Below are positions 1 to 36,344 of a stretch of 36,344 nucleotides of DNA, one piece after another. Within the stretch, counting starts at the first letter, position 1, and each line of letters begins with the position of its first letter. Source of the stretch: Candidatus Saccharimonadota bacterium (GTDB taxonomy: Bacteria; Patescibacteriota; Saccharimonadia; Saccharimonadales; Saccharimonadaceae). The DNA is taken from NCBI GenBank assembly GCA_009781895.1, contig WQUV01000005.1, positions 1-36,344 on the forward strand. Reading direction: 5' to 3'. The translations under genes and the position numbers were made by a program. The notes beneath the pieces are model-generated. The model made no database searches, was not told the origin of the DNA, and saw nothing but the letters and a program-made list of their open reading frames with translations.

Positions 1-468
1 AGCGCGACCAGACTCTTCCTCTGGCGCCAAACGAATGGTCGCGTCTCGATTTATCGCCCTTTTCGCCCAAGAATTAAATATGCTGTTTACCAATCCACCA
101 TTACCAAACTTTGTGTTATGCGAATGCGCTATCCTTACCGGCACATCATGCCGCTTCGCCGCGATCATCGCGTAAGCGTTCGACATATCAACCTGGGCAT
201 GTACCACGCTGATTCTCTCTTCGTCTATCACGCGTCCTATTTCTTCTATAAACTCAAAAGGGTGCCGTTTGCGATTGTCTTTTATGCGTATAATCTTACC
301 GCCCAGCTTTTCGATCTCATCCTCGTAATCGTATCTCTTATCCGTACGCAAGTAGCATAGAAAAATAAACTTATACTTATTGCGGTCAATGTTTCGGAAT
401 ATATTCATCGTAAAAGTCTCAGCGCCGCCGAAGTCCATCGCGCCCATCACCTGCAATATATTCTTCAC
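1..468 (-). CDS. Glycosyltransferase family 4-like, partial (C-terminus beyond left edge)
   Basis: The minus-strand frame is open from a GTG at 466-468 to the window edge (156 codons, no stop). The product begins MKNILQVMGAMDFGGAET, the GGAET loop typical of the N-terminal Rossmann domain of GT4 (GT-B fold) glycosyltransferases that use nucleotide sugars to build surface glycans. A later segment, VRIAHSHNTK, fits the conserved His region of the same domain. The donor-binding C-terminal domain is outside the window. The GTG start overlaps the stop of the upstream GT2 gene (GTGA, 465-468), so the two are translationally coupled and probably belong to one polysaccharide or glycoprotein cluster continuing to the left. 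Sugar specificity cannot be read from the sequence. Confidence 0.85.
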   Translation of the reverse strand, partial: MKNILQVMGAMDFGGAETFTMNIFRNIDRNKYKFIFLCYLRTDKRYDYEDEIEKLGGKIIRIKDNRKRHPFEFIEEIGRVIDEERISVVHAQVDMSNAYAMIAAKRHDVPVRIAHSHNTKFGNGGLVNSIFNSWAKRAINRDATIRLAPEEESGRA

Positions 469-1298
469 GACTTCCTGAGCCCTTTCTGGTAGACAAACCG
501 TACCGCTGACGTCGGAATAATCGCTACAACGACAAATGCTAGAGAAGTCTTCATAAAGTCACCAAGACCTATCCATCGATTTACCAAGAAATGTCGTCTT
601 AGTCGAATCTGCGCCACACAACCCTGCCAGCTTTTTCGTCGCCCGATCATATAGTCACCCGCCCTCAGTCGACAAAGCGTATCTGGAAGATTCCGTATCA
701 CATAGCCGTCACTAAGCGCCCTCATCCATAGCTCGTAATCTTCGACTTTGCCTATCTTCTCGTCATAGCCGCCGAGTCTATTAATCACACTCTTACGAAA
801 CATCACTGACGGGTGGTTAAGTGGGCAACGCAACTTCGCAAATCGCCCAATTTCTTCTTCAGCCACTGGCACGCGTCGATACCCTGTAATATTATCTTCA
901 TCGCCATCAAACTCCGCAACTTGCCCGCCCAAGATGCTCAAAGTCGAGTCGTCGTTAAATGTTTGAATCTGCAACTTCAAGCGATCCTTCTCCATGATGT
1001 CGTCTGCATCCATCCGCGCTACCAGCTCGTTCTTGCATTTCATAAGCCCCGCGTTCAGCGCTCGCGCCAATCCGCCGTTTTCTGCCAATCTGACTACTCG
1101 GACTTCCGCTCGCTTCTCGTGTTTCTTCAGTACTTTCTCGATATCATCGCTGACTAGCCCGTCACGCACAATCACAATATCGTTCGACTTTGTCGTCTGC
1201 CCCAAGATGCTCTGCATGGCCTGCTCTAGCCACTCTGCCTGATCGCCATGATAGACAGCCATCAGAACCGAACAAGTCTTGTATTTCGGCAACTCCAT
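465..1298 (-). CDS. Glycosyltransferase family 2
   Basis: This 277-residue protein is a GT-A fold family 2 glycosyltransferase. The N-terminus SVLMAVYHGD is the usual first beta strand and nucleotide-binding loop, IVIVRDG (about 42-47) is the second, and ARMDADD (95-100) is the DXD-type metal/nucleotide-sugar site. NHPSVMFRKSV and KVEDYELWMR match the acceptor-side motifs of WcaA/EpsE-like enzymes, with the ED as probable catalytic base. A hydrophobic stretch near residues 248-265 may attach it to the inner face of the membrane. It is followed by the GT4 gene with a 4-base GTGA overlap. Likely role: adding a sugar to a surface polysaccharide; donor and acceptor unknown. Confidence 0.9.
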   Translation of the reverse strand: MELPKYKTCSVLMAVYHGDQAEWLEQAMQSILGQTTKSNDIVIVRDGLVSDDIEKVLKKHEKRAEVRVVRLAENGGLARALNAGLMKCKNELVARMDADDIMEKDRLKLQIQTFNDDSTLSILGGQVAEFDGDEDNITGYRRVPVAEEEIGRFAKLRCPLNHPSVMFRKSVINRLGGYDEKIGKVEDYELWMRALSDGYVIRNLPDTLCRLRAGDYMIGRRKSWQGCVAQIRLRRHFLVNRWIGLGDFMKTSLAFVVVAIIPTSAVRFVYQKGLRKS

Positions 1299-1347
1299 AT
1301 CTTATATGTTACCAGAAACCACCCCAAAATCAAAGCTTAAACCCGTC

Positions 1348-1782
1348 TCATCTCTCCGTCTTTAGACTACGAATATCTTCCTCTCTCGGCTCATCGCCTA
1401 GGCCCTCCATCCAGAACTCTATCTTCGTCTCATCGGTGTAGCGCCAAAGTCGGCTCTTCAGCTGGTCCAAGATCTCTCTCTTCGTGCATGGATCTATCTC
1501 TCGTTGTCTACTTGAACGATACAGTGCCACCTCTCCCGTCCTAAAGTCTAGTGATACACGATAAGTCTTCGAGTGTTTGCAATAAGTTCGGATTAGGTGA
1601 TTTCTTAGTATGGCTGGGTATTCATCACCAATCACGCAACTTTCATTCGGCAAGCAGACCACCGCATAAACACTCCGCTTACAGCTCATGGCTAGCTGCT
1701 TCATACAGGCAATGTCAAACCCCTTACGCTTAACTGCGCACTTCATACTCTTGAACTCTTTCTTTTTACTTGCAATCCTCAT
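1348..1782 (-). CDS. Hypothetical protein, basic and Cys-containing
   Basis: An open frame of 144 codons lies between the GT2 gene and pgi on the minus strand. I do not recognise the family. The N-terminus is rich in Lys and Cys (MKCAVKRKGFDIACMKQ) and the rest looks like a small mixed alpha/beta domain (YRVSLDFRTGEVALYRS). The composition is that of a real protein rather than a shadow frame, and no better frame competes here. The start at 1782 is uncertain: a possible -10 TACAAT overlaps it, and the ATG at 1746 (MKCAVKRKG) is an equally good start. It diverges from pgi with about 70 bp between them. Confidence 0.5.
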   Translation of the reverse strand: MRIASKKKEFKSMKCAVKRKGFDIACMKQLAMSCKRSVYAVVCLPNESCVIGDEYPAILRNHLIRTYCKHSKTYRVSLDFRTGEVALYRSSRQREIDPCTKREILDQLKSRLWRYTDETKIEFWMEGLGDEPREEDIRSLKTER

Positions 1783-1842
1783 TGTAGAAATGAGACTGAT
1801 TTTTAGCTGAAAGCCCTACCCCACTCCCTATCTGGCTTATGA

Positions 1843-1848
1843 TATAAT
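1843..1848 (+). promoter_or_regulatory. pgi promoter (-10 TATAAT, probably leaderless)
   Basis: A perfect TATAAT preceded by TGA (extended -10, TGATATAAT) ends only 6 nt before the pgi ATG at 1855. Transcription normally starts about 7 nt beyond the -10 box, so the mRNA would start at or next to the AUG. There is no Shine-Dalgarno sequence. Confidence 0.7.
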
Positions 1849-1854
1849 CAAGAT

Positions 1855-3027
1855 ATGAGTACGATAAGTTTTAAGACAAGTGTTAAGATCCCTCAAACCG
1901 ACTGGAGCCCCCACCTAGCTGCCCTATCCGCCGCCCAGATGAATGGCTGGGCTACCATCCAAGACCCAGACCCACGGCTCAATGACTATGTCGCCCAAAT
2001 CAAAAACAGCGCCGAGGTTCTCGTCGTCATTGGCATTGGCGGCGCTTTTCTGGGCACCAAAGCCCTGCTCGACGCCATCCCACGCGAAAGCAAGACAGAG
2101 ATTATCTTTGCTGGCACCAGTCTCAGCCCAGCCGCCATGCAACAAGCCCTAGACCGTATCGGCGACCGCAATTTCTGCATCAATGTCGTAAGTAAATCTG
2201 GCACCACTATCGAAACCAACGTCGCATTTGACATCTTTTATCAAAAACTCCGCGACAAATACAAAGAAAAAGCCGACAGCCGAGTTTATGCCACCACTGG
2301 TCGTAGCGGTACCATCTTCCAGATGGCAAGCGAGCGCAACTGGTCTTGGCTTGAGCACCCCGACAATGTCGGTGGGCGCTACTCGGTCCTGACTTCAGTT
2401 GGCCTCCTACCCCTTGCAGTCGGCGGTGTCGACATCCTCGAGCTCCTAGGTGGCGCTAAATCTTACGCTGCAAATCTAACTGGCGCCCTCAATTACGCCG
2501 CGCTCCGCGTTCACCTTCACAACCAAGGCTACTTTAGTGAAGCCATGGCGACCTTCGAGCCTGAGCTTCGTTACTTTATGGAGTGGTGGAAGCAACTCTT
2601 TGGCGAATCCGAGGGCAAGAATAAAGTCGGGCTACTACCGACCTCTCTCATGTATTCAACCGACCTCCACTCGCTCGGGCAGCTAATCCAAGACGGCAAC
2701 CCTAAGATCTTCGAGACCTTCCTCGAGATCCAGCCGACTGCCAGCGACATACATATTAATGCCCTCCGCGGCCTCGAAAGCAAAGACCTAGCCGAGATTA
2801 ACGCCGCCGCACTACGCGCCACCGTTGCCGCTCACGCTAGCGTTCGCCCAGTAGTTGAAATCCGTATTAATAATCGCACTGCTGCTGATTTTGGCGCCCT
2901 CGTCTACTTCTTCTTCATTGCCGCTGCAATGAGCGCCTTTGCTCTCGGCCAAAATCCTTTTGACCAGCCTGGCGTCGAAGTCTACAAGAAGAACATGCAA
3001 AAACTCCTCGGCCTCTCGGACGACTAG
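1855..3027 (+). CDS. pgi: Glucose-6-phosphate isomerase
   Basis: Interconverts glucose-6-phosphate and fructose-6-phosphate in the cytoplasm. The 390-residue product has the two SIS domains of the family: VVIGIGGAFLGTKALLDAI (about 58-76) matches the first sugar-phosphate loop, and NVVSKSGTTIETN (about 109-121) is the classic SKSGTT phosphate-binding motif. GGRYSVLTSVGLLP (about 173-186) matches PGI signature 1, and GVEVYKKNM near the C-terminus carries the catalytic Lys region. The protein is shorter than typical bacterial enzymes (about 450 residues or more). A small gene follows after 2 bp, so they are cotranscribed. Translation appears to be leaderless. Confidence 0.95.
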   Translation: MSTISFKTSVKIPQTDWSPHLAALSAAQMNGWATIQDPDPRLNDYVAQIKNSAEVLVVIGIGGAFLGTKALLDAIPRESKTEIIFAGTSLSPAAMQQALDRIGDRNFCINVVSKSGTTIETNVAFDIFYQKLRDKYKEKADSRVYATTGRSGTIFQMASERNWSWLEHPDNVGGRYSVLTSVGLLPLAVGGVDILELLGGAKSYAANLTGALNYAALRVHLHNQGYFSEAMATFEPELRYFMEWWKQLFGESEGKNKVGLLPTSLMYSTDLHSLGQLIQDGNPKIFETFLEIQPTASDIHINALRGLESKDLAEINAAALRATVAAHASVRPVVEIRINNRTAADFGALVYFFFIAAAMSAFALGQNPFDQPGVEVYKKNMQKLLGLSDD

Positions 3028-3029
3028 TT

Positions 3030-3251
3030 ATGGCGCAAAAACGCTACAGTCCCATCGAACCAAGACGCTGCTCAGTTGGCGATCGCCAAAAGATCATTTA
3101 CCCCACCGAACTAGAAGCTGAAGTCGCTGCCCGCAATGCGGAAATCGACCACAACCTCCCAGTTAATACTCTAGACTATTATAAATGCGAATTCGGCGAT
3201 CATTTTCACCTCCGCCACGCCCACTCCATTCAAAAACCAAACAATCATTAA
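3030..3251 (+). CDS. Small hypothetical protein
   Basis: A 73-codon frame starts 2 bp after the pgi stop and must share its transcript. I do not recognise a named family. The C-terminal part YKCEFGDHFHLRHAH is rich in His with a single Cys and resembles the end of short zinc-ribbon-like proteins (YxCxxCxxWHLxH), but the second Cys is Asp/His here, so metal binding is only a guess. The N-terminal half is basic and helical. Its tight placement and normal composition support a real gene. A GC-rich hairpin lies 16 bp downstream. Confidence 0.6.
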   Translation: MAQKRYSPIEPRRCSVGDRQKIIYPTELEAEVAARNAEIDHNLPVNTLDYYKCEFGDHFHLRHAHSIQKPNNH

Positions 3252-3266
3252 TGCAGATAAGAGCAG

Positions 3267-3295
3267 CCCCCGTGGGGATAAAATCTCCACGGGGG
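3267..3295. terminator. Hairpin between convergent genes
   Basis: CCCCCGTGGGGAT (3267-3279) pairs with ATCTCCACGGGGG (3283-3295) with a three-base loop and one non-Watson-Crick position. It lies between the pgi operon (+) and the LPDTG gene (-), so it can end both. No clear U tract follows on either strand, so it may act as a 3'-end stabiliser or a factor-assisted terminator. Confidence 0.6.
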
Positions 3296-3355
3296 TGTAC
3301 TCCAAAGCTTAATTGAGCCCACTTCGTTTTTTGTTACTCTAGAAGGCGACCAAGC

Positions 3356-4015
3356 TTATTTCTTTCGGCTAACAAGCATGTAACCAGCAGCAGTTGCAAG
3401 TGCACCAGCACCAGCAGCTACGCCCATTACCGCGCCCATACCTGTGTCAGGAAGGCGATCGCCCTCATCTGTACCACACTGGCGCACTACGTCTACTGCT
3501 GTGTAAGCAACAAACGCGTCAGTTGCAACTTTACCATCACGGTAACCTGCAACCGATGTAGCGATGTTAAGAGTGTTAACACCACATACTAGACCGGTAC
3601 CGTTTGCACGGACACGGAATGAAACCGAACCAGTACCACGACCATCGTTGTCGATTGGACCGTAGCCACCTAGGTTTGCCCAGTTCGATGTGATACCATC
3701 GTTCATTGGCATGCCATTAGGATTTGTTCGGTTGAATAGGCGAGTAGAACCATTCACAAATGTAAGCTGTGAAGGCAGGCTTACTCGACCTGCAATCGTT
3801 GAGAAGCGCTCGCCGCTCTGGTTAGCAAAGCTAAACTGAACGAGAACTTCTTGATTTACGTTAGCGTTAACTCGTCGCTCGAACTGACCTGAGCCAGCAC
3901 CTGCGATCTGAACGCCTGCGTTTAGTGAAATTGGCTGAGTCTGAGCAGCTACTGGTGCGGCAAATACAACCGCTGCAGTTACTGCAGTACCCACAATACC
4001 TAAAACTTTCTTCAT
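3356..4015 (-). CDS. Sortase-anchored surface protein (LPDTG)
   Basis: The 219-residue product starts MKKVLGIVGTAVTAAVVFAAPVAAQ, a textbook signal peptide with cleavage after AxA around residue 24. The mature part is a beta-rich domain (NQEVLVQFSFANQSGERF, SVSFRVRANGTG) like the DUF11/cohesin-type repeats of Gram-positive surface proteins. The C-terminus has the full cell-wall sorting signal: LPDTG at about 188-192, a Gly/Ala-rich hydrophobic helix, then the charged tail SRKK. It should be cleaved by a sortase (not in this window) and attached to peptidoglycan. The ATG at 4013-4015 was chosen over upstream starts because the signal peptide begins there and AAAGGGA lies at a suitable distance upstream. 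Its own consensus promoter suggests high expression. Confidence 0.88.
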   Translation of the reverse strand: MKKVLGIVGTAVTAAVVFAAPVAAQTQPISLNAGVQIAGAGSGQFERRVNANVNQEVLVQFSFANQSGERFSTIAGRVSLPSQLTFVNGSTRLFNRTNPNGMPMNDGITSNWANLGGYGPIDNDGRGTGSVSFRVRANGTGLVCGVNTLNIATSVAGYRDGKVATDAFVAYTAVDVVRQCGTDEGDRLPDTGMGAVMGVAAGAGALATAAGYMLVSRKK

Positions 4016-4040
4016 AGTTTTAATCCCTTTCTTTATAAAC

Positions 4041-4069
4041 ATTATACAAAACCCTCGCATTTATCAAAA
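4041..4069 (-). promoter_or_regulatory. Promoter of the LPDTG surface protein gene
   Basis: On the minus strand TTTTGA (4064-4069), 17 bp, then TATAAT (4041-4046). The start site would be near 4034, giving a short leader that contains the AAAGGGA ribosome site and the ATG at 4015. Confidence 0.7.
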
Positions 4070-4197
4070 TGCTTGGATCTTGCGATAACTACACACATCG
4101 TGTCGCTATCCCTTTTTACACTTTGTTAGCCGAATTTTTAAGGAATAGCAACCAGCAAGTTAGATTTCTACACACACATGAAATAATATTTGGGTTT

Positions 4198-4222
4198 GGA
4201 GGGGGTTTTAAGGACCCCCTCC
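4198..4222 (-). terminator. Terminator of the large lipoprotein gene
   Basis: GGAGGGGGT (4198-4206) and ACCCCCTCC (4214-4222) form a perfect 9-bp GC-rich stem with a 7-nt loop, 37 bp beyond the stop of the minus-strand lipoprotein gene. The sequence after the stem on the minus strand is A/T-rich but has no pure U run. Confidence 0.65.
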
Positions 4223-4258
4223 GAGTATTACGTATACCCAAATGTGCTAAGTGTTATT

Positions 4259-6184
4259 TTAGTTGTCCCAGCCAGGATCTTGTCCTGGTGGCGTTAGGTC
4301 GACCACGTCGTCCTCGCACTCTGGGGGGAGTGGTGGCAAATCCGGTATAACCGTTTGACCTGGATGATTCGGGTCATTCGGATTATGCTGTGGGTGTGTC
4401 GGATGCGTCACAGGGTTTCCTGGATTAGGATTAAAGATATAATCTGGAGTACCAGAGTTATTCGTATCTTCACCCCATGGCGGTCTTGTTACCCCGCCCG
4501 GAGGCGGATCAGCCGGTACAAATCCAGGTGTTGTGCCCGGACCACGGTTTTGATCCACAATCAGTACAGCGGTGTCGCCTTGGTTGTTGCGGAACGTGAT
4601 GCGGAAAACTCGAACCATACCAGGATTTTGCGGTAAGGTCACAGTCAAGCTATGAGTTCCAGCCGCAGCCGTGTGGAGATTTAGGGTGCCGTTAAAGCCA
4701 CCCCAGTCACTGACCGCCCATTGATGGGTGGATGTCAGTGTAGTGGTAGCTGAACCACCTCGTCCATCAATTACTACGCTTGATGGGCTTAGTGAGATAT
4801 TACTCTGTACAGCTCTTGCGGTTACGGTCAGTTGCGCTTCGCCAGAGATGCCACCTACGGTAGCTCTCACGGTATAAACCGCGGGCGTTGCATTTGCCGC
4901 CGCATTCACAGTTCTGCCACTTATCGTGACATTATGTGCTGCTGTTGCGTTAATCGTCCAGACTAAATTGCTTGGGTTGGTCTCGGTTGTGTTGTCCGAG
5001 AACGTTACCACTGCGGAAAACTGCTGGCTCTCTCCTTGTCGGATAGATGCCGTCGCGGGTGTAACCGCAATCGACCTTACGGTACGCTGTTGTTGCGGTG
5101 GTGGCGTTTGATTATTGCCACCGTTACCTGGTGGTAACTGATCAGGTGGCAGTAAATCTGGAGGTTGTTGATTATTTCCTCCTTGGTTTCCGCCCTGATT
5201 ATTGTTACCGCCTTGATTACCGCCGTTTGTCGGCGGACGAGGCACTCCAGCACCACCATTCAAGCCAAGGCCCGAATGCATATTGGCAGCCAGAATCAAA
5301 CCAGTTTCTGTGAACTCCGATAGCAATCGCTGTGTTTCGTTGAAGTTGGTATGGGGAAGCTGAGGGAAACTCATTCGTATCCCAGGCGTTCCTTCTTCCA
5401 CTCTACCGATACTCACCCCATTCAGATACCAAGGATTGGCTATGCCAGTCCAAGGTGGATTTGTATGGGTTACGCGTGCCAGAACAGGCATCCATGGATC
5501 CGGTGTCGGAACACCTTCGAGCAAAGAGGCATAAATACCTCTAAAACCCCATAGGTGCTGTCCGATATGCGTGCCATAGATGGTTTGGTCGAGGCGGATG
5601 CCACGACGCATTACTATGGTACCGACCGCATCAATCGCAGTTCCGGCGCCGTGAGGCTGCCCGAAGACCGCATTGTACATAGCGTCCACCACGATGGATG
5701 GAGGCTGGTTATCCTCATCTAACAATCGAAAGACGAAGCCACCTTGCGCCACATAAGTGGTGCCGGTAACTACATCGACTGCCGACGGGAAGTGGCCTAC
5801 CAGAGTAACAAAAGTAACGTTGTTGCCGTGTCCAAAGATGGCTCGCTCATAATTCAAGCTGAGCCCGTTCGGGTGGTGCATCCAGCCATCTCTATTCATT
5901 GTGTCATAGAGTTGCTGAATTGTCACTACAGCCGAAGACGGCATGTTGTGACCACCTACTTGATGCAATACGGTGGTTTGGATGGAGCCCGGAATAGTCC
6001 TGGCTTCCGCATCACCCGCGTAAGCAGATGCCGCATTCAAAAACGCAAAACGTTCCGCGGTTAGCCGCGAAGTTGTTGCTGCTTCCGTTCTTTCCGGAGT
6101 GCAGCCGCTGAGCGCAAGAACGCCGAATGTCGCCGTTATTAAGAGGGCGACGAGGTACCAAAGTTTGTTCTTCATTGTTTTCAT
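4259..6184 (-). CDS. Large secreted lipoprotein with Big_2-like domain and Gly/Asn/Pro linkers
   Basis: The 641-residue product has a lipoprotein signal peptide ending in LALSGC (Cys28), so it should be lipidated and held on the outer face of the membrane. Residues about 35-310 form an unrecognised globular domain (VTIQQLYDTMNRDGWMHH; FVTLVGHFPSAVDVVTGTTY). A linker of GGNQGGNN repeats and PPDLLPPDQLPP follows, then a bacterial Ig-like domain of Big_2 type (VRSIAVTPATASIRQGE; AVVTFSDNTTETN), a second beta-rich domain similar to BACON-type repeats (WAVSDWGGFNG), and a Pro/Asp/His-rich tail. The low-complexity linkers suggest a long stalk. The ATG at 6184 lies 9 nt after GAGGG; the next in-frame ATG (6175) is possible. 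It has a strong promoter and a leader of about 350 nt. Function unknown; adhesion or matrix binding is a guess. Confidence 0.8.
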   Translation of the reverse strand: MKTMKNKLWYLVALLITATFGVLALSGCTPERTEAATTSRLTAERFAFLNAASAYAGDAEARTIPGSIQTTVLHQVGGHNMPSSAVVTIQQLYDTMNRDGWMHHPNGLSLNYERAIFGHGNNVTFVTLVGHFPSAVDVVTGTTYVAQGGFVFRLLDEDNQPPSIVVDAMYNAVFGQPHGAGTAIDAVGTIVMRRGIRLDQTIYGTHIGQHLWGFRGIYASLLEGVPTPDPWMPVLARVTHTNPPWTGIANPWYLNGVSIGRVEEGTPGIRMSFPQLPHTNFNETQRLLSEFTETGLILAANMHSGLGLNGGAGVPRPPTNGGNQGGNNNQGGNQGGNNQQPPDLLPPDQLPPGNGGNNQTPPPQQQRTVRSIAVTPATASIRQGESQQFSAVVTFSDNTTETNPSNLVWTINATAAHNVTISGRTVNAAANATPAVYTVRATVGGISGEAQLTVTARAVQSNISLSPSSVVIDGRGGSATTTLTSTHQWAVSDWGGFNGTLNLHTAAAGTHSLTVTLPQNPGMVRVFRITFRNNQGDTAVLIVDQNRGPGTTPGFVPADPPPGGVTRPPWGEDTNNSGTPDYIFNPNPGNPVTHPTHPQHNPNDPNHPGQTVIPDLPPLPPECEDDVVDLTPPGQDPGWDN

Positions 6185-6543
6185 GATGATGAACCCTCGC
6201 TTTCTTCGCCCCTGACTCTTCGTCGGGGCAATATTTTATTGCCCCGATTTTAAGCCCTCGGAGGTAGGCCATTTTTAACTGTCGCTGCAAAATGAAGATG
6301 CAGCAAGCAGATTACATGGATTTAAGCCGTCATAAGACGGGCTTTGACTTACGTAGTCAACACTTCTTAACTACGTAGTCGGTGCGGTGCATTAATTAAT
6401 ATACATAAGCACCGAAAGAGCGTGCCGAAGCACACCCTTTCGGTGCCTACATCTTATCAATCTAGCACCTCATGTGTATAAAAATCTAACTTGTTAGTGC
6501 ACACACCCGTCTGAAGCATCCCGCCCATCCAAGTGCTGGCTTC
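6185..6543 (-). promoter_or_regulatory. Long structured 5' leader of the lipoprotein mRNA (no gene seen)
   Basis: No credible protein frame or tRNA is present between the lipoprotein gene and its promoter. The stretch holds nested inverted repeats: GCACCGAAAG (6409-6418) with CTTTCGGTGC (6437-6446), enclosing GTGC/GCAC, makes a strong hairpin; two copies of an ACGTAGTC palindromic motif lie at 6346-6358 and 6369-6380; AAGCCGTC (6324-6331) pairs with GACGGGCTT (6336-6344). It is most simply a long 5' leader of about 350 nt, perhaps a cis-regulatory RNA or a separate small RNA. It matches no riboswitch I can name. Confidence 0.5.
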
Positions 6544-6600
6544 ATTATATCATAGCCATTTACAAATGTCAATACTTTTATGCTATTTTACAAGCATAAG
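6544..6600 (-). promoter_or_regulatory. Consensus promoter with upstream TTATGC/GCATAA inverted repeat
   Basis: On the minus strand TTGACA (6567-6572), 17 bp, TATAAT (6544-6549): a perfect sigma-70 consensus. Just upstream are TTATGC (6578-6583) and GCATAA (6594-6599), an inverted repeat with 10-bp spacing. The same pair with 11-bp spacing precedes the promoter at 9930-9958. It drives the leader and the lipoprotein gene. Confidence 0.85.
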
Positions 6601-6667
6601 CAAGAATCCATAATCCACTATTTCTGAAGAGCTTTTAGCGCCACAGACATTAGCCACACAAGGAACT

Positions 6668-6695
6668 AGAATACCCACCATCTGGCGGGTATTCT
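6668..6695 (-). terminator. Hairpin after khpA
   Basis: On the minus-strand RNA AGAAUACCCGCC (from 6695-6684) pairs with GGUGGGUAUUCU (6679-6668): 12 pairs including one G-U, with a 4-nt loop. It lies about 70 bp after the khpA stop. No U run follows. Confidence 0.6.
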
Positions 6696-6765
6696 ACGAA
6701 TATAAAGCTCTCAACTTTACAGGACTTTCGTCCAGTTCACTTACTCTCTCGCGAACCTGATACTA

Positions 6766-7197
6766 TTATATATCAAGGTCATCAAGATCTGCAAGCTCTT
6801 GGCGAGTCTTTTCTGCTAATTCGTTGCTTTCTGACGAGTTTTCCACAGCTTCATCTTCGACTACCTCTGTTGCTTCTTCCACAGACTCGTCTGCTTCTTC
6901 TGACACTTCTTCTGCAGCTGGCGCTGATACTGGGCGTTCGCCACCCTCATCATCACTAACGATCTTTAAATTGTAGCGCGCGTCGTTCTTCATACCGAGC
7001 GCTCGCAACAATGATCGTAGCGCTTGCGCTGTGCGACCCTCACGGCCAATTACGCGACCCAAATCTTCTGGGTCAACCGACAACGATAACAGGACTCCCC
7101 TATCATCTGTAGTCCGCTCAATCTTTACTGCTTCTGGCTTGTTTACTAGTGTTTTTACGATGTACTCGATAAACTGCTGGTCGATGGTCAATGCCAT
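6766..7197 (-). CDS. khpA: KH-domain RNA-binding protein KhpA with long acidic tail
   Basis: Residues 1-80 are a single type II KH domain of the KhpA (YlqC) family: FIEYIVKTLVNKPEAVKIE, then GRVIGREGRTAQALRSLL with the GxxG loop GREG at 51-54. KhpA binds RNA, often with KhpB, and affects cell division and small-RNA regulation in Firmicutes. The family is normally about 75-85 residues, but this protein has 143: a Glu-rich, probably disordered tail (EEVSEEADESVEEATEVV) and a final helix (AEKTRQELADLDDLDI). The start is supported by AGAGGAGG placed 5 nt upstream. A possible -10 TAGAAT is at 7221-7226. Confidence 0.88.
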   Translation of the reverse strand: MALTIDQQFIEYIVKTLVNKPEAVKIERTTDDRGVLLSLSVDPEDLGRVIGREGRTAQALRSLLRALGMKNDARYNLKIVSDDEGGERPVSAPAAEEVSEEADESVEEATEVVEDEAVENSSESNELAEKTRQELADLDDLDI

Positions 7198-7282
7198 TAA
7201 TCCTCCTCTTTTACCCCTCTATTCTAACACACCTCCACCCGCAATACTAGTCTCGTTTTTTTAAGCTTACATGCCTAGACTA

Positions 7283-7357
7283 TTGACTTTTAGCCATAAG
7301 TATGATACAATGCTCGTACAGCTGGTGTGGGCAACTAATTAAGCCCTCCCCTCCAGC
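7283..7357 (+). promoter_or_regulatory. Strong promoter and 5'-end hairpin of the OmpA-lipoprotein operon
   Basis: TTGACT (7283-7288), 17 bp, TACAAT (7306-7311). The segment from -35 to just past -10 is nearly identical to that at 9930-9959, including CATAAGT in the spacer. The transcript would start near 7318 and immediately enter a nested hairpin: GCTGG (7321-7325) with CCAGC (7353-7357) enclosing GGGC (7329-7332) with GCCC (7343-7346). About 98 nt of leader remain before the ATG at 7456, with nothing else recognisable. A 5'-terminal stem of this kind would be expected to protect the mRNA. Confidence 0.8.
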
Positions 7358-7455
7358 GCTAATATAGAGATAAATATACTTATCCTATTTTAGTCACCAT
7401 GATAAGGTGGGCAGGTATTTTTACAAAATATTATTCATCCAGGAGGACAGAGAAC

Positions 7456-8682
7456 ATGAAGAGAATTTCACTCTTAGCGCTGATGGCGCTTTTCCTTGCC
7501 GCATTGGTGGCATGTGCCGGTGGTGACACAACCGCTCCGCGTCCGCGGAATGTAGTTGTGATCAGTGGCAACATACAGGGGTCAGCGACCCCCACAGTCC
7601 CAGATGCAATAGTCAACTTGATTATCCAAGACCTTATGGGTGGCGGAGAAATCATGGTTATTGCGCCTGATGAAAGGCCAAGCCTCACCCGCATAGACCC
7701 GATTATTCGGGGAAGTGGCGTACTGACAGAGGCGTGGCGTGATTTCTTGAATCGTAAGTTCCTACAAGGCGACGCCAATACGGCACCGCTAGTGGAACAG
7801 ATCAACAGCATCGCACCAAGACGGCCAGGCTACAACCTATCTGAAGCTCTTTCGTTAGCCGCCCGGCAAGACCCAGACCATATCATCATTCTGGGCCACA
7901 TGCTGAGCACTCACGGAGCAGTCAACTTCACTGAAGGCGACTTACTCCTCGCAGACGACGAGCAACGGCAAGCATTTGCCGAAAATCTCTTCGACACCAA
8001 TCGCATTCCCGACCTTCGGGGCGCAAGAGTCACCGTCGTCGGCCTCGGTGAGGTTAACGGCGATCAGCCGGCTCTGGACAACCATTTCCATGTCGCGCTA
8101 GAAGACCTCTGGCGCGAAATCATTGAGTTTGCTGGCGGCTCGGTCGAGTTCAGACCTGGCAATATTAATGCCGACTTCAACCCTGAGCTCCCCGCCGTAC
8201 CACTGGTATCCCTACCAGTAAGAGCGGATGCACCGCCGCCAATCGTTATCGAACCACCCAGACAAACCATAGTTCTTAACGACGCAGCACTCAACTTCGT
8301 CATGGACCAAGCAGTCTTCATTGACCCGGTAGGCGCCGAAAGATTCTTAGACACTGTTGCTGTCGGACTAATCCAGTCTGGACAACAAGTCTACATCCTC
8401 GGCATGACAGCCCTCGCTGGCGATGGTAGCAACCCCATACTCAACCAACTCAGCCTGCAACGTGCTCAAGCCTTCCGCGACGTTTTAGTGACCATCGGTG
8501 TTCCGAGCTCACAAATAAGCGTAGTCGGCACAGGCTCTTTACCTAATGCGTTCAGGCAGCAGCCTGATACTGTTGGTTCAGTTGTTAACCGCGTCGCTAT
8601 TATAGTCGACGCTGAAGACAGCCGCATCCAGCAGATCCTAAGTGGACAGAGAGGAGTGGATTTCTATGTGGAAACGGATTAA
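7456..8682 (+). CDS. OmpA-family lipoprotein
   Basis: The 408-residue product starts with a lipoprotein signal peptide (MKRISLLALMALFLAALVAC, lipid-attachment Cys20). Residues about 30-250 are an alpha/beta domain with the phrases AVNFTEGDLL, IPDLRGARVTVVGLGE and QPAL...LWREIIEFAGG, a layout I associate with OmpA-family proteins of Gram-positive bacteria. Residues about 275-395 form an OmpA C-terminal-like peptidoglycan-binding domain (QVYILGMTA, LSLQRAQAFRDVLVTIGVP, ISVVGTGS, NRVAIIV). So it is probably tethered to the membrane and grips the cell wall. The ATG at 7456 has AGGAGG 9 nt upstream and starts the signal peptide; the longer frame from 7399 is not used. The next gene starts inside its last 17 bp. 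Confidence 0.85.
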   Translation: MKRISLLALMALFLAALVACAGGDTTAPRPRNVVVISGNIQGSATPTVPDAIVNLIIQDLMGGGEIMVIAPDERPSLTRIDPIIRGSGVLTEAWRDFLNRKFLQGDANTAPLVEQINSIAPRRPGYNLSEALSLAARQDPDHIIILGHMLSTHGAVNFTEGDLLLADDEQRQAFAENLFDTNRIPDLRGARVTVVGLGEVNGDQPALDNHFHVALEDLWREIIEFAGGSVEFRPGNINADFNPELPAVPLVSLPVRADAPPPIVIEPPRQTIVLNDAALNFVMDQAVFIDPVGAERFLDTVAVGLIQSGQQVYILGMTALAGDGSNPILNQLSLQRAQAFRDVLVTIGVPSSQISVVGTGSLPNAFRQQPDTVGSVVNRVAIIVDAEDSRIQQILSGQRGVDFYVETD

Positions 8683-9739
8683 AGCTTGGTGGCGCGCCAA
8701 AAAAGCCCGCAAAATCATCGAAGCACTCTATAAACCCTATGACACTAGGGGAGTAGAAAGAACCACAGCCGAGAGACACAATAGAGCCCAAGGCGGCCTA
8801 TTTCAAACTGGCGACATCCAAAACAACGCCTACAGAGAAGCCGTATCAGGCCTAAAGAGCCAGTACACCGACAAAACTACTGCCTTCCAAACCCTGCTAG
8901 CCTACTATAAAGGCATCCAGGCGAGATTAGGCAGTACTATAAGAAGTCTCCAAAACGAGCGAAGCGACCTCGAAGATCAGCTTGCCCAGGCCAGGTTCGA
9001 TACCAACAATAACGTTGTGCGGTACGACCATAGCCAAGCCAAGCTTCGGCGCGGCGTGAGCCTCTTCTTGGTATCCCTCATTTTCATCGCTGCGTTTACC
9101 TTCTTTGACTTCAGTATGAACAGCGCGCGTCTGGCCTTCATTTCGAACGCCAGGCTGGACACCTTCCTGCTGACCGCTCAAGACATATTCAACAATACCA
9201 TATCAGTAGCAGCAATTTCCTTCTTCGGCAATCTCTTGCCTGTCTTAGCTGGTAACGCATTCCATAAAAGAACACGCGGCAAAAAATCTGGTAGCACCAT
9301 CGCTGCTGTCGGCGTGCTCATGGCCTTGGCATTTTTTGCCGTCCTGATCATACCGGCACAAATCCTAGGTATGCCAGAGGCGACATCATTCCAAATCCTA
9401 ATGGCGTTTATGCCAATGGCATCAACTATCGTCGGATTCTTCCTTCCTTCAATAATCGGCCGTTCAGCCCGTCGCCACGAACTAAACCCAGAAGAATGTG
9501 AAGCCGCAATAGAGAGCATCGATGACGAAATCGCTATCCTCGATCAGCGCATCACGGACATGGGGGGCGAACTGACCGCAGCACATAATCAGATCAGCAA
9601 CGGCTTCCTTGACGCTCAACAGTGCGCCTTTGATACCATAGATTCCATCATAGCACGTTTTACCACCAACTACACCCAACGCCGACCGACTAGCAACTCA
9701 CGTCCAACAGTCGGACAGCAGCGTATCGGTAGAAGATAA
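8666..9739 (+). CDS. Four-helix membrane protein with cytoplasmic coiled coils
   Basis: I do not recognise a named family. The 357-residue protein begins with a basic amphipathic helix (MWKRIKAWWRAKKARKI) and a helical region likely to form a coiled coil (about 60-112). Four hydrophobic segments follow at about 130-148, 178-199, 210-235 and 241-265, then a second coiled coil (about 272-335, IDDEIAILDQRITDMGGEL) and a basic disordered tail. Both ends should be cytoplasmic. The ATG at 8666 is preceded by GAGGAG at 8651-8656 and lies inside the OmpA-lipoprotein gene, so the two are translationally coupled and probably act together, the lipoprotein outside and this protein across the membrane. 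Confidence 0.8.
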   Translation: MWKRIKAWWRAKKARKIIEALYKPYDTRGVERTTAERHNRAQGGLFQTGDIQNNAYREAVSGLKSQYTDKTTAFQTLLAYYKGIQARLGSTIRSLQNERSDLEDQLAQARFDTNNNVVRYDHSQAKLRRGVSLFLVSLIFIAAFTFFDFSMNSARLAFISNARLDTFLLTAQDIFNNTISVAAISFFGNLLPVLAGNAFHKRTRGKKSGSTIAAVGVLMALAFFAVLIIPAQILGMPEATSFQILMAFMPMASTIVGFFLPSIIGRSARRHELNPEECEAAIESIDDEIAILDQRITDMGGELTAAHNQISNGFLDAQQCAFDTIDSIIARFTTNYTQRRPTSNSRPTVGQQRIGRR

Positions 9740-9772
9740 ACCCCAAGCAGAACGAATGAATAATATTAATTT

Positions 9773-9816
9773 TAGCCCGTTTGTATACTCCATAGTATAC
9801 AGTCGGGCTATTTTCT
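9773..9816 (+). terminator. Intrinsic terminator
   Basis: TAGCCCG (9773-9779) pairs with CGGGCTA (9804-9810), with a second inner stem TGTATAC/GTATACA, followed by TTTTCTTT. It ends the lipoprotein/membrane-protein operon. Confidence 0.9.
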
Positions 9817-9903
9817 TTGTCCCACCCCTATAAAACCACCAAAAAGAATGAATAGGCCTATGTCAGGGCTAATGCCAACCGACGTTTTCACGACCGTCAA
9901 AGC

Positions 9904-10012
9904 TTATGCTATTATCTATTGCATAAGTATTGACTTTTTAACATAAGTGTGATATAATGGAAGGGACCAACTGAGAATAAGTTGGCAGGCGACGGGTTAG
10001 TGTAGACTACCC
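9904..10012 (+). promoter_or_regulatory. Strong promoter with CATAAG repeats and hairpin-rich leader of the coiled-coil gene
   Basis: TTGACT (9930-9935), 17 bp, TATAAT (9953-9958). Upstream lie TTATGC (9904-9909) and GCATAA (9921-9926), the inverted repeat also seen at 6578-6599. GCATAAGT (9921-9928) recurs as ACATAAGT (9941-9948), a direct repeat with a 20-bp period that brackets the -35 box, a likely regulator-binding arrangement. The transcript should start near 9965 and opens with CCAACT/AGTTGG (9967-9972, 9980-9985), then GGGTTAGT/ACTACCC (9994-10001, 10006-10012). This fills the 339-bp gap between the genes; nothing else was seen in it apart from the terminator. Confidence 0.8.
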
Positions 10013-10078
10013 CACCCCGAGCCTAGAACTAGGGTAGATATGAAAATTAAAAAACTACAATACAAGGAGGATTTCCCT

Positions 10079-11455
10079 ATGCCAAAAAAATGGTTACCAT
10101 TCGGCGGTAAAGATGCCGCGACCCCTGACGCCGACAACTTCGGTGGCTTCCCCGACTATGATGACACCCCCACCAGCAGCAACAACCAAGATGCCTATGA
10201 GGCTGGTGTAGGCTGCGAAACCGTCACCGCCGCCTACAACACGGCGCGCGACATATGCAGCCTAATGAAAGACAACCCCCCAGGCCCCGATGATGACGGG
10301 CTGGGCGAACTGTCCCTGATTACAGTCTGTGCTGATGATCTCAATTTAAAGCTTGACGAATCAGCCGATGACTGCCAATTAGCCAACAACAACGTTGCCG
10401 TCTGTCTTACTGCCAAACAGCAAGCCGACGACACCTTAGCGCAGGCAAGTCAACGACTCGTCACAGCTCGCGACAACGAGTTCACGGGCAAATCGAATCT
10501 CGACGCAGCCAAGCAAGAAAGAGACGGCAAAAAGTCCCTATTGACACCTGCCACAGACGCTTTCAACCAAGCCGATGGAGCCAAGAATTTAGCTGACGCC
10601 GCCCTACAAGGCAAGCAAGACGCTGACCGCCAGGCGCAAGAAGCCCTTAACATCGCGAACGCTAAAGTTAGCGCTCAAGAAACCGCGCGCGCAACCATAC
10701 AAAACCTCGCGGACAAGACAGAAGACGGCCCCGTCAAAGATGCCTTTAACGCCGAACTACAAAAGATCGCTGACGAGCTAAATGCAGCTACAGGCGAGCA
10801 AAGTACGGCAAAGTCTAATGCACAAGCTACCAGCCAAGAGCTTACGCAGGCAGAAAAAGCGGCGAAGACAGCCCAGACCAACTGGGACACAGCCAGGTCC
10901 GCGCTCGACACAGTGCTCTCTGACATTGAATCCGCTCTCAAGGCTTTTCAGGACGCCGAAACGTCCTATCACGATGCTGAAATCGAGCTAAAAGCCGCCA
11001 TAGAAGGCGAGCAAAGCGCCCAGAACAACGTCAACACCACCACCTTCGCGTGGGAATGCGCCGTAAAGAACCTCAACCTGGCGAATATCAAGCAAGACGC
11101 TTACAAAGAGCTATTTGCCTGCGCCAACAGCCTAAACTCAATATGTAGCGCACTTGACCAGCAGGCCACAGACTTCTGCAATTCACTCAGTTCTGTCGAC
11201 GCATATGTCAGAAAGTGCGAAGACGACCGCGATACTGCGATTGAAAGATGTAAGAAGGCAGAAGCAATCGCTGCACAGCGAGACGAGACCGTCCAGCATA
11301 ATCTCGAGCAAATCGAGCGACACAGTCAATACCTGGTCAACCCAAGCGGCCTGCCCGCTGGAAGACCGGTTACCGTCCAAATCCCTGGCAGGAATGGCGG
11401 CAGGCAACAGACACCACCGCTACTACCTGGCCGCCGTAGCGGAAGGCAAAATTAA
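10079..11455 (+). CDS. Ala/Gln-rich cytoplasmic coiled-coil protein
   Basis: Unrecognised 458-residue protein with no signal peptide or membrane segment. Residues 1-40 are polar and probably disordered (MPKKWLPFGGKDAATPDADN). From about 90 to 410 it is almost continuous helix rich in Ala, Gln, Lys and Asp (QQADDTLAQASQRL, AQATSQELTQAEKAAKTAQ), the pattern of a long coiled coil. Cys residues occur at both ends of the rod and are rare in the middle. The tail is Pro/Gly/Arg-rich (LPGRRSGRQN), like the tail of the neighbouring membrane protein. The ATG at 10079 has AAGGAGG 8 nt upstream; the frame extends to 10040 but without a ribosome site. The promoter is nearly the same as that of the preceding operon, so the three proteins may form one envelope-linked structure. 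Confidence 0.8.
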   Translation: MPKKWLPFGGKDAATPDADNFGGFPDYDDTPTSSNNQDAYEAGVGCETVTAAYNTARDICSLMKDNPPGPDDDGLGELSLITVCADDLNLKLDESADDCQLANNNVAVCLTAKQQADDTLAQASQRLVTARDNEFTGKSNLDAAKQERDGKKSLLTPATDAFNQADGAKNLADAALQGKQDADRQAQEALNIANAKVSAQETARATIQNLADKTEDGPVKDAFNAELQKIADELNAATGEQSTAKSNAQATSQELTQAEKAAKTAQTNWDTARSALDTVLSDIESALKAFQDAETSYHDAEIELKAAIEGEQSAQNNVNTTTFAWECAVKNLNLANIKQDAYKELFACANSLNSICSALDQQATDFCNSLSSVDAYVRKCEDDRDTAIERCKKAEAIAAQRDETVQHNLEQIERHSQYLVNPSGLPAGRPVTVQIPGRNGGRQQTPPLLPGRRSGRQN

Positions 11456-11486
11456 CCGGCTCCCTCTCCTTTGTATTTGTATCAAG

Positions 11487-11525
11487 CCCCCAAACGCATA
11501 TTACTTGCGTATGGGGGTCTTTTCT
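11487..11525 (+). terminator. Intrinsic terminator
   Basis: CCCCCA (11487-11492) with TGGGGG (11512-11517) and inner ACGCA/TGCGT, then TCTTTTCTT. It ends the coiled-coil gene just before the next promoter. Confidence 0.9.
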
Positions 11526-11529
11526 TGTG

Positions 11530-11535
11530 TATAAT
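11530..11535 (+). promoter_or_regulatory. -10 box of the kinase-thyA-radA operon
   Basis: TATAAT lies 13 nt before the ATG at 11549, directly after the terminator U tract. The leader would be about 5-7 nt with no Shine-Dalgarno site, close to leaderless. Confidence 0.5.
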
Positions 11536-11548
11536 ACTTATATAAATT

Positions 11549-12751
11549 ATGAGAGACCTAGAGCCAGCTCACCGAATACGCGCCTCAATGCGTGAAGGCT
11601 ATGTCACGACGGACAAGAAACAACCCATATCCAACACTAACGTCCTGAAGCTAGCCCGCGCCTTCGGCCTCAAGTCCCCTAAGATCTTCGCCTACAACCA
11701 CGGCTATCGCAACCACAGCTTCGGTATCCTCTCCGAAGATAAAAAATACAACCTCATGCTCCTCAAAAACGAACCAAACGCCCTCGAACGAGCCGAGCGC
11801 GCCGACGCCATCGCCAAAACTGTCGCCGCCCACTCCAATCTCCCTATCCGCATCCTCGCAAATCCTCGCACCCTCAAAGTCACCACCTCTAGAGGCTTCC
11901 GCCTCGTCCGATTGTATAACTGGCTACCTGGAGATACTATCCCCTGGGAAGCCTACACTCAAAAACACCTAAAGGCACTTGGCATTACGCTCTCCAAACT
12001 CCATAAATCCATCAGTAAGTCTACCGCTTCTAAGGTAGTTAAGGCTGCCCCTACCGCAGAAGCGGTAGTCTTACCAGATGCCTTAGTGGAGCTCTTAGAG
12101 CAGAACACTAAAATGCAAACCTACTTCAATAACCCAGCCGTCATCAAAGCCCTTGATACCAAGCTCCACCTCAAAACCAAGCATAACCACACCCAAATCT
12201 CCAGATTTCTGGAGTCTCATGAGCTCTCAAACCTACCAAAGCAACCATTACATTTAGATTTCGTCAGAGGCAACATATTGTGGGAAGAATCTATTGTCAG
12301 CTGTGAAGCAGTTTCTTCCGAAGCGTTGCAAGGTGAAGTCTCCGGGGGAGACAGAGGGCCGCTAGGTCCTGTGGTTTCGCTGAGGAAGAAAGCTGCTTCA
12401 CAGGAGCTGACAGTGCTTTTTCCTAAAATATCCGGCATCATCGACTTCGAAAAAACTGCTATGGGCAGCCCCCTGATAGACCTGGCGCGAACCTACGCCT
12501 TCCTCCTCGTTGACTGCCCAAAGCCCGAGGACAAAATCGTCAAATACTTCCTCCATAGCGGCTACATCAAATATGGCAGAAGTCAACTTCCCCTCCCTCC
12601 CAAGATATTTTATAATCTCACTAATTACTTCCTGATCTTCGACCTATACAAGTTCTTGAGCCATAATCCCTATGAAAGCCTAGTCGAAAACTACCATTTC
12701 TGCTGTACCCGTGATATACTCCTAAGTAGAAACATATTGGAGGATTTATGA
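11549..12751 (+). CDS. APH/choline-kinase-family phosphotransferase with two palindromic insertions
   Basis: A 400-residue protein of the aminoglycoside phosphotransferase/choline kinase fold. The catalytic loop is HLDFVRGN (235-242: His235, Asp237, Asn242) and the metal-binding motif is GIIDFEKT (Asp299). The N-lobe carries HGYRNHSFGILSED and a strand with the likely ATP-site Lys (MLLKNEPN). The substrate is unknown; choline, ethanolamine or a sugar are the usual ones. Two palindromic DNA elements are inserted in frame, encoding about residues 157-175 and 250-288; the second separates the catalytic loop from the DFE motif, which are normally about 15 residues apart. The gene overlaps the next by ATGA, and a nucleotidyltransferase follows, so a kinase-nucleotidyltransferase pair activating one small molecule is plausible. 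Confidence 0.82.
   Translation: MRDLEPAHRIRASMREGYVTTDKKQPISNTNVLKLARAFGLKSPKIFAYNHGYRNHSFGILSEDKKYNLMLLKNEPNALERAERADAIAKTVAAHSNLPIRILANPRTLKVTTSRGFRLVRLYNWLPGDTIPWEAYTQKHLKALGITLSKLHKSISKSTASKVVKAAPTAEAVVLPDALVELLEQNTKMQTYFNNPAVIKALDTKLHLKTKHNHTQISRFLESHELSNLPKQPLHLDFVRGNILWEESIVSCEAVSSEALQGEVSGGDRGPLGPVVSLRKKAASQELTVLFPKISGIIDFEKTAMGSPLIDLARTYAFLLVDCPKPEDKIVKYFLHSGYIKYGRSQLPLPPKIFYNLTNYFLIFDLYKFLSHNPYESLVENYHFCCTRDILLSRNILEDL
12015..12074. repeat. Family II palindromic element inside the kinase gene
   Basis: Arms at 12015-12038 and 12051-12074 pair at 21 of 24 positions around a 12-nt loop TTAAGGCTGCCC. The loop matches that of the element at 13336-13400 at 9 of 12 positions, although the arms are unrelated. 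It is read in frame (VVKAAPT in the loop region). Confidence 0.75.
12294..12413. repeat. Family I palindromic element inside the kinase gene
   Basis: Arms at about 12295-12325 and 12378-12413 are complementary with small bulges (GTCAGCT, GTGAAGCAG, TTTCTTCC and AGCG all find partners). The core at 12327-12359 is identical over 33 bp to 14414-14446 and contains the hairpin GTCTCC-GGG-GGAGAC. It is translated as EALQGEVSGGDRG. Confidence 0.8.
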
Positions 12752-13317
12752 GTGCTGCCGCTATGCCCAGCAGTTTTAAGAAACGTCTAGTTTCGCAGAG
12801 TAACCTTATGGAGCTCGGCGAAAAACTCCGCGCATCCGGCAAAAGAATCGTCTTTACCGCTGGCAGCTGGGACCTCATGCATGTCGGACAAACCCGCTAT
12901 CTGGAGGAAGCGAAAAAGCTCGGCGACATACTTGTGGTCGGCGTCGTCGCTGATCGCGCCATAGCTAAGGTCAAAGGCCCCAACAAGCCCATTCTCGGCG
13001 AAAAAGTCCGCGCCGAAGTCGTTAGCGCCCTTCGCGCCGTCGATTTTGTCACCATCATTCCTGAACCATCTTGTGCCCCCAGCCTCGGCCTTCTCCGCCC
13101 CGACGCTTACGTCACCGTCAAAGAAGACTGGGCCTCCGACTACGAAAGCTCCGTCGAAAACCGTACCGTCACTAGCTACGGCGGCAAGATCCTCGTCGTC
13201 GACCGTCAAAGCACCGACATCTCCACCAGCAAAATCCTCGCCCGCGCCATCGGCGGCGGCCTCTCTGACGTCCTCAAAGATTTCATGCAGTACCGCAAAG
13301 ACCCATTAAAGGAATAA
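12748..13317 (+). CDS. RfaE/cytidylyltransferase-like nucleotidyltransferase
   Basis: A 189-residue HIGH-type nucleotidyltransferase. FTAGSWDLMHVGQTRYLEEAK (about 35-55) is the family start: a glycine-turn, then HVGQ in place of HxGH. GDILVVGVVADRAIAKVKGP and PILGEKVRAEVVSALRAVD match RfaE C-terminal domains and phosphoethanolamine cytidylyltransferases. Such enzymes join a nucleoside triphosphate to a phosphorylated alcohol or sugar, releasing pyrophosphate. The ISTSKI box near the end corresponds to the ISxTxI motif that contacts the nucleotide. It follows the kinase gene with an ATGA overlap and GGAGG 4 nt upstream. The exact nucleotide and acceptor cannot be read from sequence. Confidence 0.85.
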   Translation: MSAAAMPSSFKKRLVSQSNLMELGEKLRASGKRIVFTAGSWDLMHVGQTRYLEEAKKLGDILVVGVVADRAIAKVKGPNKPILGEKVRAEVVSALRAVDFVTIIPEPSCAPSLGLLRPDAYVTVKEDWASDYESSVENRTVTSYGGKILVVDRQSTDISTSKILARAIGGGLSDVLKDFMQYRKDPLKE

Positions 13318-13319
13318 CT

Positions 13320-13937
13320 GTGAGCAGTGAGGAGCTTGAGTCGGTAAGAAGTTCTGAGACAGTCAAGGCTGTTCCTGTCTCAGAGCTTCCTAACGCTCAA
13401 AACCCATTGTCACCAAAGCAAATTGCCTACAGAGACGCCCGCATAACTGGCGAATACGACCAAATCTGGCAAACCGTCGGTAAGTGTTGCTTTTGCGACA
13501 TGCGCGAACGCTACATCATCCACGAAAAAGACGGCGTGGTCCTCACCATCTCCCTCTTCGCCTACATCGATGGTCATATGCTAATCGTCCCCCGTCGCCA
13601 CATTCGTGGCGTCAAAGAGTTTACACCCAAGGAGTGGGAAGCTGTCCGCGAACTTATGTATATCGCACAAAAGATCATCCGCAAAGTCTGGGGCATCAAA
13701 GGCGTCCAGTTTATCCAGAAGGTCGGTGCCACAGCTCAAAGCTCTGTCAACGAGCACATACACTATCATTGCGTCCCGTTCGACGCGCCCGACCTCTCAG
13801 TCTGGAACTACCGCCAGATGAAACTCACCCCTCTCCAAAACGCCCAAAAATACCAAGACCTCGGAGACAAGCTCACCAAACTCGCCAAGCGATTCGAGGA
13901 TAAATATACCGGAGGTGAGGGCAAAGACCATGCCTGA
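13320..13937 (+). CDS. HIT-family nucleotide hydrolase/transferase
   Basis: A 205-residue histidine-triad protein. CCFCDMRERY (56-65) is the zinc-type N-terminal Cys pair, DGHMLIVPRRHI (84-95) is the conserved central strand, and HIHYHCVP (146-153) is the HxHxH triad with His148 as likely nucleophile. These enzymes hydrolyse nucleoside phosphoramidates or dinucleoside polyphosphates or transfer NMP groups. The GTG start at 13320 is 2 bp after the previous stop, with AAAGGA upstream. Codons about 6-27 lie in a palindromic element (13336-13400) placed ahead of the conserved domain, which starts near NPLSPKQIAYRD. The gene overlaps the next by 8 bp. Confidence 0.88.
   Translation: MSSEELESVRSSETVKAVPVSELPNAQNPLSPKQIAYRDARITGEYDQIWQTVGKCCFCDMRERYIIHEKDGVVLTISLFAYIDGHMLIVPRRHIRGVKEFTPKEWEAVRELMYIAQKIIRKVWGIKGVQFIQKVGATAQSSVNEHIHYHCVPFDAPDLSVWNYRQMKLTPLQNAQKYQDLGDKLTKLAKRFEDKYTGGEGKDHA
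13336..13400. repeat. Family II palindromic element at the start of the HIT gene
   Basis: Arms 13336-13362 and 13375-13400 pair along most of their length (TTGAG, AGAAG and TCTGAGACAG all find partners) around a 12-nt loop TCAAGGCTGTTC. The loop is like that at 12039-12050 and is read in the same frame (TVKAVP against VVKAAP). Confidence 0.75.
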
Positions 13938-14892
13938 GGCAACCAAGACTTCGCGCATGCCTCGCACTTATTTCGTCCTAGCCCCACGCGAGATGTCCGA
14001 CAAACGCGTCAAAGAACTAATCCGCGAGCTCCTCCAAAAATCCAAAGGCGGCAAGGTCGTCTTCGGCATCACAGAAGAGGACTATATACTCGGCCATGAG
14101 AACCAACCTCAATTCAGAACCCTGGGGCCCAACCTCGTAAAGTCTCTCGCCGCCCAAGCTCCCGACCACCTCCAAGTATTGACATATTCACAAAAAGATG
14201 GTGTCGACATCATCAACAAAACCGCCTTCACCCACGCCATCGTCATCAACGGCTCCTTCGCCCGCTCATTCCATCTCCGCGATGAATCCAAAGCCATTCT
14301 CGCTAAAGGCGCTCGCATCAAGCATATGTCACCATTCCTCGACGAAGAAGAAGCTAGGTCTTATGCTAACAACTTTGCTCAAGCGTCTGCGAGCTCAGCT
14401 TCGACTGAAGCACTGCAAGGTGAAGTCTCCGGGGGAGACAGAGGGCAGCATGCCCTGTTTTGTGCTGAAGTAGGAGCTTGTGAGCGAAAGATGCTCGATA
14501 AAGAGTTTAGAAAGAGCTTCGACAACTCTTTCCAGACCGCCGCGATCATTGTCAAAGACGGCAAGATTATCGCCAAAGCCAACAATACGGTTGTCCCCTA
14601 TGCGACCTACGCCTGGCACCACGGCCCAGAACGCGAACGACACAAATGCGACGCTGGCGACAGCTCACACTATGACACCTGCCACGCCGAAACCGCGGCC
14701 CTCATCAACGCTGGTCCAGCTGCCCGAGGCGCCGACCTCTACTGCCGCACCTTCCCCTGCCCCCAGTGCGCTAGAAACATCGCCTACGCGGGCATTAAAT
14801 CCGTCTTTTACCAACTTGATTTTGGCGACCCCTATGGCTATAATCTATTTAAAGAGGCTGGGATAGAGTATCAAAAGATGGAGGATTTATGA
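13930..14892 (+). CDS. dCMP-deaminase-like protein with unknown N-terminal domain
   Basis: Residues about 196-320 are a zinc-dependent deoxycytidylate deaminase-type domain: CHAETAALI (251-259; His252 zinc ligand, Glu254 proton shuttle) and CPQCARNIAYAG (277-288; Cys277 and Cys280 zinc ligands). dCMP deaminase makes dUMP, the substrate of ThyA, and thyA is the next gene (ATGA overlap), which supports this role. Residues 1-150 form a separate alpha/beta domain (YFVLAPREMSDKRVKELIRELL; KVVFGITEEDYILGHENQPQF) that I do not recognise. The junction between the domains holds a family I palindromic element (EALQGEVSGGDRG at 160-172). The ATG at 13930 was chosen because TGAGGG is 8 nt upstream; a GTG at 13915 is the alternative. 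Confidence 0.82.
   Translation: MPEATKTSRMPRTYFVLAPREMSDKRVKELIRELLQKSKGGKVVFGITEEDYILGHENQPQFRTLGPNLVKSLAAQAPDHLQVLTYSQKDGVDIINKTAFTHAIVINGSFARSFHLRDESKAILAKGARIKHMSPFLDEEEARSYANNFAQASASSASTEALQGEVSGGDRGQHALFCAEVGACERKMLDKEFRKSFDNSFQTAAIIVKDGKIIAKANNTVVPYATYAWHHGPERERHKCDAGDSSHYDTCHAETAALINAGPAARGADLYCRTFPCPQCARNIAYAGIKSVFYQLDFGDPYGYNLFKEAGIEYQKMEDL
14377..14485. repeat. Family I palindromic element inside the deaminase gene
   Basis: Arms at 14377-14413 and 14462-14485 pair partly (AGCAC with GTGCT next to the core, then AGCTC with GAGCT). The 33-bp core 14414-14446 is identical to 12327-12359. The core-proximal arm bases differ from the kinase copy but stay paired (AGCG/CGCT there, AGCAC/GTGCT here). 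Confidence 0.75.
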
Positions 14893-15722
14893 GCAAAAAA
14901 GTACACCCCGAGTACCAATACTTAGAGCTTTTAGCAAGGATTCTTAAAGACGGCAAAAGCAAAAAGTCCCGCGGCATCGTAAACCTCAAATCCGTCTTTG
15001 GCGCCCAGCTCTCATTCGACCTCCGCTACGGCTTCCCCCTCCTCACCACCAAGAAGACCCCCTTTAAATGGCCAATCCACGAAATGCTCTGGTTCATCTC
15101 TGGCGACTGCACCACACCCAAGTATCTCCAGGACCACAAAGTCAATATCTGGGACGGCTTCGAAGACGCTAGTTCCGTCAAAGAAGGCACCTTGGGCCGC
15201 ATCTACGGCGTCCAGTGGCGCCATTGGCGTAAGCCCGATGGCACTGAAGTTGATCAACTTCAGTGGGCGATAGATGAGATCAAAAACAACCCTGACAGCA
15301 AAGCTATCATAGTCAACGGCTGGAATGCTGGCGAGCTCGACGAAATGCGCCTACCGCCTTGCCACACTATGTTTCAGTTTGTCGTCATCAAGAATAAGCT
15401 ATATCTTCACCTCTTCCAGCGTGCCAGCGATGTCTTCCTGGGTCTACCGTTCAATATCTGCCAGTACGCAGCCCTATTAATGATGGTCGCAAAAGTCACC
15501 AACCTCGAAGCCCGTGAACTCGTTGTCTCGATTTCTGACGCCCACCTCTACGAGAACCAGCTGGACGCTGCCCGCCAGCAGGTCCAAAATAAACCGATGA
15601 AACTCCCAAAACTCGTCATCAATGGCGATCAAAAATCCATCGATGACTTCCGCATCGAAGATTTCGACCTCCAAAACTACGAATCCCAAGGCCAAATCAA
15701 AGTCCCAACGGTAATCATCTAA
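14889..15722 (+). CDS. thyA: Thymidylate synthase
   Basis: Converts dUMP and methylene-tetrahydrofolate to dTMP and dihydrofolate. The 277-residue product has all landmarks of ThyA: the folate/dUMP region RYGFPLLTTKK, LGRIYGVQWRHW (102-113), the catalytic Cys in LPPCHTMFQF (Cys158), the phosphate-binding RASDVFLGLPFNICQY, and a C-terminus QIKVPTVII like other ThyA ends. It overlaps the deaminase gene by ATGA with GGAGG upstream, giving a coupled dCMP to dUMP to dTMP pair. radA follows without a gap. Confidence 0.97.
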   Translation: MSKKVHPEYQYLELLARILKDGKSKKSRGIVNLKSVFGAQLSFDLRYGFPLLTTKKTPFKWPIHEMLWFISGDCTTPKYLQDHKVNIWDGFEDASSVKEGTLGRIYGVQWRHWRKPDGTEVDQLQWAIDEIKNNPDSKAIIVNGWNAGELDEMRLPPCHTMFQFVVIKNKLYLHLFQRASDVFLGLPFNICQYAALLMMVAKVTNLEARELVVSISDAHLYENQLDAARQQVQNKPMKLPKLVINGDQKSIDDFRIEDFDLQNYESQGQIKVPTVII

Positions 15723-17102
15723 ATGCCTAAGAGCAAGAATATGTTCGTCTGTAGCAGCTGCGGCGCCAGCTACTCCAAGTGGCTCGGTCAATGCACTGGC
15801 TGCGGCGAATGGGAAACCCTGATCGAGCAAGGCCCAGCGCCTGACGTCAAGAACACCCTCACCATCGCCTCCAAGACTGGCTCTATTCTGCCTGTCGAAA
15901 ACATCTACAATAAAGGGTCTGGTGTCAACGCCGAAGTCTCTCGCCTCTCTAGCGGCTTCTCTGATCTTGACCTCGTCCTCGGTGGCGGAATACTACCAGG
16001 TAGCGTCACCTTGCTTGCTGGCCAGCCTGGTATCGGTAAGTCCACCCTACTACTCCAGATCGCTAATCAGATCGCCAAATCCGCTCCCGTACTCTACGTC
16101 TCTGGCGAGGAATCGGCACCTCAAGTGCGTGCGCGAGCCGTCCGTCTCGCACCTAAAAACACCGGATCAAAATCCACCGCCGATGTCGTCACCTTAGACT
16201 TCGCGAGCTCCAACTCCACCAACGACATTGCACAAACTATCGCTAGCGGCAAATACAAATTCGTTATCGTCGACTCTGTCCAAACCCTCACCGTCGCTGA
16301 AATACCCTCCGCTCCTGGCAGCGTCTCTCAGGTCGCAAACTCGGGCAACATCCTTATCCGCGCTAGTAAGGCCGCTAACTGCGCCCTTATTCTCGTCGGC
16401 CACGTCACCAAAGAGGGCACCCTAGCAGGGCCGAAAACCCTCGAACACATGGTCGATGTCGTCCTTAACTTCGAAGGCGACCGCTACGGTGGCTTCAAAA
16501 CCATCCGCGCTAGCAAAAACCGCTTTGGCGCTACATCCGAACTCGCCATCTTCGAAATGGGCGGCCAAGGTCTGCAAGAAGTCAAAAATCCTTCCGCCGC
16601 TCTGCTTGCCGAACGCCAAAATGTCGACGGCTCAATCATCTTTGCGTCCATCGATGGCACTCGACCACTCTTGGTCGAGATCCAAGCTCTCGTTAACCCT
16701 ACTAACTTCGGCTATCCCAAACGCACCGCTAGTGGCTTTGACCTTAATCGCCTAAATCTCTTAATCGCCGTCCTCGAGCAACGCACCCGCCTCACCTTTG
16801 CCGACAAAGACATATTTCTTAATGTCGTCGGTGGTATTCGCATCTCTGACGCTGCAGCCGATCTCGCCGTCTGCCTCGCTATCGCCTCTGCCGCTGCTAA
16901 TCGCAAGCTCGCTGACGATCTCGTCGCCTTTGGCGAAGTCGGCCTCGGTGGCGAGATCCGCTCGGTTCACGCTGCAGACAAACGCATCTCAGAAGCCAAA
17001 AAGCTCGGCTTCTCCGCCGCTATCGCTCCCCACACTGTCAAGTCTAGCTTCGCCAAACCAGCCCAAGACCTCACCGCCGTCCTTAACACATATCTCCACT
17101 AA
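15723..17102 (+). CDS. radA: DNA repair protein RadA (Sms)
   Basis: RadA is a RecA-like, DnaB-type helicase that extends recombination intermediates. The 459-residue protein has the N-terminal C4 zinc finger (Cys10, 13, 24, 27), Walker A GQPGIGKST (100-108), Walker B VIVDSVQTL, the RadA-specific KNRFG motif (265-269), and the C-terminal Lon-protease-like domain (DKDIFLNVVGGIRISD; ADLAVCLAIASAA). Length is normal for the family. The ATG directly follows the thyA stop, so it is the last gene of the operon. It converges with the FISUMP gene, 13 bp separating the two stops, with no obvious terminator hairpin. Confidence 0.97.
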   Translation: MPKSKNMFVCSSCGASYSKWLGQCTGCGEWETLIEQGPAPDVKNTLTIASKTGSILPVENIYNKGSGVNAEVSRLSSGFSDLDLVLGGGILPGSVTLLAGQPGIGKSTLLLQIANQIAKSAPVLYVSGEESAPQVRARAVRLAPKNTGSKSTADVVTLDFASSNSTNDIAQTIASGKYKFVIVDSVQTLTVAEIPSAPGSVSQVANSGNILIRASKAANCALILVGHVTKEGTLAGPKTLEHMVDVVLNFEGDRYGGFKTIRASKNRFGATSELAIFEMGGQGLQEVKNPSAALLAERQNVDGSIIFASIDGTRPLLVEIQALVNPTNFGYPKRTASGFDLNRLNLLIAVLEQRTRLTFADKDIFLNVVGGIRISDAAADLAVCLAIASAAANRKLADDLVAFGEVGLGGEIRSVHAADKRISEAKKLGFSAAIAPHTVKSSFAKPAQDLTAVLNTYLH

Positions 17103-17115
17103 CAACAGATCTTCC

Positions 17116-19293
17116 TTAATCTCTCACACACCTAACTGATAGGCCATAGCTCACAGAATCCATGGTCACAGAGTTTACCATGTTAGACAGTACAAGAAAA
17201 TGAGCCATAGAACCAAACGATGAGTTCCATCCTGCAGCAGTGGAAGACCAAAAGTTACCTATGCCAGCACCATACATTCCGTACACGAAGATATCCCCAC
17301 GCGTACCTAACCAATTAAAAAGCAAGCCAGCGGGGTTTGTTGAGCCACCATTAACAGCATTGTTTAACAACGCGAACTCTCCACCGACCCCTCCCGTGGG
17401 GAGTCTCCACCCAGCTGGACAGACATTTATATTTTGGTCGGGCTGATCAGTTTGCATGCTCTGACAGGCATCTGGCTGATTACCCATAGCAGCACACCAG
17501 TTGTATAGGTAGCCGAATTGAGGATTAGTCACACCACCATCGGTTGATATAGAGGGAGCGTTAGGGAAAGTAGTAGGGTTAGCAGCAGCAGGTCGCCAAA
17601 CACAGCCTTCTCCATGATTGCTAAATGAAGCATTATCACCATGACACACCTGTCCAGCAGCAGTGTTTGTACCAATAACACCTTGTGTCAGCATCCGTAC
17701 ATCACCAAACTGGTTATCGCCTCCACCAGCATAGGCCAGGTTGGTCTCCATCCAGCATAGGTCTCCTCCACCCTGTCTGGTGCTAGGGATTCTTCTGATC
17801 CAGTAGGTACGGTTGTCTCGGGCGTCAACTGCCATTGTACGAGTTGTAGGGCAGCTGGATAATGTGATATTTTGCATTAGTATAGACGGATTTGGTTGCG
17901 GTACGTCGGCTACACATCTTACAGCGTTACCAGAAGCCTTTTGATCACTACTGGTCGCTGGAGCAACCACGTCGGCCTCAAAGACTAGACTACGAGCACC
18001 TACAGAGCCAAAGACGGTAGAGGACCAGTAGTGGCCGATGCCAGGGAAAAAGTTGCCATTCCAAAATTGTCCGCCATACTGTCCTAGCCAGTTAGTGCGA
18101 AGGCCTGCATCTGTACCAGTCGCACCATTATTGACAGCATTATTAAGTAGTGCAAACTCGCCAGTGGTAGGCTCACCCGTTGGTAACCTCCACCCAGCAG
18201 GACAGATACTCATGGCTTGATCTGGCTGCCATGAATTAGAGTCCTGGCAAGCGTCGCCCTGGTCACCCATAGCAGCACACCAGTTGTATAGGTAGCCGAA
18301 TTGTCTACCTGCTAGAGCTACGCCACCATCTATGGCTGTAGATGGTGCTTGCGGGAAGGTTGTGGGGTTGGCACCTGGAGGCCTTGCGAACAAAGCCGCC
18401 CCTATGTTGTTTTGCAACCCTTCTTGCAGCCAATCAACAGCATCATTGAACGTATTATTTCCCCCTCCACCATAAGCTAGGTTAGTAAGCATCCAGCACA
18501 TGCCATCAGGCATACGTTGGACCCAGTAAGTTCTGTTGTCTCTAGCATCTACTGCCATAGTGCGTTCTGTAGGACAGTTAAGGTGAGTAATTTCTTGCAT
18601 TAGGATTAGTGGTGGAGGAATGATGTTGATACTAGCAGATATTGTGACTTCTCCTGTGAAATTGCCTGTTGGCATGTATGTACCAGCAGATACCGCAAAG
18701 AAGATATTGTAGTTATTTGGAGTAGTGTTAGCTGTATCGGTGATGGATATAGGTGTGGTGTCTGTTGGTAGGGCAGCGAATCTACTCGTATTAGCTAAAC
18801 TATTTGATACTTGATATGTAGCGTTAAAGTCATTGATAACACCGCTAATCTGGCCGCTAGGTATCGCGAAACCCCACGCACCACGATCCGCTAGATTAGT
18901 GAATGTGGCAGGTGCAGCTATAGTGCCGTTAGTAGGGTCAATAGGTCTAACACCTGATGATGTTAATTGCCCTGCGGGAGGACCCTCTATACCTAGAGTA
19001 TAACCCTCTGCTCCATCGGTAGAGACAGAAACTGTGATACAGCCACTAGCGATATTGCTAATGACTACATCAAGGTTAAGTTCACCACTATTGTGATTAA
19101 ATGTGCTGCATGGACCAGCATTCGAGGTGGTGAGGGACAACGAACCACCAGACATAGGTTCGATTCCTATTTCTTCTTGAGCGTGGGTGGGGCGGATAAC
19201 ATCAGTAAGGATGCCAGCGAAAACTAAAAAGCCCGACACTAATAGCGTCGCGCCCGTTATGCGCTGGATTGCTCTAACTGTGTTACTACCCAT
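17116..19293 (-). CDS. Secreted protein with two FISUMP (Fibrobacter succinogenes major paralogous) domains
   Basis: A 725-residue exported protein. A signal/anchor segment covers about residues 12-38 (TGATLLVSGFLVFAGIL, then THAQ). Residues about 45-225 form a beta-rich domain. Two homologous repeats follow (about 230-460 and 470-725), each with the order ILMQxIT, TMAVDARDNRTYW, CWMxTNLAY, FGYLYNWCAAMG, CPAGWRLPTG, GEFALLNNAVN, YWSS/FWSS and a final VRCV. This order is that of the FISUMP domain (TIGR02145), a lectin-like secreted module of unknown function common in Saccharibacteria. Paired Cys suggest disulfides. The ATG at 19293 is only 3 nt from AAGGAGG, an unusually short spacing, but no other in-frame start fits the signal peptide better. 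A -10 TATAAT is at 19337-19342. Confidence 0.85.
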   Translation of the reverse strand: MGSNTVRAIQRITGATLLVSGFLVFAGILTDVIRPTHAQEEIGIEPMSGGSLSLTTSNAGPCSTFNHNSGELNLDVVISNIASGCITVSVSTDGAEGYTLGIEGPPAGQLTSSGVRPIDPTNGTIAAPATFTNLADRGAWGFAIPSGQISGVINDFNATYQVSNSLANTSRFAALPTDTTPISITDTANTTPNNYNIFFAVSAGTYMPTGNFTGEVTISASINIIPPPLILMQEITHLNCPTERTMAVDARDNRTYWVQRMPDGMCWMLTNLAYGGGGNNTFNDAVDWLQEGLQNNIGAALFARPPGANPTTFPQAPSTAIDGGVALAGRQFGYLYNWCAAMGDQGDACQDSNSWQPDQAMSICPAGWRLPTGEPTTGEFALLNNAVNNGATGTDAGLRTNWLGQYGGQFWNGNFFPGIGHYWSSTVFGSVGARSLVFEADVVAPATSSDQKASGNAVRCVADVPQPNPSILMQNITLSSCPTTRTMAVDARDNRTYWIRRIPSTRQGGGDLCWMETNLAYAGGGDNQFGDVRMLTQGVIGTNTAAGQVCHGDNASFSNHGEGCVWRPAAANPTTFPNAPSISTDGGVTNPQFGYLYNWCAAMGNQPDACQSMQTDQPDQNINVCPAGWRLPTGGVGGEFALLNNAVNGGSTNPAGLLFNWLGTRGDIFVYGMYGAGIGNFWSSTAAGWNSSFGSMAHFLVLSNMVNSVTMDSVSYGLSVRCVRD

Positions 19294-19400
19294 TACCCTC
19301 CTTAATGCCTATGGTTTAATATAGCAAGATACCATTATTATATCATGCTTTAGGTAAATGCAATTATCCACTCTCGCATTCGTGGGATATAAATATATGT

Positions 19401-19406
19401 TATAAT
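19401..19406 (+). promoter_or_regulatory. -10 of the PRC-barrel gene (leaderless)
   Basis: TATAAT preceded by TGT (extended -10) ends 8 nt before the ATG at 19415; no ribosome site is present. Confidence 0.65.
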
Positions 19407-19414
19407 ATAACCAT

Positions 19415-19969
19415 ATGTTGTATTACAATTCTGGTTTAATTGGTCTACCTGTCCGCGAAGCTCGTAGCGGCGACACTCTAGCTCTAGTCGAGAAGCTCAT
19501 CATCGACCCTCGCTCTTTCACCCTTGCCGCCATCCAGCTCACCACACTAGCTAAAGAAAAATGCTTTCTAGTCACCGACAGCATCGCTGAGCTCAGCCTC
19601 CAGCACGGCATCTTCTTTACCGACACCGATGCTATATCAACCCTACCCGAGCTGCCCCGCCTAGAAGAGGTGATCAACCTCGGCTTCGAGCTCCTTAAGC
19701 TACCTGTCCGCACCCAGGGCGCTAAGAAAAACCGTTCACAAAAACTCGGCGCGGTCGAAGACTTCGTTATTGACGATACTTCTTTCGCCGTATTCCAAGT
19801 GGTCGTCAAGCGCGGCCTCTTCAGTGGCCTCATGCCCGAACTCGCCATCAATCGCCAGCAGATCCTCGAGCTCACAAATACCGAGCTAATTGTCGATGAC
19901 GCCTATGCTAAAGCCACGGATCCAGTTCCCGCTAAGGCAAAAGACAAGAAGCCTGCTACGGCAGAATAG
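19415..19969 (+). CDS. PRC-barrel domain protein
   Basis: A 184-residue protein whose N-terminal part YYNSGLIGLPVREARSGDTLAL starts a PRC-barrel-like fold (small beta-barrel found in RimM and in photosynthetic reaction-centre H subunit). A second similar unit appears around 87-155 (GFELLKLPVRTQGAKK; LGAVEDFVIDDTSFAVFQVVV), so it is probably a tandem PRC-barrel protein. The tail is Lys/Ala-rich. The role is not known; PRC barrels usually mediate binding to RNA or protein partners. It is read from a leaderless promoter and converges on recX with 2 bp between the stops. Confidence 0.75.
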   Translation: MLYYNSGLIGLPVREARSGDTLALVEKLIIDPRSFTLAAIQLTTLAKEKCFLVTDSIAELSLQHGIFFTDTDAISTLPELPRLEEVINLGFELLKLPVRTQGAKKNRSQKLGAVEDFVIDDTSFAVFQVVVKRGLFSGLMPELAINRQQILELTNTELIVDDAYAKATDPVPAKAKDKKPATAE

Positions 19970-19971
19970 TT

Positions 19972-20742
19972 CTAGCCACACACCGCTTTTTTGACATCGT
20001 CGTAGCTAAACCCCTGTCGCACAAGATACCCCACCAGCTGGTGATCATCGTATTTTCGTCGTTTCTTGGCGATGATCTTCTGTATTTCTTCCGCATCGTC
20101 TCGCCCGCGCCCAAGCTCATTTAGCTCATCTAATATCCGCTCAGCCACTCCTTGATCGACACCCTTTTCTTTCAACTTCATCATAATCCCACGCCGACTT
20201 ACACCCTTACGATATCGCCAAGTCTCTATCAAGCACCGCGCGAATTTTTCATTGTCTACGTAGCCCTTCCTAACCAGAGCCTCTCGCACTCTCTCTGCCA
20301 CTGCTGGGTGCATGCCAGAGTACTCTTTCATCACAGCCTTACCTGATTTATCGTGACTTAGTCGACTCTTTGGCATGGATTTACGAAATAAGTAATCATC
20401 TAGCTCTTTCGTCGAATGCGGCCGACTAAGTGCCCATTCCAGTGCTTTAGTATACGCCTTGCCAAACTCGCTTTCTGTCCTCAGCCTCGCCTCTTCTTCT
20501 TCTGAAAGCGTCACACCAACCTTTATCCCACTATCCACTACCTGAGACAGCGCCAACGAGAACGAATACTGCCCACCCATAAAAACATTGACTCGTGTTT
20601 TGTCTTTGACCCCCGCCTTTAGTGCCGTGATTTTCCGCACCTCAGGCTCTTGATCCGCCAATCTCTTCTTTTTTGACAATGGCGCAAAAGGACCATCCGT
20701 CTCAACCAGATCGTCCTTTACGCTTAATACTTCTAGTGCCAA
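19972..20742 (-). CDS. recX: Regulatory protein RecX
   Basis: RecX binds RecA filaments and limits their activity. Three-helix RecX repeats are visible: KAYTKALEWALSRPHSTKELDDYLFRK (about 95-121), VREALVRKGYVDNEKFARCLIETW (about 152-175), and RRGIMMKLKEKGVDQGVAERILDEL. The N-terminal region (about 1-90) with ALKAGVKDKTRVNVFMGGQYSFSL is the extension typical of longer RecX proteins. The best start is a TTG at 20740-20742 with AGGA 8 nt upstream, 10 bp after the pnp stop, so recX is probably cotranscribed with pnp. Confidence 0.88.
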   Translation of the reverse strand: MALEVLSVKDDLVETDGPFAPLSKKKRLADQEPEVRKITALKAGVKDKTRVNVFMGGQYSFSLALSQVVDSGIKVGVTLSEEEEARLRTESEFGKAYTKALEWALSRPHSTKELDDYLFRKSMPKSRLSHDKSGKAVMKEYSGMHPAVAERVREALVRKGYVDNEKFARCLIETWRYRKGVSRRGIMMKLKEKGVDQGVAERILDELNELGRGRDDAEEIQKIIAKKRRKYDDHQLVGYLVRQGFSYDDVKKAVCG

Positions 20743-20752
20743 CTAGATTATC

Positions 20753-22867
20753 CTATTCCTGCGGAACACCCTTCATGGTGAGGCTGAGTCGCCCACGGTC
20801 ATCAATGGCTTCAAGCAAGACATAGACTTCCTGCCCCATCTTCAAAGCATCCTCAACTTTATCAAGTCGCTTCTCTGAGATCCGCGAAATATGCAGCATA
20901 CCGTCTGTGCCTGGCATAATGTTCACAAATGCGCCGAATTCTTTAATTCCGACCACAGCACCCTTGTAGATCTTGCCTACTTCTGGTTCTTCTACGAGAC
21001 CCTTCACCCAGTCAACTGCCTTCTGGATCGATACTGGGTCAACACCAGCAATTGTTACGAGACCATCTTCCGCAATATCAATCTGCGCGCCAGTCTCTGA
21101 GGTAATCTTATTGATAGTCTCACCGCCCTTACCAATCACCATGCCGATCTTCTCAGGGTTGATCTTCACCTTTTCAATCTTCGGCGCATAGTCAGAAATC
21201 TTTTCGCGCGGCGCACCGATCACACCCACCATATGCTCTAGAATCTCTAGTCGACCTGGCTTACTCTGTAAGATCGCCTTTGACAGCACCTCGACTGGCA
21301 AACCATGAACTTTCATATCCATCTGTAGCGCCGTGATACCCTTTGCCGTACCAGCCACCTTGAAATCCATGTCGCCCGCGAAGTCTTCTGCATCCGCAAT
21401 GTCGGACAAGACATATGGATTATCGCCATCCATCATCAAGCCCATCGCAATACCCGAGACCGCTGACTTTATCGGCACACCCGCATCCATCAAAGCCAGA
21501 GACGAAGAACAAACCGCCGCCTGCGAAGTCGAACCATTCTGGCTCATAATCTCTGTCACGCTACGAATCGCATATGGGAACTCCTCTGCTGTCGGCAATA
21601 CTGCCATCAACGCTCGCTCCGCCAAGTATCCATGACCAATCTCGCGTCGCCCAGCCGAACCCAACCTCTTGACTTCACCGACCGTATAACCTGGCGCATT
21701 GTAGTGGTGCATATAGCGTCGCTCGCCATCAGTTACTTCCATAGTGTCAATAATCTGCGCATAACTAAGCGGCGCCAAAGTCACGACATTCATCGCCTGA
21801 GTCACACCGCGAGTAAAGAGCGAGGAACCATGTGCTCGTGGCAAGAAGCCAATCTCACTCGAAAGCTCGCGTACTTCATCCAATGCTCGACCATCTGGCC
21901 GTGCATTATCTTCAACGATACCACGTCGCACGTCCTTATGAACAGACAGCATAAACGCTTCTTCGTACTCACCACGCTTTGGGTCGTCTTCGTCCACACC
22001 CATGTTCACAAACAATTCTGTTCGCATCAAATCACGGAGCTCTTTCACGTATTCGTTGCGCTCTGGGTATGGCTTGCGACCCATCTTACCAAGCTTGCCC
22101 TCAATCCATGAGTCCACAGCCTTCTGAATGTCCTCGTTCGGCAAGACTAGTTCGTATTCCTGTGCTACTGGCGCAACCTTCGCCGCAAGCTCCTTCTGTA
22201 ATGCCAACACTGGCGCAAAATTATTCTCCGCCCATTCGAGCCCAGCAATCACGTCTTCTTCTGACACTTCTAGCGCACCAGCTTCAACCATGATAACGCC
22301 TGACTCAATACCAGCCACCACGAGATCTAGGTCACTTGCCGCTCGTTCTTCTGGGTTCAAGAATGCCTTAAATTCGCCACCAACTCGACCAAGTCGGAGC
22401 CCAACTACTGGCCCATCAAATGGTGTACCTGTGAGACAAAGTGCCGCCGAAGCTGCAATCATACCTATCATGTCTGGACGGAAGGTAGGATCCATTGACA
22501 GTACTGTCGCCACCACTTGAACTTCTTGTCGATAGCCTTTCGGGAAAAGCGGACGAATTGGGCGGTCAATCAGGCGACCAATCAGCACTGCTTCATCAGA
22601 CGGACGACCCTCGCGCTTGATGAATCGTGAGCCCGAGATCTTGCCCGCAGCATAGAACTTCTCCTCATAGTCCACCGATAGCGGGAAGAAGTCTTGTTCG
22701 ACTTGTCGGCCCACCTGCGCCGTACCGAGCACCACTGTTTCGCCGTATCGCACCAAAACCGAAGCTGTCGAACGGAAGCCTACTCGATTTACTTCGAGCG
22801 TTAGCTCGCGCCCCATCCACTCAGTGCTGACACTAATGATATCCTTGCCTGTAGGATTTTTGATCAT
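20753..22867 (-). CDS. pnp: Polyribonucleotide nucleotidyltransferase (PNPase)
   Basis: A 704-residue 3'-to-5' phosphorolytic exoribonuclease. Order of domains: first RNase PH domain (about 8-215), linker helices, second RNase PH domain (about 300-535, with LFTRGVTQAM and the catalytic region DMDFKVAGTAKGITALQMDMK), KH domain (IGMVIGKGGETINKI, with the GxxG loop GKGG) and C-terminal S1 domain (GAVVGIKEFGAFVNIMPG). All usual parts are present and the length is normal. The ATG at 22867 has GAAAGGAAA upstream and starts IKNPTGKD; the longer frame from 22888 is not needed. A leader hairpin abuts the ribosome site. Confidence 0.97.
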   Translation of the reverse strand: MIKNPTGKDIISVSTEWMGRELTLEVNRVGFRSTASVLVRYGETVVLGTAQVGRQVEQDFFPLSVDYEEKFYAAGKISGSRFIKREGRPSDEAVLIGRLIDRPIRPLFPKGYRQEVQVVATVLSMDPTFRPDMIGMIAASAALCLTGTPFDGPVVGLRLGRVGGEFKAFLNPEERAASDLDLVVAGIESGVIMVEAGALEVSEEDVIAGLEWAENNFAPVLALQKELAAKVAPVAQEYELVLPNEDIQKAVDSWIEGKLGKMGRKPYPERNEYVKELRDLMRTELFVNMGVDEDDPKRGEYEEAFMLSVHKDVRRGIVEDNARPDGRALDEVRELSSEIGFLPRAHGSSLFTRGVTQAMNVVTLAPLSYAQIIDTMEVTDGERRYMHHYNAPGYTVGEVKRLGSAGRREIGHGYLAERALMAVLPTAEEFPYAIRSVTEIMSQNGSTSQAAVCSSSLALMDAGVPIKSAVSGIAMGLMMDGDNPYVLSDIADAEDFAGDMDFKVAGTAKGITALQMDMKVHGLPVEVLSKAILQSKPGRLEILEHMVGVIGAPREKISDYAPKIEKVKINPEKIGMVIGKGGETINKITSETGAQIDIAEDGLVTIAGVDPVSIQKAVDWVKGLVEEPEVGKIYKGAVVGIKEFGAFVNIMPGTDGMLHISRISEKRLDKVEDALKMGQEVYVLLEAIDDRGRLSLTMKGVPQE

Positions 22868-22880
22868 TTGTTTCCTTTCT

Positions 22881-22953
22881 AGGAGCAAATTGAGTAGCCT
22901 GCAGTCTAATAAATCAGGCGACCGGATTTACTCCTATTTGTAGCTATATTCTA
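22881..22953 (-). promoter_or_regulatory. pnp promoter and leader hairpin
   Basis: The minus-strand -10 TAGAAT is at 22948-22953, so the RNA starts near 22941. The RNA segment AGGAGUAAAU (22935-22926) pairs fully with AUUUGCUCCU (22890-22881), counting one U-G pair; inside it GCCUG (22919-22915) pairs with CAGGC (22901-22897). The stem ends right before GAAAGGAAACAA and the ATG. In E. coli a pnp leader stem is the target of autoregulation; a similar role here is an inference. Confidence 0.65.
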
Positions 22954-23028
22954 CCATATCACTCACACTATTACCAGATTGACCCCATCATATAACTATG
23001 TCATACTACAAATATCCATGGAGATATT

Positions 23029-24159
23029 ATGAGCGAACGCATCAACTCAGCAAATAACGACTCGCCGCCTAGCGGCACAGAATGGGATATCCTCACAAAC
23101 TACACCCCACAAACAGAAATCACCAATGCGACAAAATCTGGCCGCAAGATCGAACAGCTCGGCTATGCCAAAGAAATCCCCAAGTTCGCCGACCAAGTCA
23201 GCGATGCCAGTCGCACTCAAGCAATCGAATATGAAGCATCCACCATCGCCCAATATGGCCGCAACTATGACGCGACCAGAACTATAACCGAGCACCAAGC
23301 CTTAGTTGAGCTAAACGACTTCCTAACTTCTGCTAGCTCTAACCCAAAGATCGACGAGAGCCTTCGGCAAGAAGCCGCCGCCATGACCGACAGCCTGACT
23401 TTCATAGGACACAAAGAATTCGTCGAAGGCGCAGCTGGTCTTGCAGACTACTGGAAGAGCCACCTCGATGACGATCCGAAAAATAAACTCCTCATCCAGC
23501 TCATGTCAGAAGCTGGCAGCAACAATACGTCAGGCATCACAAAAAGCGACGTCTTCCTACTAGACGAGATTATGAGAAACTTCTCCGACGAAGATGTCGA
23601 GAAGTACGCGGGTCGACTATTCCGTCAGCCAGACGACATCGCGACCATAGCAGGCGAAGAAAACCACCTCAAAGTCATCGTCCTAGACGACTGGAGTATT
23701 AGTGGCGAGCAAATGCGCTCAACCCAGCGCGGTATACTCGTCGGCAGGTGGGATCGCAACGACGAATATTATGTTACGCCGGAAATCAACCTCCTAGTCG
23801 GCAAGCAAGAACAAATCGAACACGGATTCCAGTATCTCGGTAGCGGCGATCCAGTACCGATGAAAGCCTACTATACCGCACGCAAAGATGCGCGATTCGC
23901 AGCCGCAGGACTAGATGTCGGCGAGATGGGCGACTATCGTATTACTGGGTTTTACTCCTCAGTAGACTACGGCTTCGAGGCACAGATTGGCGACATGGTA
24001 GCGCAGTCAGGCGGCGAGCTTATCATGCCTCCACTCACTAATATCAAGCGTCCATATCGAGAGGAAAGCTACACACCAGAAAATGTCGAGCGAGTATTCG
24101 GTAAAACGCAGCATGAGGCCGAAAGCGACACTAGCTCCGAATACCAGCAAGCAGCTTAA
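23029..24159 (+). CDS. Phosphoribosyltransferase-like protein, otherwise unrecognised
   Basis: A 376-residue soluble protein. Residues about 1-200 are mainly helical and match nothing I know. At 215-226 KVIVLDDWSISG resembles the PRPP-binding loop of type I phosphoribosyltransferases (hydrophobic strand, two acidic residues, then T/S-G), with a helix following (EQMRSTQRGIL). The rest of a typical PRTase core is less clear. It may be a PRTase-fold regulator or effector rather than an enzyme. The ATG at 23029 has GGAG 8 nt upstream. yebC follows after 47 bp but has its own promoter. Confidence 0.65.
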   Translation: MSERINSANNDSPPSGTEWDILTNYTPQTEITNATKSGRKIEQLGYAKEIPKFADQVSDASRTQAIEYEASTIAQYGRNYDATRTITEHQALVELNDFLTSASSNPKIDESLRQEAAAMTDSLTFIGHKEFVEGAAGLADYWKSHLDDDPKNKLLIQLMSEAGSNNTSGITKSDVFLLDEIMRNFSDEDVEKYAGRLFRQPDDIATIAGEENHLKVIVLDDWSISGEQMRSTQRGILVGRWDRNDEYYVTPEINLLVGKQEQIEHGFQYLGSGDPVPMKAYYTARKDARFAAAGLDVGEMGDYRITGFYSSVDYGFEAQIGDMVAQSGGELIMPPLTNIKRPYREESYTPENVERVFGKTQHEAESDTSSEYQQAA

Positions 24160-24191
24160 CGCTAGTGGTTGTGTTGTCGGAATGACAAGAG

Positions 24192-24197
24192 TATAAT
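24192..24197 (+). promoter_or_regulatory. -10 of yebC (leaderless or nearly so)
   Basis: TATAAT ends 9 nt before the yebC ATG; the transcript would have about 0-3 nt before the start codon. No Shine-Dalgarno sequence is present. Confidence 0.65.
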
Positions 24198-24206
24198 AAG
24201 AGTGTT

Positions 24207-24911
24207 ATGGCAGGACATAGTAAATGGGCAACTACCAAACGACACAAAGCCGTCGTTGACGCAAAGCGCGCCAAGATTTTCACTAAAGTTGGCAACCTGA
24301 TTGCGATTGCCGCGCGTAACGGCACCGATCCTGACATGAACCCCGCTCTCGCCATGGCCATCGAAAAAGCCAAAGCCGCAAACATGCCACAAGACAACAT
24401 CAAGCGCGCCATTCAGCGCGCTGCCGACAAATCCTCTGCTGACCTCATCGAAGAAACCTACGAAGCCTATGGTCCAAATGGTCTAGCGATAATCATCGAA
24501 ATCGCTACAGACAACAAGAACCGCACACTACCCGAAGTTAAGTCAACCCTCACTAAAAATGGCGGTCGCCTCGCCGATAGCGGCAGCGTCCTCTTTCAGT
24601 TCGCGAGAAAAGGCGTCATTACGCTAAGTCAAGAGCTCGATGACGACCTCCTCATGGAAATCCTCGACTCGGGCGCCGACGATGCGATCGAATCAGGCGA
24701 CGAAACAATTATTTACACCAAGCAAGACGAGCTTAGTAGTGTCCGCGAAAACCTCCTCGCCAAGAACCTCCCCATCTTCGAATCCGAACTCCAGTATATC
24801 GCAAACACCCCACTCGAACTAGCGGACGAAGACGCCGAAAAAGCCGAGCTCCTCCTAGACGCCATAGATGACCTAGACGACGTCCAGAACCTCCACACCA
24901 ATCTCACCTAA
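24207..24911 (+). CDS. yebC: YebC/PmpR family protein (TACO1-like)
   Basis: The 234-residue product begins with the family signature MAGHSKWATTKRHKAVVDAKR and continues with AIEKAKAANMPQDNIKRAIQRA and YGPNGLAIIIE. YebC proteins act as translation factors at proline-rich stretches, and some as transcription regulators. Length is normal (about 240). The C-terminal part is very acidic (ELADEDAEKAELLLDAIDDL). It lies alone between a PRTase-like gene and a bidirectional terminator. Confidence 0.95.
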   Translation: MAGHSKWATTKRHKAVVDAKRAKIFTKVGNLIAIAARNGTDPDMNPALAMAIEKAKAANMPQDNIKRAIQRAADKSSADLIEETYEAYGPNGLAIIIEIATDNKNRTLPEVKSTLTKNGGRLADSGSVLFQFARKGVITLSQELDDDLLMEILDSGADDAIESGDETIIYTKQDELSSVRENLLAKNLPIFESELQYIANTPLELADEDAEKAELLLDAIDDLDDVQNLHTNLT

Positions 24912-24932
24912 CCCCCAAACTTAAAACAATCA

Positions 24933-24960
24933 AAAGCCCGCTGAAACAACAGCGGGCTTT
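24933..24960. terminator. Bidirectional intrinsic terminator
   Basis: AAAGCCCGCTG (24933-24943) and CAGCGGGCTTT (24950-24960) form a perfect 11-bp stem with a 6-nt loop between the convergent yebC and PhoH genes. The T/A ends give a short U stretch on both strands. Confidence 0.9.
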
Positions 24961-24989
24961 CATAACTAAGTTTTCTCTTGCGACACTAT

Positions 24990-26489
24990 TCACGCGTATG
25001 GCCAACGTGCTGCTACTGTCGCAGCGATAGATCCACGCTTAACCATGCCATGCTCAAGTAAACGTAGAATGGTCACATCAGGCGCTCCACGGAGATGACT
25101 CATTGCTTGAGTCAAACCATTGTGATAGCCATTAACATCACCATCTATCTGCGAGATGTCGCCCAACACAATCACCAACGAACTACGCCCGATCCGACTC
25201 ATCATTGATCGCAACTGATTTGGCGTAAAGTTCTGCGCCTCATCGATAATCACAATTGCGTTGTCATAGGTCGTGCCACGTTCATCGTTAATAGTATCCA
25301 TGACTACACTATACGAACCACCTTCTGATTGCGCCAATGCTCGCCCGGCATCCACGGGGTCAGCCGACATCGCCTTGCCCACACCATCTTCGTCTTTGCG
25401 TATATCCGCAATCCGCGCAATCACTTGATATGCGCCACGGAAATAATGGTCGCACTTTTGCTCTTGCGTACCGGGCAGATAGCCCTCCTTGCTCGCCACT
25501 TCAGTATTGGTCTTGAAGTAGTAGATGCGCTGCAATTCACCTTCTCGTTGCAGCTCTCTACGCAACTGAAAGGCGCAGGCGAAAGCCATCAGGGTCTTAC
25601 CCGTGCCTCCCAGACCTTCAACCAGTACCATTTTGTTCTGCGGCTTATTCATCACCGCATCAACCATAAATCTCTGCCGCACACCAGAAGGCGTCACGCC
25701 AAACACCTGCGCTGGCTGCAAAATCACCTCGACATCTTTGCCATTATAGCGCCCTAATAACGTCGAGTTCGTACTTATCGGATGACGCACAATCACGTAT
25801 TCGTTGACAGTCATGTTGCCCAGTGGGTATTTCTCACCTTGCTCATCGTAAATCGAAAACGCGGAAAGCGGGATCACAAAATCACCTTGTTCGCTCGCCT
25901 GCTCAAACGCATCAACATCGCAAAAAGCATCAACAACCCCTTGGTAGCGGCTCGCGAAGCGCGGCTGCTCAATCCTCACGGTTTTCAGGTCATGTTTCTT
26001 GCAAAAGTAAGCTATCTGTCGATCAAACCTGTCGCAATACGCCACTATAACCTCACGCTTATCCTCAAAATGCTTCTTTAGCATCAGCGCTACTTCAAGC
26101 GCAGATCTTTCCGAAGCACTCGAGCAATCCACGATCGCGTCTTTTGGTCGCACAATCGACAGGGTCAACCCTGCACCGTACTCCTTGCTCTTACCAATAT
26201 CATCCAACGGCTTTTCATCGAACAGCACCTCAACATCGTTGATATGCGCCCAAATCTGCCTCGCATTGTGTTCTCGTTCCGCCTGCCAGGCAGTCGTTTC
26301 GCGTGTATTATGCCCACGCGCCAACTGCTCGTAACGCGGAAGATCGCTAAAAGGTATAACTAAGTCCATATTTTGGAAATCTGTGGTTTCCAGCCTATGA
26401 GACCCTACCCCCCCCAATAGTGTTTTTTGGTAGTCCGCAAGCACTGCGGACGTCGCGAGAACCATTATAGGTCTCCCATTCCTCCCCAT
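24990..26489 (-). CDS. PIN-PhoH (PhoH2-type) ATPase with altered PIN motif
   Basis: A 499-residue fusion of an N-terminal PIN-like domain (about 1-220) and a C-terminal PhoH helicase-type ATPase. The ATPase part is intact: Walker A GLGGTGKT (292-299), Walker B IVIIDEAQNFTPNQL, and LGDISQID. PhoH2 proteins unwind and cut RNA. The PIN part is unusual: the first motif, normally VLDTSxL with a metal-binding Asp, reads VLATSAVL (10-17), so that Asp is Ala. Other acidic positions (RYEQL, CDRFD) are kept. The ATG at 26489 has GGAGGAG upstream. The promoter has an extended -10 (TGTTATAAT, 26612-26617) with a hairpin at the transcript start. Confidence 0.85.
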   Translation of the reverse strand: MGRNGRPIMVLATSAVLADYQKTLLGGVGSHRLETTDFQNMDLVIPFSDLPRYEQLARGHNTRETTAWQAEREHNARQIWAHINDVEVLFDEKPLDDIGKSKEYGAGLTLSIVRPKDAIVDCSSASERSALEVALMLKKHFEDKREVIVAYCDRFDRQIAYFCKKHDLKTVRIEQPRFASRYQGVVDAFCDVDAFEQASEQGDFVIPLSAFSIYDEQGEKYPLGNMTVNEYVIVRHPISTNSTLLGRYNGKDVEVILQPAQVFGVTPSGVRQRFMVDAVMNKPQNKMVLVEGLGGTGKTLMAFACAFQLRRELQREGELQRIYYFKTNTEVASKEGYLPGTQEQKCDHYFRGAYQVIARIADIRKDEDGVGKAMSADPVDAGRALAQSEGGSYSVVMDTINDERGTTYDNAIVIIDEAQNFTPNQLRSMMSRIGRSSLVIVLGDISQIDGDVNGYHNGLTQAMSHLRGAPDVTILRLLEHGMVKRGSIAATVAARWPYA

Positions 26490-26589
26490 GACTACTCCTC
26501 CTTTTGGTCATTTACTGTAAATCTGGATAAAGCTATCGTATTAGGTTTACTCTCGGGCATCTAAGTGTTTTTAGAAAACTTATTTTTAA

Positions 26590-26617
26590 GAGTACTCCCA
26601 ACCGTACTCACATTATA
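26590..26617 (-). promoter_or_regulatory. Promoter and start-site inverted repeat of the PhoH gene
   Basis: Minus-strand TATAAT (26612-26617) preceded by TGT (extended -10). The predicted start near 26605 falls in the inverted repeat GAGTAC (26590-26595) / GTACTC (26604-26609), which could be an operator or a 5'-end hairpin. About 110 nt of leader follow with no other feature seen. Confidence 0.55.
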
Positions 26618-26630
26618 ACACAACACCCCA

Positions 26631-26659
26631 TTGACATCACCCCCCCCCACTGCTATATT
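26631..26659 (+). promoter_or_regulatory. Promoter of the zinc-ribbon gene with a C9 run in its spacer
   Basis: TTGACA (26631-26636), 17 bp, TATATT (26654-26659). The spacer contains nine consecutive C (26640-26648). Gain or loss of one C would move the spacing off 17. The start is expected near 26666; AAAGGAGGT lies just before the ATG at 26713. Confidence 0.75.
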
Positions 26660-26712
26660 GAGGGTGGCCACAGAGAGCCAAATACTTTAATATTGCAAAA
26701 GGAGGTAGAATC

Positions 26713-27366
26713 ATGTCTAACATGGACAAAGCTACTAACAATGCCTGCGAGCCTGAAATCATTGAGGTTCACATCCCTACTGTAGAAGCAGTGCTATCCG
26801 TTGCTGACGAAGTTCTTGCCATACTCGGCAGCGCCGTCGGCGTAATCAACCGAGACATCTACACACCCGAACAGGCAAAGGCTGCCGCGGACATAGCGGA
26901 TGCCACGGTCCTTTTTGGTATGGATGCCATCAAAGCGATCGTACAAGCAAACGAAGCTTTCGACGCGGGCTATGACGAAGGTCACGAAGACGACTACGAT
27001 GAAGCAGCAACCGACTATGTAGTAGACAACGAAGAAGAAACGTGCAACAACTGCAACTGGCCTGGCGTAGAAACTTCTTTCTTTCAATGCCCGAATGAAG
27101 ACTGCGGCCATATAGGCGACACAATCATGGAAAATTCCGAAAACGGCGACAAAATCTGCACTCAATGCGGCTGGGTAGTAGTCCGACTGTACGACAATGA
27201 TCATGATGGTGATCCGTCTACCGAAACACCTGACCCAACAGCCCTTTACTGTGCAACATGCACTAAGCGATTCAACTCCGACAACGTAGAAGACAACAAA
27301 TGCCCAGATTGTGATGGCGAATTGACAGAAGAAGAAGCCGACCCGCAATCAGACGGTAGCGAATAA
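26713..27366 (+). CDS. Acidic zinc-ribbon protein, unrecognised
   Basis: A 217-residue, strongly acidic cytoplasmic protein. Residues about 15-85 look helical (VEAVLSVADEVLAILGSAVG; EQAKAAADIADATVLFGMD). From about 110 there are several Cys pairs: CNNC, CPNEDC, CTQC, CATC and CPDC, arranged as two or three zinc ribbons, the middle one (CTQCGWVV) looking like a rubredoxin-type knuckle. No nucleic-acid-binding basic patch is evident, so protein binding is more likely than DNA binding. Strong promoter and strong ribosome site indicate high expression. It is divergent from the PIN-PhoH gene. No named family recognised. Confidence 0.75.
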   Translation: MSNMDKATNNACEPEIIEVHIPTVEAVLSVADEVLAILGSAVGVINRDIYTPEQAKAAADIADATVLFGMDAIKAIVQANEAFDAGYDEGHEDDYDEAATDYVVDNEEETCNNCNWPGVETSFFQCPNEDCGHIGDTIMENSENGDKICTQCGWVVVRLYDNDHDGDPSTETPDPTALYCATCTKRFNSDNVEDNKCPDCDGELTEEEADPQSDGSE

Positions 27367-27399
27367 CCCCCAAGCCCCCTACGGGCACTTGCAATATCA

Positions 27400-27427
27400 C
27401 CCCCTCACTGCCTCGCGCGGTGGGGGG
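27400..27427. terminator. Possible hairpin between convergent genes
   Basis: CCCCC-T-CAC (27400-27408) can pair with GTGGGGG (from 27420) with one bulged base, between the zinc-ribbon gene and recG. No U run. Confidence 0.35.
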
Positions 27428-27448
27428 TTGACTCATTACTGACTCGTA

Positions 27449-29590
27449 CTAATCAATTACAGTCTCTGACTGACGATATGCACCTAGTCGCTTCGCAAGT
27501 TCTGGGTATTTCTTGACCCCCGCAAAATCATCCGCTGCAAACTCTCTAGCTGCCGCTCGCGCTTTCTTAGCAAACTCTGGTCGCCTATTCAAGAGTCCTA
27601 GGTCATCATTTGTTAACAATTCACTTTTACCATGCTGCTGCGAACCCATCTGCGACAAGATTCTCTGTCCGATCTTCCGTCGATCCAGGTCCATCTCCGC
27701 AAGTCGGAATCCATCCATACTACTCGCCACCTCCACCAGCCGTTCTGGTATGCTGTCATCGCTGCACGCCACAAAATAACAAAAGCTTTCCTTGTCGCTT
27801 CGCCCCACCCGACCACGTAGCTGGTGCAGTTGAGATAGTCCGAACATATCTGCCCCGCGAATCACGATCAATGTCGCGTTCGGATTGTCAACTCCGACTT
27901 CAATTACAGAGGTAGATACCAAGATCCCCGTCTTGCCAGTATGAAAATCCCACATCTTTTTTTCTTTTTCTTCTGCTGTCATACCGCCGTGAAGTTGATC
28001 AACTTCGGCTATACCCTTAAAGACCTTTTTTAACTCCTTAAACTCTCGCTCTAGCGTCGGTCGGTTCGGCCCCCATAGGTCTAGTATCTCCTCATCGCCA
28101 CCCTCATCTTCAACGTCCGCCGCAATCCTCGGGCAAACATAATATACTTGCTCGCCTCGCGCCAAAGTCTCACGTATCGCCTGATGAATCTTCGCAATCT
28201 CACTCGGCTTTGCGGTCCGTGATTCAATCTTTGCCCGACCAGCTGGTCGCTCCTTAATATTCGAGATACCCAGATTCCCATGTCTAGCCAAAAACAAGCT
28301 CCGCGGGATCGGTGTCGCCGTCATCGAAATCAAATGCGGCAGTATATCGCCTCGCATCAACGCCGTCCGCTGCCCCACGCCAAATCTCTGCTGTTCGTCC
28401 ACCACCGCCAAAGCCAAACTCTTAAACTCCACCTTCTCTGCCAGCACGGCAGTCGTACCAATCACAACCTGCGCCTTACCCTCCGCAATCTCTCGCCTTA
28501 CTTTTACTTTATCCTCACTCGCACCAGTCAGCAAGCGGTACTCAATCCCCACCTTGCCAAACAATCGCTCAAATGTCTTAGAGTGTTGCGAAGCTAATAC
28601 CGACGTCGGCGCTAGTATCGCCGACTGATATCCTTTTCGCGCCACATAGACCGCGAGCACCAATGCCACTGCCGTCTTACCCGAACCAACATCGCCCTGA
28701 ATTAAGCGATTAGTCGGGTGGGCTTTCTCCAAGTCTTTCGCTCCCTCCTCCACCGCTTTTCTCTGATCATCTGTCATATCAAACGGCAAGTATTTGATAA
28801 TCTTCCCCAGCAACTCGTCATCATAAGGAATTGCCACACTCTCCATTTGCTCCATCTCCATCGCGTCAGCCTCACTCGCGAGATACATAATAACCATTCG
28901 CTCAAACGCCATTCTCAGTCGCGCAAACTCCACCTGCTCTTCATTCTGCGGGAAATGCAAAGCATATAAAGCCTTAAAATGCGACCACACCCCATACTCC
29001 TTAAAGCTCGGCATCACTTCTGGTAGCTTACTAAAATATCCACGGAGCCTATGCATGATTCGCCCCGTTCCCATTGCCGACATAATATTATTGACTGGCC
29101 GATACGCCGCCACATAAGGCCCGCGCTCTCGGATGATCTCTTCGCTAATTATCCTCGGGCTCGAAATCTGAAACGAATTATAGTAAAACCCAAACCGCCC
29201 ATGAATCAAAACTTCTCTCTTCGATCTTAGTGTATTCTCTATATACGGCTGCCCGAACCACGTCACTTTCACCGCCCCTGTGTCGTCAAATAACTCGCCT
29301 GTCGTGATGATATGTCGTCCTCGTCGTACCTCTACCACATTCCGCACCTGCCCCCGCACCACCACCATCTCACCATCATGCTTCATAAGCTCGCCAATCC
29401 GCGGTGTCTTACGATAGTCGTGATATTTACGTGGCAAGTGCTTCTCAATCAAATCTCCGAGTGTCAGGATCTTTCGTTTCTTTAGGTCCTCCGCACTCTT
29501 CCTGCCGATACCGTCCAACTTCTCGACTGGCAACGCCAACAAATCCTCTCCTGTCATCTCCCCTGCTGATCCCGCTCTCGCTCGTGGCAT
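27449..29590 (-). CDS. recG: ATP-dependent DNA helicase RecG
   Basis: Branch-migration helicase that reverses stalled forks. The 713-residue product carries the N-terminal wedge/OB domain (PRIGELMKHDGEMVVVRGQV), Walker A GDVGSGKTAVAL, the RecG DEQQ box (VVDEQQRFGVGQR), TATPIPRSL, DQLHGGM and the C-terminal QLRGRVGRSDKESFCYF. The frame stays open to 29704, but the start is placed at the ATG at 29590 (MPRARAGSAGEM), because a TATAAT lies 7 nt upstream and the extension is not RecG-like. The mRNA would be leaderless. Confidence 0.95.
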   Translation of the reverse strand: MPRARAGSAGEMTGEDLLALPVEKLDGIGRKSAEDLKKRKILTLGDLIEKHLPRKYHDYRKTPRIGELMKHDGEMVVVRGQVRNVVEVRRGRHIITTGELFDDTGAVKVTWFGQPYIENTLRSKREVLIHGRFGFYYNSFQISSPRIISEEIIRERGPYVAAYRPVNNIMSAMGTGRIMHRLRGYFSKLPEVMPSFKEYGVWSHFKALYALHFPQNEEQVEFARLRMAFERMVIMYLASEADAMEMEQMESVAIPYDDELLGKIIKYLPFDMTDDQRKAVEEGAKDLEKAHPTNRLIQGDVGSGKTAVALVLAVYVARKGYQSAILAPTSVLASQHSKTFERLFGKVGIEYRLLTGASEDKVKVRREIAEGKAQVVIGTTAVLAEKVEFKSLALAVVDEQQRFGVGQRTALMRGDILPHLISMTATPIPRSLFLARHGNLGISNIKERPAGRAKIESRTAKPSEIAKIHQAIRETLARGEQVYYVCPRIAADVEDEGGDEEILDLWGPNRPTLEREFKELKKVFKGIAEVDQLHGGMTAEEKEKKMWDFHTGKTGILVSTSVIEVGVDNPNATLIVIRGADMFGLSQLHQLRGRVGRSDKESFCYFVACSDDSIPERLVEVASSMDGFRLAEMDLDRRKIGQRILSQMGSQQHGKSELLTNDDLGLLNRRPEFAKKARAAAREFAADDFAGVKKYPELAKRLGAYRQSETVID

Positions 29591-29597
29591 ATAACTT

Positions 29598-29603
29598 ATT
29601 ATA
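29598..29603 (-). promoter_or_regulatory. -10 of recG (leaderless)
   Basis: TATAAT on the minus strand ends 7 nt before the recG ATG. It lies 13 bp from the -10 of the divergent phosphomannomutase gene, so the two promoters interleave and may compete. Confidence 0.65.
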
Positions 29604-29616
29604 TACCACACTATGA

Positions 29617-29622
29617 TATAAT
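29617..29622 (+). promoter_or_regulatory. -10 of the HAD phosphomannomutase gene
   Basis: TATAAT preceded by TGA (extended -10). The leader is about 26 nt and holds AGGAGGG at 29642-29648, so this gene uses a normal ribosome site, unlike divergent recG. Confidence 0.65.
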
Positions 29623-29655
29623 ATAGTCTCAAGTAACAATTAGGAGGGAAACGCC

Positions 29656-30414
29656 ATGAAGAAAGTTCTCGCGTTCGATCTAGATAAGACGTTAAATGAC
29701 TCAAAGCAGCCAGTACCAGAAGAAATGGCCAAGCTTTTTGCCGATCTACTCAATCATTATCCGTGCTGCATTATCTCAGGCCAGAAATACGAGCAGTTTG
29801 ACGTCCAAGTCATGAAGCCGCTCGCCGCTATCGGCGCCACCGACGCCCAGCTCGCAAATCTCCACCTCATGGTCGGTCAAGGTACTCAATACTACGTTTA
29901 TAGCGCGCCAAAATGGGAGAACATCTACAATAACGCCCTCACCTCCAACCAAGTTGAGGAAATCAGCGCCGCTCTCGAAAAGGCCGCCCGCGAACTAGAC
30001 TACTGGATCGATCTCACTAACGGCGACGAGATCATCGAAAACCGCGAAAGCATGGTCGCCTACTCCGCCCTAGGTCAAGCCGCTGGGCTCGAGGAAAAGG
30101 AAGCCTGGGATCCAGACATGGTTAAGCGCAACAAAATCGCCGCTCGCGCCGCTGAGCTCGCGCCAGACTATACGTTTGAAGTCGGTGGTTCAACCACCAT
30201 CAACGCCTTTATGCCTGGTATGAACAAAATCTACGGCATGACCAGACTAATGGAAACCCTCAACGTCACCGAGAAAGACATTTTATACTTCGGCGACATG
30301 ACCCAGCCTGGCGGCAACGACTATCCGGTTGTCCAAATGGGCATCGACACCATCACTGTCGAAAAATGGCAGGATACCGCCTTTTGCCTCCGCGGCATTC
30401 TCGGTATTCGATAG
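29656..30414 (+). CDS. HAD-family phosphomannomutase-like protein (eukaryotic PMM type)
   Basis: A 252-residue HAD-IIB protein. The nucleophile motif is AFDLDKTL (Asp8, Asp10), then the cap domain, and a C-terminal acidic motif in YFGDMTQPGGNDYPV. The latter and the pattern VGGSTTINAFMPGMNKIYGM closely resemble eukaryotic phosphomannomutases (GDKTMPGGND), as does the ENRESMVAYSALGQAA segment in the cap. The likely reaction is mannose-6-phosphate to mannose-1-phosphate, feeding GDP-mannose for glycans; a simple phosphatase is the alternative. The first motif DLDKTL has Lys where DVDGTL has Gly. It stands alone before a terminator. Confidence 0.8.
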   Translation: MKKVLAFDLDKTLNDSKQPVPEEMAKLFADLLNHYPCCIISGQKYEQFDVQVMKPLAAIGATDAQLANLHLMVGQGTQYYVYSAPKWENIYNNALTSNQVEEISAALEKAARELDYWIDLTNGDEIIENRESMVAYSALGQAAGLEEKEAWDPDMVKRNKIAARAAELAPDYTFEVGGSTTINAFMPGMNKIYGMTRLMETLNVTEKDILYFGDMTQPGGNDYPVVQMGIDTITVEKWQDTAFCLRGILGIR

Positions 30415-30431
30415 TCTTAGCGAGACGAAAA

Positions 30432-30453
30432 ACGGGCCCTTTGGCCCGTTTTT
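30432..30453 (+). terminator. Intrinsic terminator
   Basis: ACGGGCC, loop CTTT, GGCCCGT (30432-30449) followed by TTTTC and T-rich sequence. The A run before the stem lets it also work on the minus strand for the gene ending at 30469, though it lies beyond that stop. Confidence 0.92.
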
Positions 30454-30468
30454 CTTTTTCTATTTCTT

Positions 30469-31458
30469 TTATCTTTGCGCTACCTGGGTGCCACCACAAC
30501 GAAAGCCCTCAGCAGTCCATCGTCGATATAGTTCCTCACGCGTGTAATTCGCAACAAGCGTACCATCCGCCTGCTGGTCTGGCTGCAAGCCAAACTGTCG
30601 AAGCTGCGCGTCATTCAATAGTGAGTTTAGCAGGTAAGTTGAAAGCGCCATCTGAATACCACCGCCCTTTGAATGGCTCCATTCGGCCTCAAAGCCTCGG
30701 GTATTAAGTGGATATCGTGCGTTAAAAATTCTCTGGAACTCGTCTGCTCGCGCTGCTACCACATTTGGGCTCGCGAAAGTAAATGTGTTTGTCACAAAAA
30801 TCTGATTCGGGATGTTCTGCGCGGTGAAAGTAATTCGGCGCTCAATCGCCTTGTTATCAAAGTTACGGAAGCCGTAGAACTCATCAGTTGTACGATCCAT
30901 AGTACATACTAACTCTGGAATCTGCGCTGGCTGCTCTACCGTCTCGCCCTCTGGCGTCTCTACCTCTGTCTCTGGATCTTCACCAATTAGGTCTGGAGTT
31001 AGTTCGATCCCAGCTGGTCGTGTCCAGACAAAAGTCAATATGATCAACGCCGCGACAACTGCCGCACCAGCTAATGACGCAATCGCTGCTGCTGGATTCT
31101 GCCTAAGCTTATCACCAGCCGCCGCAATCTTCGCCTTCGCGATCAAGCCAACGCCTGCTACTGCCGCGCCAGCTGCTGCTGCCTTTGCGCCAATCTTAGC
31201 GCCTGCTGCCTCATCATCATTCTCAGTCTCTGACTCTACACTTGGTACTGGCACTACAGGAGCTACACTAGGAGCAGTTGCCCCCTCTTCATTCTTCGCT
31301 GTCGTATCCGCCGCTTCTTTATTCTCCCATGGCGCAAACTTATCACGTAAGTTTACCTGCTCATCTGGGTTGAACGGCAGGATCAGCTCGCCATCACTAT
31401 CGACTGGCGGTAGTGGCATATAACCATGCTCTTCTGGCTTGTAGTTCTTCTTTCCCAT
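30469..31458 (-). CDS. Single-pass membrane protein with Ala-rich segment
   Basis: A 329-residue protein, unrecognised. Residues 1-90 are acidic and Pro-rich, probably disordered and cytoplasmic. An Ala/Gly/Lys-rich stretch (about 85-120) is followed by one transmembrane helix (about 125-147, SLAGAAVVAALIILTFVW). The outer part (about 150-329) has two Cys that could pair (LVCTMDRT and FRCGGT) and a soluble alpha/beta appearance (RRITFTAQNIPNQIFVTNTF). Orientation is inferred from the Lys/Arg before the helix. It has a consensus promoter and a short leader with a terminator-like hairpin. galE is upstream on the same strand. Confidence 0.75.
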   Translation of the reverse strand: MGKKNYKPEEHGYMPLPPVDSDGELILPFNPDEQVNLRDKFAPWENKEAADTTAKNEEGATAPSVAPVVPVPSVESETENDDEAAGAKIGAKAAAAGAAVAGVGLIAKAKIAAAGDKLRQNPAAAIASLAGAAVVAALIILTFVWTRPAGIELTPDLIGEDPETEVETPEGETVEQPAQIPELVCTMDRTTDEFYGFRNFDNKAIERRITFTAQNIPNQIFVTNTFTFASPNVVAARADEFQRIFNARYPLNTRGFEAEWSHSKGGGIQMALSTYLLNSLLNDAQLRQFGLQPDQQADGTLVANYTREELYRRWTAEGFRCGGTQVAQR

Positions 31459-31475
31459 TATTTCCTTTATAAATT

Positions 31476-31498
31476 AAAAAAGCGGCTTGACTAGCCAC
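31476..31498 (-). terminator. Terminator-like hairpin in the leader (possible attenuator)
   Basis: On the minus-strand RNA GUGGCU (31498-31493) pairs with AGCCGC (31487-31482), one G-U, followed by six U (31481-31476). It lies after the promoter and before the ATG at 31458. It may stop galE read-through, or act as an attenuator on this gene. Confidence 0.5.
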
Positions 31499-31512
31499 CT
31501 CTCTTCCCTAAC

Positions 31513-31541
31513 ATTATAGCACAGCCGTTATGATAAGTCAA
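31513..31541 (-). promoter_or_regulatory. Consensus promoter of the membrane-protein gene
   Basis: Minus-strand TTGACT (31536-31541), 17 bp, TATAAT (31513-31518) with TGC before it. The AAAGGA ribosome site lies near the ATG at 31458. Confidence 0.85.
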
Positions 31542-31604
31542 CACTTACAACACACTTACGTTTATACGCTTAAAACCGCTAGATCACACTGTATTAATAG
31601 ATAG

Positions 31605-32600
31605 CTAGCCCTTCAGAAAAGCTAGGGTATCACGCATCGCATCATCCAGAACCAGCTCCGTCTTCCAGTTCAGCTTTTCTGCCGCCAGATCCGCTGCCGC
31701 CCAATACGCCGCCAGATCACCTGGTCGTCGCGCCACCACTCTCTTTGGTAGCTCTCGACCCGAAAGTCGCTCATAGCTCTCAATCACCTCAAAGACACTT
31801 CTACCCTCGCCTATTCCTAGGTTATAGATCTGCACCCCTTCATGCAAGTGTTTCAGCGCTGCCACGTGCCCACGCGCCAAGTCTACTACATGGATAAAAT
31901 CTCGCACCCCCGAACCATCTGGCGTTTCGTAGTCGTCGCCAAAGATTAATAGTTCCTCCATCTCGCCTCGCGCCACCTTCATTACGATCGGCATCAGGTT
32001 ATTTGGGATACCATTCGGGTCCTCACCAATCAGCCCACTCGAATGATTACCGATCGGGTTAAAATAACGCAAAATCGCCACCTGCCACCCTGGCTCACTC
32101 TCTGCTAAATCTTTCAAGATCTCCTCAACCACATGCTTGGTCTCGCCATACGGGTTAGTGATCCCCTGTCCGCTCGGCTCAGTCTCACGATATGGCACCT
32201 TCGCGTGCTCACCATACACCACTGCCGTACTCGAAAAGATGATTTTGCGTACACCTGCTGCCTGCATAGCTTCTAGCAGATTAACTGTCCCACCAACGTT
32301 GGTCTCGTAATATTGCAGTGGCTTCTCGACACTCTCGCCCACTGCCTTTAACCCAGCAAAATGCATCACCGCATCAAACTTATAATCACTAAAGAGCTTC
32401 TTTAGCTCCGCCTTATCTAAGATATCGCCTTCGACAAACTCCAATGTCACTCCAGCAATTTTTGCGATCTTGTCAACTACATCTAGTTTGCTATTGCTTA
32501 GGTTGTCAAAGATCACAATCTCATCATAACCTGCCGCCACCAGCTCTACCGCCGTATGCGATCCAATATATCCCGTACCACCTGTTAACAATATCTTCAT
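31605..32600 (-). CDS. galE: UDP-glucose 4-epimerase
   Basis: Interconverts UDP-glucose and UDP-galactose, supplying sugars for surface glycans. The 331-residue short-chain dehydrogenase-type protein has the NAD-binding GGTGYIGSHT (7-16), the catalytic Ser/Thr region FSSTAVVYG (122-130), and the YxxxK pair Tyr151/Lys155 in NPYGETK. RYFNPIGNHSSGLIGEDPNGIPNNLMP is the GalE substrate-binding segment. The start at 32600 is supported by the -10 at 32607-32612, 6 nt away. GGAGGT lies directly against the ATG, too close to act as a ribosome site. Confidence 0.96.
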   Translation of the reverse strand: MKILLTGGTGYIGSHTAVELVAAGYDEIVIFDNLSNSKLDVVDKIAKIAGVTLEFVEGDILDKAELKKLFSDYKFDAVMHFAGLKAVGESVEKPLQYYETNVGGTVNLLEAMQAAGVRKIIFSSTAVVYGEHAKVPYRETEPSGQGITNPYGETKHVVEEILKDLAESEPGWQVAILRYFNPIGNHSSGLIGEDPNGIPNNLMPIVMKVARGEMEELLIFGDDYETPDGSGVRDFIHVVDLARGHVAALKHLHEGVQIYNLGIGEGRSVFEVIESYERLSGRELPKRVVARRPGDLAAYWAAADLAAEKLNWKTELVLDDAMRDTLAFLKG

Positions 32601-32606
32601 ACCTCC

Positions 32607-32612
32607 ATTATA
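32607..32612 (-). promoter_or_regulatory. -10 of galE (leaderless)
   Basis: Extended -10 TGCTATAAT on the minus strand, 6 nt before the ATG at 32600. Confidence 0.7.
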
Positions 32613-32639
32613 GCATAACGACCATCACCACATCAGAAA

Positions 32640-32664
32640 CCCAGCCAATATCTAATTAGCTGGG
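32640..32664 (-). terminator. Weak terminator after the rloB-like gene
   Basis: CCCAGC (32640-32645) pairs with GCTGGG (32659-32664); on the minus strand TTTC follows. It separates the RloA/RloB pair from galE. The 196-bp gap also holds CTGTCA/TGACAG, a short inverted repeat near 32716-32755, with nothing else seen. Confidence 0.45.
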
Positions 32665-32796
32665 CTCTTTGATTATTTATTGGCTCCCCGTAACGGACAT
32701 GCTTCGGAGCTTCTGTCAAGAAATTCGCAATATTTGTGAGATTTATGACAGCTCAGAGTGCGGCTAAATGAAATCGCTTAAATAACAAAAGAGGGT

Positions 32797-33477
32797 CTAT
32801 TCGGACTCAACGCTTTCAAAAATCTCTTTTATACGAACTACAATTTTTGGCATTTCGGAATAGGCGTTCCATGCAGTGTCGCACTCTATAGAAGCAACCA
32901 GATCAATGAGTTCTGGGTTGCGCGACATTAGTTGCCCGAAGTAGGTTCTGGCATGGTAACGATTCTTGGAGTATGTTGGGGCATTCATTGCACTCGTAAA
33001 CCCCACTTTTTCCACGAGATTCCGAGAATTTAATTCATCTGTCTTCTGATTTATAATGGTCTCATACTGGCTAGGACGAATCCCTACAGCTTCGTCTATA
33101 GACATGAAATGAAGCAGGATGAAGAGTTCGAAATTGGGACGATTAATAATCAGCTCAAAGCCTGCGTCGCGAGCATCTTGTCGAAGATCTTCTATGCTCA
33201 CTCCTCGCTCGTGCATTTTGTCATAGTCACAAATAATCCATTTTTCGACTGTGTCGCCCTCCCCGATGTAGCTATCTTCAATGTCAGTATAGTCTGCTAC
33301 TTTTTCATTCGCCCTGCTAATTAGTGCTGTATGCCCTTGATTGCCTTGCAGGTCGAGCGCCTCCACCTCCACTTGACCTGCATTCTGCGGTGCTTGAGCT
33401 ATAATAGCAGCTTTTAAAGCATTGATGTATGCCGGCTCGCTTACTTCTCCTTCAGTACAAATCAGCACGAAAAGCAT
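32797..33477 (-). CDS. RloB-like protein (AbiL-type defence, second component)
   Basis: A 226-residue protein with the RloB pattern: N-terminal ICTEGEVSEPAYINAL (CTEGxxTEPxY motif), a middle acidic strand WIICDYDKMHERG and INRPNFELFILLHF, the counterpart of the usual SNPxFExWLLLHF. RloB has a TOPRIM-like nuclease appearance and is the effector-like partner of RloA-type ATPases in anti-phage abortive infection (AbiL). The gene starts 6 bp after the stop of the ATPase gene, so the two form one operon. The assignment rests on motifs only. Confidence 0.82.
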   Translation of the reverse strand: MLFVLICTEGEVSEPAYINALKAAIIAQAPQNAGQVEVEALDLQGNQGHTALISRANEKVADYTDIEDSYIGEGDTVEKWIICDYDKMHERGVSIEDLRQDARDAGFELIINRPNFELFILLHFMSIDEAVGIRPSQYETIINQKTDELNSRNLVEKVGFTSAMNAPTYSKNRYHARTYFGQLMSRNPELIDLVASIECDTAWNAYSEMPKIVVRIKEIFESVESE

Positions 33478-33483
33478 CTTCGC

Positions 33484-34659
33484 CTACCACTGTATATTCG
33501 GAGTAGCTCCGAATAGTCCTTTGTCGTACTTCTTTTCTAGTGCCACATCATCAGGTCGCACATCCGACCCGATGACACCTAATATGCTCTCCTCGCGACT
33601 ATTCTTACCAACAAGATGAACTCCTTTTCTCCCGACCTTGTCTAGGATCTTAGTGTTATGGGTGTTTATGATTAGCTGTGCGTTAGCAGTGTTTTGCTCG
33701 CCAGAAAACAACCTGACGATAAACAAGCATTCCTGCGGATGTAGAGCAGTCTCAAACTCGTCTATGTATAAAATCTTGCCGTTCTCAAGCGCGTCTATTA
33801 GCGGGTATGCCAGCTCGAAGATGCGTTTTGTGCCTGTAGACTCTTGGCGTGCCATTGATAGAGACTTGGCGCCAATGACTTTTCCACTTTCGTCGTGGAC
33901 CAAATGTGTAGTCGTAACATCATAGCTAAACTTACTTAGCATAGCCTTAAACTCATTCTTTAATGCTACATCGCCGTACAGGTCGTCTGGCATTTTTATG
34001 GGTGACGCGGTCACATCTTGTATAGACAAATCGGCCTGTCGCAGCAGGTCCAGAACCTTTACCTTAAAGCCTTCATCCTCTATTATCTTTTGTGCGGTCT
34101 CGCCAATCGGCTGTCCGCCACTCATAGGATTAAAAAATGATAGCCACTCAAAAACTTCTTGTGCAATTTTGTTATTGCTCTCCCATGCCCTTGTCAGGAT
34201 TAAAGCATCCTGTCTCGTGCTTTTAAGTAGCTCGTTTGTAAAACCATATTCATTAAAACGACCCTTATCCATAGAGTTGCGACGAAACACCGTAGAGTAT
34301 GAACTACTTTTAAGTATGGTCTTTCTCTGCAGATATTCATCCTCTATGTCCTTGCCACCTATCGAGAAGCTATACTTATAAACATATTTCTCAGTCTGCA
34401 TTTCCGCCGAGAAAGATGTCAGCTTACTACCTGCCGAATTGTTCAGCAAGAACTTATCGTGAGCCATAGTTTGCCCTTCGTAGCTTGTAGACATTCGTAT
34501 GAAATTGCGGTAAAAGGTCAAAGCAAGGAAAAGGTTGGTCTTGCCAGAACCATTGGCACCAAAAACAGCATCAACATTGTTGCCGTCAACACCAAAAATA
34601 ATAGTTTGCTCGTTAAAAAACGAGCGATAATTAGCCACACTAAAACTTAGTAGTCGCAT
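33484..34659 (-). CDS. RloA-like AAA ATPase (AbiL-type defence, first component)
   Basis: A 391-residue ATPase of the AAA_21/ABC-SMC-like class. MRLLSFSVANYRSF is the typical start, Walker A is GANGSGKT (34-41), the signature region follows near SMARQESTGTKRIFEL, Walker B is ILYIDEFETALHPQ, and NTHNTKILDK is the switch segment. Partnered with RloB it fits the AbiL/RloAB arrangement, where the ATPase senses infection and releases the effector. The ATG at 34659 was chosen because the protein family starts there; the longer frame to 34686 overlaps the -10 box at 34685-34690. Confidence 0.85.
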   Translation of the reverse strand: MRLLSFSVANYRSFFNEQTIIFGVDGNNVDAVFGANGSGKTNLFLALTFYRNFIRMSTSYEGQTMAHDKFLLNNSAGSKLTSFSAEMQTEKYVYKYSFSIGGKDIEDEYLQRKTILKSSSYSTVFRRNSMDKGRFNEYGFTNELLKSTRQDALILTRAWESNNKIAQEVFEWLSFFNPMSGGQPIGETAQKIIEDEGFKVKVLDLLRQADLSIQDVTASPIKMPDDLYGDVALKNEFKAMLSKFSYDVTTTHLVHDESGKVIGAKSLSMARQESTGTKRIFELAYPLIDALENGKILYIDEFETALHPQECLFIVRLFSGEQNTANAQLIINTHNTKILDKVGRKGVHLVGKNSREESILGVIGSDVRPDDVALEKKYDKGLFGATPNIQW

Positions 34660-34684
34660 ACCTATTCCCCTTACTGATACTAAC

Positions 34685-34713
34685 ATTTTAGCACACTTTT
34701 ATTCCAAAAACAA
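34685..34713 (-). promoter_or_regulatory. Promoter of the rloA-rloB pair
   Basis: Minus-strand TTGTTT (34708-34713), 17 bp, TAAAAT (34685-34690). The leader is about 20 nt and holds AAGGGG before the ATG at 34659. Confidence 0.6.
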
Positions 34714-35038
34714 GTATTTTTGCTATTTTTTGACATAATAACGCTCTTTTGGCTTCGACCTCACTGGCGGCATCTGGAGTCTTACTTTTAGCAGTCGCTC
34801 CAACCCAGACGGCAACCCGAATTAGGGAGTCTTTGCCTTTAACAGAACGACTTCGCCAGGAGAACCTTATGGCTGGCGCCCAATAGTTGCTGGTAGCTAA
34901 GTATATACATACTACTTCCCAATGTTGGTCACATTTGAGGCTCATTGTCAAGAGTTTTACCATATCCATGGTATTTTTGCACTTCTGATCCGACTTAAAG
35001 AGTCTGCCTAGATTTCTCCAGCATGCAAAGTTGAATGC
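34714..35038. other. Gene-free stretch between the defence pair and the next gene
   Basis: A minus-strand frame of 93 codons (34688-34969) crosses it, but it runs through the rloA promoter, has no ribosome site and does not look like a known protein. Inverted repeat CGCCAG (34891-34886) and CTGGCG (34873-34868) on the minus strand suggests some RNA structure. No tRNA could be folded from it. I cannot say what it is. Confidence 0.35.
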
Positions 35039-35044
35039 TATAAT
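35039..35044 (+). promoter_or_regulatory. -10 of the gene at 35053 (leaderless)
   Basis: Extended -10 TGCTATAAT, ending 8 nt before the ATG at 35053. Confidence 0.65.
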
Positions 35045-35052
35045 TATTGTAT

Positions 35053-35928
35053 ATGGGAAAGAAAGCAGAAAACACCATCTTCGAAATAGAGAAGAGGTTC
35101 TTCGGCAAAGATAAGACCCGTAGATACATGCTAACCGATCTCGATATCGCCTTTCGTCGGCTTATACAGCACGACCTAATCTTCCTCTTCCACATCATGG
35201 TGTGGCATGAGCTTGGGGGAGACTTATGTAAGCTAACCGAAGTAGAGGATCTCTATGACGCCTCTAAGGATGCCTTTATGGTATCCATGCGAAATATCTC
35301 CCGACGGAACGAAGAGTCTTGCGGCAAATTCATCTCTATGTTGAGCAAGGCAGCTACAAAAGACTTCTCGGATGCCTGTGGCTCCATCCGTGGCCTAAAG
35401 ATATTCCCCGACATGAGCATAGACGACCTTAAAGCAAAGAATCTTATCAATGACGCGGAGAAGCTAGGTACGCAAATAGAAAGCTACTACACCAAGACCG
35501 TCCACCCATATCAGAGAATTAGGCTTCATCCATCGGCTAAAGAAAAAGTTAAAGTAATCACCGTGCAGAAGGATCAACCAGCACCCAAAGACGAGGGTTT
35601 TTCCGACCGATACACCATGGATATAGTAACCATCAAATCATTGGCTGATGCTGAACTCGATAAAGCCCCAGATCTATTAAACAACATCGCAAAACTATGC
35701 ATTGGCTATAGGGCGCTGGGAGTACAAGGATACATTGACGGCAATAAGCTAATAATCTCAAAACGCCGATCTGACAAACTCCCACCACTCGGCGGAGTCC
35801 GAGGATATATAGAAGATACCACCAAGATGTTTGGCCTAGTCTCCATACCGCAGAACGAAATAGATAGTAGAGTAGATTTCATTGAGTCGAAGATGACAGA
35901 TGTGTTAAAGCTGCTGGGGTGGTCTTAG
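35053..35928 (+). CDS. Hypothetical protein next to the defence pair
   Basis: A 291-residue soluble protein I do not recognise. The first about 130 residues are helical (DLDIAFRRLIQHDLIFLFH; EESCGKFISMLSKAATKDF). The second half contains a small alpha/beta portion (DIVTIKSLADAELDKAPDLL; VQGYIDGNKLIISKRRS) that could be a winged-helix or similar binding unit. No catalytic motif is visible. The ATG at 35053 was chosen from the -10 box 8 nt upstream; a TTG two codons earlier is the only other start. Its place beside RloA/RloB suggests an accessory gene, but it is on the opposite strand and has its own promoter. Confidence 0.7.
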   Translation: MGKKAENTIFEIEKRFFGKDKTRRYMLTDLDIAFRRLIQHDLIFLFHIMVWHELGGDLCKLTEVEDLYDASKDAFMVSMRNISRRNEESCGKFISMLSKAATKDFSDACGSIRGLKIFPDMSIDDLKAKNLINDAEKLGTQIESYYTKTVHPYQRIRLHPSAKEKVKVITVQKDQPAPKDEGFSDRYTMDIVTIKSLADAELDKAPDLLNNIAKLCIGYRALGVQGYIDGNKLIISKRRSDKLPPLGGVRGYIEDTTKMFGLVSIPQNEIDSRVDFIESKMTDVLKLLGWS

Positions 35929-35954
35929 TCCGTAGTAACCTTAGAGCCCTTCGC

Positions 35955-36101
35955 CTACTCTCTTTGCTCTATATCCTTTTTCATACGCTGCAGTATCCCT
36001 ATAAACTCAGCGAAACTCCCCACTTCTTCTGGGAGCATAGATTGTCTCAACTTGCTGCCCATACCTTCTTGCAATAAGCATCCATCAAACTTATATATCA
36101 T
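35955..36101 (-). CDS. Possible small protein (48 residues)
   Basis: A short open frame from the ATG at 36099-36101 to TAG at 35955-35957. The product begins MIYKFDGCLLQEGMGSKLRQ and ends in a charged helix (ILQRMKKDIEQRE), a composition expected of a real protein. A -10-like TATGAT lies about a dozen bases upstream. No family recognised. The rest of 35929-36344 holds a short hairpin (AGGGGC 36185-36190 / GCCCCT 36195-36200) and a TATAAT at 36328-36333 that may belong to a gene beyond the right edge. Confidence 0.4.
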   Translation of the reverse strand: MIYKFDGCLLQEGMGSKLRQSMLPEEVGSFAEFIGILQRMKKDIEQRE

Positions 36102-36344
36102 GCTGATACATATATCATAGCACAAAAGGCTCCAGGCTTAGACTCGCATCGGACAAGTTTAGAACTTTTTTACAGATAGGAAACAGGGGCTCTCGCCCCT
36201 ATTCACACATAATGTTTATGCTTGGCTCCCACTCGTGGTCTTATTCAGGGCTCACTTTCATGAAATCCGACAGACACTTTGCAGTTTAGATACTGTCGCT
36301 TTTGAGGCTAGAATCAAAGAGATTACCTATAATGAGCAGGAAAA

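Follow-up and report, generated by a model that had tools for sequence, protein, structure and literature searches.

Protein-coding mobile palindromes are best known from Rickettsia. As portrayed in two later accounts (PMC2229807, PMC6649704), the Rickettsia palindromic elements (RPEs; Ogata et al. 2000, 2002) are multicopy palindromes of ~100-150 bp that lie in frame in unrelated genes, are absent from the orthologues and also occur outside genes, features that they have in common with the element described here, Family I. Palindromes of Nematomorpha mitochondria are likewise long, lie inside coding genes and have arms that are kept complementary, with template switching proposed as the maintenance mechanism; there, no conserved core is reported and coding sequence is replaced, whereas Family I is dispersed and inserted (PMC6649704). 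REP/REPIN-RAYT repeats and MITEs (ERIC, NEMIS, RUP) resemble Family I in being small, structured, non-autonomous and multicopy, and some bacterial MITE-type repeats carry open frames and fuse to genes (PMC2229807). Finally, diversity-generating retroelements (DGRs; BPP-1 and relatives) have a GC-rich hairpin just downstream of the variable repeat (VR), with conserved stem structure and free stem sequence as in Family I, and retrohoming of BPP-1 requires such a hairpin/cruciform after the VR, its stem structure being important and its stem sequence variable (Guo et al. 2011, PMC3240598).

Results

Two copies of Family I in the window

The window, a stretch of 36,344 nucleotides, is contig C5 of a Candidatus Saccharimonadota genome (G000; 678 kb, 98.8% complete). 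The initial annotation had reported that a kinase gene and a deaminase gene within it carry the same 33-bp core with an inner GTCTCC-GGG-GGAGAC hairpin, read in the same frame, and this was borne out: the core is identical letter for letter (TGCAAGGTGAAGTCTCCGGGGGAGACAGAGGGC; Table 1), the hairpin is present in both copies, the changes adjoining the core are paired (AGCG/CGCT versus AGCAC/GTGCT) and both copies encode EALQGEVSGGDRG. An enclosing 54-nt repeat (12309-12362 and 14396-14449, 87% identity) was recovered unprompted, and ~1e-11 chance pairs of 33-mers are expected in a stretch of this size. The host genes are indeed non-homologous (PF01636 APH versus PF00383 dCMP deaminase). The kinase insert occupies approximately residues 249-289, between the LDFVRGN and DFE motifs, and that of the deaminase lies in the linker preceding the deaminase domain. 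AlphaFold2 gave pLDDT values <50 at kinase residues 249-289 and at deaminase residues 154-186, the latter in a model that is weak as a whole (mean 65.8); low predicted confidence at both inserts is as expected for disordered loops.

Table 1. Positions in the window of the Family I and Family II elements, their parts and the host genes.
Feature	Position	Strand	Evidence
APH-family (kinase) host gene, 400 aa	11549..12751	+	PF01636, E 2.2e-11
Family II palindrome in the kinase gene	12009..12080	+	R1 match, 64.8 bits; fold z -7.61
Family I element, kinase copy	12302..12404	+	R2 covariance-model match, 82.7 bits
Identical 33-bp core, kinase copy	12327..12359	+	sequence repeat
Unpaired junction GGTGAA, kinase copy	12332..12337	+	invariant in family alignment
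Hairpin 1, GTCTCC-GGG-GGAGAC, kinase copy	12338..12352	+	fold; compensatory changes in helix 2
Hairpin 2, AGGGCC-gcta-GGTCCT, kinase copy	12355..12370	+	fold; helix 3
Family II palindrome in the HIT-domain gene (13320-13937), close to its 5' end	13333..13404	+	R1 match, 65.7 bits; z -4.62
dCMP/cytidine-deaminase-family host gene, 325 aa	13915..14892	+	PF00383, E 6.3e-13, residues 202-299
Family I element, deaminase copy	14389..14489	+	R2 covariance-model match, 70.0 bits, E 1.5e-17
Identical 33-bp core, deaminase copy	14414..14446	+	sequence repeat
Junction GGTGAA, deaminase copy	14419..14424	+	invariant in family alignment
Hairpin 1, deaminase copy	14425..14439	+	fold
Hairpin 2, AGGGCA-gca-TGCCCT, deaminase copy	14442..14456	+	fold

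Copies in the genome and its relatives

Searches of G000 and related genomes found the core outside the window as well, as a dispersed family. At ≤3 mismatches G000 holds four copies, in the genes for the kinase, the deaminase, a PriA-type helicase and a glycosyltransferase, all of them stop-free and within long ORFs; the glycosyltransferase copy lies in the opposite orientation and is read antisense, giving a different peptide. A covariance model built from copies of G000 and its congener G009 (R2) matched five copies in G000, all in frame within long ORFs and with both orientations represented, 16 in G009, 15 in G066 and 4 in G092 (both incomplete genomes of other species in the same genus), and three in G025, a member of another genus. 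The family and order were further represented by ~94 genomes, in which R2 found no copies; single R2 matches in G011 and G310 were set aside as likely spurious, the canonical core being absent. G009 matches JAISHF010000005.1 ('Candidatus Nomurabacteria bacterium isolate Hm464_bin166') at 8000/8000 compared bases, a deposit name that places the lineage among Patescibacteria with reduced genomes. Its elements have the same architecture as those of G000 and different hairpin sequences; accordingly, a G000-form pattern run across 295 genomes of the family matched G000 alone, and the covariance model was needed. Several different frames are used to read Family I in the sister species. A repeat family detected by self-BLAST (TTGACTTTTTAACATAAGTGTGATATAATG) was rejected as promoter-like and not palindromic.

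Insertions and empty sites

In alignments of kinase and deaminase homologues the insert was either absent or kept as a remnant, and the segment is not a conserved peptide. Inserts measure ~85-140 bp where sizeable, most often near 114. At the kinase site, GNILW and ISGIIDFE are separated by 48 residues in G000 and by 10 in G066, which amounts to 114 nt; the site of the fifth G000 copy is empty in G009, with a difference of 117 nt; other copies likewise have empty counterparts; and protein alignments identified distant kinases, deaminases and also PriA homologues without insert. Copies in genes add ~30-40 residues and leave the frame open; in three of the proteins (kinase, deaminase and PriA) these residues are located in loops or linkers. 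The occurrence of EALQGEVSGGDRG in both genes of the window could be taken for a conserved peptide module or domain common to the two proteins, but its absence from homologues, the antisense reading with another peptide in the glycosyltransferase gene and the other frames used in the sister species refute this explanation, to which we assign practically no chance.

Not all insertions are confined to one species. At the same site of the G009 kinase we found an apparent 3' part of an element (AAGCGCCCTGTGTTCGTGCC), and the glycosyltransferase copy occupies the same site in G000 and G009, with six pair changes on both sides and none on one side only. The kinase remnant and the shared glycosyltransferase site indicate that some insertions are probably older than the species split; such insertions then probably decay in frame or evolve with the fold kept. 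As for recent movement of Family I, we infer it, no polymorphic insertion having been seen within one species.

An ordinary MITE, mobilised by a DDE transposase through its terminal inverted repeats, would agree with the size, palindromy, copy number and non-autonomy of Family I. The pattern of Family I, however, is inside-out, the centre being conserved and the outer arms and ends differing between copies, and we consider a MITE unlikely. An excision scan against homologues left the boundaries ambiguous, with no target-site duplication or sharp ends definable.

Reading frame and a second palindrome

Keeping the frame requires no special mechanism, as out-of-frame or stop-containing insertions in these genes would be lost. 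It does bear on whether the inserts are untranslated, that is, spliced from the mRNA or skipped by the ribosome in the manner of the yeast mitochondrial byp elements: palindromic bypassed elements are known (PMC6649704), and Family I forms very stable hairpins in conserved genes, but skipping would not require that in-gene copies keep an open frame and avoid the element's stop-containing frames, as they do, which makes this explanation very improbable.

G000 also holds a second in-frame palindrome, Family II (~29 copies, loop AGTCAAGGCTGTTCCT), with two copies in the window (Table 1) and two weak relatives in G009. Its stems covary strongly (141 double-changed cells versus 67). Approximately 25 of the 29 copies lie in genes, a share that fits the estimated coding density of 0.91 (p 0.34), showing that genes are not avoided. 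Of its two open sense frames, one is used by 12 of 13 copies (p 0.002), a preference that suggests selection for a tolerable, putatively translated Ala/Val/Pro-rich peptide.

Structure, covariation and arms

The members of Family I share a two-hairpin core, GGTGAA-hairpin 1-AAGAGG-hairpin 2, in which GGTGAA and AAGAGG are the conserved unpaired segments and which is closed by a long outer stem. Across 19 copies realigned by fitting to the covariance model, a procedure that favours the model structure, 79% of cells were paired compared to 60% in shuffles, double-changed cells numbered 87 versus 28.7 in shuffles and the family structure scored above every slid version. Hairpin 1 (helix 2) showed compensatory changes and pairing in 100% of cells. 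Excess pairing of the arms over shuffled sequence, whose absence would have counted against the initial annotation, is thus seen in the family as a whole and in the kinase copy (12294-12413), whose pairing is far above that of dinucleotide shuffles (z -7.15, 0/200). On its own, the deaminase copy shows no such decisive excess (z -1.26, 19/200 dinucleotide shuffles), and its structure rests on covariation across the whole family. The stem of the kinase copy runs beyond the covariance-model match on either side. None of the 4227 covariance models of Rfam matched as a family, the elements of the window giving only chance-level miRNA matches, and literature searches with the core string or a description of the core returned nothing relevant.

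The outer arms vary among copies and keep their self-complementarity. The inner arms resemble one another within one G066/G009 subgroup, where even a mismatch is conserved (CATAGCGAGC / GCGAGTCTTG), and the outer 18-20 bp are unrelated among many copies, yet complementary. Slow compensation accounts poorly for such arms; it fits better if they are formed from target DNA when the element inserts, or if the element enters pre-existing hairpins. We hypothesise that one arm might always be a copied target flank, for which single cases look suggestive, the boundaries in the excision scan being ambiguous for this question.

The core in distant bacteria

The exact long core had no match among 84,980 species. 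A relaxed core pattern (GGTGAATTGSC-N(3-15)-GSCAAGAGG), in which hairpin 2 is not included, matched at least 118 stretches among these species, where ~25 are estimated by chance over the whole collection. Among the matches listed, Rhodobacteraceae predominate overwhelmingly, Clostridia come next and Rickettsia is not represented; also among the matches listed, 132 of the 139 outside Patescibacteria form hairpin 2, versus 46 when shuffled. The core is present 7-58 times per genome in six Rhodobacteraceae, three Clostridia have 55, 71 and 86 copies, and the reversed-pattern control gave 0 in every Rhodobacteraceae and Clostridia genome counted. In Rhodobacteraceae and some Clostridia the core is a high-copy, mostly intergenic repeat. 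The only convincing match to the relaxed pattern among 380 Patescibacteria genomes was in G000. A covariance model made from Rhodobacteraceae alone (R3) found 13 G009 copies at E ≤2.5e-4 (best 1.6e-12) and reached the fifth copy of G000 with an E of 0.12; it made no direct match to the four GTCTCC-type copies of G000, the link to which runs through G009. Searches with the G009 element found no match in plasmids, those of phage records gave only a 21-nt match, and the G000-form pattern had no match in viral contigs.

The location of the core in these bacteria bears on whether Family I is a functional 3'-end or regulatory RNA, a terminator-like or regulatory structure whose in-gene copies would attenuate expression. 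On three annotated Rhodobacteraceae plasmids the intergenic core, in reverse complement, begins 0, 14 and 31 nt past the stop codon of an opposite-strand gene, towards which the 3' side of the core is turned, the structure is strong and conserved, and some G009 and G066 copies lie outside genes. Most copies in the genus, however, are within genes and in both orientations, homologues manage without them, and a regulatory element would have no need to keep the frame, as the in-gene copies do. We therefore regard a regulatory RNA as unlikely for Family I, although the core could still have a regulatory role in other phyla.

Dispersed structured repeats with paired hairpins also recall REP-like elements moved by a RAYT/Y1 (HUH) transposase. 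Against this, none of the four genomes of the genus (G000 being covered to 98.8%) contains PF01797, nor do G025 and high-copy carriers of the core such as G343 (86 copies) and G337 (58), and the hairpins have GGTGAA and AAGAGG at their feet in place of GTAG, making REP-like mobilisation extremely unlikely.

The core at target sites of diversity-generating retroelements

In IMG/VR, the relaxed core pattern matches 60 loci, 23 of which have a reverse transcriptase ~0.4-0.7 kb downstream on the same strand. At 18 of these, a repeat that ends 5-44 nt ahead of the core recurs between the core and the reverse transcriptase, and nearly all differences between the two repeats fall at adenines of the downstream one, which is the hallmark of a VR and its template repeat (TR). 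In an unbiased test that started from two of these reverse transcriptases, not from the core, 17 of the 25 DGR-type loci with enough upstream sequence contained the core (13 strict, 4 relaxed with the hairpin), positioned 390-630 nt upstream of the reverse transcriptase, against a background of 0.024 per 800 nt. The core thus occupies the place of the BPP-1-type hairpin/cruciform in DGR loci. It differs from the published hairpin, which is single, with stems of 7-10 bp and a 4-nt GRNA loop (PMC3240598), in having two hairpins, the junctions GGTGAA and AAGAGG and, in the elements of the window, the loops GGG and GCTA/GCA. In G000, no DGR-type reverse transcriptase was detected by tblastn, phmmer and a viral-RT HMM in 669,855 of 677,865 bases (98.8%), and no variable repeat, template repeat or reverse transcriptase lies beside the element in the window.

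Discussion

The proposal that the window contains a mobile palindromic element tolerated inside proteins is supported by the further host genes, the use of both strands, the insert-free homologues and the covarying stems. Family I is in all likelihood a non-autonomous, mobile, hairpin-forming element of this kind, with putatively translated in-gene copies, and it behaves like a Rickettsia-type protein-coding palindrome. It differs in belonging to another phylum, in a core that was not recognised as an RPE, the likeness being one of description and not of sequence, and in sharing this core with distant bacteria and DGRs; its arms keep or renew their complementarity, whereas RPEs, in the account of PMC6649704, lose repeat identity over time. 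Family I differs from REP elements and MITEs in its conserved centre and variable ends, in the lack of a Y1 transposase in the genus and in a share of in-gene copies in line with coding density, as measured for Family II. New aspects are the phylum, the existence of one structure in species 'dialects', the cross-phylum core and its position at DGR target sites.

In the mechanism that we propose, a retroelement-type or structure-specific machine, not visibly encoded in G000, would act in trans and recognise the folded core, the keeping of the frame would reflect the survival of tolerable insertions, and the arms of inserted elements would stay complementary through templated correction of the palindrome or through selection for the fold. 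Since the 98.8% of G000 that was covered yielded no Y1 transposase and no DGR-type reverse transcriptase, the mobilising machine is hypothetical. Mobilisation of a retroelement type is the tentative suggestion that we favour, with the odds somewhat against it. More doubtful is a broader scenario, in which a two-hairpin DNA structure recognised by reverse-transcriptase homing (of a DGR or a relative) would have spread across phyla as a 'retro-target' and would have become, in one genus of Patescibacteria, a stand-alone mobile palindrome that is repeatedly written into protein genes, its arms being made or renewed by templated copying of flanking DNA.

By its sequence and structure, the core marks out a group of DGR target sites that differ from the published GRNA-loop hairpin, and its presence in cultured Leisingera, Salipiger, Paracoccus and Acutalibacter and in DGRs makes the recognition machinery testable in laboratory strains. 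For protein-coding mobile palindromes, this family of Patescibacteria offers counted copies, empty sites, insertions common to two species and a covarying structure.

A second palindrome family and sites shared with family I

Genome-wide, family II, a palindrome family separate from family I, is represented by ~29 copies in G000, the genome that holds the window (loci L029-L057), with AGTCAAGGCTGTTCCT as the loop of the palindrome. The copies lie in frame inside genes in nearly all cases, their arms covary, and the sister species G009 has empty sites at several family II positions. Orthologue comparison also revealed two gene sites (L036/L060 and L053/L068) at which the gene carries, in one and the same linker, family II in G000 and family I in G009; these may be hot spots tolerant of insertion, or one site used repeatedly.

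The G009 PriA gene (G009:C2:22698-24466; L074, L147) appears to be split over two ORFs in differing frames, with a TGA, close to the position of the family I insert in G000 PriA, and this split may reflect an insertion or excision that failed, or a sequence error. A truncated family I remnant around 18912 in L063 of G009 (CCAGGGGCGCCAAGCGCCCTGTGTTATGCC with GGCTCCTGTTGCGAATTG-type arms) is evidence of a copy that was partly deleted.

Other features of the window
Feature	Position	Strand	Match or further loci
Family II palindrome copies	12009-12080; 13333-13404		
Promoter-like motif TTGACTTTTTAACATAAGTGTGATATAATG, 31 nt	7281-7312; 9929-9959		L019, L021, L022, L013
725-aa protein, FISUMP domains	17116-19293	-	TIGR02145, E 7e-24

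The promoter-like motif recurs, nearly unchanged, at numerous genomic positions, and its spacer is unusually well conserved.

FISUMP protein and viral cores

Lectin-like folds of the FISUMP sort are commonly targeted by diversity-generating retroelements (DGRs). The FISUMP protein contains internal 60-nt repeats, and stretches resembling its region are present in L020 and L023; tblastn, phmmer and viral-RT HMM searches covering 98.8% of G000 bases found no DGR-type reverse transcriptase to accompany it.

In six IMG/VR viral loci (L317, L322, L327, L347, L356 and L368) the family I two-hairpin core stands in a different context, with a GCCGC...GCGGC closing stem, a long conserved tract downstream, no reverse transcriptase near the core and, in one of them, a downstream DNA methylase gene. 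Within one DGR group, the core recurs between the variable and template repeats (L318, L326, L344, L319, L342 and other IMG/VR loci), and it could be used as a signature in searches for DGR target sites.
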